A stretch of 64,000 nucleotides of DNA from Gossypium raimondii. Taxonomy: Eukaryota; Streptophyta; Magnoliopsida; Malvales; Malvaceae. The position numbers were made by a program, and so were the translations under genes. Where the stretch lies: assembly GCF_025698545.1 (NCBI RefSeq), contig NC_068567.1, positions 55,185,371 through 55,249,370 of the forward strand. Reading direction: 5' to 3'. Below, piece after piece: positions 1 through 64,000 of this stretch (position 1 is its first letter; each line of letters opens with the position of its first letter). The notes below the pieces were generated by a model. It did not search any database. It had not been told where the DNA came from and saw only the letters and a list, made by a program, of their open reading frames with translations.

Positions 1-380
1 ATTATTTTAGACGCGACTGAGATGATGATATATATTTAGTTCAAATTTATTCTTGTTAGTGGCTTTTTAGCCTTTTGGGGGAGAAGTGAGGAGCTAGTTC
101 AAGGGACTCTGAAATCATCCTTGTATTTTATCTGTATAACATGAAAATTTGTTAGTATAGAGTTAAGACTTTCGAAAGTTAAACGATGGCGTTAGTAAGA
201 TTGTTAACAACCAGAGGTTTGCTTAGACGTGTAAGGTTTTGTTTGTATGGTGAGCTACCTTGCTGCCACCAAAAGAATGTGAAATGACAATATTAGTATA
301 GATTATTCATTTGTTTCTTGTTCTTAATTAAATCTTATAATAGATAGGGTGAGTAATGTCTTTAGACGAATGTAAAGCAG
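1..380 (+). other. 3' part of an intron of the CCCH zinc-finger gene
   Basis: The stretch has no open frame that joins the following exon. It ends in an acceptor-like TGTAAAGCAG whose AG is at 379-380, directly before the in-frame coding exon. The upstream exon or exons and the start codon lie to the left of the window. Confidence 0.7.
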
Positions 381-692
381 AAGGTGTACGTGCAAGGAGG
401 GAAGGAGGAGGAAGAGCTGCTTGAACTGGAAGTATACAACCAAGGCATGTTAAAGACTGAGCTCTGCAACAAATGGCAAGAGACTGGTGCCTGTCCATAT
501 GGTGACCACTGCCAGTTTGCTCACAGTGTCGAAGAGCTCCGCCCTGTAATACGCCACCCTCGATACAAGACTGAGGTCTGCAGGATGGTCCTTACTGGTG
601 ATGTCTGTTCCTATGGCCATCGATGCCATTTTCGTCACGCACTTACTGAACAGGAGAAGTCCATTGGCCACCTAAAGCCCCAAACCAGGTAA
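381..692 (+). CDS. Tandem CCCH zinc-finger protein, last exon (partial)
   Basis: This is the C-terminal exon of a TTP/C3H14-C3H15-type RNA-binding protein, a family that binds AU- or U-rich 3' UTRs and controls mRNA turnover. Counting from the codon at 384, finger 1 spans residues 28-47 and finger 2 spans 66-85. Both are exact C-x8-C-x5-C-x3-H, separated by an 18-residue linker, and each is preceded by a lead-in (LKTELC, YKTEVC) typical of tandem CCCH proteins. An acidic run (KEEEE) precedes the first finger. The exon starts at 381 after an AG acceptor; the GTG at 384 is an internal Val codon, not a start. The TAA is at 690-692, shortly after the second finger as is usual in the family. A GT directly after ACCAG could be read as a donor, but the stop comes first. 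The N-terminal half is outside the window. The domain is certain; the exact orthologue is an inference. Confidence 0.93.
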
Positions 693-3600
693 ACCTATTC
701 GTTCAGGTGATTATCATAATGGTTGGTAGCTGTAGAGATGTTCATATAACTCTGAACCCCAGTTTTTTTTTTAAAAATAATGTGCTTAATCCAGTCAGTT
801 TATAGGTATGATGAGCATATATTAAATTTCGAAATTGGAATCATAAAATCAAAGAAAAAGTTACGAAATATGGAGATTAGTAGAGGCTTTGTGTTCCCCG
901 ATGGTGGGAGATACGTTGAGGTGATTAGAGATATCAGATATGCACTTTTTCTTTTTACTTCTCTTTACTATGTTTGTTTCTTCAAGTAGCATGAGTACTT
1001 GCGGTCACGGGGATGTTTGGTGCGCTTAAAGCAAGCAACAATCTGACAACAACTAAAAAAGAGAACCATTAATGGTAATTATGTTCTTAGATTCTGGCAA
1101 AGTAAGCAACTTCCGTGAAGTCAATATTGATGTCATTACCCATTTGAAACTCCTCCTGGATGAGCTTTTTGTTGCATACTTACGGAGTAATGAAAATTTT
1201 GAATTAAAAACCTCATCTTATTTTGGTAAATGCTAACTGCTAGCTATATGAAGCTAGAAATGGGTTCCTATGTTTTAACACTATACTCTAATTAACAAGG
1301 AAATATTAAAGATTTTTGGTTTTACATCTGAAAATTCTGAACATATAGCAAATTTTAAGTATATCTATGGAACAAAACTGATTACGATTGAAGAAACTGA
1401 AAGTTATGGGTTCACATTTATATGTATAATTAATGAAACTAATTAATATGGTACGAGGGAATCTAATTCTGCTCTTATAAAATTTTACAGCAGTTTTAGC
1501 TATTGGCTCCTTTTAAATCCCACAGTGAATGGGAGCAAATGTTTGCCAATATATAGAAAGGCATGAATATAAGATTACATTTGATAATAGAATTATGGAA
1601 ATATAAGATTTTATTATTTGATTGATAAGAATGTAAAATTATGTAAAAGTATAATTTATTATTTTTTTATAAAGTTTATTTTTAAATAGGTCTATTTTTA
1701 TATTTTTAATTTTAATTTTATTAAATTATGGTAATTATTATTTTATTATAATTTACATATTGATAAGTAAGATATATGATGTTGAAATAATTTTATAAGT
1801 CATAATTATAATAATTCATAAAATATAGTTGCACATTCACTATAATTTATAATTTATAAATTTTAATTATAATCATAATATAATAATTATAATTTTAAAG
1901 TTGACATCTACTATTCCAGTGTAGGAAAAAATGTATTTTAATTGAATTAAATTTTATTAGAGAAAAAATTGATTAAAATAATAAAAATAAATGGTGAATT
2001 GATTCAAAATTTAATATTTACGCATTATAAGTTTAAGATAATCTAAGGGATGAGTGTATTGAGATTGCATCAAATATTTTGATATCTTTATATTATTTGA
2101 GACCGTGAAATTACGAGATGATCGAAATATAAAGAATCCAAACAATGTAATATTATTCCACAATGTGAGATTACGTGTTGTGCTATATTTAGCCAACCAA
2201 ATACACCATTAATTCAAAATCTAATTTAGTTTTATTTAAAAAAGAGTTTAAGTATTAAAAAGCCCTTCAAAAATAATTTTAAAAAATTTCAATTGAGCCC
2301 TTGGAATATGGTTTTTTGACGACGTCCCCGTCGAACTGTTAAGTATTGATGTGGCATGGTGGTTGATGTGGAAAAATGATAATGTGGTGGCTAACGTGGC
2401 ATTTGACGTGAAAGAATGTTGACATGAAAGGCTTAATTGATCTTTCATTATTTTAAACGGACTTAATTGATTTTTAATTATTTAATCCAATAAATTATTA
2501 AAATATCATAAAATTTGGAAAACATAAAAATAATAGAAAAACTATAAATATTATTAAATATTAAAAAATATAGAATATTATTAATATGTTATGAAAATAT
2601 AATAATATATAAATTTAGAAATTATAGAAAACAATTTAAAAATATAAAAAAGTTATAGAAATATATATAAATTTATAAAAAATTATTAATAGTATTAAAA
2701 AGTTATATAGTATTAAAAAGTTATATAAATTATAAATATATATAAGAAAAATATAGAAAAATTTTGTTATTTGAAAAGCTTGGATTTGGTTTTGACGGGT
2801 GGTTGAAGAATACTAATGTGATCAGACTTGTACGGGGTGTCAAGTAAGGGGTTGATAGACAATAAATTTAGTGTTTGATGAGTAATGATTTTGATTAATG
2901 AGAGGTGGTACGGAAAAAGTTGATAATGATGGATCAAGATATAATATAAGGTACTGTGAGAGAGAAAGCAAAAACTATTAGAAATTATTAAAATATTATA
3001 AAATTATTAAATCTTATAAAAATTTTAAAATTACTACTATTATAAATTTGATTCATTTTTAGCATTTTTTTTTATCTTTTCTAGAATTCTTTTTAGAATT
3101 TTTTATAATATTAATTAAGCACTTTTAAAATAATTAAAAAAATCAATCAAACCATTGTAAAATAATTTAAAATGAATTAAACCATTGTACTTTTTCTAAA
3201 GTTGTGGAGAGTTTCACTACAACCCGTCGATGGCTGATTCTTTCTAGTTTTTTTTTTTTTTTTTTTTTGGTGGCTAAAGATTAACACCTTTCCCAGGTTC
3301 GCTCTTTTGCATCTTCTAATTTGGCAGCATGGATACGCTATTTTTTATGGAAAATATATGTGGAATAAAAGTCTCTCCAATCTAGGTATAGAATGATGCT
3401 TGGAACACAATGGATACTTCAGGGAATTTGACTTGAAATGACCCCAAATGGAATCCTCCACTCCTTGGATCAATCAAGATGCTATGGCTCACGACTGCAA
3501 TGAAAGTTGAGGGGAGTATGAGCAATGGCCACTACAATAATCATTGCAGGTTGGCAACTTTTTGGAACAAAATTGTTGAGCTGTAATGGCTGTTGCTATC

Positions 3601-5200
3601 TTGATAGTTCATTTTTCAACATCAATCCATTTAAAGCATCATATTTTGAAGATTAAGACATTTTCAACACTTATCTTTTATATCTCCTCATTATCCTGGA
3701 CTCTATTATTCTATTTTATATGTTATTTTAATTGCATTTTTATAGGGGAGATTAGTTATAATTTATCTAGTATGTTAGCCAGATGAAATTATGTCGGGGA
3801 AATTTGTACAAGTTTCAACACTTATCTGTTCATTAAAGAACTAGTAATACGAGTGTATTCTTTGTTTTTTAGCCGAAGTTTTTAAGAGAAAAACTTATAA
3901 GAAAAATATATAGAACTTTAAGTATAAATGTAAAGTTGCTAAAACGAGGTGTATTAAAACTTAAATCACTTATCGTATGAATTTGGTAGATGGATTATCT
4001 CTCTAAAAAAGACCTCAACAGGCATAAAAAAAAATGAAATTGCTTAAGCTACTTCATTTTGTTGATTTTTATTTATCATAGTTACACTCTCGATCGACGC
4101 TCACTAGCTGCGCCACTGCTTATATCATTGCTCCCTTGTTCTTGCAATGGTAGTTTGATTGGCAACAAGGTTCTCTACCATTATCAATTGTTTCCTGGGA
4201 GGAGGGGAGTTTGCTATTGTTTCTAAAGAGTCCCTTTCGTCTTTTAATGAGAATTTTTGGGTGTCTCTTTCGTATGTTCTGCGAGCTTGTAAATGGACAG
4301 TCGACTGGGTTGCAAGAAAAACAAAGATGGGATTATGGCCATGTGATTGGTATTCCCTTGATGTAATGTTTCTGTTCTTTCGATGAAATGATGAACCTCT
4401 AACCCCAAAACAAAAATAATTCATTAATGTTAATGTAAAAAAGTAATTCAAAAATCAAAATTAATGTTAATATAAATAGGAATAAATATCAAAATTATGA
4501 TCGTAATTTAATACATGGGCTTTGATTCAATTGTACATGTTTACATCAATTTTTATGTATGTAATATGTCAATACAAAATGGTATTATATCAATAAAATG
4601 TTAGTAGTTTATGAAAATTAAATCAAATTAAAATATCATTTCAAAATTACACAAAATTAAATTTCATATATAACAATACACCCATAAGTAGTTTTGAGAT
4701 TTATCCCTAACAAATACTAAAAATTTTAAATTTTAAAACATCCGTAACTTAAAAATATTTAAAGTGGTTAGTAAGTCGTGATTGTAATTTTAGTCAAAAT
4801 ACTTAAAAGCGAAACTCAACAAAATCATTGTCCGCTCATTGACAAAATTAGTGAAAAATGCCGCTTTTTAACAACCTAGTGATTTAAGTACTTTTTTTTA
4901 CATTATTTAGGGGAATAGATTGATTTTGGAAGTAAAAAGCTAACTTGGCAAAAAGTGTGTCCCAACAAATCTTTTATACTAGACGTGTTTTTAACAATTT
5001 AACTTTTTTAGTTTGTTGGTTAAATGCTTGCATTTTTACTCTTGAGTTTTAAATTTGAATGTTTTTTTTAAATAAATGATTCAAGCTCTTTTAAAAAAAT
5101 TTAATTAATGTTTTTAATTTATAAGTATACTATTTTGAAGTTTTTAATTAAAAACATGTTTTTAAGTTTTATTTTTAAGCTTTTTAATTAAAAACTTCTT
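693..5200. other. Intergenic AT-rich region, no gene recognised
   Basis: The first few hundred bases are probably the 3' UTR and downstream region of the CCCH gene. From about 1600 the sequence is extremely AT-rich with many short stops. A T21 run lies at 3248-3268. Open frames of 60-108 codons occur (for example 3586-3786 and 4125-4451), but they have simple composition, no domain and no splice partners. Near 2250-2450 there is a GC-richer patch with repeated GTGG and ACGTGG words that looks like a transposon terminus; its second end was not found. Confidence 0.5.
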
Positions 5201-5334
5201 TATTTAGGTAGACAAAATAATAAATATGTAGTTATAATATGATGAAAATAAATTATATATATCATTAAAGATATCTTATTTTTAAAACATCAACTAATTT
5301 TTAATATATTTTTATATATAATTTTATATGTTAA

Positions 5335-5990
5335 ATATTTATTTTTTCACGTACATTGTGGGCATGGTAAGCTCCAATATTATAAATGTAATTATTTCAA
5401 ATGTAATTATTTTTCACCTATTAATTATTTTAGTAAATATAATTTTATATGTGGAATATTTATTTTTTCATACATATCATGGGTGTGACAAATTTTAGTA
5501 TTATATATTTTTGTATGTGTATTTTAACAATTATTTGAAATATTTTACATATAAAAATAATGATATTTGAAATAATTACTTTTTTAATATTAGAATTTAC
5601 CATACCCACAATGTAGGTGAAAATATATTGATATTTGTAATAATTATTTAATTTTATAATATTAGAATCTATCATACCCACAATAAAAGTGGAACAAAAA
5701 TAAATATTTCACATATAAAAATTATATTATATTTGAAATGATTAATTAATTTTTATATTAGAATTTATCATATCCATAATGTACATGAAAAAAATATTTG
5801 ACATATAAAATTATATATCAAAAAATTAATTTATGTTTTAAAAATAAAATATAATTAACAAAATGATATATATATATTCATTATATTCATAATGCAAGTG
5901 AAAAAATATTGATATTTGACATAAAAAATTATGAAAAAATTATTTGACGTCTTTAATAAATAAAATATATTTAACATAATAATATATATA
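5335..5990. repeat. Degenerate AT-rich repeat with direct and inverted copies
   Basis: A word close to ATCATACCCACAATGTA recurs near 5600, 5670, 5765 and 5880. Its reverse complement (ACATTGTGGGCATGGTAAG and a close relative) occurs near 5352 and 5478. Copies are separated by about 100-120 bases of AT-rich sequence sharing a TATTTGACATATAAAATTATAT-like core. It is an old foldback or tandem repeat, probably a miniature transposon; ends and target duplication were not resolved. Confidence 0.45.
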
Positions 5991-6161
5991 CTTATTTTCA
6001 TTATATAATTACGTATTTATTAATTAGAATAGACTAAAAAACTTAAAAACATGTTTCTATATACGCGTAGTTTTATTTTTGGAGGGTTCAGTCCACATAC
6101 ATGAGAACTAGGGCTTTCGTCAGCGTACAAAGGAAAAGCATAGGCGATTGGTATGAGCACC

Positions 6162-6172
6162 TATTTATAAGG
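6162..6172 (+). promoter_or_regulatory. Probable TATA box of the MIR482-type locus
   Basis: TATTTATAAGG lies about 90 bases before the hairpin in a GC-richer promoter-like stretch (6060-6200). This puts a likely Pol II start near 6195-6200. The position fits a plant MIR promoter; no transcript evidence is available. Confidence 0.5.
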
Positions 6173-6253
6173 GAGCTTAAAATGCCTAAGAGGCTCCCTG
6201 AAGAAAGGGCAAACAAAGGCTTAGGCCGGTGAAGATGGAAACGGAGAGAGAGT

Positions 6254-6306
6254 TACTGGAAATTTTTGGAAGTGGGGTGCGAGGAAAGATCATTTCTCTT
6301 CTCTCT

Positions 6307-6338
<32 letters not shown>

Positions 6339-6394
6339 TACAAAGAGATCAAACCAGATCTTTCCTATGCCCCCCATTCCACTGATTTCTAGTT
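6254..6394 (+). ncRNA. MIR482: miR482/2118-family precursor hairpin (locus A)
   Basis: The arm at 6268-6289 and the arm at 6359-6380 form a 22-nt duplex. The 3' arm starts TCTTTCCTATG and ends CCCCATTCC, the pattern of miR482 (UCUU.CC..., ending CCCAU.CC). The 5' arm starts GGAAGTGGGG and ends GAGGAAAGA. The stem continues outward for about 13 bp (ACTGGAAATTT against ATTTCTAGT) with few mismatches, and inward through TCTCTT/AAGAG. The predicted 22-nt mature strand is complementary to DNA coding the P-loop Gly-Met-Gly-Gly-x-Gly-Lys of NBS-LRR genes, the known target of this family, where 22-nt miRNAs trigger phased siRNAs. The loop contains an AC microsatellite. The exact mature register and expression are inferred. 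Confidence 0.86.
6316..6338. repeat. (AC)n microsatellite in the MIR482 loop
   Basis: About eleven and a half AC units follow a short TATATA run, wholly within the terminal loop region of the precursor hairpin at 6254-6394. Confidence 0.95.
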
Positions 6395-8307
6395 CTTCTT
6401 CTCCATTTTCTTTCTTCTTTCTTTCATTTCATGCCTGCACCTTCGCTTGGTAAGTTCAATCGGTAAATCTTATCTATTCTTCTCGTTCTTCGTTTCTATA
6501 TTTAAACAGATCTGTTTGTTGATCTTTCAGCACACACTTCTTATATTTTGTTTTTTTTGTTCTTTCTCTGATCTTTACTGTAAATATAAGTAATCTTCCA
6601 TGGATTTCCTGTGAGTCCAGTTGAGAAATCGTTATTGTGACTCGGAGATGATATGCAGATGTATTTGACCCTTGATTTCAGATTCACTCTCCCCTTTTGA
6701 AGATCGGTTAATTTATAATTTTTGTTAGAAGACGAAATTTTGTCAAGATCCTTGAGTATGGTTTAAGAATCTTTTTTATATCTGAAATTTTAAGCTAACT
6801 ATAGTAGCAATTTTTTTCTGGGAACGGTGGAAGCTTTGGATCTGTCGTTGCTTCAAAGTATTCCTTTGTTTCACTGTTTGACAGAGTGTGCTCTTATATA
6901 ACTATACCACAAGCTATAATCAAAATAAACAGCTTTCCCTTGTCCCCAAACGAGAAATGGCAGGAGTTGCAACCATAGTTCTTGATAACGAAAGTTACTA
7001 GTAAGAGTTGAATCTATTGTAGTGGCTGAAGCCTTAGCCAAGGATTTTTTGTTCTGGGCGACCTCTGCTAAAAGGGGTATCTTTTGTTTTGTGTTGATGC
7101 TTCTTTTGTCCACTGATCAAACGAGTGTTCCCGTTGATTGGGTCACTGGATGCACTAGGATAAGATGGATGATGGTTACTTCTAAATCAATGGATTTTTT
7201 AAAAAAAAAATTGATCGGGAAAAACGATGTTTCTAGTAATGTAAAGAAACTACTATGGTTTCACTACTTTTCAATTTAGGGCTACTTGAGATTGCCGATG
7301 GGGTTGAGAATGCTTATTACCGATGGGTTCAAACTACTTTTCGTTTGATAAACTTATTTTAAAAAGTGCAATGAGAAAGCTGTCAAAAATTATAGTGTAA
7401 AGTTAAAATGTTAGATTTTAAATATGATATTAAAAATAAATTTAGATAATAATTAAGTATTCTAATATAATTATATATAAAATATATATTTTAAATGCTT
7501 TTAATCATTAATAAATTACTTGTAAGTTAAATATAATAATAATTTAATATAATTATACATGAGATATAATTTAATCTAAAATTTTAAATATAATTTATAT
7601 AGTTAATACAAATAAAGATATTTTGATAATTTGTACCTTCAAACTCAAAATCTAAGAATATTTACTGACGTTTGTTCACTTGGAATTGCATAGAGTTGTA
7701 ATGAAATAGAATTATAATAGAATAGAATTGTAATTAGTAATTCAATTGTTTGGTTGAATGGAATGAAATAGAACGTAATAATATTCTTGTATTTGGTTGA
7801 ATGAAATAGATGTTGTAATAGCATAAATAAATAAAAATTAAAATGATTAGAGTACCTTTAATAGAATATTTTTAAGTAAATGATTATTATTATTGTTATT
7901 AAATTTTAATAGGATTATTATTAAATATAATTTAATAACATTTTAATATGATTATTTTAAATTATATTAAAATATTTTTAGTTTTATATTAAATTATATT
8001 AAAATATTCCAAATATTTTTTATATTTTATAATTTTATAATTTTTGGTCCAAGTTTTAAAGGACTAATCCGAAATTAATTTTGTTTTGTTATTCAATATT
8101 GTATGGAATAGTCATTCTTTGATTATTACGGAATACAAGTAATAAGAAAGTAATTGTCATTCTATTAAACAAGTATTATGTTCAACTAAACAAAAGAATA
8201 GTTTACTATTTAACGAATAAGGGGAATGTTATTACATTCCTCCAAACTAAACACAATGTTAAATCCTAACTTTTGCGTTTTTAAAATGTTTTTTTAAAGT
8301 ACTTTTA
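6395..8307. other. Downstream of MIR482 locus; intergenic, no gene recognised
   Basis: The first part (6395-6800) could be the rest of the primary transcript; a donor-like GGTAAGTTC occurs at about 6449. The frames at 6871-7279 have no domain. From about 7650 to 8270 there are repeated words built on GTTTGGTTGAATGGAATG and TTATTACATTCC, typical of a decayed miniature transposon. Confidence 0.45.
7751..7813 (+). repeat. Dispersed repeat, copy also at 16287-16350
   Basis: Both copies begin TGGTTGAATGGAATGAAATA, run through a TATTCTTGTATTTGGTTGAA core and end in GAAATAGATGT. They are nearly identical over about 63 bases. The two copies lie on either side of MULE-1 in the same orientation and are probably pieces of one miniature-transposon family. 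Confidence 0.7.
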
Positions 8308-8423
8308 GGGCATTTTACCAAAAAAAACCTTTTTTTTTCAAAAATTACTGAAATGAGCCCATTATTTAATTATATACCAGAATAGTCCATTTTTCGGGAA
8401 ATTGCGTCCACGTCAGCGCGATG
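8308..8423 (+). repeat. MULE-1 left terminal inverted repeat
   Basis: It pairs with 15651-15764. Shared blocks, in order, are CATTTTACC-like, AAAATTACT.AAATG.GC, ATTATTTAATTAT, CCATTTTT, GCGTCCACGT and AGCGCGATG. Small indels and point differences show that the repeat is old. Confidence 0.88.
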
Positions 8424-8620
8424 TCAGAGTACGCGTCAGGAAATCGTGGCCACGAGGGCGCGATTTGTTGCCATGTCAGTAACTCGCGCTGACGCGGCCG
8501 CGATTTCTTGATGCCACGTAGCGCGTTCCAGGGGACGCGATTTTGCCATTTTTCCCACGTTAGGTTTTTTCGGCTTTTAGGGCTTAGGGTTCAGGCTTTT
8601 TAGGGTTTTTAGGTCCGGGA

Positions 8621-8849
8621 AGAAATAATTTTGAGTTGACGTTTCTGATCAAATAGTATAAAATCGCTTTTAGCAAGATGCTATTTGAGAAGAATTTGTG
8701 AAATCGAGCCTTCGTGGACGCGCTTTTGCTACAGTAGGTCATGGATGAAATAATTTTTTTGACGTTTCTGAGTAAATAGTATAAAATCGCTTCTAGCAGG
8801 ATGCTATTTGAGAATAATTTGTAAAATCGCTACCGTGGACGCTTTTGCT
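8621..8849 (+). repeat. Tandem duplication of about 105-110 bp in the transposase 5' region
   Basis: Copy 1 is 8621-8730 and copy 2 is 8747-8849. Both contain GACGTTTCTGA, AAATAGTATAAAATCGCTT, GATGCTATTTGAGAA and CGTGGACGC...TTTTGCT. The pair lies just upstream of the transposase start, so it may be promoter or binding-site sequence. Confidence 0.85.
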
Positions 8850-8898
8850 CTGATAGCATGTTTGGTGAGGCTATAAATTAGGCGAAAATGTTCTCGAA

Positions 8899-11827
8899 AT
8901 GCATAAGTCACAGCAGAAACAATTTAGAGAGGCTAAGAAGGTTAGAGTTTCAAATATGAGTGAACGTATTAGTGCTGTTATTTACTACGATGGTGAGGTT
9001 TGCCACATCGAGAACGGTGTTGTTTTTTTGTCGGAGAATACGTTGCGACTGGTTTTTAGCAAGAATATAGATTTGACAGAACTTCGTAAAAGAATTAGGC
9101 GTAAAATTTTCGGAACGACGCCAATGAAAGTTCTGTCTATCACGTATCGATTTTGTTCTGCTGTTGATCCGGTGACATATGACTCGTTCGACATAAAAGG
9201 TGCTCGTAGCTTGGAGGCAATGGTACAGACTCATCTTGCTAGTGGAGCACCTTATATTGAGTTATATGTACAATTTACATCGCCAACTAATGTACTTACG
9301 ACCGGTGTTCGAGATGTATACACGACCCCTGGCCGACACTCGGTTAGCGGGTTACAAAATACGGAACAGCCCATGTTCGGTAGCGGTGTCGAATGCACAT
9401 CCCCCGCAAGGCACTCTTTCGGTGGATGGGACATATACGTTGGTGGCTCGACGTTTGATGCTGGAAATACATACTGGGGAACGACATCAAGTTCTAGTGG
9501 GTGGCAATCTACGTCCAATTGGGGACGTTATCAAATGCCAGAAGAAGGGATGACGTACTCCCTACGACGTCAATCGGTGAGGGGACCTCGTACGCTGCAG
9601 ATGATTGTGGGTTAGAAGATGACTCCGATGTGGATCCACCTCGAAAGCTCGGGCCGGATGGTGCAGAAGTTGGCTTATTTTCGAACCGGGCCTATTCCAA
9701 TGAACTCAAGATCTTGGAAGGAGTTCGGATGAAGAAAAAATCCACGATTGAGCATACTCACCTCCAATTTCACATGCATAATGTCGATCTGTCTACAGAT
9801 GATGCGTTAGAGTTTCTAGATCTACCACACCGGTTGCTTGATCGTACAAATTCTGGGGTAGATTCCGGTGAATTTGAAGTTGGTAATCAGTTTACCAACA
9901 ATGATAGTTTTATTGGTGCTTTGAAACAACATAGCATCAAAAACGGCGTTAACTACGACGTCGTTAAATCCAAATCTGATAAGTTTGAGGCGAAGTGTGC
10001 GGTCCAAGACGGCACATGTTCATGGAAAATCTACGCCTCGTTAAGGAAAAGGACAGGGTTGTGGGAGATTAAAAAGTACAAAGGTCCACATACACGTGCT
10101 GCAGGTATAGTATTGACGGTTTCTGAACAATACTTTTATTATGCAATGTTGTATTATTTAATGTACTCGGTTTATAGGTGTTTCACAAGATCATCCCAAG
10201 ATGGATTCAGCTATGTTAGCTAGCTTGATACTGCCCACGATAAAAGCAGATCCCAGGACTTCAGTGTCGGTGTTAATTACCAATATCCGTAGCCAAATAG
10301 GGTACACGCCCTCTTACCGCAAGGCTTGGATAGCTAAGCAAAAAGCGTTGGAGAAGATGCATAGTGGGTGGGACGCCTCATATAATGAAATATGGCAATG
10401 GTGTCCGGTGCTAGAGAGATACATCCCAGGTTCTATCACAGACCTTGAAACGGAACATGCGTACTACAACGGCCGATTGCTACGTGGATGCCAAGTGTTC
10501 AAACGTCTGTTTTGTACCTTTAAGCAATATCAATATGCATTTCCATATAGCAAGTCGTTGGTACAAATTGACGGTACCTTTATGTTCGGGAGGTATACTC
10601 ATCAGCTATTGCTTGCAGTGGCACAGGATGGCGGTGGGAGAATTCTTCCAATTGCATTTGCAATAACACCGGGGGAGTCGTCTGATGACTGAGATTTCTT
10701 TCTCTCTAGGTTAAGGAGGCAAGTGTGCACCCAACCTGATATCTGTGTTATTTCAGATCGGGGCACTAGTATACTAGCTACATTTGATCGATAGGGAAGC
10801 TTATGGCAGCGCACACACCATAGATATTGCCTAAGACACGTTGCTTCGAATTACTACAGGCAATATCCATCTAAGAGCGAACGACGACAAGTGACCAACA
10901 TGGGTATTTAGTCTATATCTGTGTTATTTCGTTTGTCAATTTGAATTAGTTTTATTGGTAGAAATGGTATAAATTATTCGTTATGATCTTATATTGGCAG
11001 GGTATGAAATAAATAAAGATCGTTTTCACGAGATGTTGACAATTTTACGTTCAATTAACGTAGAAGGGGCAGACTACCTTTGTAACATACGTTTCGAACA
11101 GTGGGCACAAGCATACGACGGCGGCCTACGATATGGCCATATGACGTCGAACCTGGCTGAATGCATAAATTCTATTCTTAAAGGAACGCGCCATCTACCG
11201 ATAACATCGGTTGTGCGAGAGACATATTTTCGTTTGGCGGCACTATTTCCAAAGCGAGTAGCAAGTTATGCAGGCCAGATGCAGGGAGGCCATGTATGGT
11301 GCAGTAAGGTAGTTCAAGAAATTAACAAGGCCAAAGCGAGGGCAAACACCATGTACACAGTGTGTCACGATCGAGACAATTTATGGTTTCACGTGACAGA
11401 GTTTGACAGACCGCACCAAGGTGTTGTTGGCGGGCAATATCGTGTACACTTGCGAAATAGGACTTGTGACTGTGGGATGTTTGATGCACTTCGTTATCCA
11501 TGCGCTCATGTTATTGCAGCTTGTCAGGATCTCCGTCTGGATCCGATGAGTTATGTGGATGAAGTGTACAAATTAGAAAACATGTACAACGTCAGAAGAC
11601 ATGTTTTCCCACCGGTCCCAAATGAACGTAAGTGGCCGCCCGTATCTCTTGCTCCTTTTAAGCTGTTACCGGAGAGAGAATTACGTCGCAAATCAAAGGG
11701 TCGACCTTGCTCGACTAGAATACGTAACAATATGGATATCCGAGAAACAGCCAGTCAAACGAAGTTGTGCGGATGGTGTAGGAATCTAGGCCATATAAGT
11801 CGATCATGCCCTAATTGCAATAATTGA
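8899..11827 (+). pseudogene. MuDR-type MULE transposase, decayed, three exons
   Basis: Coding exons are 8899-10104 (an internal ATG at 8956 may be the true start), 10178-10903 and 11001-11827, separated by GT-AG introns of 73 and 97 nt; restored phases add up. In order the product has an N-terminal region, the MuDR DNA-binding domain (around 9870-10085, with a CAVQDGTC motif and HT end), the MULE catalytic domain (first Asp in QIDGTF near 10570, second in VISDRG near 10757), a SWIM zinc finger CDCGMFDALRYPCAHV near 11465-11515, and a C-terminal zinc knuckle CGWC...GHISRSC. Lesions are a one-base loss near 9540 that shifts the frame, TGA at 10690-10692 where Trp is expected, and TAG at 10792-10794. 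Intact length would be about 900 residues. It would have acted in the nucleus to excise and insert the element. Confidence 0.93.
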
Positions 11828-11870
11828 ATGTAATTGTAAAAAAATTAAATTTGTGAAATTATTAATTGAT

Positions 11871-12084
11871 AAATTGTATTAATGGTTAGTAAAAATTTCA
11901 ATTTATATAAAATTATTATTTGTTAGTACTAGTGAAAACATTTTTCCAAATCTAACATTATGTGAATGTAAAATTATTATCCAATAAATTGTATTAATTG
12001 TTAGTAAAATTATCAAATTATATAAAATTATTAATTGTTAGTACCAGGAAAAACATTTTTCCAAATCTAACATTATGTGAATGT
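11871..12084 (+). repeat. Direct duplication of 99 bp after the transposase stop
   Basis: Copies at 11871-11969 and 11986-12084 both start AAATTGTATTAAT and end TCTAACATTATGTGAATGT. They lie in the 3' region of the transposase gene and lead into the minisatellite. Confidence 0.88.
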
Positions 12085-13030
12085 TAAGGGTTAGGATTTT
12101 TAAGGGTTTAGGGTTAGGGTTTTCAATTTAATTAGGTTTGGATTTTCAATTTAATTAGGTTAGGGTTTAGGGTTTAATTAGGTTAAGGTTTTCTTTTTAA
12201 TTAGGTTAGGTTTTCAATTTAATTAGGCTAGGTTTTCTTTTCAATTTAATTAGGTTAGGGTTTTCTTTTTAATTAGGTTAGGTTTTTCAATTTAATTTGG
12301 CTAGGTTTTCTTTTCAATTTAATTAGGTTAGGGTTTTTAATTTAATTAGGTTAGGGTTTAGGGTTTAATTGGGTTAGGATTTTTAATTTAATTAGGTTAG
12401 GGTTTTCTTTTCAATTTAATTAGGTTAGGGTTTAGGGTTTAATTAGGTTAGAGTTTTTAATTTAATTAGGTTAGGGTTTTCAATTTAATTAGGTTAGGGT
12501 TTAGGGTTTAATTAGGTTAGGGTTTAGGGTTTAATTAGGTTAGGTTTTCTTTTCAATTTAATTAGGTTAGGTTTTTAATTTAATTAGGTTAGGGTTTAAG
12601 GTTTAATTAGGTTAGGATTTTTAATTTAATTAGGCTAGGGTTTTCAATTTAATTAGGTTAGGTTTTCTTTTCAATTTAATTAGGTTAGGGTTTTCAATTT
12701 AATTAGGTTAGGGTTTAGGGTTTAATTAGGTTAGGATTTTTAATTTAATTAGGTTAGGGTTTTAATTTAATTAGGTTAGGGTTAGGTTAGGGTTTTTAAT
12801 TTAATTAGGTTAGGGTTTTCAATTCAATAAGGTTAGGTTTTCTTTTCAATTTAATTAGGTTAGGGTTTTCAATTTAATTAGGTTAGGGTTTTCTTTTCAA
12901 TTTAATTAGGTTAGGGTTTAGGGTTTAATTAAGTTAGGGTTTTCTTTTTAATTAGGTTAGGTTTTAATTTAATTAGGTTAGGGTTTTCAATTTAATTAGA
13001 TTAGGTTTTTTTTCAATTTAATTAGGTTAG
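12083..13030. repeat. Telomere-like minisatellite inside MULE-1
   Basis: About 950 bp of irregular tandem units alternates TTTAATTAGGTTAGGGTTT with spacers TTCAATTTAATT, TTCTTTTCAA and TTTAGGG. Many units contain TTAGGGTTTAGGGTTTA, i.e. two adjacent plant telomere motifs. Unit length varies around 19-24 bp, so this is neither true telomeric sequence nor a simple microsatellite. It separates the convergent transposase and PMD genes. Confidence 0.93.
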
Positions 13031-13069
13031 TAGAATTCTCAAATAATATCAAAATATTCAAAATATTAA

Positions 13070-13200
13070 AAAAATTTTATTTTATTACATCAAATAAACT
13101 TCTATTTTATTACATCAAATAATATCAAAATAACTCAAAAAAATTTCTATTTTTATTACATCAAATAAACTTCTATTTTATTACATCAAATAAACTTCAA
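13070..13200. repeat. Short tandem repeat, TTACATCAAATAA units
   Basis: The word TTACATCAAATAA appears at about 13085, 13110, 13155 and 13180, mostly followed by ACTTCTATTTTA. It lies just beyond the minisatellite, in the 3' flank of the PMD gene. Confidence 0.8.
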
Positions 13201-13241
13201 AATACTCAAAATATTTGTACAAATAATTTTAAATACGGCAA

Positions 13242-15393
13242 TCAATGTCTATGCCCCGGGGATTCAGTGCCATATGGCGGCCGTCGACGGTTACGTGCTG
13301 GATTCCTCCTTTCTCTAACTTCCTGCGACGGTTGTTGTTCCTCTGGCTAGGATTTTGGTTCTTCCGGTACGGCATCTGGTTGTCGGACTTCGGACGATGA
13401 TCCACCTTCAAAAAATAATGTATGTGGAGGTATTTGCATCACGAAGGGCGACGGTGTTTGAAACCCATACGTTGCTGGGGATTGGTAAAAAGGAGAGCTC
13501 CCCGACGGCCCCTCTTGCGATCCCTCGTGCGTCGCTGGCCTATACATCGACGGTCCACTTAGCATAACAGGAAATGGAGCTGAACCGGGCATTTGGCTCC
13601 AACCTGCCATAGGACTCAGAAAAGGGTACATATAAGGGCTAGGAAACGCACCTGACATCATCTGAAAAGGCGGTTGAGTGGGTATCATCGGTTGAACTGC
13701 TGCGTCGGGTGACTGTGTCGGTGCTCTCGTTGGGCCTGGTGATTGCATGGCCACTGATGATGAGCCGGGTGAATGTCTAGGCCTATTTGAAGGGCTGCCT
13801 TCGTCGTCTTGTCGTCTTGGATTTAGAGGCCCGCGCCTTTCCCTTTCGACACGTATTTGCCGCTGCCTCTCCTCTGGCGTCAGTAAGTATGGCTTGCCAT
13901 GGATCCTAAACCATGGCATGTATTCTGGAACGCACGCTAACTCCGGAACGATGATTAGTTCCCGAGTAGGTATATATTCATGCCGATTTTCCCACATTTC
14001 CATGTACTCGGACCAGTATCTAGTCCAATCCGTATTCAATAGCCGAAGGTCGATTTTGTGGTGATCGTCAAACACCTCAGGGTCCACGGGAATCGGTTGT
14101 CTACATCCAAACTGTCGTAGCACTCTGTCTGTCTGGTGCGGCTCCACGGTTGCGTAGTTGATCAACACGACTTTCACGTGCCAAGCGTTCAGATTTTGTA
14201 AAAACTCTTCCGGGATTACTGCTCGAATTACTAGATCCTCGTATGGTGTCCATTGAAACTATATGAACATGATAGAAATATTAGTTATATATATAATACT
14301 AAATACTAAATGCTAAATATCAATCGACTAGCGAATGTATGGAAATATCTATTTGCAATAATACTTACTTGCGCTTCCGACCGTTGGTCCAATAGAAGCC
14401 GTATATCTTCAAGAGAGGACGGTAATCCAGCATGACTTGCCGGATGGTTCCACCTAATTAAATAAATTTTTAGCATACTTTTATTTTTAAAAATCTACAT
14501 AATAATTGTAAAATCTAATATAAAATTTATCTCGTTATGAGTGGGAATGTATATGGGTGGTCCACTCGAGGACGTAGAAATGAAAAGCGAAACCGTGCCC
14601 ATGATTGCAGTAGTGACAGGCAACCTCCGATTTTTTCTCTCCTCGGTCGCGTCGCCCCGCACATCTCCCGATATAACGTTGCCAAGACGGCAGACCCCAA
14701 CTAAATTCACCGGATGCTCTAAAACTAACGAGTTTTAGCAGCCATCTTAGATGTACGCAGCTCCGTGACGTGTCGGGCATCAGATAACCTCCAATTAATT
14801 GAAGAATATATGCCCGAGCATATCGGATTCTTTCAATTTCGATTGAATCTTCATCCGGATCAGGGAATGTGTCACGTAACCAGCCCATCTCGACCTTACC
14901 TCCCTCCATTTTCTCCGGAATAGCGCCCAAAAGCTCGTAGCACATCGCCTCCCAATCGCTAGATTGGGCAGACTCGGTGACTGGGTACCCGTCCACTGGC
15001 AATCCCAATTGCAGACTGACATCTTCTAGAATGATAGTGCACTCTCCACATGGAAGATGGAATGTGTGCGTCTCGGGTCTCCACCTCTCGATCAACGCAC
15101 TGATTAGTTTCGGGTACAACTTGCATCCCCGGCCTACCGTCGCCACGTGCCAAAAACCCGCTTCCCGCAGGTAGTTCTCTACCAACAGTGATGGAGGAGC
15201 ATGCATATTCCAGATCTTGCATTCCAATACTCGATCTACATACTTTTATAACAAATAATAAATTAATAATTATCTAAAAATGCATAAATAAAAAATTCTT
15301 AAATAATATTTAAAAATTAAATTTAACACTTACCATTTTCATTTGTTCCACCGATATGTGATGCTTATCAAGACGAGTCAATGATCCGGCCAT
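13242..15393 (-). pseudogene. Plant mobile domain (PMD, MAIN/MAIL-like) gene in MULE-1, decayed
   Basis: Exon 1 is 15393-15334 (starts MAGSLTRLDKHH, donor GTAAGT). Exon 2 is 15242-14531 and holds the PMD core: ALIERWRPETHTFHLPCGE, then a LEDVSLQLGLPVDG stretch and a YILQLIGGYLMPD stretch. Exon 3 is 14453-14369 and exon 4 starts at 14258. Exon 4 carries FQWTPYEDL, PHQTDRVLRQFG, PEYMPWFRIHGKPYLL and a Pro/Ser/Met-rich tail. Lesions are a one-base loss near 14693-14695 that shifts the frame after FSWG, an exon 2 donor that reads AT instead of GT (14529-14530), and TAG at 13347-13349, with the family's Arg-rich end continuing in frame to a stop at 13242-13244. PMD proteins of the host act in gene and transposon silencing; PMD copies in transposons are known. 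The role in the element is unknown. Confidence 0.9.
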
Positions 15394-15650
15394 TGATGAA
15401 ATCGTAAAAAATTTTACGATTTATAAAAATATAAAAAAATTTAAAATTATTTTAACAAAGGAAATTGAGAGGAAATTGAAATTAAATATGGATTTGAGAG
15501 AATTTTGGAAGGAAATTGAGAGGAAATATGAGAGAGGATTAGTTTGTGAAAAAATAAAAAAGGGGTGAGGGTATTTATAGTTTTTTTTTCCGTTGAGTGG
15601 GCAACGGTCAAATTTTTTACCGTTGGAGCACTGTTCATGCGCGGGCTAAA

Positions 15651-15764
15651 TCATCGCGCTTACGTGGACGCGATTTCTCAAAAAATGGACCATTCCAGTA
15701 AATAATTAAATAATTAGCCCATTTTAGTAATTTTAAAAAAAATAATTTTCTCCGTAAATTGCCC
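15651..15764 (-). repeat. MULE-1 right terminal inverted repeat
   Basis: It is the reverse-complement partner of 8308-8423. The order CATCGCGCTTACGTGGACGC, TGGACCATTCCAGTA, AATTAAATAATTAGCCCA and AGTAATTTT mirrors the left end. Confidence 0.88.
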
Positions 15765-18090
15765 GCAATTTTAACCTCAAAAGCACAGTGCTAATCATTG
15801 CTCTTTGGTCACTTTTCTACTACTAAACATATTGTCAAACTAGGCCTTAATAAATGAGTTCAACATGAATTCTACACATATTTTATATTAATAAATGAAA
15901 AGGTAGTAGAGTAAATCTTTATTCAAATTAAATATTAAAATATATTTAAAATCTTTATACTCCTAGTATATTTTAAATTTAATTTCATTATTTTTCTTCA
16001 AGGAATGCTCTCAATGATTTTCTTTCGGAAATTTTGTCCTTTTAAGTTTTAAAAATAAGTTTAATTATTAACAACGTTAAAATTCTTTTATTAAATTTGT
16101 TAACATGATATGTTGAAATTTTTAAGAAAAATCAATTGGTAAATATTTAACAAAACATGACAAGTCGATACTTGAATTTAACAAGAATTTTATTAATATT
16201 GGTAATTTTAAAATTTACGTTAACATTTTATTAGAATAAAATATTAAATTAACTAATGATGTTAGTTTATGTCAAAATTCAAAGTATGGTTGAATGGAAT
16301 GAAATAGAACTGTAATAGTATTCTTGTATTTGGTTGAATGAAATAGATGTATATTTAAATGTGTGTATCAATATTTTAACCGAATGAAATATTTAAGGTC
16401 CTGTAAGGCAATAATGACATTATAAAATTTGAAATATTAAATCACGCTAAAAATTAAAATTTAGAGATTAGATTTTAAATTTAAGTATAACATAGTAAAC
16501 CAAACAATCGATTTAAAACCTTTCAAAAACTTGAAAAACCAAGAAAAAAAAATGGAAGAAACATATCTGAAAAGGAGCATAAGCAAGACAATGAGATGAT
16601 CAAGTTTCCATCATGGAATTTTGATGATTGAGATGAGCCATGTCTAAAACTGTTGGAGCAAACAAAGTGAAAACCCTAAAAAAGAGAAATACGTGAATTT
16701 AAAGAAGTACGTAGAAGTTGACAAACTATTAAACTACTTAGGGCGTTGGGGAGGGTAATGACAATGTCGCTTCAACTCTTAAATCTAGATGATGTCGCAT
16801 ATGGTCATAAATTAAAGGATATCTTTACCACTACCATTGTGAATTGTGATCGACTCTTTTGTTCAATTGCTCTTTTAATTTATATTAATAGCTTAGTTAA
16901 TTAGTAAGTTGAGGAAATAGCTGAAATCATTCGTAAATATTTTCCTATGGGTTTCATCCTAATGGCTTTATTCTATTATAATGTACTTGTAGTTATCAAG
17001 GGGAATAGTGAACATAATTTTTAACTCGATTGGATATATCCTTCTAATGTGTGTACACTATTTCCGCATCGTCACTAATAATGTGGCCTAGCGAGTTAGG
17101 TCGATTCGAGGCATAAAGAAGTGGTTTTGTAAAGGCAAAACCTTGATGATGTTTTTCATCTCGAAAGTGTTGGAAATTTTTGGTTAAAAAAGGGTTTATT
17201 ATAATAACGAAAGTTTAGAAACAGAGCTGGTTTCTCCGTTGTCCTCGAACCCTGAATTGGATCAGCTTTGGGTTCGAGCAACACGAACCAAACATAGAAC
17301 AAGACGTGAGAAAACAATTTCTCTCTCTATAAAACGAAAAAGTTTGTTATTCTGAAAAGTAAAATTTATGCTTAGGACTAAATTCTTCATATTTTTCAAC
17401 AGAATAACAATGTATGAATGAAGTATATTTTCCTCTACCAAAGGTATCTATTTAGAGATAGAGATAAGAGAATCTTGGTTGAATAAGAGTAGCACAAATA
17501 ATATTCATTTAATAGAAAACACTGTCCTAGTCCAACTAAGGAGAGGGGGGGCACACCCTAGATAATAACATTAGGGTTGCTGCCATTCACATGTAATGGA
17601 AGGGGATTTGGGCCTCTCTTGTATTGGATCCAATTATATTTGCTTCCTAAATTATATTTAATTTATATATTCAACGAATTCATAATGACCAATTAATTTA
17701 ATTTTATTTTTGAACTCCAATTATGTGATTATAATTAATTAAATAATAATTCAAAAAACTTAAATTAATTCTCAAGTCATTTTCATACTCAGTAAGAAAA
17801 CGTAGTCTTTTGTGAATGCGACCCATTTCTCTAACTTCATTATTTTCATTCATTTTTGTTCATTTGATTCTTCATGCAATTCATTTATGATTTTAACAAG
17901 TTAGTGGAGGGATCGACTGGACATATACAATTAGAACACAAATAATTTATAATCCATGTTCTAGATTCATGACTATCCTTTCTAATAGTATCATCTCCAA
18001 AATTAAAACTCACTATATATATATATATATATTCTTTCTATCTATAGTACTAAATAATCACCATTAAAATTTCTCTTCCACTTAAAATGA
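15765..18090. other. Region between the two MULEs, no gene recognised
   Basis: AT-rich sequence with only short frames. It contains a copy (16287-16350) of the dispersed repeat at 7751. Around 17160-17660 composition is more mixed (TGTTGGAAATTTTTGG, CTCGAACCCTGAATTGG) and could be LTR-like, but no second end or target duplication was seen. A short TA run lies at about 18014-18031. TTAAAATGA at 18082-18090 is the left target duplication of MULE-2. Confidence 0.45.
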
Positions 18091-18189
18091 GGTTATTTTA
18101 CCAAACTAGTCCAAAAAATATTATATTTACAAAAATAACTCAGGTTTGAAAACAATCACCAAAATAACCTAAAAGGAACAGTAAAATTT

Positions 18190-18680
18190 AGTTGTGGTCT
18201 GTCAATGGCCGGGACTCACTCGTATTTTGCACCCATGATTGCCTAATAGTTGTGTCAAACTTAAAAAAATTAATTTTTTGGGTTTTGGCCTGTCAATGGC
18301 CGGAACCCAGGTATTTTTTTTTTAAAATTGTATAATACTGATATACGAAAAAAGGAAAAAAGAAAAACGAAAAAAAAATTTTGGGTGTTGGCCTGTCAAT
18401 AGCCGACACCCAGTACAATTTTTTTTTAAAAAAATTCTTTTTTTTTGTGTCAGAATCAGATATAAATATATGAAAAAATAAAAAAAATTTGGGTCTTGAC
18501 ACACAATGGCGGCACCAAAGACAATTTTAAAAATTTTTTTGTGTCAAAATCAAATATAAATATATGAAAAAATAAAAAATTGGGTCTTTGGCACATCAAT
18601 GGTCGACACCAAGACAATTTTAAAAAATCTTTTTTTTTCGTGTCTAAATCAAATATAAATATACTGAAAAAATAAACATA
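18190..18680 (+). repeat. MULE-2 left-arm array of hairpin units (about 5 copies)
   Basis: Copies of GGCCTGTCAATGGCCGG.ACCCA or variants lie near 18196, 18287, 18390, 18498 and 18592, each about 100 bases apart. Most are followed by poly-A/T tracts and a CAGAATCAGATATAAATATA-type segment. The first three belong to the terminal inverted repeat. Confidence 0.88.
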
Positions 18681-19265
18681 ATTATATATAAACAATAACA
18701 CAATGGTAACATATAGAATTTATCAACGGTTATTAGCTCTCTATATAAACATTTTAATAGAACAATTTATGTAAGGTTAGATTAAATTAATGAAAATATG
18801 AAAAAGAAAATTTTGTTCTCAAGAAACATTACATGGAAATATAACTTTTTAATCTTTAAAATTGTATTGCTAAGTGGACATTAATCGAAGATGCAAGAAT
18901 TAAAGAAATAAGATTTAAATTACATCATAGAAATTCGAAAAAATTTAACCTTAATGTATCGAAAAATATGCGCTATTAATCACACAATTATCTAGAAATT
19001 GCAAACATTTAGATTTTGTTCAGATATTAATTGCCTTTTTTTTCTATTTCCTCATATTTACTATTACAAAATTAAAATCCCCCAAGTCCTATATATTTTT
19101 ATTTTTAAGAATTTAGTCCTTATATTTTTAAATATTACGAAGTCATATATTCAAACAAATAATTATGTTAGATTCATTAAATAAATATTAAAAAAAGAAA
19201 AAATGTAAAAATAAAAGAAATATTTACATAATAAATTTTAAGAAAGTAAAAATTAACATAAAAAT

Positions 19266-21147
19266 TTAAAATTGTCGCAATCCTGGGGACGTCCTCGGCG
19301 CTGGCGTGTAACGATCCGGATGCCCCCGTCGGCGATGCCGTGCACCTTGCTGAGGCGTTTGATAATTGCTCGGTCCAGAGTCTTGTGTCCCTTCCGGTGT
19401 AGTTAAAAAGGTGGAATAATTATATTCACCATAATCGGGACTTAATTGGTATTGCGTGACCGGAGGTGCCGATGGAAAAATATCCTCAGTGGTGGGTGTA
19501 CGTGCTTCGGGGTGGAAGTCCGGGTGGTATGAGAATGACGATCCGGATCGTGTCGGATGTTGACGGTGGAGGTTGTCACCGAAAAAATCTTCAAATGATG
19601 GAGGAACTTCATGCACTGGATCCGGATCTATGAACTGTGATGATGAGTCGGATGCTTCATTTTCGGCCCCCAGTTCGGCCCCGAATGGCGGAACTCGGTT
19701 ACTACGCGGTTGGGCGTTCCTTGCTTGCCATCGCGAAGAATCAGGTCGCGCGTCTCTTTGGATCAGCATGTACTGACCCTGGAATATGAACGGTTTCCCA
19801 TGTGCCATATACCATACTGCGTACTCGGGCGTAGGAGAGAACCCTCCCTCTAAGACATACAAGGGAGGGCGCCTCAAATGTCGCTGATTCCACAGAAAGA
19901 TATATGGTTCATGTTTCTATGCCCAATTTAAAGAGTCCCGACTCGGTCCCTTTTTATCCGTTCCGTGGACATCTGAGATGTCAACGGGAGGGTTCGGGAT
20001 AGGCTGTGCGCAACCGAATTGCCTCAAAACCCGACCTCCATCGTGCCACTCCACCATATGAAAATTAATCAACGGCACATTAGACACGAACACGTGTTGC
20101 TGCTCGACCACCCATGACGGTATGAGTGCCGCGAGATCTTCCTGAGTATATAGCATCCATATAAACAGCAAAATAAAGACAACACGTTACTCTGTATTTT
20201 TATTTATATTTAAAACATTATATTTGGAATCATAATTTACGCCATCGCCGGAATGAGTCTCTATCATCATACGGTACACAGGTAGCGATTGAGATCGTCC
20301 AATTCCCGGTACAGTTGCCCATCTAAAAAAAAGAAATTATCAAATTATTTTTCTCATGCAAAAAATAATGAATATTTATTATAGTATAAAAAAATAGATG
20401 GCAAAATTTAACTACATATTTACCTATAACAAATGGCCAGACATAGGGTTGATGGCCCACTGATGCAAGAAATGGCATTCGGTATAATGCCCAAGACTGC
20501 AGTAGAAGGCAGCAACCGCCCATTGTTTTGGTAGTCAGCGTTGTCGCTCGACAAAGCTCACGGTATAAGCCTGCCAACACTGCCGAGCCCTAACTAAATC
20601 TTCCAGCATGCTCGAGGTCCTCTAACAAGGGGAGATACATTATCGAGATTTTATTTTGATTGACCTCAGGCAAAAGTATCCCACCTATAAGTTGCAGAAT
20701 GAACGCTCTTGCAGCGTACATAATGTCCATCTGCGTTGGACTGCTCGGAAGATGCTCGAACTTTTCTTTCAACCAACTAAATTTAATATATGTTAAACGT
20801 TCATCCTCGTTGCTCGGGGGCATCCTTCCAAGTAACCGCTCGCAAGTGCCCCACGGATCGCGTACTTTTCCAAGCTCGGTCACTGCTTCTCCATTAATAG
20901 ACAGCCCTAGTTGGACTGCTACGTCTTGCAGCGTAATGCTTACATCCCCACATGGGAGGTGGAATGTATGTGTCTTCGAGCGCCATCTTTCAACTAATGC
21001 CGATATTAAATCGGCCCGGAGCTCAGATGTTTGAATGTACGCGGCAACCCCAAAACCCGCGACATTCAAATACGGTATAACTCTTTGGTCAGGAAAATAA
21101 CCGACCAAAAAAGAATTTTTTTTAATATTGTACTGGGTGTCGCCCAT
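19266..21147 (-). pseudogene. PMD gene in MULE-2, decayed and N-terminally altered
   Basis: Read on the minus strand, 21147-20590 gives the PMD core (ALVERWRSKTHTFHLPCGD, VQLGLSINGEAVTE, AFILQLIGGILLPE). The next piece continues with YRELCRATT and LLLQSWALYRMPF to about 20430, then an exon near 20322-20237, then 20171-19917 (YTQEDLAALIPSW, GGRVLRQFGCAQPIPNPP) and 19916-19266 (PEYAVWYMAHGKPFIFQG and a Pro/Ser-rich tail). Lesions are TAG in place of the Trp codon after GRFS (near 20600), a probable one-base loss at the following donor, an acceptor reading TG instead of AG before YTQED, and TAG at 19917-19919. The apparent start ATG at 21147 lies inside a repeat-array unit, so the original 5' exon appears to have been lost or replaced. 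Confidence 0.88.
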
Positions 21148-21960
21148 TGATGCACCAAAGACTCAAAAATTTTTTATTTTTTCAGATATTTATATCTCGA
21201 TTCGACACGAAAAAATTTTTAAATTAGATCTTGGTGCCGCCATTGAAAGGCCAGCACCCAAATTTTTTTAATTTTTTTTGTATATTTATATCTGATTCTG
21301 ACACGAAAAAAAAAAGAATTTTTTTTTAAATTGTACTGGGTGCCGGCAGCACCCAAATTTTTTTTTTATTTTTTTCGTATATTTATATCTGATTCTGACA
21401 AGAAAATTTTTTTTTTAATTGTACTAGGTGCCGGCCATTGATAGGCCAGCACCCAAATTTTTTTTATTTTTTTCGTATACTGATATTTGATTCTGACATG
21501 AAAAAAAAAATTTTAATATTGTACTGGGTGTCGGCCATTGACAGGCCAGCACCAAATTTTTTTTATTTTTTTCGTATATTTATATCTGATTCTGACACGA
21601 AAAAAAAGAATTTTTTTTTTAAAATTGTACTGGGTGCCGGCCATTGGCAAGCCAGCACCAAATTTTTTTTTTATTTTTTTCGTATATTTATATCTGATTC
21701 TGACATGAAAAAAAAGAAAAAAAAATTTAAAAATTGTACTGGGTGCCGACCATTGACAGGCCAACACCCAAAATATTTTTTTCGTTTTTCTTTTTTTTTT
21801 TCTTTTTTCGTATATCAGTAGTATACAATTTAAAAAAATACCCGGGTTCCGGCCATTGACAAGCCAAAACCCAAAAAATTAATTTTTTTAAGTCTGACAC
21901 AATTATTAGACAATCATGGGTGCAAAATACGAGTAGGTTCCGGCCATTGACAGGCCACAA
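21130..21960 (-). repeat. MULE-2 right-arm array of hairpin units (about 9 copies)
   Basis: Units of roughly 100-108 bp start near 21137, 21228, 21333, 21425, 21524, 21630, 21738, 21845 and 21933. The typical core is GGGTGCCGGCC, ATTGACA, GGCCAGCACCC, i.e. an 11-base arm, a 7-base loop and a near-complementary arm. Poly-T, TTCGTATATTTATATCTG and ATTCTGACACG follow, then poly-A. Orientation is opposite to the left-arm copies. Unit boundaries were placed by eye. Confidence 0.9.
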
Positions 21961-22379
21961 CCCAATTTTACTGTTACTTTTAAGTTATTTTGGTGATTGT
22001 TTTTAAACCTGGGTTATTTTTATAAATATAATATTTTTTGGACTAGTTTGGTAAAATGGCCCTTAAAATGATTAATTAATTTAATAATTTGTGATTTAAA
22101 CCAAATGATTATATAATTATATTTTATTTTTAAGATGACCTTTTATTTTGTTATTTGTTTGCCTTCAAACGAATTACAAATACGAGAAAAGGTACCACTT
22201 TATTTGCAAGGCGGACCACTTTGTCTGTTCTAAAACCTCGGGAATTGTGTAATTTACGTATCTTATTTATATCTTTATTCTAAAAACAATTACTTTTTAA
22301 AAATGCCATTAATTTGTTGGGTATACTACAGAATTGATCATCCAATTTTCATAAATTTTTATTTGGACATAAAAATTTT

Positions 22380-22945
22380 AAAAATTGTAAAAAGAACATT
22401 TCCATTACGAATCATTTTCATTTTGATCGCCTACCGTTAATTTGAGGTTAAACAGTGTTATTGTATACTCGTTTTAATCACTCAATTTTAGTAAGTTTCC
22501 ATAACTTAACCAAGTTTTTTCCTGTAATTTGATTTCTTGTAAAACATCGATTTCTCATATAAAAACACAAGTTTTTTTACTGAAAAACTAAATTATTTTG
22601 GAAAAATATGGGAAATTAAAAGACAAAATGTTTTTTAAAGATCAAAAGCTTTTCCTTATAAAAACTCAGACAATTTTTTAGAACCCCAAAATTTTCTCCC
22701 GTACGGGAAAGCATTAAAACTAATTCTTAAAAAGGAAAAAGAAAGGAAAATAAACAGATAAAATGAATTTTTATATAAAAACTCAAGTTTTTCTTTATAA
22801 AATCCAGGTTATTAAAGGAAATTAAAAGATAAAATGAATAATAAAAATTCAAATTTACTAAAATCGAGTGAATAATAACATTATCTAACCCCAAATTAAC
22901 CAAAATAAAAATGATTTATAACGGAGGTGCCCTTTTTGCAATTTT
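22380..22945. mobile_element. Foldback miniature transposon upstream of the MIR cluster
   Basis: The left arm (22380-22500) and right arm (22850-22945) are inverted repeats sharing AAAAATTG.AAAAAG, AATCATTTT.ATTTTG, GTTAATTTG.GGTTA and CTC..TTTTAGTAA. No ORF is present. Target duplications were not resolved, so the superfamily is not assigned. Confidence 0.6.
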
Positions 22946-23209
22946 TGTTACTTCCAATGTCAAAAATAAAATCCTGTGAAAATAAAATGATAATGGTAAA
23001 TAAAGGCGAAAAAGAAAAGCAAAGTGGGGTGATGGGTGAGTTAATGGTCCATTATTCAAAACTTAAGCTGCAAACAACCCTGCAGTGCCCCTCTTTTTCA
23101 CTTTCATTTGCTTTTTCCACGTGACTTCAACCCAACGCGGTTTCTACGAAAAAGAAAGACAACCAATGTCTTTGCTTTTCTCCTCTTCTCGCTCCTTTTC
23201 TTCTCTCCC

Positions 23210-23217
23210 TTTATATA
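23210..23217 (+). promoter_or_regulatory. Probable TATA box of the MIR482/2118 cluster
   Basis: TTTATATATTC follows a pyrimidine-rich stretch and lies about 60 bases before the first hairpin of the cluster. No second TATA-like box with comparable context is obvious between the two hairpins, which suggests one transcript for both. Confidence 0.5.
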
Positions 23218-23273
23218 TTCAGTGCCAAAGCCCTTGCTCACCAATCCGACGTGAGAGAGAGGGGTAGAGACGG

Positions 23274-23403
23274 GTGATGGAAGTTTTTGGAGATGGGTGG
23301 ATTGGCAAAACGCTCCCTTCCTCTTTCCCATCTATTGTATTTGTAATAATATATGCAATGAAGTTGATTTTGCCAGCTCCGCCCATTCCAAACATTTCCG
23401 CTG
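23274..23403 (+). ncRNA. MIR482: miR482/2118-family precursor hairpin (cluster hairpin 1)
   Basis: The 5' arm at 23289-23310 (starts GGAGATGGGTGG, ends TTGGCAAAA) pairs with the 3' arm at 23368-23389 (starts TTTTGCCAGC, ends CCGCCCATTCC), with two single-base bulges. The stem extends outward through GATGGAAGTTTTTGG against CCAAACATTTCCGC. The loop is about 57 nt. The TTGCC...CCCATTCC pattern is that of miR2118/miR482. Whether the mature form starts at TTTTGCC or two bases later, as in miR2118, cannot be decided from sequence. The expected target is the P-loop codons of NBS-LRR genes. Confidence 0.86.
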
Positions 23404-23487
23404 CTTCTCTCTGTCCCTTGTGTCTCTCATCCAATAAATACTTGGGTTGAGTGAAAATAAAAAGGAGGAAGAGGGAAAGGGAGAGAG

Positions 23488-23590
23488 TGGTGTTGGGAGT
23501 AATAGGTATGGGGGGTATGGGCAGGTTTGTGTTTTTTTAAGGCACAATTCTTCCCAACACCTCCCATACCCTTCATTTCCAACCGTTGCT
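23488..23590 (+). ncRNA. MIR482: miR482-family precursor hairpin (cluster hairpin 2)
   Basis: The 5' arm at 23505-23526 (starts GGTATGGGGGG, ends GGGCAGGT) pairs with the 3' arm at 23549-23570 (starts TCTTCCCAAC, ends CTCCCATACC) around a short loop of about 22 nt. The 3' arm is very close to the widespread legume/cotton miR482b form (UCUUCCC.ACACCUCCCAUACC pattern). The lower stem pairs GGTGTTGGGA with TTTCCAACCG. It lies about 85 bases after hairpin 1 on the same strand, so processing from one primary transcript is likely. Confidence 0.88.
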
Positions 23591-23599
23591 CCCCTTCCC

Positions 23600-24402
23600 T
23601 ACCCTTTTTCAGGTTTGCTTTTCCTTTTACTCTATCTTCTTATTCACATCTTATAATTATTATTTTGCATAATATCCAACCTCAATATTTACATCTTTAA
23701 TTATTTTGATATATATATATATTTTTATCTTTTAAGTTAAATTTGTCCAAAAATTTTAAAAAAAAAGAATTAAATCGTTTTTCTTATAAAAACTGTTGAT
23801 TAAACAATTAATTTTTTGTAACGATATTAGTTTAACAACCTGCATAATAATAATTCATGTATATTTTATATTGACATAACACGTTAACAAATAATCTTAA
23901 AAATATAATAAATTATAAATTATAAAAAAGTTTATAAAAATTTAAAAATTAGCATAAATAATTACATGTTAGATTGTCATTCGAGATGCATGTTTAAAAA
24001 TTTAATATTTTAGATAGTATTTTGTTAAATAAAATAATACTTTAACTTTTTTCTTTATGGTCAATTTTTAAAAAAATTAAGGGTTAAATTTAATTAAAAA
24101 AGATAAAAATTAAATTGATAAAAAAATATAAATATTAAGAGCTAAATTTAAAAATTAAGGATTTTTTTTATATGTAATTTATTGGAGTTGTATTAATTCT
24201 TGGACAGAGATGTCTCCATCAATTTCAAGATCTGTAATATTGGGTGTTTATTATTTTGTCGCTGTGTTCTCAAAGAAGTCGACGGCTATAGATGCTTTCC
24301 ATAAATAAGTAAAAAGAGCTACAGATGCCACATGTGATATGTTTGACGATAGGATAGATCAACGACGTAGGATGCTTGTTAGTCAAATAAAGTCAATGGG
24401 AA
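23600..24402. other. Downstream of the MIR cluster; AT-rich, nothing recognised
   Basis: Contains long A/T runs and a (TA)n stretch at about 23707-23723. No domain-bearing frame and no clear repeat pair were found. Confidence 0.5.
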
Positions 24403-24412
24403 TAAATTAGTA

Positions 24413-25407
24413 TAAGGATGAGTATTCGGTCGAGTTGAATCAAGTTAAAAAATTTTGAGTTAGTTGAGTTGACAAATCTTATTTTAGCAATTGAACTCAT
24501 TTTAAATATTTTTCGAATCAAGTCAAAAAATTTTGAGTTGAGTCGAGTCGAATTAACGAATCTTATTATTTATATTTAATGTTCTGTTTACATGAACTGA
24601 TTATTTTACTAGTAGACAAAGTACAAGTTTTTAAATTAAATTTGAGTAAAGGGAAAAAGGAGAGTGGGGCAATTCGGGAAAGAAAGTAAGATTAATGGGT
24701 AAATATTTATCAAAACAACGTTGTTTTACCTTTTAACTTTAGAAAAGGTAAATATTTATTAAAACGACGTAGTTTTGTATTTTTTTATTTAGATTTTCGG
24801 ATAACTCGAATTAAGAGTGAGCGTTCGATGGAATTGAGTGAAACCGTTTGAGTTAAATTAGAAAAATTAATAATGTTAAATTAAAATATTGTACAATATA
24901 ACTATTTTCATGTTAGAACACATAAATTTGAAACGATATATATTTGAAAAAAATTTAAAGCGAAAAAAGAAGAAGATATTTTAGTATGATAAACTTAAAT
25001 CCTTAATCACCGATTTAGATTCCAAATTTATTATTTTATAAAATTTTTATATTTTTTGTTTTTATAAAATTTATAATTTTTAAAATACAAATTTTATAAT
25101 TTTTATAAATATTTTGAATTTTAAAATTATTTTCAAATTTTGAAAATTACTTTGATTTTTTTTAATTTTTGTTAAGAGAGACCAATTTGCTCATTTTCAA
25201 AATTGTCAATGACCAAAACGATATTTATACTAATCTGTTATTCGAATTATTCGAGTTATGCGAATTGTAAAAATTCAACTGACTCGAAATCGAAATCCGA
25301 AATTTCTTATTCGAGTTGACTCGAATAATTCAAATAACTCAATTCGATTAACTCGAAATTTAAAATTTTTTCGATTTTTTCGAATCGAATCAAATTTTGC
25401 TCACCTA
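24413..25407. mobile_element. Non-autonomous inverted-repeat element with 10-bp flanking duplication
   Basis: TAAATTAGTA flanks both sides (24403-24412 and 25408-25417). The left end reads TAAGGATGAGTATTCGGTCG and the right end, read inward, TAGGTGAGCAAAATTTGATT, both leading into sequence rich in TCGAGTT, AACTCGAAT and CGAATCGAA words. No coding capacity is visible. The ends resemble plant hAT-type TAGGGGTGAGCA termini, but hAT duplications are normally 8 bp, so the superfamily is uncertain. Confidence 0.75.
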
Positions 25408-25417
25408 TAAATTAGTA

Positions 25418-25825
25418 CTTTTCTAAAATTAACTTTAACAAATTGCGGTAGAAAATGGAAGCGGATTTTTTTTTCCATGAATTTAAGATTAAGTTGGAAT
25501 TTTAGGGTATTTTTAGATGGACGAGTGTCTACCTAGAGTTAGTGTAAAAACAACGGTGAAGATGATATTAGGTATTGTAGTAATATTTTAATGTGAGACA
25601 AAAAAAAAATCTAAACACACCGCATTGGAAGTAAACACCTATCTAAAGGGGCCTTTAGTTTCTATTTGGATGGGTGGTAAGATTAATTTTGGTAAGATTA
25701 AAAATAATGGTGATGATGATATTGAATATTGTAATAGTGAAATTAAAATCAATGATAGAATATATGTTTGAATCGTGGTAAGGTAAAAATAGAAAATGAC
25801 ATTTAAAGACATAATATTAAAATGA

Positions 25826-25869
<44 letters not shown>

Positions 25870-26785
25870 AATAGAAATATTAAATCATGTCTAATTTAAA
25901 TAATAAAATTAAAATTAAAATGATATAATGTTAAATAATTGTTTAAAGTTACTAAAACTATATTCATATTAAAAGTAAAATATAAAAAAATTCAATTATA
26001 TTAATATTGATTAATAAAATATATTAAAATTATTTTAATAATCGAGTTACTCGAGTTCGAACTCAATTAAGCTCATTTACCAATTTTTGTTCTTGAGCTC
26101 GGCTCGATAATTAAGCTTAGGGTTAATAATATATATTAAGGGTAATAGCTAATTTAATAATATAAAAAATATGAAAAGCTTGATAAGGCTTGCAAGTTGT
26201 TCGAGTCAAGTATTACTAAATTCAAATTCGACTCGATCGATAGCTAAAGTTCGACTCGATAATTATCAAATCGGGTTTAATTTTTTCTGAGTTGAGCTCG
26301 GGTAACTTGCAAGCACCAACATCTTACTTACACTCCTATTCTTGTTGAATTTGGGAGTGTGGTGAGTTCATATCGACTGGTGGCCTATCCAAACAGCTCT
26401 AGACGATACTATTGAGAGATAAAAAAAAATTAAAGGAAAATAATTCATTATTGTTTAGAGTGTTTTATTCAAAATGCAAAATGAATGAGAATATATGTGG
26501 TTATAGAAAAGATTGTTAGATTAGTATTTTATTTTGAAAAATTAGGTTTCGTTTGGTTTTAAGAAATAAAAGTCATTTTCATTTTTTTTTACAAAATGAA
26601 AAGTATTTGGTTGAAAATTTTAAAATGTGAAAAATTTGTTTTCACTAAAATACATTGATACTAGATCAGACTTTTATAAATACAATAATAAAATTTTCAA
26701 CTGTTTTCAAATATTCAATTTGATATTTAGTTCATTAAAACATTTTTTAATTTATATTTAACAAATGTGTTTTTCATTTTTTTAA
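25418..26785. other. Repeat-rich intergenic stretch with (TA)20 microsatellite
   Basis: A (TA)n run of 20 units lies at 25827-25866. At 26040-26310 there are CTCGAGTT, GAGCTCGG and TTCGACTCGAT words like those of the neighbouring inverted-repeat element, probably another decayed copy. No gene was recognised. Confidence 0.6.
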
Positions 26786-27759
26786 AGGATAAAGCACAAG
26801 AATAGTCATCACTCATTTAGTTGGTTCTATTTTGAACCTCCAACTATAATTTCTTTTATGTAATCACTTAATTTTTGAAATTTAATATTTTAGTCACTCT
26901 TATCATTAACTTAGTTGTTCAATGCTTACACAATCTATCAATTTGATCCTAAATCTAAAAGAATTAAACAAATTTAACTTTCAATGCTTATAAAATTTTA
27001 TAAAATATATTAAAATAATTTTATATTTACTTTTAAAATTTTAAAATTTATATTTGCTTTCTTTTTTGTATAACTTATTTTTACTTTTCTCATAAACAAT
27101 GCTTATTTTCTCATCAACCAAACATACGAAAAACCTAGAAATTAAAGTTATTTTTATTTAATCTCTTTTGATTTAGTCCCTTTTATTTTGCTATATTATT
27201 TGTCTCAAATGTCTAATTAAAAACAAGAAAGATGCTTAAAATTAACAAATTTATAAACCCAAAAAAATGGTTGGGGTTGACGACATCAGCACTAATGGCC
27301 TTATTCTTAGTGCCTTATTCTTTGCTACAGAGATAGTACCGGTTAGACTTTAGTGCTCTCGTGCCTTTATCATTTCTAGCTCAAACGTTGGAGAGAGATT
27401 GTAGGTCATGGTTATAACATTTGATATTTCTAGCTTCTTCAATTAAATGAAAGAAAGAACAAAGTGAAAGATAATCTGGAAAGTCGTTTTGGGTACAAAT
27501 CTTAAAAATATTTTTAGATTTACTTTTTAAAAATTTTAAAAATTACATTTATTTTTAAAAAAATTTAAGATTTTTTTTATAACACTCCTAACCCTTATCC
27601 GTCACTGGAACAAGGTTATGGAGCATTATCGGGCTTTACGGATTAAATACGAATATTTCACAATATTTAATAAACATATCTGAAACCAATCATAAATTAC
27701 TCACATTGTCCCTTTTATGAGCCTTTGAGGCCCAAAATATGCATTTGAAATAAATCAGG

Positions 27760-30700
27760 TGTAATACCCTGAAAATTACTACAGTAAGAAAGTAAGGTAT
27801 TATCCTTAATATAGTTAAGTAAGGAAATAAAGTGACAAAAAGGGAAATTTTGAGTTATGTCAACATTAGGAAGTATATTATGATATATTAATTCAAGAAA
27901 TGACTAAATCGCAAAAGTAAGAAAAGTTTTGTGGCCCAAGAGTAAACACTCAAAATTTGAAGGGTTAAAGTGTAAATATGAAAAAGTTGAAGGACCAATA
28001 GTGCAAATATTTTAAGGGTGGAATGATCTAGAAACTAAGGAAAATGGATGAATTAAGACCAAATTGAATAGGTGAAAAATTATGAGGGACTAAATCATAA
28101 TTTTACCAAATTAAGTGATGACTGAAGGATAGAATTTTAAAAGATCATAAAGGACAAAATGGTCAATTAGAAAGAGAGAACTCTAAAAGGCAATGATGAT
28201 GTTAGAGATATTTTGATGATATTTTATAATTATTTAATTAGATAAATATTATTTTATTAATATTTTAATAAAATATTTTATTAATATTTTATTTAGTATA
28301 TAAGGAAAGAAAGATGAAGAATTCTCTTCATCTTTCCATGCACCCATGTTAGAAGAGAAGAGAAGAAAGAAAATTTCTTTTCTTTACAATTTGGTTCTTT
28401 TACCAAAAATTCACCATTTTCACTTAGAAATCAAAAGAATTTCCATAGTTGCCAAAAGAGTAAAATAATAAGGAGACTATGGGGAGTTACAATATCAAGT
28501 TAGATTCAAGAAATAGAAGCTGAAGGAGAGAGAAAATCAAGTTAAAGATTGAAATCAATAGAATAAGGTAAGAACATCAAGATTTTAATATATTTTTAAG
28601 TTTGATATTATTGAAAAAGCATGAAAATGGTGTTAAAGTAGAGTTTTATTATATAAGATTCTATGTTCTTGATATGTTAGCGAAGGGAAATAAGAGGAAG
28701 TGATAGGAAATATTGTAGAGAAAGGAAATGAGGGTGTTATAAAGTTAGTTATCAACATTTTACACTAAAACAGTTTTGGACAGTAGCAATAGTCTGCCTT
28801 TGAAAATTTACCAAAAATTGTAAAAATTGAATTAGAGGTTAAGTAAAGTATTAAATTAAATCCTATTGAGTCTAGTTTTACATACAAGAAACGTTGAAGC
28901 AAAAAAATTCATATTATGAGATATATGAATTTTGTGAGACAATGTTAGATTGATTTTGGGTTCCCTATTCGACTTTAGAAAATCATCAAAATTGTAAAAA
29001 ATAATTATAGGTTTAAATTTATATTTTAAATTATTAATGAGTATATTTTCAAGAGAAACAAATAGAAACATCATCCAAATTTCGTACTAAGAGATAATTA
29101 TTTTTAGTAAAGAAAGGTCGAAGCTGTTAAACAACGAGTAACAGAGATAAATTTGAAGATTTTACTGTACTTATTGGCTAAATATTAAATTCTAAAATTT
29201 TTATGGTAAAAATATATTTGAGTCTAGTTTCAAAAATATCAAGCGGATCTTAATTTAGAATTCTGTAGCTCAAGATATAAATAATTTAGTGACTATGACT
29301 TAAGTGGACAGCTTTGATATGAATATAAGTAAATAGTGAAATTATAGATAATATTACATATAAGCATGTTATATACATTAAGGATGTGGAATGGAGAGGA
29401 GGAGGAGGAAAATATATGAATATTCAGCTAGCATGGGTTTACATTAAAAATGGCTAATTTGCATGTTTTAGGCTCAGGGGCTAAATTGAATAAAAGTAAA
29501 ATTTTAAGGGTAATTTTGTAAAATGTAAAAATGACCAAATTGTATGAAATGAATTATTTTATTGTCTAAATTAATATATATTGAAAGAAATTATTAATAT
29601 CAAGTGTGTTTAGAGCTTTAATTTTGTTGTATGATGATATTATAAAGTGATTTTGTAAATATTAATGTTAGTATCAAGTTGTGAAAATAGTTAAAATATT
29701 AGGGTTTGGTATTAAATTTATATTTTATTAAGGGTTGTATGATAGCCTAGAATATTTGGATAAATTATTAATTGAGAAAAATTAGTTGAGTTGATAGATT
29801 TATTAGTTAAGAGACTAAATTGTAAAAGTTGAAAAAGTCAGTAATTGTGTAAATTTGAAAAGTTGAAGGGTATAAAATGTGAAATAAATTGAAACTGAAA
29901 TATATGCTAATGAATGAGTAATTTTGTATTTTAGATTAAGAATCCGTAGTTACTTGTAAAAAGGAAAAATAATGGAATAGTCCCTAAACTCCTGCAATTA
30001 TTACAATTCAATTCAGATAAGTTCATATGTTTAAACTTTCATGATTATATGTTAATTTAGGAATGGTATAATATATTTATTCCTATTTTTTTGTTGAAAT
30101 TAAGATTATTGTAAAAGTATGAAAATTGAATTGAATGTTTAAAATGAGTAGAACGCGGGATTAAGTACGAGCGTTCCGTGGCAAAGAATGAATTGACGGA
30201 TAAGACCATGGTTGGACCATGGAAATGTTTAACTGTAAGACCATGGTTGAGCTGTGGCATTTTAATGAAAAGACCATAACTGGGTTATGACACTATGAAC
30301 GTAAGACCATGGTTGAACCATGAGAGTGTTTATATGTAAGACCATAACTGGGCTATGACATTCTGATCATAAGACCATAACTGGGCTATGGCACTATGAA
30401 CGTAAGACCATGGTTGGACCATGGTAATTTTTATATGTAAGACCATAGCTGGGCTATGGCATTCTAATAATAAGACCATAACTGGGTTATGGCACTACGA
30501 ATGTAAAGGATGAATTGACGGAAAATGTAAAGGATGATATATGAAGAAACAGTAAAAGATGATATGTATCATGAAATGTGTATATATATTAATATATTGA
30601 TATGTGATACATGAAAATTATGTAAGTTGAGACGAGTATAAATTCAAGTGTGACATGTTGAGATAATAAGTTTATCAATGTTGAATTTATATTAAATATG

Positions 30701-31873
30701 TTCAAGTATGCTAACAAATGTTGTTGTTGATACTTAGACAAGTTCCAAGCTATTGGTTAAATGGTAATATATTTATTTGTATGATGCGTTAAAACGGAAG
30801 TGCTCAAATGAAAATATGTTTGTACTCATGAAAGAGTGATAAGTTTTAAGTTATGCAATTTCTTATGAAATGGTTTATCATGTGATTAATTTTAAAAAGG
30901 GCTATGTTCAAATGCATTAGCTTATGGTTATGGTGGTATGGCATGTTTATGACTGGTAAGTTATGCATATGGAATGAGTGGGGAAAGTAAAGAAATGCAA
31001 ATGAAAACTTAGAAATTTGGAATAGTTAAAGTTGTTGAATATACTTTATGAATATTGGGGCATCAATATTGGATTATTATGGATATGTATAAATTTCTTA
31101 TTTAAAATGAATTGATATGATTAAAGTTTATACGAGCCTACTAAGCACTCATTGCTTACGTAATTATTTTCCTTTACTTTTCAGATTATCAAAAGCTCGA
31201 TTAGGTTGGAAGCTTGTTGGAGATATATCACACTATCCATTGGTTCTATTGGTATTTTTGAATGTTTTAATTTTAGTCATAATGGTATGTATATGTATTT
31301 TGTTTAATGTTGGTTTTTATGTAAATTGTTGACATTAGCCACTTATTTTAGCTTGTGTTGAATGCCATGTTATAGTTTGTAGATTTGTGAATTGGTGGGG
31401 CTAGGTTAGTAACAAATTGGGTGAGAAATATGGCTTGAAATGATCTATTTTCGTCCACACGGGCAAAGACACGGCCGTGTGTCTCAACCGTGTGTGACAC
31501 ATGGCTAGGTGACACGGTCGTGTATCCCTTGTATCTTAAATTTGAACAAAACAGAATACCGACACGACCTGAGACACGGACGTGTCTCCAAACCGTGTGA
31601 GTCACATGGCCTGGCCACACGGCCATGTGACACCTGCAATGTTGAAAATTTTAAATATTTTTTGAAATTTTTTTTGACTCTTCAATTTAGTCCCTATTTG
31701 TTTCTAATACAAAATTTGGGCCTCGAGGGCTCGTTTAAGGGACAATATGTATGATTTTTATTGGTTTCTAATATGAATGTTAGATGAAATGAAATGTCTG
31801 ATAATTAATTTGTAAACTCCAGTAATGCTTCGTAACCCTATTCCGGCGACAGATTCGGGTTAGAGGTGTTACA
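27760..31873 (+). mobile_element. Solo LTR B (gypsy-type), 4.1 kb, nested in LTR A
   Basis: It begins TGTAATACCCTGAAAATT and ends TCGGGTTAGAGGTGTTACA. LTR A sequence stops at 27759 and resumes at 31874 (GCATTTGAAATAAATCAGG, then TTGGGACTTAACCGG). The flanking 5-mers TCAGG and TTGGG are each one CpG transition from TCGGG. TATATAAGG at about 28298 followed by a pyrimidine-rich CTTCATCTTTCCATG supports plus orientation. There is no gag or pol. Short frames inside (for example 31117-31332) have no domain. Confidence 0.8.
30201..30505 (+). repeat. Array of 9 short hairpin units (32-35 bp) in solo LTR B
   Basis: Units start with (T)AAGACCAT at about 30201, 30236, 30268, 30302, 30337, 30370, 30403, 30438 and 30471. 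The core is a 7-base arm, a TGG loop and a complementary arm. Examples are CCATGGT-TGG-ACCATGG, CCATAAC-TGG-GTTATGG and CCATAGC-TGG-GCTATGG. Arms differ between units yet stay paired; several units carry one or two mismatches. It starts about 25 bases after a GAACGC...GCGTTC stem (30151-30176). Confidence 0.9.
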
Positions 31874-32215
31874 TTGGGACTTAACCGGAAACTCAGAAAA
31901 TTTATCCCAAAATTTCAAAAATTTTCTTAGGAGCAGGGGACACATGCCCGTGTGAGTAGGAGACACGCCTGTGTCGTAGGCCATGTGGGCATTCGATGTG
32001 AAGCATATGGTCGTGTCCCAGCCCGTGTCCATACCCGTGTAACTCTTTAACTTGGGTCACACAGCTAACCACATGCCCGTGTGCTAGGCCATGTGCAAAA
32101 ACCTGGGCATTCTATTTCAAAATTTTAAGATGCATGGGACACACGGCCGGATCACATGCCCATATGCAAGGCCGTGTGTCACACACTGCTGAGACACACG
32201 CCCGTGTCTCTACTT
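31445..32215. repeat. Clusters of CACACGGCCGTGTG-type palindromes in both solo LTRs
   Basis: In LTR B (about 31455-31630) and again in LTR A (about 31934-32215) the sequence is packed with ACACGGCCGTGTG, GACACGGTCGTG, CACGCCTGTGTC, CACGCCCGTGTC and related near-palindromes, in an otherwise AT-rich setting. The clusters sit in the same 3' part of each LTR and face each other across the 31873/31874 junction. Confidence 0.85.
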
Positions 32216-32893
32216 GTGTAGATGAAAATAGGCCATTTTAAGGCCACTTTTCTCACCCATTTTGATATCAACCTATACACAACATTTTAATACCTCAATA
32301 CATCCCAAGCAAGCAATCAACACAAACAAAAATCATGTTTTAAGTATGATATAACATCACAAATACTCAATTACTTAAACTTACCTATTCAACCTATTTC
32401 ATTGAATTATCAAAATCCACTACTAATCACATTCAAACATGTATCATTCACAGCCACATTTCAAAATATATTTCATTTTTAATTCAACCCTATACATGCC
32501 ATATAAACCAAAGTATACGTTGCAAAAGCTACCGGATTAAGTTGGATAGTGTGACTTGATGTGTTGATCCGATCTTCCGACCTCACGTTAATCTACAAGG
32601 ACATTAAACAACACAAGTAAGCTTAAGGAAGCTTAGTAAGTTCAATGGTTTTAAACATAAATCTTACCGAACATTGAACATACTATAACCAAATCAAGTA
32701 AGTAAATCATTCAAATTACATTTCTTGCCAATCACAACTTCAATTTATGAATTCACTTATTTCACATCAATTCTATCAATAACTTTAAATCTTTTTATAT
32801 CAATTTCATATGTCACTTACCATCCCTTACCAAATCGAAAAACGTCTTATGGATATGAGTACATCGTATACAGAAGACCAAAGGCTGCACAGA

Positions 32894-33011
32894 AGCACAT
32901 AAGTGCTAAACAGAAACCCGTAAAGGTTGAACGGAAGCTCATAAGAGCTAAACAGAAACCCAATAGGGTTAAACTAAAACTCATATGAGTTAACTGAAGC
33001 TCATAAGAGCT
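32894..33011. repeat. Array of 6 hairpin units with 21-bp period in solo LTR A
   Basis: Arms begin at 32894, 32915, 32936, 32957, 32978 and 32998. The units are AGCAC-ATAA-GTGCT, AACC(C)-GTAAA-GGTT, AGCTC-ATAA-GAGCT, AACCC-AATA-GGGTT, AACTC-ATAT-GAGTT and AGCTC-ATAA-GAGCT. Each has a 4-5-base arm, a loop of mostly 4 bases and a complementary arm, with spacers near AAACAGA. Four different arm sequences all remain paired. A GAACG...CGTTC stem lies at 33097-33122 on the upstream side in LTR orientation. Confidence 0.92.
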
Positions 33012-34757
33012 AAACGGAAAGCAAACACGAAAGTTCGTAACAAATGCTAAACCTCAATTTACTTGGGTAATTTTCCGTTAATTCCTCCTTTGCATAGAAC
33101 GACTGTACTCAATCTCGCGTTCCACTTTACCTGGATACTCATTCCAATTCATAATACAACAATATTTCATTTTAATTCAATAATATATTAAGTACATAAT
33201 AAATTTAAAAACATTCCATTTTCAATAATATATTAAATACGTAACATCATTTATCAATTTCCATATAATTATTAAACTTTAATCATATGAACTTACCCGA
33301 GGTAAATTTGTAAATTTGGTAGCAATTTAAGGACTATTCTCGCCAATTTCCTTTTTACGATTATTTATAGGCTCTTGATCTAAAATATAAAATTATTTAT
33401 TCATTAGCACATATTTCAGTTTCAATTCACTTCACAATTAATACCCTCAATTTTCAAAATTACACTATTACCCTAATTTTTACAACTTTTGCAATTTAGT
33501 TCCTTATTAATTTGTCCATCAAATGAACTATTTTTTCTCAATTGATAATTTATCTAAATGTTATAAGCTATAATACAACCCTTGATCAATATAATTTAAT
33601 ACCAAACCCTAATATTTAATCTTTCCATAATTTGGTCTTAAAATCAATATCTATCAAAATCACTTGATAAAATCATCATACAACAAAATTAAAGCTCTAA
33701 ATCTATGTTAATTCATAAAAACATCCAATATTCATTAATGGTAGCTTTCAAGATTACCCATAAAATCAAAAACTAATGAAATAGATAATTGGACCTAATT
33801 GTAAAAGCCTCAAAAACATAAATTTACAAGAAATAAGCAAGAATTGAACTCACTTGAAGTAAAAATATGAAAAACCAGCTTAAGGAGCTCTACTATGGCT
33901 TAAGATTGATGAAGAAATGTCTAGATTTTCAATTTAGTCTTTGTTTTAATTTTTATCTTAATTCCCAAATGACCATTTTGCCCCTAAGTCATCAAATTTC
34001 AAGATTTTTTCCTGCACATGCCGTCTCAACCTTCTAATAAGTGTTTAATTTTCTTTTTGGTCCTCCCTTATTTAGCACTTAAACTATTTAATCACTACTT
34101 CTTTAATTAACAAGTTTTACACCTTTTTCAATTTAGTTCTTTTTATTTAATTAACTATCAAAGCGTTAAAATTTTCTAACGAAACTTTAATACCACCTTA
34201 ATGACACTCTTTAAATATTTATAAAAATATTTATAGCTCTGTTTATAAAATTGAGGTCTCGATACCTCATTTTTTAAATCACATAACTTAATAATTTCTT
34301 ATAACATACTAATTACTATTTCAAAAATTCTCCTAAAATCACATTTGGCTCGGAAGTACTATTAATAAAATTCACGAGCTTCCTTATCGAATTTGGTGGT
34401 CTCGAACCACTGTTTCCAACGCCACTGAAAATCGAGCTGTTACATTTTTAATTTTTTATAAATTTATAATTAGGACTAAAATGACAAATCTTGTAAACAT
34501 TGAGAGCTAAATTTGTTGGTTTTTTTAGATTTAAGATTAAATTGATTGTATATGAAAGTATTAGAGGGAAAATTTATTATTAGGCTAATAAAACAAAGCT
34601 CACGTTAGAATTATGTTAGATAATTAATGGAAGAATGATTAAAATATTTAACTTTGAAAAGTTGAGTGATTGAAACAAAAAAATAAAATAATAATTGAGT
34701 AACCAAAATAGAATGAATTAAATAATTGGATGACTATTCTTATACTTTATCCTATGG

Positions 34758-36072
34758 TGGCAATGGTTGAACCGTCATTTTCGTCACTTCTTATGTCATG
34801 GGTGAAGAGGTTGAGGTCTTTATCTCTTCCCTTAGAAGACATCTCCCCATCCCAAACAAGGGTAATGAAAACAATCGTGGTTTGTTCCCTCACGACCTTA
34901 TCACCCCTCACAACTATGTAGGTGACCTCAACTTGCATGATAGGATCCTCCACCTTATTTTTACTTGGATAGTGTCTCCTACCAACAAGCACTTCAGATT
35001 TCGTAATTTGGATGATTGGATGTGGCATTGATTTCGTACAAACCATCACCTTAAACTTGTCTCAATCATTTTCCTTAACATTGTCGAGATTGTCTGTCTT
35101 TCGGTGTCTAGCAACAAAACTCTCCTCTCTCATATTTTCAAGCCCTTAAGTTAAACATTAATGTTGACCCCAGTCGAGCCATTTCTTCTTATCTCGATAT
35201 GTCGGTCGCTCATAGTTGTGGTTGGATCAAATGCGATGATGAAAGAATTTGCAATCCTAAGCAGACTCATCAAGCTCAACAAGTAGCTGCTGGTCATCAG
35301 GGGAAAGATGCGCCACAAGAAAATGCTCCTCAACAAGCGGATATTCCTTCTTTGGCACCTCATTCGTCCCCTCGTATCCCTGTTCTTCTTGATGCGATAC
35401 ATGAGCTATCTTTATGTGTTGATGCTTATTTTGATGCATTAACAACCCATGTTAATAATTGGTACAATCTTTTGGATGAGCGCATCTCAAATCTTGCCTC
35501 TTGATTCCCTTTGCCTCCGAACGCCTAATTTATTTTATTGGCTTAAAACTGTCCTAGTTGTTTGATTGAGATATTTGCTACTTAACTTGCTTTTGTCTTC
35601 TTTTATTTATACTTTGGATGATATTTTTTTTTATGTTTTTAATGTTTGAAACATGATCCTTTGGGTGCCTCTTATTTGCTAATATGCTTTGGTTGTGTCT
35701 TGTGTTTTTACTTCACTTATTTCTCATTTCATGTGCTTATTTGCTTTATTTTATTATATTTTATATCCTTTTCTCATGGTCTATCTACTCTTTTAAATCT
35801 CCTTACTTTTTCAAATGTATAATTCTTTTTATATTATGAAATAGGGAGAAGAAAAAGTAAAATTTGCAAGTGAAAATATCTTTATACAAGCTATATGGAC
35901 TAAAACATAAAATAATAGTTTTTCAACTAATTCTAAAAATGCTTTCACTATTAGAGTTGAAAATCTATTCAAAACTTTTGTAAAATGTTTTCATCAAATA
36001 TTTTGAGGAATGTTTGAGTAAGGGGAGTTAGCAAATTTTTTCAATGATTTTGTTATATCCGAAAAGGAGGAT
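34758..36072 (+). pseudogene. Env-like 3' region of a Ty1/copia (SIRE/Maximus-like) element, relic
   Basis: 34798-35031 (HLPIPNKGNENNRG, DRILHLIFTWIVSPTNKHF, DDWMWH) resembles the envelope-like ORF found after pol in SIRE-type copia elements. 35199-35504 (a Gln/Pro-rich stretch, then LLDAIHELSLCVDAYFDAL and NNWYNLLDERIS) fits its C-terminal end. The frame is broken by stops between the two parts. The following non-coding stretch ends in a purine-rich GAAAAGGAGGAT directly before an LTR. No gag, integrase or reverse transcriptase remains in front. The family call rests on layout and general resemblance; a host gene is unlikely. The protein's function is unknown in the family. Confidence 0.5.
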
Positions 36073-37256
36073 TGTTAGTACTAGTTTTTCAAAAGTTTTG
36101 ATATAATAAAGTCATGGAAATTCTCCTTATTCAAATTTGCAATCAATTGTAATAAGCTTTTGTAAAATTATTTTTAAGTGTTTACAAACTGATCAAATGA
36201 TAAAATTTATAAAATGCCTTTGAAAAATAATGGTTCAAGTCAAAATTTACAACTTTTGGACACTTCTACCAATAGAAGTGTATAGAAGTATCGGTAGAAC
36301 CAAGTCAGAGAGCACCTCAAGAAATCATTTAGACTTCTACCGATACTTGGGGGCCCTTCTATTGTTGATACATCCCTAGTTGTGTCGATATTGAGGAGGA
36401 GTTCTACCGGTAAAAGTAAGTTAGATAGCATTCCAAGCAAAGTCTCAGATTTACATTGATACTTAGGGGGGCTTTTACCGATACAAATAAGTTAACAAGT
36501 AATTTTTAGGTTTCCCAACACCTTCTACCAATACAACTATCGATACAAGTCTGAACCCTTGAAACCCTCAAACTTTTATTGATACATTGGGCTCCAACAA
36601 TCATAATTTTAAAGATTACTACCGGCACAAGTCCACTTGTATCGATACAAGTTGTCTACAATATGCAATTAATGCTCGAATTAATTGTAACAATAGCTGT
36701 AATTGACTTTCAACATCTCCAAATGCCCCCAAGGTTGTTAGAAGGCATAAATACAAGTCAATAACTCTATATGAAGTTAAGAAACAAGCTTGTAAAGTCA
36801 ATTACACAAAAATTCAGTCTTTTCATTGATATTCTCCTTATTCTTCATACACACGCTTGAGTAACCATCTCTTTTTTTTTTTTTTCAAGTGTTGTATTGT
36901 TATTGAGTGAGCTTAATCATTGCAATATCTTCCTTTGAGAGGAGTCTTTAATTCTTATTCTTATTTCTCATCTTTGTAAGGGATTGGTTAAGGGTTTTTT
37001 GGTAGAAAATCTTAAGGGAAGTGACTTTATCTCGCCTAGTGAGAGGATAGTGTTTTGTAAAGGTTAAACCTTTTTTTCTTAAAAGGTTTCAAATATAGTG
37101 AATTTGGGAAATCCTTAGTTGTGTTAAGCTAAGGTAGTGAAGGTAGGCAATTGGGGCCGAACCATTATAAACTCTTGAGTTTCCTTTGTTTGCCATATGT
37201 TTTTAAAGTTTTTTAAACATTGATTCACCCCCTCTTAGTGATTATCAAACTTAACA
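36073..37256 (+). mobile_element. 3' LTR of the Ty1/copia relic
   Basis: It begins TGTTAGTACTAG directly after a polypurine tract (36058-36071) and ends CACCCCCTCTTAGTG...CTTAACA at 37256, a typical copia LTR end. Length is 1,184 bp. It contains repeated TCTACCGATAC/TATCGATACAAG words on both strands. The matching 5' LTR is absent from the window, so no target duplication can be tested. Confidence 0.78.
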
Positions 37257-37835
37257 TTTTCCTTGACGCATACAAAATTAGATTTGCCTTATGGAATCCT
37301 TAATCAATTTGTGATTAAAAACATCAACATTTGAATGAGCTCCTTGTGAAACTCTTAAAAGGATTTCTAAAAACATCAATGGGGCTTTAAACTTGAAGAC
37401 TTATAATTCCTTGAAAGACCTAAAGTAACAAATTCTAAAAATAAATAAGAGAGGAATCACTCAACTCTCAAATAAAACTTACTTCACGCAAAGTAAAAAT
37501 AACACTTCAACTTTATTCAACCTATAAAATATGACTAGTCAGGCTTCCTTTATATAGGTTGTTACATAATAATGTTTTTAAATATATATATATATATATA
37601 AATTCTTAATAAAATAATATAAAATGTGACATTAACAATTTAATCTATAATCTAACTCTATTTAATAAATAAACAAAAAATTAAAAATTTTTAAAACTAT
37701 TTAAATATTTGATTTTACAAATCTTGTGTAATTGAATCGAGTGACAGGTCTTAGGAGTAAGTAGAATACCCTCGTAAGTATATATAAAAAGAATCCTCCC
37801 CATTCAAGTGGGAGTATGAAGCACTGAAATGCCCA
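37257..37835. other. No gene recognised; AT-rich
   Basis: Contains a short TA run near 37579-37601 and only short frames. It lies between the copia LTR and the separate copia RNase H fragment. Confidence 0.5.
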
Positions 37836-38400
37836 ACTTTTCTAACAATTCATGAAACCAATCATGCCAAGATAGCGTATTGGTTTTGTGAGGAAATGGA
37901 GCAAGTAATAAGTTGAATGTGTTGCCAAATAAAATGATAATCTATTTCAATGTGCCACAATATGAAGGGCTATCTGATTGTCACAAAAGAAGGGAACCAA
38001 AGAAGTGCATCTTACTTTAAGATCATGTAAGAGCCTTAGGTGCCAAATGATCTCACTAGCAGTAGTTGCCATGGCTCGGTATTCAGCTCCACCAAAAGAA
38101 TGAGAATGTAAAGATTGGTTCTTGCATTGCCAAGAAATGGGTGAATCACCAAGAAAAATAATATAGCCAATTGTAGATTTGAGTGTTATTAGACATCCTG
38201 CCCGACCTAGATGGCCATATGCACACAAAGATGCTGAACCATTTGAGAGAAGCAAGATTCATTGTCCTACGGAAAACTGTGTAGTTAAAACGTAGCTTTA
38301 GAGGCTGGAGCTTCGAAGGTTTTTTTGCTTGGATTATAGCTATGGATAGGAAGACCAACTGAGCAAACGAAACAGCTAATGGTTTTTTGTTATTCTTAGA
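37836..38400 (-). pseudogene. Ty1/copia RNase H fragment
   Basis: On the minus strand the translated fragment has the order typical of the copia RNase H end of pol: LKSTIGYIIFLGDSPISWQ, then GGAEYRAMATTASEI, then FFCDNQIALHI, followed after a stop by HIEIDYHFIW-type sequence. The start is broken by frameshifts (two overlapping frames at 38358-38146 and 38255-37947). Only about 150 codons remain. It is unrelated to the plus-strand copia relic just to the left and abuts the end of the receptor-like gene. Confidence 0.88.
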
Positions 38401-38736
38401 ATTTCCTACTGTATGGTTAGAGACTGACTAGACAAAGAATCAATGTAATGACTGATAACTGCCTTCAGTTTGGAATTGGAAGTTTTCATGTTTATACATA
38501 CAACAAAAACCAATGGAGCTTTCAGCTTTGGTTGCGCTCATAATTCTTACATTTCAAGTTTTTTAGAAACAGGGCATCTTCCGAGTCCAACCAAGACTGC
38601 CGTCATCCAGTCGGTCTTACGAGCAATCGCTTTTAATACCATATCCATATAAGTTTTCACTGACATTGTACCAAAATAAATGCATTCTAATGTCTTGCAT
38701 GAGGGCTATCAAACCCCTTAAACTAGTGAAGAATTC
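38401..38736. other. Probable 3' flank of the receptor-like gene
   Basis: No domain is visible. It lies between the stop codon of the minus-strand receptor-like gene and the copia fragment, and may hold the 3' UTR. Confidence 0.4.
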
Positions 38737-39924
38737 TTACGTGCTTCTCTCTATTGACGCAGCTATTAGCACTTGTTTTGGAGAATCCGATGGAAGGTTC
38801 CTTGTATGACCTTGTGGAGAACATGGAATAGGCTTAGGAAGCATTTGTAAGTCACCAACATGTTCTGCATTACCAACCTTCTTTCGCGTAGTTAAGCATT
38901 TGTGGAGAAGGAAAACAAACACAACCAAGGGAGCTAAGATGAATCTGACGAGCAATGCCTTATCTACAAAGCCAGAATATTGAACAGAATTTTAGACCAT
39001 ATGCCAAAACAATTGAGATTTCAGCAAGGAACGAGTGGAATTTATACCAATCAGAGAGCGTGAAACAAGATATGCAATGGCAGCCGTTAGTAGGGTTTTG
39101 TAATCTGCAAAAAGTACATAAGGCAATATTAGGACCCGAAAGATAAATAAGCCAATTCAGAGATAGGCATACAATTACAATTACAAACCTTCTTCATACA
39201 TCGTTTCGCACCGAAAGATTCTTGGATCGTTCTTAGACTCGTAGACACAGGAAAGACCAAATGTATGGCAATTCCTACACTCAACTGACCATCTAAGATC
39301 AAACCCTGTTGCAAGCAACTTCAAGGTGGTTTCATTGTAAGGGTAATTCATCTCGTTCTCCGAGCTCGTAGGAATCCTTGAAATGACCTTGCAATTCCTT
39401 GGAATCTCATAACCAAACAAGTTCCTGTTACTGAAATTGACATAAATATGAGAAGTATCTCCATTCAAACAAGGTACTTTGCTATCTGTCAGCTCAGGGA
39501 TTGTGTTGGAACAGTTCACAAAATTGGCTTGCCAGAACGTAATTAATGAAGGGAATCGACCATCATCGGTGGCTTCACTCATTGAAAGAGACTTGTAAGG
39601 AAGACCGCAGGTTCCATGGGCTAAGTTAACATCAACAACACGGATGGTACGCTTATCGTAAGAGATTCCTTTAACGTAGTACTTTCCTCCGCGAAAATTC
39701 AGGATGGCGGTGTTGTTCTGGCAAGATAGTTGAAAATCAACATCACCACAACCAGCGGGATCTCCCTGGAGACGAAAAGGGTAGCTGATATTTGTCAAAT
39801 CTCCGCATGAAGAAGAGCATTGTTGCAGATTTCTTGCGTGGAAACCTGGAATAAAGAAGAGGAAGATGAATAGAGGAAACAGAGGTCTTGAACTTGTGAA
39901 AGCTGCTGAAGCTTCTATTCTCAT
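38737..39924 (-). CDS. WAK/LRK10-like receptor-like protein without a kinase domain
   Basis: Proposed exons are 39924-39189, 39104-39048 and 38963-38737. All junctions are GT-AG and the three lengths (736, 57, 227) total 1,020 nt, giving 339 residues. Residues 1-30 form a signal peptide (basic start, then PLFPLFIFLFFIPG). A GUB_WAK galacturonan-binding domain follows (CSSSCGDLTNISYPFRL near residues 36-52, CGDVDFQLSC), with several N-x-S/T sites, then a WAK-associated C-terminal domain (SVECRNCHTFGLSCVYES). The last exon encodes a membrane segment, LLVRFILAPLVVFVFLLHKC, then about 45 residues with no kinase motif and a stop. The family normally has a Ser/Thr kinase of about 300 residues here. 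The product would sit in the plasma membrane with its ectodomain in the wall. The kinase may be truly absent (short form) or lost, since transposon sequence begins about 340 bases on. Exon 2 is the least certain part. Confidence 0.78.
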
Positions 39925-40018
39925 ATCTTGTTCTAGTACGAGAGAATTGTGTGGATAAGATAAGACGAATTAAGCTTGTATTTTAAAGATAAAATGGTAA
40001 TGGACGAAGGCCTATGAT

Positions 40019-40025
40019 TATATAG
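40019..40025 (-). promoter_or_regulatory. Candidate TATA box of the receptor-like gene
   Basis: On the minus strand CTATATAATC lies about 95 bases before the start codon at 39924, a suitable distance for a plant core promoter with a short 5' leader. Confidence 0.4.
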
Positions 40026-41214
40026 GTCATAAGTCAATAAGCCGCGTGCTTGAAAATTCAACGTAGATGGGGCCAAGGCAAGGGGGAGACGCCTCGTCCC
40101 TTTCATAAATTGAAAGTGAGTGCAGGAAGGTACGTGGGAGTGGAGTAGTGGGGGTTCCAAAATTGATAATACTATTTATTATTTAAGCCATGGGAAAAAC
40201 TAACTTTGTCGGTAGTCATTCTCTTTTGTATTTGTAAAGACCAAAATATGGTCAGAGTTTTTGGCTACTAATAATTTTTGGGTCGAATTTGACTACTAAT
40301 AGTGACTTTAGTGGGTAAGGAAATATTAGTGATACGTTTGCATCATGGTTGTTGGTACCGATATTTCCCCGGCTACATGTTAAATTAATATATAATAGTT
40401 GGAAAATTTTAGGGAAAGTTCACAGTAGGCTTCTCATAAGTTACTTTGTAATTACAAATGGGTTATGTTTATTTCTATTTCAAATCAACTTTGATTATGT
40501 ATTGAGTTAATTGTTTAAGTTTAAAAGTCTATTCGAAAAGTGAGAGAGTTTGAATAAAAATATAAACTTAAAAATGGGCTTAGATAAAAAATAAGATCAT
40601 TTTTTTAAATGGGTTGGACCTTGATAGGTTTTTTGCCCAGGTCTAGCTTGGCCCGAATAAATTGTTTTACTGTTATTTTGTTGTCATTTTGCTATTATAT
40701 TATTAATATTTTGTTACTATTGTTTGGATACTATATAGTTCTTGTTTTCTTGTTAATTTTACTACTATTTTAGAGATATTTACTTGCTAAGTTATAATTA
40801 TCTTAGTTTTATTTAAGTATAAAGACTTTTTTTAATTTATTTTCAATTTATTGGAAACATCTATTTTAATGTTTTTAGTGTATTTGATGTATTATATTTT
40901 TAAATTAGTTTTTTGTATAAAAAATCTAAAAAAAATAATGAGTGGGCCGGTTCAAGCTCGAACTTAGTATTTTTAATCTGGGCCAGGCTTGGAGCATAAT
41001 TTTATACCCATTTTAAGGTCGAGCCAGGATAGACTTAAAAAACGAGCCTAAAATTTCACACCGACTCAGTCCAACTCATGATCAGATTTGCCCCTAGGCC
41101 AACTAAAATAATACAATCCCTTCATTTAATTTTCGCCATCTTTTAATTTTTGGATTTAGATTATTTATCAAATTAGTTTAAAATAATAACAAATTCTATT
41201 AAGTTTATTGATAT
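40026..41214. other. Promoter side of the receptor-like gene plus a decayed repeat
   Basis: From about 40560 to 41100 the flanks carry GGGTTGG, CAGGTCTAGCTTGGCCCG and, inverted, GGGCCGG, CTGGGCCAGGCTTGG words around an AT-rich centre, ending TTTGCCCCTAGGCC. This is the look of a common plant miniature repeat; no target duplication was resolved. No gene was found. Confidence 0.5.
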
Positions 41215-41219
41215 GACAT

Positions 41220-43770
41220 TGTAAATACCCGATTTTGCCCGGGTCTAAAAGGCTCGAATTACAAGCAGGCCTGTATGGCCTAATTAATAAGACAAAAATA
41301 CATGGCCCAATAATGACCCAAATACAGTGGCCCAAAATAAAGGAAGAAACCCTAGGGTTTCTATGGAGTTCATCAGCGCCGTAGCCCGTTCGCGCTGCAG
41401 CCAAGAGCCGAATCTTCACCTGCAAGGAAAAAAAGAAACAAACAGTATATGGAAAGCAAAATCGAAGATTTGCAAATCAAATCAATACAAGCAGATTCGT
41501 TTCTTCATATATTTTGAGAATGGCTATAAAAAGCCATTAAACATATTGTAATAGGAAGAAAAGCAATAAAAAAACACGAGTATTTTCACAAACAACAGAA
41601 TACCAAGAGTGCACAAAATCTATCAAGAAATCAAAAGGTTGATATTTTAGCATCGTCCTCTTCTATATTTTCTTTTATTTTTTTATTTTTTAATTTGCTA
41701 AAATACAATAAAACAAAAAGGAAAGAACTTACTTTCGCTTACCTCCGAACGCTGCTGGGACTGGCCGATGTTCGCTTCGAGACGACAGTTAGAAGCCGAA
41801 AGGTTTCTAGATTTTTTGAGGGTGCTTTTGTCGGTTTTTGGAAAATTTAAACCCAGATTTGGGCTCAGGGGCTTTGAAAGGTTTGAATAGGAGATTTTCT
41901 CCTTTTTCGCCATCAGATCATGGTGCTGCCACGCCGAGATCGTGGCCGTGGCGGTGGCGGTGACCGGCAAATGACCTGCCCCAATCAAGAAACAATGAGA
42001 GTTTTTGAAAGGATTTTGGTTTTTTTTTTTTAAATGGTTTGAAGTGATTTTTTTTGGAAGAATAGGGGCATATATAGGGTACCAAAACGGTACCGTTTTG
42101 GAGAGCCCCCAGACGCCCAAAACGGCGTCGTTTTGGGGAGGCCGGCCCGAATACGACCCGACCCGGCCTAGGATCCGCATGTTTTTAAGCGGAGGGGTAA
42201 ATTGTGCTTTTAGCCCCTCTGCCTTTTAATATTTTTGCAATTAAGTTTATTTTGTTTTTTAAATTCGCTTTTAATTTATTTAAAATTTCAAATTGGTCCC
42301 TATTGAACGACGCCGTTTAAAGGGAAAGGGAAAATTTCCATTCCATTCCCTCCATGATTATATGCGCGTTCAATACAGTCCTTTGGGATTTATTTATTTG
42401 CGGATTTACCCCAGATTTGTCACCTACAATTCAATTTAGTTTTTTATTTTATTTTATTTCATTTTTTAATTAATCTCAATAATGTAATTATTATTATTAT
42501 TTTTATATGTAACTATTTTTTGATCCATATATATGTGTATTTATTTTTCTTTTATGTACATTTTTCTCTTATATATATACGTATTTATTTTTTATTAATT
42601 TGATTTTTTATATATTTGTATATGTGTACGTGTGTATATATTTATATTTTTAACGAATGTTTTTTACATTTATATATATAAATGTGTATATTTTTCTTTT
42701 TTAAAAATGCTCATATATTTTTAACACATGTTTTATACGTTTATATTTTTCTTTACATTATATATTTTGTTATATAATTTTATAATCCAAAGTTTTATAA
42801 ATCACATGTATATTTTAATCTTCATAATTTTTATGTGTATACTATATACCTTCTTTTCTTTATTTATTTTGCTTGCTTTCTTCATTCGCTATTTAATTGT
42901 GTTACATTTATATTCTTTATTTATTTGATATTTTTGCATGTCATGGATTATTTTTTTACATATTCATTTCGTTTATTTATTTTATATTATTTATATGCCA
43001 TTGTTGTACTTGTTATTGTGACATTCATACATACAATATAACATTACGTCATCTTTTACTCGAATTTAAAAATAGAGTTTTTCAAAATAGAGATAATACT
43101 CATATTTAGGATTTTCAAGAAAATTGAGCCCTAACGTATTGGGTTCCGATTTTCTTCGTAAAATCTAACAATCGAGGATTGCTCTTTAATCAAACAAAAT
43201 AAAACTTGTCATCGGGAATTCAATATGTTGTGTCCTAACGTGTTGGATGTGACACGTTAATTTCTCGAGACAAAGATTTTTTAAAAAATAAAGGAAATAT
43301 TGAATGTTTGGGATTTTAGGAAATTGTGTCTTAACGTATTGGGCTGCGATTTCTTCATAAATTTTAAACAATTAGATTTTCTTAAATTTTATTACACGAG
43401 TTTTTTGGACTAACTCATCTTGAAGAGAATAAAATGTTGTGCCCTAACGTATTGTGTGTGATGTTTTTCTTTTTTTAAATGAGGAAGTCTTAATAAATAA
43501 TTTAATTTAATTAAGGATCACATTTTTTTAACTCTCGACTTTAAGACATTAATTAATCAATTTGGTACCAATTTTTGGGCGTTACGAGGGTGCTAATCCT
43601 TCCTCGTACGTAACTGACTCCCGAATCCGTTTTTCTGAAACTTGTAGACTAAAGTCGTTTTTTTAGGTGATCCAATCACACCTTAATAAAAGATTGGTGG
43701 CAACTCCCAATTTTTGGTTTTTTTTAAAGTCGACAACTAAATTTTTGTTTTCAGAAAAATGGTTTCGACA
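41220..43770 (+). repeat. 5' LTR of the Tat/Ogre-like element
   Basis: 2,551 bp, TGTAAATACCC to GGTTTCGACA. A TATA box (CTATAAAAAGCC) is at about 41524. Near the end are four spaced CCTAACGTATTGGG-like words (43131, 43235, 43331, 43444), a GTTACGAGG...CCTCGTACGTAAC stem and an AATAAAAG poly(A)-type signal near 43686. Small frames inside have no domain. Confidence 0.95.
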
Positions 43771-43792
43771 GCTTGGCGACTCCGCTGGGGAC
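43771..43792 (+). promoter_or_regulatory. Primer binding site
   Basis: TGGCGACTCCGCTGGGGAC starts a few bases after the LTR end. It begins with TGG, complementary to a tRNA CCA end, and runs on as a tRNA-like complement, as expected for minus-strand priming. The tRNA species was not determined. Confidence 0.7.
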
Positions 43793-44394
43793 TTTTTTTA
43801 AAAAAATAAGAGAGTCGAGCCACAAAGTTGATTAATTTTTATCTTACGGTCGAGAAAATATTTTTTTTAAAAAATCATAAGATCCTTTTTGCATTCATTG
43901 TTTTCTTGCTTGATTGATCTTTGCATTATACATTACATGAGTTGAATGATTTTACCCTTTTAAGTGGGAGTGAGAAACTATTCCTTCGTGAGATTTTCAC
44001 CTCCGTATAGGATAGTGGATTGCTTTCGGAATACATCGGTACCTATGCCTTCGTGAGATTATCATCTCCTTATAGTCATAGGGAAATTGTGTTCCCCTGA
44101 ACCGAACTTGATCTATATGAGCCTATAAAGGGTGAAGATCGAGGAATCTGCTGGTTCTGGTACCTTTGCCCTAGAAGCCGAGCCTCATATAGTGAACCTT
44201 AGGAATCCACCCTAGGTAAAGCTACACTAAACCCTAATAGATACCTGAATAGGTGTTTTCACTATTTCTTGATTATATTCTATGGTTTTATATGATACTA
44301 ACTTTTTGTGTTTTATTTTGATTGCATGACATGGAATTTCATTTCATCATAAAAGGCGTCGGTTCATATTTAGTTGCTAGATAGAAAGCTTATC

Positions 44395-47114
44395 ATGGAA
44401 AAAAGGTTTCTTGATAAAGTGGAGGATAATGCGGCTGTCCGAACTTGGTCTGAAACAACGCAGGAAGAGAAAGGCGATAGCTTGGCCGATGGATATGTAT
44501 CGAAATTGTGGGACTTTACTCGCATCAGTGTAACTCAAAATAGTTTGCAAGAGTTGAAGGAAATCTAGGATCAGTGGAATGACGAGGTTAGACAGCTATT
44601 TTATGATAATTATGTTATTTGCCTTATTTGCTTGACGTGAAGGTAGATAAGCGTTTGTTCCGGGCCCTCGTCCAGTTTTGGAATCCTGCTTACAGTTGCT
44701 TCACATTTGGGAAGGTCGATTTGGTGCCTACGATAGAAGCATATGTGGCTTTACTCTGATGTTCAAAGTTTCAAGTGGACAGGGTCTACTCGAGAGCGAT
44801 AAATGTGCCAACCTTTTCGAAGAAGCTGATGAGTATAACAGGGATGAGTGAGCAGTGGGTTGCTGCACGGATTAAGCAAAAGAGGGATAGTAAGTGCGTT
44901 CCTTGGAGGAGTTTGAAAGATGCAATTTTAACGCACCCAAACGTGAGAAAGAGGTTAGATGTCTTTGCGCTAAGTATATATGGCTTGTTTGTTTTCCCCA
45001 AAGCCTTGGGGCATGTTGATAAGCAGTCACCGACTTATTCGACCGGCTTGATAAGAGGGTTACACTAATTCCGACAATTTTGGCAGAAACTTTCAGGTCA
45101 TTGAGTGCATGCCGAAAAGCGGGAAAGGGAAGATTCATTGGGTGTGCACAGCTTCTACTCGCATGGTTTCACAGTTACTTTTGGAAGGTGGATAAGGTTT
45201 CGTATCGGGTTTTCTCTGAAAATTATTCACCACTAAAGGAGATAGTAGTTACGCCGAGGAGAGACGACATTTCGGAGGAGAAGTGGATGGTAATTCTTCA
45301 AAATCTTCAGGAGGAGGACGTTGAGTGGAGAGCTCATTGGTTGCTTCCAGATGAGATATTGTATAGGTGTGGTAATTTTGATTGGGCTCCTTGGTGTAAG
45401 AGCCCATTTTTGCCCGGGCCCACACAATAAAATAAACCAAATTAAAAAAAAGGGTCCAATGAAATAGCAGTCCAAATTACAAAAACAATAGGCCCAACAT
45501 GGCTCAAACCCAATTACACTTAGCCTAACCCTCCAGCCCCAATACATACTAAACCTGTATGGCCCAACTTAACCTAGCCCGGTTGCATAAGCCCAACACC
45601 CAATAGCCCACTATGTTTCAGGAAACAGAAACCCTAGGGTTTCTAACTCCCCTTCAGCCCCAGCCGCCGTAACAAAGCCAGGCTTCCCCCTCGCGCGTGT
45701 TGTGCCCGTGCGCGTGTAGCACCTCCCCGCCAAATCTATGTGAACCTCCACGTCCACTGCCCCGTACGCCCGTACCTACATACAAATAACAAGCAAAAAC
45801 GCAACAGAAACAGACAGTACCCAGGAAAAAAAAAACAAGAACGAATAGCAAACAAAAGGCAATAGAAAAAGAAAAATAGAAAAAGGGCAGAGAAGAGATG
45901 TATTTCGGATTTATGTATTTTCTTTTTTTTCTTTTCTTTTTCGCTTTGGCTATAAAAAGCCAATACAAACAATGTAAAAGGGGTTACACATTCAATTTAC
46001 AGATTGAAATACAAAAAATACAAGAAACAAAAAAGATTCAAAAAGAAAAAGACGGAAACAGTGTTTCGAGAGGTGATTTTCGAATGTTTCTTCATATTTT
46101 TCTGTTTTTTTTCTTTTGTTCATTAATAGTGAGAAGTAGAGGAGAAAGTTCAGAGTAGAAACGTTTACCTGGTAGCCGAGTCTCCTCCCACTCCGTCGCG
46201 ATCGGAATAGGGTAGAGAATCCAGAGGCTTTTGAACGGCCTGGGATTTGAAACGGCGGAGAGAAAAGGGGATCCTTTTTTCTGTTTTTTAGAAGAGCTTA
46301 GGGTTTATTTCTTTTTTTCCTTTTTCATTTATGCCTGAATGAATCTTATTCAGGGTTTATTTTTTTAGATTTATTTCGATATCAAAACGACACCGTTTGA
46401 TAGTCCTCGACCCGCGCGGTGACCCGACCCGAGGAAGGATCCGCGCGTCATGGGTCTGATGGGCTTATTACGCAACAAGTCCCTCTGCATTGGCTTTCAT
46501 TTCAATACGGTTTCCTTTTAATTTTTTTAATTTGTTATCACATTTTTATTTTGATTTCAATTTAATCCACAGTTATGCGGTGTCGTTTCTATTGTTTGAA
46601 TGCCCAGACCCGTGCATTTATTTGTTGTTTTGGTCCCTCGATGTTTTGCATAGCTTCAATTTGATTTTATTCTTTTAATTTGAACTGCATACTTGGTTTT
46701 AATTTCATTTAGATCCACGTTTTCATTTATTGGATTTGGGCATCCAAATTCGTGCGTTTAATTGCTGTTTAAATCCCTCAACTTTGAATCAACTAAAAAT
46801 TTAGCTTTTCTTTCTTAATTTCGGTTGCAATTTATTTATTTTTATTTATTGATGATAAACACATTTAATTCTTATTTTGACATTGTTATTTCTAATATTT
46901 AAACATTACTTTAATATTTAGGTTTGTTATTATTGTTAAACTTGTTATTAGTATGATTTTAAAATATAAAATATATTATTTAAATTGTTAATTATATTAT
47001 TTAAATGCATTATACATTAGTTTTTTTATTCGTTATACGTTTTCAAGAAAAATTTAATATATTATTACTTAATTTATCTATTATTAATTTGCATTTTTGT
47101 GAAGATTTGATAAA

Positions 47115-47149
<35 letters not shown>

Positions 47150-49376
47150 ATGTTTTATTTTAAAATTTACCTTTTAATATTTTGTATATTTCAAATTTTA
47201 CATATTATTATATAGATTATTATTTTTATAAAGTTTTTCAATCCCTATGCATTACTTATTTAAATCAATACATGTATATTATTACGTACCTTAATTTTCA
47301 TAACATTTGTTTCAAAATTCATCTAAATATTATTATTCATGTAGTAGATCTTTGAAATTGGTTGATGATTCGTTTAATCTTTGAATGTTGTACAATGTGG
47401 GATATGAAATTATCGCTCCTATGTATTGTATTGCTTACTTACTTGGTTATACTTCATACATTAGTGTATATTTAAAGTTAAGAATTATCACTTCACGATG
47501 TACATTATTGCTCCATCATACTTTATTCGTTTAAAAAGTTATGCTTAATATCATTTAAGTATCAAAACCAATTTATTCAAAAGTCTTCAAAAATACTCGA
47601 AGTTTGGAATCCTCGAGAGAATTGAGCCCTAACGTATTGGGTTCCAATTTTCCTCGTCGAATCTAAATAATCGAATATTTTTTTAAACATACAAATTTCA
47701 AATAAAAATCCATTCTCGGGAATTCGACACGTTGTGTCCTAACACATTGGATATGACATGTTATTTTCTCGAGACGAGGATTTTAATAAAAATAAAGGCA
47801 ATATTTGATATTTAGGAATATTGTGAAATCGAGCCCTAACTTACTGGGTCTTGATTTTCTCATTTAACCCAAATAATCGGATATTCTTCTCGAAATGCAT
47901 AGGTTTTAAAAGTCAAGAGATAAATTTAATTTTGAGGATTTAAAATGTTGCACTCTAACTTACTGAGTGTGACGATTTATTTCTTTGAAATAAGTGAATC
48001 TCATCGTCTAATTCATTTTATTCAGAATAAAAGGATCGTATTTCAAAATCTCTTCAAAATTTCGACATTAAGACATTAAACAATCGATTTGGTACCAATT
48101 TTAGGCGTTACGAGGGTGCTAACCCTTCCTCGTGCGTAACCGACTCCCGAACCTGTTTTCTCAAATTTCGCAGACCAAAATCATTTTCAAGGTGAGCCGA
48201 TCACACCGCAATAAAAGATCGGTGGCGACTCCCCATTTCCATTTTTAATAATTCGATAATTAAATTTAAAAAAAAAACGGTTTCAAAACTTGGTATTTGG
48301 GGAGCTGTTGGATATGCTCCATTTTTGGTGCTAAGGCAATATAGGTCAAGGCAATTTATACATACGACCCAAGGGATAGCTGATTGTGAATTTTCATATA
48401 GGGATGATGGTTATAGAAAGAAGATTCAAGAGATGTCTAGTGCGTGTAAACAGACTCGCCGAATGAAGAGGTTAGCTGTGGGTCCGATGACAACTCCTGA
48501 GTATCATGAATGGTGGATTAGGAGGATTAACGATAATACACATAAGTTAAATCAGGAAAACAACCAGTCAATAGAGGAATCTTTGCGAGTCGTCCCTTCT
48601 GAGTTGGAAATTATAAGACAGGATTTTGAAAGAAGAAATGCGGATTTAGAAAAGAAGATAGAACAGATGGAGGAGGAAAAGATGAACTTGAGATTAGACA
48701 TAGATGTTCAGAAGCTCGAAACTGATAAATTAAGGAAAAAGAAAAACAAGGCTGAGGAGAAGTTGGGTAGTCTGAAGACGAATTATAAAAAGTTGCGTCT
48801 GTCAATGAGAGCTGCCGGGCTGGGAAAAACTTCAGAACAATGGTGGGAAGAAATTCGAGAAGAAAAGGACAAAGCCGATAGATGGGAACGAAAATTCCAA
48901 GAGATACAAATGCGAAACGAGGTTTTAGAAAGGAGTTTATCAGATAGCCAAAGAGAAAAATGTGAATTAAAGGATAGGGTGACCGAGTTGGAAAGATCTC
49001 TTCATCAGTATCGAAATCGAAATTCTGCAATAGAGTTGAAAGCAAACTTGAGCAAGATTGAAGAAATGAAGAAAAGAATCGAAGAGCTAGAAACAACGCT
49101 GTGAAATTGTGAGATCCAGATCAAATACTTGAAAGCAAATGAAAGTCGTAATAATGAACAGCTCCACTACTTTCAGAGTCAAGTTAGGAGCAGAGATCAT
49201 CTTATGGAGGAAGCTGTGGTCAAGATTCGAGGAGTAGCTGATCACATACAGACTTTAGCAGTACAGACTGGCATGCTGAGTGTGAAGTATGAATTAGAAT
49301 CGGATCGGGGGCAAGAATTAGCTTTGTTACTTAGAAAGATTAGAGTTCTCGGTACTAGGGCAAAGTCTTATTTGTA
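44395..49376 (+). pseudogene. ORF1 of the Tat/Ogre-like element (extra ORF before gag), split and decayed
   Basis: The N-terminal part lies at 44395-45394 in three frames: NAAVRTWSETTQEEKGDS, then ITGMSEQWVAARIKQK, then GRFIGCAQLLLAWFHSYFWK and LLPDEILYRCGNFDW. It is cut by a 2.9 kb solo LTR and resumes at 48294 with GIWGAVGYAPFLVLRQYRSR. From about 48560 a long heptad-rich coiled coil follows (LEIIRQDFERRNADLEKKIE and onward to 49100), then, past a TGA at 49102-49104, a C-terminal piece ending at 49376. Stops include TAG at 44566-44568. The N-terminal half resembles the plant-mobile-domain-like/DUF7745 region seen in plant gypsy ORFs. Its function in the retroelement cycle is not known. Confidence 0.85.
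45395..48288 (+). mobile_element. Solo LTR C nested in ORF1
   Basis: It begins TGTAAGAGCCCATTTTTGCC and ends ACGGTTTCAAAA, 2,894 bp, with CTTGG on both sides (45390-45394 and 48289-48293). Removing it and one CTTGG rejoins the host ORF1 codons. It shares with the host LTRs the GCCCGGG start region, CTATAAAAAGCC, the CCTAACGTATTGGG words, the GGCGTTACGAGGGTGCTAA stem and AATAAAAGATCGGTGGCGAC, so it belongs to a related but distinct family. A TA microsatellite lies at about 47118-47147. Confidence 0.93.
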
Positions 49377-49598
49377 ATTCACTTTATGTAAAGAAATTTA
49401 ATTTCTAGTAAAGTTTTCTTAAATGGAATTGAATCAAAGTTGACGCCTTTTTGTATTCATTTCATGCATTGCATTACTTCATATGCATTAAAAATGTATT
49501 AAAAAAAGATTCTAATTAATTTAAACTATTCCTCAGTTAATCTAGAAACCAACCAACCTACCAAACACCGCTACGGTACTCGATCAAAAACTAAAGAC

Positions 49599-51580
49599 AT
49601 GGACCAGAGGCTAGAACAATTCCAAAAGGAAATGCAAGATCAGCTTCAACAACAAATGAATGGGCAGCTTGAGAAGATTCAACAAAAAATGATGGATAAA
49701 ATAACGAAATATCAGAGGAATATAATGGCTAAGTTGACTCAGTTGTTGACTGGATGAGTTGATAAAGAGAAAAGCTCTGTGCTTAATGTTGAAGAAGGAG
49801 ACAGTGAGGGACTTGTCTATCCTCCAGGCTTTACCCTTCAGCAAGTTGAGGTATATCCGTACAAATCCTCTGTCACCATTAAGCCTCAGCAATTTCAGGC
49901 CGGCATGGCAACGCCAATGAATTTTCAGGCTGGATCAGGCTCTAACCCCAGAGACAACCTTGTTAATCCTGCTGTCCCTGATTTCGATGAAACAACTGAA
50001 AAGGAGAAAATGAATGATGAATTGCCAAAACAGCTAGAGAAAAAGTACAAGTGGCTGGAAGAGAAATTTAGAGCGATAGAATGTGCCGAGAACTAATATG
50101 GGATGGATGCTAAAGAATTAAGCTTGGTTCCAGATTTAGTACTCCCTTACAAGTTCAAAATGCCAGAGTTTGAGAAGTACAACGGAACTAGTAGTCCCGA
50201 AGCTCATATTACCATGTTTTGTAGGCGAATGACTGGGCATGTTAATAACGACTCACTACTGATACATTGCTTCCAGGACAGCCTCACAGGAGCAGCGTCC
50301 AAGTGGTATAATCAATTAAGCCATGCCAAGATTAATTCGTGGAGAGATTTAGCACAGGCATTCATAAAACAATACAGTCATGTGACTGACATGGTACCTG
50401 ATAGAATCACTCTACAAAATATGGAGAAGAAACCCGGTGAGAGTTTTAGGCAATATGCATAGAGGTGGAGGGAGGTTGATGTCCAAGTTTAGCCGTCTCT
50501 TCTAGAATGAGAGATGACAATTCTTTTTGCTAACACATTAAATACCTCATTTATTACTCACATGTTGGGAAGTGCTACTAAAAGCTTTTCCGACATAATT
50601 ATGAATGGTGAAAAAATAAAAAATGCTATCAGAAGCGAAAAGATAGATGTGGGAGAAAGTAGTAGAAGGTCAGCCTCGAAGAAAAAGGAAAACGAGGTCA
50701 ATAATGCCAGTTATTCAAAGACGATTACGGTGAATCAGCCGAGAAAGGTGGCTGTTGACAAATAAGGAGCCGACACAAAGCAAAACAAGGAAAAGCCGCA
50801 ATTTAAGCCCATTCCAATGTCGTATAAGGAGTTGTATCAAAAGTTATTCAATGCACACGTAGTTTCTCCCTTTTATTTAGAACCTCTACAACCTCTGTAC
50901 CCCAAGTGGTACGATGGAAACGCACAATGCGATTATCATGCGGGAATCGTGGGGCATTCCATAGAACATTGTACGGCGTTCAAAAAGCTGGTTGAAAAAC
51001 TCATAAGTATGGACGTTGTTAAATTGAATGATTCGCTTAAGACATAGAATCCTTTACCTGATCATAATGGAGTGAACATGATAGGTGGGAGTATGGGTAG
51101 AAAAATCAAGGAAGATATTGCAGAAGTGAAAATTCCTTTAAGATGGGTCTGGAGGAAGATGGTAGAAAGGAGATTATTTGTTTTAGAGAGAAGCTTTGAA
51201 GGGGTGGAAAACTACTGTGAATTCCATAATAAGGAGGGACATGAAATTCAAGAATGTACAGAATTCAGAGCCTTAGTTTAATGCATGATGGACAACAAGG
51301 AAATGGAGTTTTACGAAGAAGTTAAGGAGGAAGGGAGAATCTGCACATCAGAATCCACGAAGGTGCCAAGAGTAACGCAGCCGGTGGTCATCATTTCGTG
51401 ACCAAAGAATAATGAAGTAAGAACGCCAGTAATGCCAAGGATCATAATAAAGAAACCTGCAACCTTTTCTTACCAAGATAGTAGGAGGGTTCCGTGGAAC
51501 TATGAGTGCAATACAACTGTCTCTGGAAAGGAGACTGCAAAGGACCAATGTGTGAGTGCTGATCCAGAACCTGTGAAATG
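49599..51580 (+). pseudogene. gag of the Tat/Ogre-like element, one frame with several stops
   Basis: The frame starts at ATG 49599 (MDQRLEQFQKEMQDQLQQQM, a coiled-coil start). The retrotransposon gag core is near 50140-50460 (PEFEKYNGTSSPEAHITMF, DSLTGAASKWYNQL, SWRDLAQAFIKQY). Two zinc-knuckle-like segments follow, CDYHAGIVGHSIEHC near 50930 and CEFHNKEGHEIQEC near 51215. In-frame stops are at 49755-49757, 50094-50096, 50460-50462, two more before 50514, and others later. The protein would form the particle that packages element RNA. Confidence 0.88.
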
Positions 51581-51639
51581 AAGGCCATAGTAGTGGAACA
51601 AAAAAGGAAAGTAGCTGAGCCTGTTCTATCTATCAATTA

Positions 51640-52849
51640 GCCAGTGAAGAAAGAAGAAGCCGTGGAATTTCTCAAATTTTTGAAGCATAGTGAGTATAAT
51701 GTGATCGAACAGTTGCATAAACAACCGACTCGCACCTCCGTACTAGTCTTGCTTTTGAATTTCGAAGTACACCGTAGTGCGTTGATGAAGGTGTTGAACG
51801 AAACCTATGTAGCCAATGATATGTATGTCAATAAATTGGATCGGTTGGTCAATAATATCAGTGCTGATAACTTCATATTCTTCAACGATGATGAGATACC
51901 ACTTTGCTAGGAGTGTTAATTGACAATGGATCGGCTTTGAATGTGTTGCCATTATCCATACTTAACAGGCTTCCCATAGACAGCTCGCACATGAAAACAT
52001 GCCAAAATATAGTGAGGGCGTTTGATGGTACAGAAAGAAAAGTCATGGGAAGAATTGAGATACCTTTATTGATTGGCCCAACGATTTATGAGGTGGATTT
52101 TCTTGTGATGGACATTAAACCCTCCTACAATTGCTTATTAGGGAGACCATGGATACATTCGGCGGGGTCGTACCGTCATCATTACATCAGAAATTGAAGG
52201 TAGTGTCAGAAGGTCGGCTAGTGACAATAAATGCCGAAGAGGATATTATAGCGGCTGTATCCAATGAGGCGCCGTATGTTGAGACCAATGATGAGTCAAT
52301 GGAATGCTCTTTTCGATTTCTGGAGTTTGTAAATGCAACATTTATTCCTAAAGGGAGTAAAATTTTGGTGCCTAAAATATCCAAAACTACAAAGATGGGT
52401 TTGCGATTGTTGGTAGGAAAGGGAGCTTCACCCAGAAGAGGATTACGGAGATATCTTCAAGGAAGAATTGAGACTCCAGTGCTTAAAGAGAAACAAGACA
52501 ACTTTGGCTTAGGATACAAGCTAGATAGAGGATAGAGAAGGAATGAGCTGGAAAGAAGGCAAGAGAGAAGAATTGCGCGTTTAAATGGGGAGGAAATCAA
52601 ATGGGAGCCAATGATAATTCTCCACATATCCAAAACCTTCGTGTCTGGGGGTATTATTCACTTTGAGAGAAGGATATCAACTGAGGAAAGCATCGAGGAG
52701 ACACTGGAAAATGTGCACATCAATGCCATTTGTGAGGGTACAAAAGAAGAAGGAAGTTTGTCAGACATTTGTCCTTTTGAGCCTGGGAGTGTTCTACATA
52801 ATTGGACTGCGGAAGAAATACCTGAAGTCTTTAGAATTGTCTCAGAGTA
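51640..52849 (+). pseudogene. Protease region of the Tat/Ogre-like polyprotein
   Basis: 51644-51909 carries KVLNETYVANDMYVNKLDRL and ends early at NDDEIPLC. Directly after it, in another frame, comes the aspartic protease active site GVLIDNGSALNVLPLS (from about 51906) with DIKPSYNCLLGRPWIHSAG. The frame shifts again near 52165 and continues through LEFVNATFIPKG and EEIPEVFRIVSE. The jump between NDDEIP and GVLID suggests that some tens of bases were lost just before the active site. The catalytic triad is of DNG type rather than the usual DTG/DSG. Confidence 0.85.
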
Positions 52850-53091
52850 ATATTCAGAACAAACTTGTTGTTTTAGCCTAGAAATAATAAGAACTCTTTT
52901 GTGAAAAAGACTTATGTTCAAGCATCATTATTTTAATAAAACACATCTTTGCAATTCTTCGAGCAAATATTCTTTCCATACGAGTAAATATTATATAATT
53001 ATTCTTTCATTTATAATCATATTGCACAAATAATTGTACATAAATTCATACATTCTTTTGTAACCATATTAGGTCATTTTATATCAATGAC

Positions 53092-56000
53092 GTGAATGAC
53101 GCCGCTGCAAACTTAGAGTCTCCTTTTGAACAAAACATGTGTTTAGAGGGATCGCATGACTTTGAAGGTGACGTAAATTGTGGTTTATCCTTGGACTTGT
53201 TAAAGATGGTAGAACAGGAGGAAAAACAAATTCTACCTCACAAGGAAACAGTAGAAGTTGTGAGCCTGGAAGAAGGAAATGAGGTGAAAATTGGAACTGA
53301 AATCTCCCCAAAGACAAGACGAGACCTCATTGAATTACTCTAAGAATTCAAAGATGTCTTCGCATGGTCATATCAGGATATGCCCGGATTGAGCACTGAC
53401 ATTGTGGTACATCACTTGCTCATAAGGGAGGATTGCAAGCCAGTTCAGCAGAAGCTCAGAAGGATGAGGCCTGATATTGTACTTAAAATAAAAGAGGAAG
53501 TCAAGAAGCAGTTTGATGTTGGGTTTTTACAAGAGGTAAAATATTCTGAATGGGTAGCCAACATCGTTCCAGTCCCTAGAAAAGATGGAAAAGTACGAAT
53601 GTGCGTGGATTACAGAGATTTGAACAAGGCTAGCCCAAAGGACAACTTCCCATTACCGCATATTGACACGTTGGTAGACAATACGACAAGATATTCACTG
53701 TTTTCTTTCATGGATGGTTTCTCAAGATATAATCAAATAAAGATGCATCCTAAAGATGTGGGAAAGACCACGTTCATTGCTTTGTGGGGAACATTCTGTT
53801 ATAAAGTGATGCCCTTTAGGTTAAAGAATGCAAGAGCAACATATCAAAGAGCCATGGTAGACTTATTCTATGACATGATGCACAAGGAGATTGAGGTTTA
53901 CGTTGATGATATGATTGCCAAATCCAGAACAGAGGAGAAACATGTGCAGGTCCTGAGGAAGTTATTTCTAAGACTAAGAAAATTTCAGCCTAAACTCAAT
54001 CCAACAAAATGCACTTTTTGAGCCAGATCAGGAAAGTTGTTGGGCTTCGTGGTCAGTGAGAAAGGAATCGAGATTGACCCAGACAAAGTTAGGGCAATAC
54101 GGGATTTACTGCCACTACATACTCAGAAAGAGGTTCGAGGTTTTTTAGGACGTCTGAATTATATTGCTCGGTTCATTTCACAATTGACTAAGAAATGTGA
54201 TCCCATATTTTGGCTTCTGAAGAAACATAATCCAGGTGTTTGGAATGAAGAATGCCAGGAAGCTTTTGAAAAGATAAAGCAATACCTATCCAATACTCCA
54301 GTGCTGTCACCGCCTAGCCCAGATAGACCATTAATTTTGTATTTAACGGTGTTCGAAAATTCCGTGGGATGTGTGTTGAGTCAACATGATGTGACTGGAA
54401 AGAAAAAAAGGTGATATACTATCTCAATAAGAAATTCACTGATTGTGAAATGAGATATTCGTCTATCAAAAAATTGTGTTGTGTTTTGATTTGGACGACG
54501 AAGAGATTGAGGCAATACTTGCTTTATCATACGACTTAGCTGATTTCAAATTTAGACCTTTAAAGTATATGATGGAGTCAACGACGTTGAATGGAAGAAT
54601 GGCTAGATGGCAAATCTTGCTCTTCGAGTTCAATATAGTATATGTAAGTCAGAAAGCCATAAAAGGGAGTGTGATAGCAGATTTCTTGGCTAGCAGAGCT
54701 TTAGAAGATTATGAATATCTGGACTTTGATTTCTCGAATGAAGACTTGATGTATGTGGCAAATGCTGAAGAGAATCCCCAAGAAAATCATTCTTGGAGAT
54801 TAAACTTTGATGGAGCTTCGAATGTGTTAGGCAATGGGATTGGGGCAGTCCTGGTATCTCCAAATGAAGATTATCATCCTTTCACTAGAAAATTGGAATT
54901 TGATTATACTAATAACATGGCTGAGTACGAAGCTTGCATCATGGGTATCCGGGCAGCCATAGAGCGAAAAATTAAGACACTAGAAGTATACGGAGATTCA
55001 GCATTGGTAATATACCAACTAAAAGGGGAATGAGAGACAAGAGGCCCTAAGTTGATTTGTTATCGGAGATTGGTTCTGGATTTGATTGAAGAGTTTGACA
55101 ATATTACTTTTTACTATCTCCCGCGGGAAGAAAATCAGATGGCTGATGCTCTTGCTACTTTAGCCTCCATGATTGAAGTGAATAAATTAGAGAATATGAA
55201 GCCCATTCAAATTAGTATTTATGAAATCACGGCTCACTGCTACAGTATCGAAGAAGTGGAGAATGATAATCGCCCCTGGTACCAAGATATATTACTATAT
55301 GTGAAGAATTACGAATATCCTGATCAGGCAACGAAAAATGATAAGAGGACATTGAGGAGGTTAGCTATTGACTATGTCCTAGATGGAGAGATTCTATATA
55401 AAAAGGGAAAGGATCGAGTACTATTGAGATGCGTGGATGCTGTAGAGGCTAAGAAAATTTTAGAAGAAGTCCATAAGGGTGTTTGTGGAATGCATGCCAA
55501 CGGATTCACCATGGCTAGGCAGATCATGAGATTCGAATATTACTGGTCCACCATGGAAAGAGATTCCATCAATCATGCCAAGAAATGCCATAAATGCCAA
55601 ATTTATGGGGATAAAATGCATGCGCCTCCTTCACCTCTTCATGTTATGACTTCTCCATGGCCTTTCTCTATGTGGGGTATGGACGTCATTGGACCAATAT
55701 CACCGAAGGCTTCTAATGGACATCGTTTCATTTTTGTGGTTATTGACTATTTCACTAAGTGGGTAGAAGCAGCCTCATATGCTAACGTCACGAAGTCAGT
55801 AGTCAGTAAGTTTTTGAAGAAAGAGATCATATGTCGATAAGGAATGCTTGAAAGAATCATATCTGATAATGCGCTGAATCTAAATAACAGCACAATAGTG
55901 GAGGTCTGCAGTCAGTTCAATATTAGACACCATAATTCATCGCCATACCGACCAAAAATGAATGGTGCAGTGGAGGCGGCCAACAAAAATATTAAGAAAA

Positions 56001-56462
56001 TTGTGGCGAAAATGGTTGAAACTTACAAGGATTGGCATGAGAAGTTACCATTCGCTCTTCTTGCTTACCGAACATCTATTAGGACTTCTACTGGAGCAAC
56101 ACCTTTTTCTTTGGTTTATGGGATGGAAGCAGTCCTACCCATTGAAGTCGAAATTCCTTCTCTCCGGGTATTAGCTGAATTAAAATTCGACGAGGCTGAA
56201 TGGCTCCAATCTCGGTATGACCAATTGAACCTGATAGAAGAGAAAAGACTGAAAGCTATTTGTTATGGGCAAATGTATCAGCAGCGAATGTTGCGAGCTT
56301 ATAACAAAAAGGTTCGTCCCAGAGAATTTTATGATGAGGACTTGGTGTTGAAAAAGATCCTCCCTTTACAAAAGGATTTCAGAGGGAAATGGATGCCAAA
56401 CTGGGAAGGACCTTATGTTGTAAAAAAGGCTTTTTTCTGGAGGTGCTTTGATTTTGGGTGAA
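53092..56462 (+). pseudogene. Reverse transcriptase, two RNase H domains and integrase (pol)
   Basis: The RT region (53380-54021) has VPVPRKDGKVRMCVDYRDLN and catalytic YVDDM at 53899. A connection and RNase H segment follows (LGRLNYIARFISQL, SVGCVLSQHD), which lacks clear catalytic acids. A second RNase H of the archaeal-like type is at about 54790-55030 (LNFDGASNVLGNGIGAVLV, NNMAEYEACIMGIRAA, LEVYGDSALVIYQLKGE). Integrase has its HHCC zinc region near 55465-55605 (HANGF...CHKCQ), first Asp in WGMDVIGP, second in IISDNALN and Glu in NGAVEAANK. Lesions are TAA 53341-53343, TGA 54019-54021, a frameshift near 54410, TGA 55031-55033, TAA 55838-55840, and a shifted C-terminus near 56440. The catalytic residues listed are still present. 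Confidence 0.95.
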
Positions 56463-57673
56463 ATGGATTGTAAAAACTTACCGAATCTTGTAAATTCAGA
56501 TTCAGTCAAGAAATATTTCACTTGAAGGAAAAGAAGGAATCAAAGTGAAAACCCGCAAAAGGCGCTTTGAATAAAAAAAAAAGGAGAGGCCAAGGTGAAA
56601 ACCCGCAAAGAGCGCCTTTAGACCAAAGGGGATTTGAGTTGAAAACCCAAAAAGGGCAGCTCAAACATTGATCAGATTGGGGCATATGGTGATCTTGCTA
56701 TACCTAAATCAATAGGGAAAGGGTATGCGACATCTTAGGGCATCGGCAATGTACTGTAGATCTTCTAAACATATGTTAAATTCAAAATGGTCATTAGTTT
56801 GTACGGAGAAGTTCAAGCTGTGATATCCAAAGCACCTAGCCTTCATATTACTTGTACCGAATTTGTTTGTTCTTGTAATACTTCATTCTTTGTTGTTCTT
56901 GAATATCTTTTTCTTTTCAAGAAACTAGCTCTCAATAAATTCCTTTTCTTTTATTCATATTTGATAATTCATTTCCGGGTCAGTATTATCTTGATGTGAG
57001 CATGTTGCGTTAGAATAATGATTAATGGACTAATAAACTTTCACAAAGGAAGTTTTGAATATTACTCTGGAAGATTCTAAATAATACAGTAACCTGAAAC
57101 AGGTCTATTGTTTAGAACACGTCAAGTTTAAAATTTTGTCGAGATATCTTGTTGGTGACAAAGTTTTAATCACCAATGGATAAGAAGAATTTCCCTTTAA
57201 GAAAGAAAATTTTTCGTTTATGCAAGATAATTGGGTATGACAGCCTGGGAATGGTGTAAAAGACCAAAAGAAATTTCGCATGCTGTATCCTTGAATTGTG
57301 ATAGCAGAGGATTGAGAAAAGGGACAGATCTTTTTACCTTTGAGTTACAACGAAAGAAAAATGGTACCAATTTTGTATCCCAGTGGATCGAACCTCGAGG
57401 TTTATAGTGGGGGCAATATGACTAAGTGTTTCTTTGAAAACACCAACTGAATAGGAAGGCGTGGTAGCACGTCAGTGATAAAGCCTTAATAAAATTCGAA
57501 CAATGATAACCTAAGTGATAAATAAGGAACATTCTCACAAAAAAATAAGCATTCTACACTCATGCAAACACTATTCACACATGTCTGATTAAGAGCATTT
57601 GATGCATTTTGATCATGCTATCCTCATCTTAGGCATAATTGGGTTCATTATAATGGTCATGTTTCACAGATAG
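56463..57673 (+). other. 3' non-coding region of the gypsy element
   Basis: Near 56545-56665 three copies of GTGAAAACCCGCAAA or TTGAAAACCCAAAAAGGG lie about 50 bases apart. The rest has no open frame with a domain and leads to the 44-bp repeat array. Confidence 0.6.
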
Positions 57674-58116
57674 CAGATCCTGTCTTTCTATATTGGTAGC
57701 GAAGTGAATCGAATATGCAGATCTTGTCTTCCCATATTGGTGGCGAAGTAGATTGAAGAAAGCAGATCTTGTCTTCATGTCTTGGCGTGAAGTAGATCGA
57801 AGATAACAGATTCTGTCTTCCTATATTGGTAGTGAAGTGGATCGAAGATGCAGATCTTGTCTTCCCATACTAGTGGCAAAGTAGATCGAAGAAAGCAGAT
57901 CTTGTCTTCATGTATTGTCATGAAGTGGATCGAAGATAACAGATCCTGTCTTCCTATATTGGTAGCGAAGTGGATCGAAGATGCATATCTTGTCTTCCCA
58001 TATTGGTGGCGGAGTAGATCGAAGAAAGCATATCTTGTCTTCATGTATTGGCGTAAAGTGGATCGAAAATAGTAGATCCTGTCTTCTTATATTGGCAGTG
58101 AGGCAGATTGAGTAAG
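57674..58116 (+). repeat. 44-45 bp tandem array with a 133-bp higher-order period
   Basis: Units begin CAGATC(T/C)TGTCTTC or a close form at 57674, 57718, 57763, 57807, 57851, 57896, 57940, 57984, 58029 and 58073. Spacings are 44, 45, 44, repeated, giving exact 133-bp steps 57674, 57807, 57940, 58073. Within each trimer the units differ in a fixed way (CTATATTGGTAGCGAAG, CCATATTGGTGGCGAAG, ATGTATTGGCGTGAAG). More diverged copies continue to about 58440. Confidence 0.93.
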
Positions 58117-58537
58117 AAATTCTTATCCCTCTGAAGTTGCAGTGGGGCAAATTAAATAAACAAATCCTATCTTCCTAAAGTTGTAGTGGAGTGGATTAGA
58201 ATGATGGATCTTGTCTCTCCGAAATTACAGTGGAGCAGATTGCATCAAATTCATCTTTAGGTTGTAACAAGTTGAAGCTATAAGTCTTATCTCCCTGAAA
58301 TTGCAGTGGAGCAGATAAAAGATAGCAAATATTGTTCTCTTGAGAAACTACGATGTACAAATTCTATCTCTCTGGCATTGTAGTGGGGTAGATTGAAGCA
58401 CTAGTTCCTACACATCTGAAGATGCAGTAGGAAGGAATGAGGCTACTTGAAGAAGAAAAGTTCTAAGGTCCAGCACGACCGGGCAAAATTGGGCATTTTT
58501 AAAATCTTTGCTCTGTTCCTGTTACACAATAACGAGC

Positions 58538-58550
58538 AAAGAGGGGCAGC
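58538..58550 (+). promoter_or_regulatory. Polypurine tract before the 3' LTR
   Basis: AAAGAGGGGCAGC directly precedes TGTAAATACCC of the 3' LTR, the expected place for the plus-strand primer. Confidence 0.82.
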
Positions 58551-61103
58551 TGTAAATACCCAATTTTGCCCGGGTCTAAAAGGCCTGAATTACAAGCAGG
58601 CCTGTATGGCCTAATTAATAAGACAAAAATACATAGCCCAATAATGACCCAAATACAGTGGCCCAAAACAAAGGAAGAAACCCTAAGGTTTCTATGGAGT
58701 TCATCAGCGTCGTAGCCCGTTCGTGCCGCAGCCAAGAGCCGAATCTTCACCTGCAAGGAAAAAAAGAAACAAACAATATATAGAAAGCAAAATCGAAGAT
58801 TTGCAAATCAAATCAATACAAGCAGATTCGTTTCTTCATATATTTTGAGAATGGCTATAAAAAGCCATTAAACATATTGTAATAGGAAGAAAAGCAATAA
58901 AAAAAAACACGAGTATTTTCACAAACAACAGAATACCAAGAGTGCACAAAATCTATCAAGAAATCAAAAGGTTGATATTTTAGCATCGTCCTCTTCTATA
59001 TTTTCTTTTCTTTTTTTATTTTTTACTTTGCTAAAATACAATAAAACAAAAAGGAAAGAACTTACTTTCGCTTACCTCCAGAACACCGTTGGCATGGTCG
59101 AGGTTCGTCTCCGAGGACAGACGGTTAGAAGCCGAAAGGTTTCTAGGTTTTTTGATGGTGCTTTTGTCGTTTTTTGGAAAATTTAAACCCAGATTTGGGC
59201 TCAGAGGCTTCAAAAGGTTTTAATAGGAGATTTTCTCCTTTTTCGGCCACCGCATGAAGCGGTGCTTGAGATCTCGAGATCGGCGGTGGCGCGGTGGCGG
59301 TGTGGACCGATGACCGTGCCTGGCCGGAGAACAGGGGGCTGAGAGTTTTTTGAAAGGATTTTGGTTTTTTTTTTTAAAAAAATGGTTTGAAGTGATTTTT
59401 TTTGGAAGAATAGGGGCTTATATAGGGTACTAAAACGGTACCGTTTTGGAGAGCCCCCAGACGCCCAAAACGGCGTCGTTTTGGGGAGGCCGACCCAAAT
59501 CCGACCCGACCCGGCCTAGGATCCGCGTGTTTTGAGTGGAGGGGTAAATTGCGCTTTTAGCCCTTCCGCCTTTTAATATTTTTGCAATTAAGTTTATTTT
59601 ATTTTTTTAAATTCGCTTTTAATTTATTTTAAATTTCAAATTGGTCCCTATTGAATGATGCTGTTTAGATGGAAAGGGAAAATTTCCATTCCAGTCCCTC
59701 CATGATTATATGCGCGTTCAATACAGTCCTTTAGGATTTATTTATTTGCGGATTTACCCCAGATTTGTCACCTACAGTTCAATTTAGTTTTTTTTATTTT
59801 ATTTCATTTTTTAATTAATCTCAATAATTTAATTATTTTTTTATATGTAATTATTTTTTTATCCATATATATGTGTACTTATTTTTCTTTTATGTACATT
59901 TTTCTCTTATATATATATACGTATTTATTTTTATTAATTTTGATTTTTTATATATTTGTATATATGTACGTGTGTATATATTTATATTTTTTAACGAATG
60001 TTTTTTTACATTTATATATATAAATGTGTATATTTATTCTTTTTTAAAATGCTCAAATACATATATTTTTAACACATGTTTTATACGTTTATATTTTTCT
60101 TTGCATTATATATTTAGTTATATAATTTTTATAATCCAAAGTTTTATAAATCACATGTATATTTTAATCTTCATAATTTTTATGTGTTTGCTTTCTTCAT
60201 TTATTTTGCTTGCTTTTTTCATTCGCTATTTAATTGTGTTTACATTTATATTCTTTATTTAATTGATATTTTGCATGTCATGGATTATTTTTTATATATT
60301 CATTTCGTTTATTTATTTTATATTATTTATATGCCATTGTTGTACTTATTATTGTGACATTCATACATACAATATAACATTACGTCATCTTTTTACTCGA
60401 ATTTAAAAATAGAGTTTTTCAAAATAGATAATACTCATATTTAGGATTTTCAAGAAAATTGAGCCCTAACGTATTGGGTTCCGATTTTCTTCGTAAAATC
60501 TAACAATCGAGGATTGCTCTTTAATCAAACAAAATAAAACTTGTCATCGGGAATTCAATATGTTGTGTCCTAACATATTAAATGGGACACGTTGATTTCT
60601 CGAGACAAAGATTTTTTAAAAAATAAAGGAAATATTGAATGTTTGGGATTTTAGGAAATTGTGCACTAACGTATTGGGCTGCGATTTCTTCATAAATTTT
60701 AAACAATCAGATTTTCTTAAATTTTATTACACAAGTTTTTTGGACTAACTCATCTTGAAGAGAATAAAATGTTGTGCCCTAACGCATTGGGTGTGATGTT
60801 TTTCTTTTTTTAAATGAGAAAGTCTTAATAAATAATTTAATTTAATTAAGGATCACATTTTTTTAACTCTTGACTTTAAGACATTAATTAATCAATTTGG
60901 TACCAATTTTTGGGCGTTACGAGGGTGCTAATTCTTCCTCGTACGTAACTGACTCCCGAATCCGTTTTTCTGAAACTTGTAGACCAAAGTCATTTTTTTA
61001 GGTGATTCAATCACACCTTAATAAAAGATTGGTGGCGACTCCCAATTTTTATTTTTTTAAAGTCGACAACTAAATTTTTGTTTTCAGAAAAATGGTTTCG
61101 ACA
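58551..61103 (+). repeat. 3' LTR of the Tat/Ogre-like element
   Basis: 2,553 bp, the direct copy of 41220-43770, with the same ends, TATA box and CCTAACGTATTGGG words. It is followed by GACAT at 61104-61108. Confidence 0.95.
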
Positions 61104-61108
61104 GACAT

Positions 61109-62722
61109 CATATGAAAAATTATTATATATCATTAGCAATAAATTAATTTTTTTAAAATATAAAAAATAATCCACTCTAAGTTATTAAAATGTTTATGTA
61201 ATCAAAATAATGCGTTGGTAAACACAACCCAACCAAAGTTAAATGAAATTAAAAAGAAAAAGAATAAATCAAATTGCAAAGGGAAAATTAGACTAGTAAT
61301 CACTAAATTTTTATTAAAATGATACTTCAGTTATTAAATTTATGAAAAGTAATAAATCAGTCACTAATGTTTATGAAAAGTGACAAAGCAATCATTCGAA
61401 CCCATTTTCCGTAACAAACCTAACGGGATAGCTGATATGGCTTGTTAGGGTGTCACGTTGGACATGACCGAAGATCCATTTAATGGTAATCAATTTCCAC
61501 TGTGTGCCCTAGAAAAAAATTAACTTAATGTGCTAAAAAAAACCAATTAAAACATGAGAAGAAACTGGAGAGCGGAAAACAAGTTGGTTTATGCTTATAT
61601 TTTGAAACAACTTGACCTTCTTAGCATATACTACAAGTCATATAGGATGATATTGTTTTTTGGTAAACAGTTTACCTTAATTAATAAATGAATTACAATG
61701 TTTTATGCTTATATTTCGTCTGAATAAAATATCTTTGCTATTTTTAGTCCATCCCATAAAGCAAAATCAAAGATTCCATAAATTAAACTTTCCAACATCT
61801 ATTACATAAAACAAATTATAGATAACATACTTTTAACTCAAATCATAAACCTTTTTACATTTAACATTGCCTCCACCAATGTCCCTCGTACCATTGATAA
61901 AAAAAAATAAAATCATAAGTTGGTTTTTCATTTCAACAACCACAACAAAATTATAAATAACAACTCCATCAACCATATTTTTCTCTCCCTCCTTCTTGCA
62001 TCCTCCATTGTCCTTACTTCTTTCAAAACACTCATCAACACAATTCGTGAACGGGATTATCATTAGACCCAACAACTTCATTGGTGGATCAAATCAGGTA
62101 AAAATATAACATGCATTTTGAAATTCACTCCCATATTTCTTAAACCCCAAAAACCTCTTACCTGGGTTCTCATTGGATAAAAAAATCCTTAAATTGGCTA
62201 GGTTCCAAAGTAGCACAACAAAATCATAATAGGTATCTCTATTTTTTTTATCTCTTTTCTTCTTTTTCTTCTTCTAGTTAGAGTTCTTCTATTTAGCCAA
62301 TAATCCTTATAAATTGATAAAATGATCTGATATAGACATTCGATCATGTCTAACTTGGCACCCTAATAAGCAAAAATTTACTCGGACAATCAATTTATTA
62401 CTTTTTCATATATTTTTAAAAATTTATTTATTCAAATATTATTTTAATCAAAATTTAGTGACAGCGGGCAAATTCTCACTTGTCTTGGTGTGAGACTCAC
62501 TCAGGGGAGAAGTATTAGGCAAAATGGAAAGTACCCTTTCGGAGATCTCAAGGGTCTGACCCTTCGATGTTTCCGAAGCTGTCTTAACCTCTCTGTTTCT
62601 TTTCTTCTTCAAGCACCCTACTCCTCCCCTTTCTCCTTTTACATAAATTCTCATTCTTTCGCTGTCGTTTTGGTTTTCCTTGATTCAACAGAGGAAAGAG
62701 CTTTTAACTTTTTAATAGAGAG
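61109..62722 (+). other. Upstream region and 5' leader of the G6PDH gene
   Basis: AT-rich; a decayed repeat with CACTAA.TTTTATTAAAATG and ACCCATTTTCCGTAACA words is at about 61300-61480. The leader close to the start is pyrimidine-rich (CTTCTTCAAGCACCC, TCCCCTTTCTCC). An in-frame TAA at 62705-62707 shows that the ATG at 62723 is the first start. No clear TATA box could be chosen. Confidence 0.5.
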
Positions 62723-63808
62723 ATGGCAGCCTTTTCCGCAACGCATTGCCGTTCATATTCATACTCTCATTCTTCATCGATAAATGGAGGCCAAAATCAA
62801 CGCTTTTCTTTCTCTTCTTTTTCGAGATTGTCTGTTCCAGCTAAAGCTATAAGAAATTCCCATCAAACTGTTGTTCTCATGCAAGATGGTTAGTTTTTGT
62901 TTGTTTATTTATTATTTCTAATTTCTCAGTTCTTTTAGTTTCAGTACATTTTCAGTTTGTTGTTTTTTTCTTGTTGCAAGGGAATACAAGCAAAGATATT
63001 GGAGAAAAGAATTTTCAATTCTGGGAAATCTTTATTCTGTTTGGAATTGGGAAAAATCCTTGACTATCAATTTGCTTAATACAAATACATGGTTGATATA
63101 TAAACATATTTATAATTTATGAATGGTTTTTGATGCATAGGTGTAGTGGCCACAAAAGTGACCCCTGTGGAAAAAGAAACACCTAAGGAGAAATTGAAAG
63201 ATGAGTTGTTGTCAGTTACATCTACAAAGGAATGGGATGAGAAAGCAGGCTTTGATAGCAACGAAAATGAGTCAACTGTTAGTATCACAGTGGTCGGAGC
63301 TTCTGGGGACCTTGCCAAAAAGAAGATATTTCCTGCACTTTTTGCACTTTATTATGAAGATTGTCTTCCTAAGGTTTAGATTTTTCTTTGAAAGTTTCAC
63401 TTTACTATTGCCTTCTAAACTGCTTGCAACCTAATCTGGTTAATCATTAATGTCTGAGTGTGCATTTATATTTGTTTTAGCACTTTACTATCTATGGTTA
63501 TGCGAGGAGTAAGATGACCGATGCAGAACTAAGGAATATGGTAAGCAAGACCCTTACCTGCAGAATTGATAAAAGGTGAACTATTTTTTTTTTTACCTTC
63601 TGTTTGTCATTTGAAGCTTGAATGCAGCCACAAGTGGATTGGATTGTGGCTTTTAATTGCTTCAACTTAAGGTTATGTGATATGCAAATCCAGGGAGAAC
63701 TGCAGTGAAAAAATGGATCAATTTCTTAAAAGATGTTTTTACCACTCTGGCCAGTATGATTCCGAGGAAAATTTTGCTCAGCTAGACAAGAAGCTTAAGA
63801 GGCATGAG
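62723..63808 (+). CDS. G6PD: Plastid-type glucose-6-phosphate 1-dehydrogenase, first four coding exons (partial)
   Basis: The enzyme oxidises glucose-6-phosphate with NADP+ to 6-phosphogluconolactone (EC 1.1.1.49), the first step of the oxidative pentose phosphate pathway. Exons are 62723-62888, 63141-63373, 63481-63575 and 63694-63808, all GT-AG, together 609 nt or 203 residues in one frame. Residues 1 to about 50 are Ser/Arg-rich with few acids ([18 protein letters not shown]), a typical chloroplast transit peptide. The NADP-binding Rossmann loop GASGDLA is at 108-114, followed by [19 protein letters not shown] and IYGYARS. Cys160 and Cys168 (TCRIDKRENC) match the redox pair of plastid isoforms, whose disulfide is reduced by thioredoxin, switching the enzyme off in light. 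That pair spans the exon 3/4 junction. The rest of the roughly 580-600 residue protein lies past the right edge. Confidence 0.95.
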
Positions 63809-64000
63809 GTAATGAGTTTGTGATTTGTGATCCATTTTATTAGAATTTCCTACCATTTTTAGGGGTGGCTAGGGTGGGGCTGGTGAGTAATTTGTGGCTG
63901 CTTGTTTGTGATCTTTGCTCGGCTGAATGTGTTGCTGAGATATTGCTAGTTTTGACCAAATTTTTTTATGCATTGGAGATTGGACACAATCTTCACCTAT

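Follow-up and report, generated by a model that had tools for sequence, protein, structure and literature searches.

Two LTRs within the window (the whole stretch of DNA that was analysed, 64,000 nt) each carry a row of small hairpins beside a similar stem, and the question raised by this locus is whether a hairpin module is kept there while its sequence is replaced, as a first-pass annotation had proposed. The six units that it placed in LTR A at 20–21 bp are present (Table 1). They are 14-nt units with 5-bp arms and a 4-nt loop, five of them perfect and the second with one mismatch, spaced at 21, 21, 21, 21 and 20 bp. With perfect hairpins defined by an arm of at least 5, a loop of 3–6 and at least two G/C, five lay within 135 bp at this array, against 2–4 reached by 20 first-order Markov sequences of window length. 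The array had been said to follow a GAACG...CGTTC stem in both LTRs; stem and array were confirmed in both, but the strands needed correction, and it is in the sense direction that the stem precedes the array in each. With up to three mismatches allowed, the stem pattern had no third match in the 64-kb window and none in 100 shuffles. The two arrays had also been described as unrelated in unit length, arms and loop, which is true of this pair alone, as some relatives carry both modules in a row.

Table 1. Features of the two LTRs in the window. Strand is given by sense; a slash marks a putative exon-intron border.
Feature	Position	Strand	Details
LTR A, main part	31874..34444	(-)	sense 5' end near 34444
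LTR A, remaining sense 3' end	27580..27759	(-)	severed by LTR B
LTR B	~27760..31873	(+)	~4.1 kb, solo; left edge good to ~20 nt; ends ...GGTGTTACA at 31873
Putative intron 1 of LTR A	33380..33853	(-)	474 nt; CTTCAA/GTGAGTTC ... TTTTAG/ATCAAGAG
Putative exon 2 of LTR A	33297..33379	(-)	83 nt
Putative intron 2 of LTR A	32593..33296	(-)	704 nt, holds array; CGG/GTAAGT ... TTGTAG/ATTAACG
LTR B counterpart of intron 2	30017..31184	(+)	donor decayed (CAG/ATAAGT); acceptor TTTACTTTTCAG
Anchor stem GAACG...CGTTC of LTR A	33097..33122	(-)	before array in sense
21-bp hairpin array (A-type), six units	32894..33011	(-)	covariation in relatives
A-type unit	32894..32907	(-)	AGCAC-ATAA-GTGCT
A-type unit	32915..32928	(-)	AACCC-GTAA-AGGTT, one mismatch
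A-type unit	32936..32949	(-)	
A-type unit	32957..32970	(-)	
A-type unit	32978..32991	(-)	
A-type unit	32998..33011	(-)	
Decayed further A unit	32875..32886	(-)	AGCC-CGAA-GGCT in relatives
Second anchor	32841..32867	(-)	AACGTCTTATGGATATGAGTACATCGT in antisense letters; after array in sense
Hairpin before intron 2 acceptor	32618..32635	(-)	TAAGCTT-CCTT-AAGCTTA; found by motif search
Anchor stem GAACG...CGTTC of LTR B	30151..30176	(+)	before array in sense
33-bp hairpin array (B-type) of LTR B	30206..30492	(+)	CCAT-NNN-TGG-NNN-ATGG, NNN paired

Relatives were drawn from the 750.8-Mb genome (281 contigs) that contains the window. The main part of LTR A is 78% identical over ~2 kb to the LTRs of a single element, L101/L102, whose own LTRs (2,868 and 2,802 nt) are 89% alike. 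Its severed 3' remnant matches the end of the L101 LTR at 83% over 160 nt and L102 at 79% over 180 nt; LTR B is a solo LTR nested in LTR A. In L101, RVP_2, RVT_1, RT_RNaseH, Integrase_H2C2 and SH3_Tf2-1 matches follow one another in order, as five separate pieces on one strand. Because these PR/RT/RH/INT pieces lie opposite to the strand used in the first-pass annotation, the sense of LTR A is minus and that of LTR B plus. As judged from this domain order, the host element is a Ty3/gypsy chromovirus. The match to a chromodomain after the integrase is weak (PF00385, 36 residues, E 0.0044, 17.3 bits against a cut-off of 25.1). Beside the L101 5' LTR, TTGTATCAGAGC was read by eye and may be a tRNA-Met primer site. 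The group is probably Tekay-like.

Other repeats were seen in the window. At 12112-13030 an interstitial block holds ~38 copies of a 23-bp unit containing GGTTAGGGTTT, a telomere-like motif. An inverted repeat at 18095-22057 has 226-nt arms that are 93% complementary, and within each end lie tandem arrays of ~94–108 bp; it resembles a DNA transposon or a foldback element. The segments 41220-43369 and 58551-60704 form a direct repeat pair ~17.3 kb apart (pieces 77–99% alike), probably the LTRs of another, longer element, and a 44/133-bp tandem array at 57668-58095 stands directly before the second copy.

The arrays were then followed through related LTRs. Loci L001-L030 came from a query over 32870-33130 (937 candidates, 40 scored, 30 used) and L031-L100 from the exact anchor pattern (70 of 121 places used). 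Once duplicates among the 100 loci were removed, 94 distinct segments that contain both anchors remained, all chosen by the array or its anchor. As L001-L030 were picked by similarity to the array, its conservation in the A-family alignment is inflated; the splice donor described below lies outside that query. A first unit tokeniser, which allowed two substitutions, proved too loose and was replaced by a stricter one. By the strict patterns, A-type (21-bp) units alone were present in 47 segments and B-type (33-bp) units alone in 29; a further 10 segments had both kinds and 8 had none of either. Units failing these patterns went uncounted, and both modules occur in at least 10 of the 94. All ten double-module segments have the modules in one order. 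Replacement of one array by the other at the same place was therefore rejected: the two modules are neighbours, and LTR A and LTR B each have the look of a shortened form of the same two-module region. Of the idea that structure is kept while sequence is replaced, the first half survives, in that pairing is kept as stem letters change (see below), but the second does not.

Perfect hairpins averaged 4.55 per segment, compared with 0.57 in dinucleotide shuffles, and every one of the 94 segments had at least one, although in 15 the count was no higher than the best of 20 shuffles. A structure-conserved hairpin module is thus typical of this LTR group, as had been suggested.

A test for conserved hairpins with free sequence had also been proposed, and such hairpins were found. 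Among 307 A units, the Watson-Crick fraction was 0.943 in register and 0.088–0.294 when the arms were slid by 1–3. Pair 1 is set by the search pattern, which also allows R...Y letters alone at pairs 2 and 5; the cleaner tests are therefore pair 4 and the three varying pairs of the B/C units. Pair 4, which the pattern leaves free, was paired in 290/307 units (129 after shuffling) and pair 2 in 294/307 (153 after shuffling), these being the two pairs that vary. There are four family states (AGCTC, AACCC, AACTC and AGCAC, with their complements); the 229 perfect units all belong to one of them, and a newly compensated state was found neither there nor among the 78 mutated units. As changes after insertion are uncompensated, pairing is kept in propagating elements, with resident or dead copies decaying. 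Adjacent A units were of the same type in 2 of 219 cases (52.8 expected at random), which a higher-order repeat would also give. The B/C units were recognised from the sequence that precedes them, with C or T required at the first two arm positions. The 146 units so obtained, from 48 sources, had 6.16 of 7 pairs in register against 0.82–2.23 slid. Seven perfectly paired inner stems (AAC, GGT, AGC, AGT, GGC, ATC and GTC) account for 105/146 units, and the loop is TGG in 105/146.

Pairing beyond the controls was thus observed in both A and B/C units. Copy number varies between arrays, and copy-number variation is common in LTR tandem repeats, as would be expected if chance hairpins had arisen by ordinary drift of tandem repeats in a fast-evolving LTR region; the slid and shuffled controls exclude chance pairing, however, and make such drift extremely improbable.

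The position of the array within the LTR proved informative. It is flanked by two sites that resemble splice sites: a perfect donor, AG/GTAAGTTCGTATG, and an acceptor, AG/ATT, at which a TACTAAGC hairpin is followed by a U-rich (polyT) tract and then AG. The putative intron borders read AG/GTAAGT at the donor, decayed to AT in LTR B, and TAG or CAG before /ATT at the acceptor. The donor motif GGTAAGTTCGTATG has 2,269 exact copies in the genome, compared with 21 for its reversed control. With up to two changes, the donor GGTAAGTTCGTAT was found in 73 of 99 anchor loci (61 at 122–176 nt and 12 at 575–1,181 nt before the anchor stem, in sense); where at least 1,000 nt of upstream sequence was available, it was found in 54 of 59 loci. 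In the A-family alignment the donor block ranks 36th of 2,701 nine-base windows, among the best conserved outside the query. A loose acceptor pattern (TACTAAGC, a T-rich stretch, then TAG or CAG before ATT) matched 86 loci, some of them spuriously. From this anatomy and the intron-less copies described below, the array is very probably part of a leader intron of the LTR, with which splicing would remove it. Were the leader spliced, unspliced RNA alone would carry the hairpins.

A further putative intron lies upstream in sense. The start of exon 2 could be recognised in 31 loci. Of these, 28 (27 distinct) have the acceptor block of intron 1, and in L007, L030 and L045 intron 1 is missing at the same point, as it is in L126 (see below). 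Candidate TATA boxes upstream of the array lay scattered, and the TTTTATATTTTAG block, which is conserved, is better read as the intron 1 acceptor.

Copies that have lost the array-bearing intron were sought with an exon-join pattern. It had five matches, of which four were examined (L124-L127; the fifth is on C10) and one, L126, is real. L125 and its 97.7% copy L127 belong to another repeat, and L124 is T-rich sequence that by eye is unlike the LTR. As the reversed join pattern has 72 matches, a count of such matches proves nothing by itself. L126, from which precisely the segment between donor and acceptor is gone, joins CCCAG/ATTATCG (...ACAATTTAACCCAG/ATTATCGTGAGG...) with ~650–730 nt missing, and both sides, read in letters, match other copies in which they lie ~650–730 nt apart. 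The L126 join region, in which exon 3 begins at position 98, was then used as a query. Among the best 40 scored of 943 candidates, five, including L126, span the join (at 79–100% identity and with lengths that differ by a net 0 to 11 nt), whereas 34 start at query 95–98 and one ends at 97; L126 was read in letters and the other four spanning places are known from contiguous alignment alone. Two of the spanning places (G000:C8:48710105 and C8:48716926) lie 6.8 kb apart in the same direction, compared with a spacing of 7.6 kb for L010/L016, and are probably one element with both LTRs missing intron 2. The spacing fits an intron-shortened LTR pair, which would mean that spliced RNA had gone through a complete cycle and that the intron is part of the transcribed leader. 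As intron-less copies exist, spliced RNA can also be reverse transcribed, so that any exclusion of it would not be absolute.

These introns bear on the function of the arrays. The reading that we favour, tentatively and at just short of an even chance, is that the hairpins form a structured RNA module in the 5' leader that acts in cis as a tag of full-length, unspliced RNA. A different role within the same intron would be the control of splicing itself: the hairpins would shorten the effective intron, hide cryptic sites or slow splicing, and so set the ratio of spliced to unspliced RNA with no role in packaging or export. The placement of the array between donor and acceptor would suit this, as would the further hairpin directly before the acceptor and the fact that the intron is missing in only 5 of the best 40 places, though the query favoured intron-less ones. 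Intron length and unit number, however, differ widely among families in which the splice sites are kept, and we consider control of splicing rather unlikely.

Related LTRs were also surveyed independently of the array, through the donor alone (L103-L123, the first 21 loci in genome order of the 2,269 donor matches). The sample includes LTR families with quite different leader sequence and the same donor. The survey that the first-pass annotation had called for gave a divided result: a recognisable array was present in 13 of the 21 loci (three A-type, L110, L111 and L116; five C-type, L103, L114, L115, L117 and L118; five D-type, L109, L113, L120, L122 and L123), but none was seen in the other eight (L104-L108, L112, L119 and L121) within the 0.5 kb scanned for hairpins, or up to 1.2 kb for the TGG-loop type. 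The C-type and D-type calls were made partly by eye and include many imperfect units; D-type units (AGCTC-GTGT-GAGC and variants) were read by eye and are mostly imperfect. The acceptor block was present in 12 of the 21 loci within the stretch examined, and in L117 the AG itself is altered. In the putative intron of nine of these loci, which belong to more distant LTR families (L103, L109, L113, L114, L117, L118, L120, L122 and L123), we observed AATGA-CATG-TCATT or AATGT-CATG-ACATT, perfect palindromes that differ from each other by a paired double transversion.

The hairpin before the intron 2 acceptor varies in a similar manner. The variant TAAGCTA-CATT-TAGCTTA is found in L010, L026 and L027, and with a further change in L016, L017 and L022, so that both arms have changed in that one subfamily (TAAGCTT to TAAGCTA). 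Paired changes of this kind could have a mutational origin, with template switching at quasi-palindromes, either as DNA is replicated or as hairpin RNA is reverse transcribed, copying one arm to the other and giving covariation without function. The mechanism is documented and can make paired double changes, as described in the available part of the source (PMC8794818). Three apparent double transversions keep pairing here (AGCTC/AGCAC, TAAGCTT/TAAGCTA and AATGA/AATGT around CATG), and the four A-type masters include no G.T state, both as template switching would predict. It would also be expected to invert loops, and inverted loops are nearly absent: TTAT, the inverse of ATAA, occurs in 0/307 A units and CCA in 0/146 B/C units, and among the ten commonest A loops, self-complementary ATAT aside, an inverted form was seen once (CTAT). 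The loops of A units vary, and the loop strand is kept in A and B/C units alike. The absence of new compensated states in the 78 mutated A units argues that switching is not ongoing in resident copies, and paired units recur in LTRs that have otherwise diverged. A mutational origin is, on this evidence, unlikely.

To compare RNA with DNA as the selected form, both strands were folded and mismatches were counted by type. Folding z-scores were -4.1 for sense and -4.4 for antisense (40 segments). Sense folds were lower in 38/40 segments, by a mean of 10.4 kcal/mol, which, given the alike z-scores, reflects composition. Sense mismatches in A units were balanced between G.T and A.C (40 vs 39); in B/C units the three varying pairs gave 28 G.T vs 8 A.C and pair 1 gave 3 vs 19, a bias that methylation context could explain in part. 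The alike z-scores and the 40:39 ratio thus give no sign of sense RNA over DNA as the selected form. An Rfam search of 27500-34600 returned one match, under its gathering score and outside the array, and no covarying stem emerged when 420 nt on the sense-downstream side were scanned for covariation, with 95 loci brought into a forced alignment. The like signal on both strands is what DNA-level dyads would give, each unit being a palindromic protein site or cruciform in an enhancer or insulator with two-turn (21 bp) spacing, and the perfect dyads and 20–21 bp spacing of the A array agree with this. The half-sites of B/C units, however, change together through seven inner stems, unlike a protein site of fixed letters, the spacing is ~33 bp in B and wider in C (by eye), which are not whole turns, and the position within an intron would then be a coincidence. 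We regard DNA-level dyads as very unlikely.

Returning to the hairpins as a tag of unspliced RNA, transcription would start upstream of the donor and acceptor sites, and the leader would be spliced in part of the RNA, so that only unspliced RNA would keep the hairpins. The loops of the row would be offered to Gag or to an RNA-binding protein of the host, and the unspliced RNA would thereby be exported, kept from splicing and/or packaged, the spliced RNA serving as mRNA. Recognition by such a protein would depend on the shape of the hairpin, its loop and the linker, leaving the stem letters free to drift as long as they pair; the constant loop strand and free stems fit a shape-reading partner. 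Beside the strand comparison and the intron-less copies, other observations count against this proposal: the loops of A units vary, the acceptor block shows no special conservation in the A family (rank 1,649 of 2,701), and the eight donor-only loci showed no visible array in the stretch examined. Wider still is the idea, possible but doubtful in our view, that these arrays represent a new class of cis element, in which hairpins of free letter sequence, set in tandem within an LTR intron, mark the unspliced genomic RNA. The stems and the number of units would then turn over fast, with shape, loop strand and splice-site frame kept across diverged LTR families, and the arrays would set, by way of splicing, which RNA is genome and which is mRNA.

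The array first noticed in LTR A is confirmed and belongs to something wider: an abundant group of plant retrotransposons has covarying hairpin arrays in what is very probably a leader intron of the LTR. The intron matters for annotation, as these LTRs may seed spliced non-coding transcripts. The arrays are a natural data set on stems that stay paired while their letters change, with the dead copies as a neutral control. In the available text of a study of BARE, the balance between translation and reverse transcription of retrotransposon transcripts is called a major question (PMC3735527), and a single reporter element could make that balance testable.

Word searches of a library of open-access papers gave no matching description of LTR introns or hairpin arrays of this kind, and several known systems offer a comparison. 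In retroviruses such as HIV-1 and MLV, the psi packaging and dimerisation stem-loops lie downstream of the major splice donor and so occur only in unspliced RNA, which is the RNA that has to be exported from the nucleus and packaged. The cotton LTRs resemble that leader in having a number of small stem-loops that follow a donor, here by DNA anatomy and with the leader RNA presumed. They differ in having up to ~10 alike small hairpins in tandem, with free stem letters, inside the LTR's own intron, and Gag binding is here a proposal only. The probable host group is that of the Tekay (Del) chromoviruses of cotton, which have the same domain order and a tRNA-Met-like primer site such as L101 may have, and for which the available parts of the two papers describe no LTR feature of the array or intron kind (PMC12557855, PMC6317226); the searchable text of the first uses the word "intron" once and contains neither "hairpin" nor "tandem repeat" (PMC12557855).

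Plant LTR elements are generally without introns, with few exceptions, according to the accessible part of a review (PMC12786077). As far as the available texts describe them, Ogre, EVADE and BARE1 likewise have retroelement RNA that is spliced by the host into spliced and unspliced pools, and their introns, 104 nt long in BARE1, serve subgenomic or Gag mRNA (PMC12786077, PMC3735527). In contrast, the LTRs described here have two putative introns in a non-coding leader, one of them holding hairpin arrays. Export of unspliced RNA offers another parallel: Cer1 requires a special protein for it, in the portion of that work available (PMC10309623), and the RNA transport elements of mouse IAP and MusD (RTE and MTE), as summarised in the accessible part of the review, act through RBM15 binding or a pseudoknot/kissing-loop fold (PMC12786077). 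Like these, the cotton arrays would give unspliced retroelement RNA a structured element in cis, of possible use for export; unlike them, they consist of repeats of one small hairpin within a putative LTR intron, with a putative role in export.
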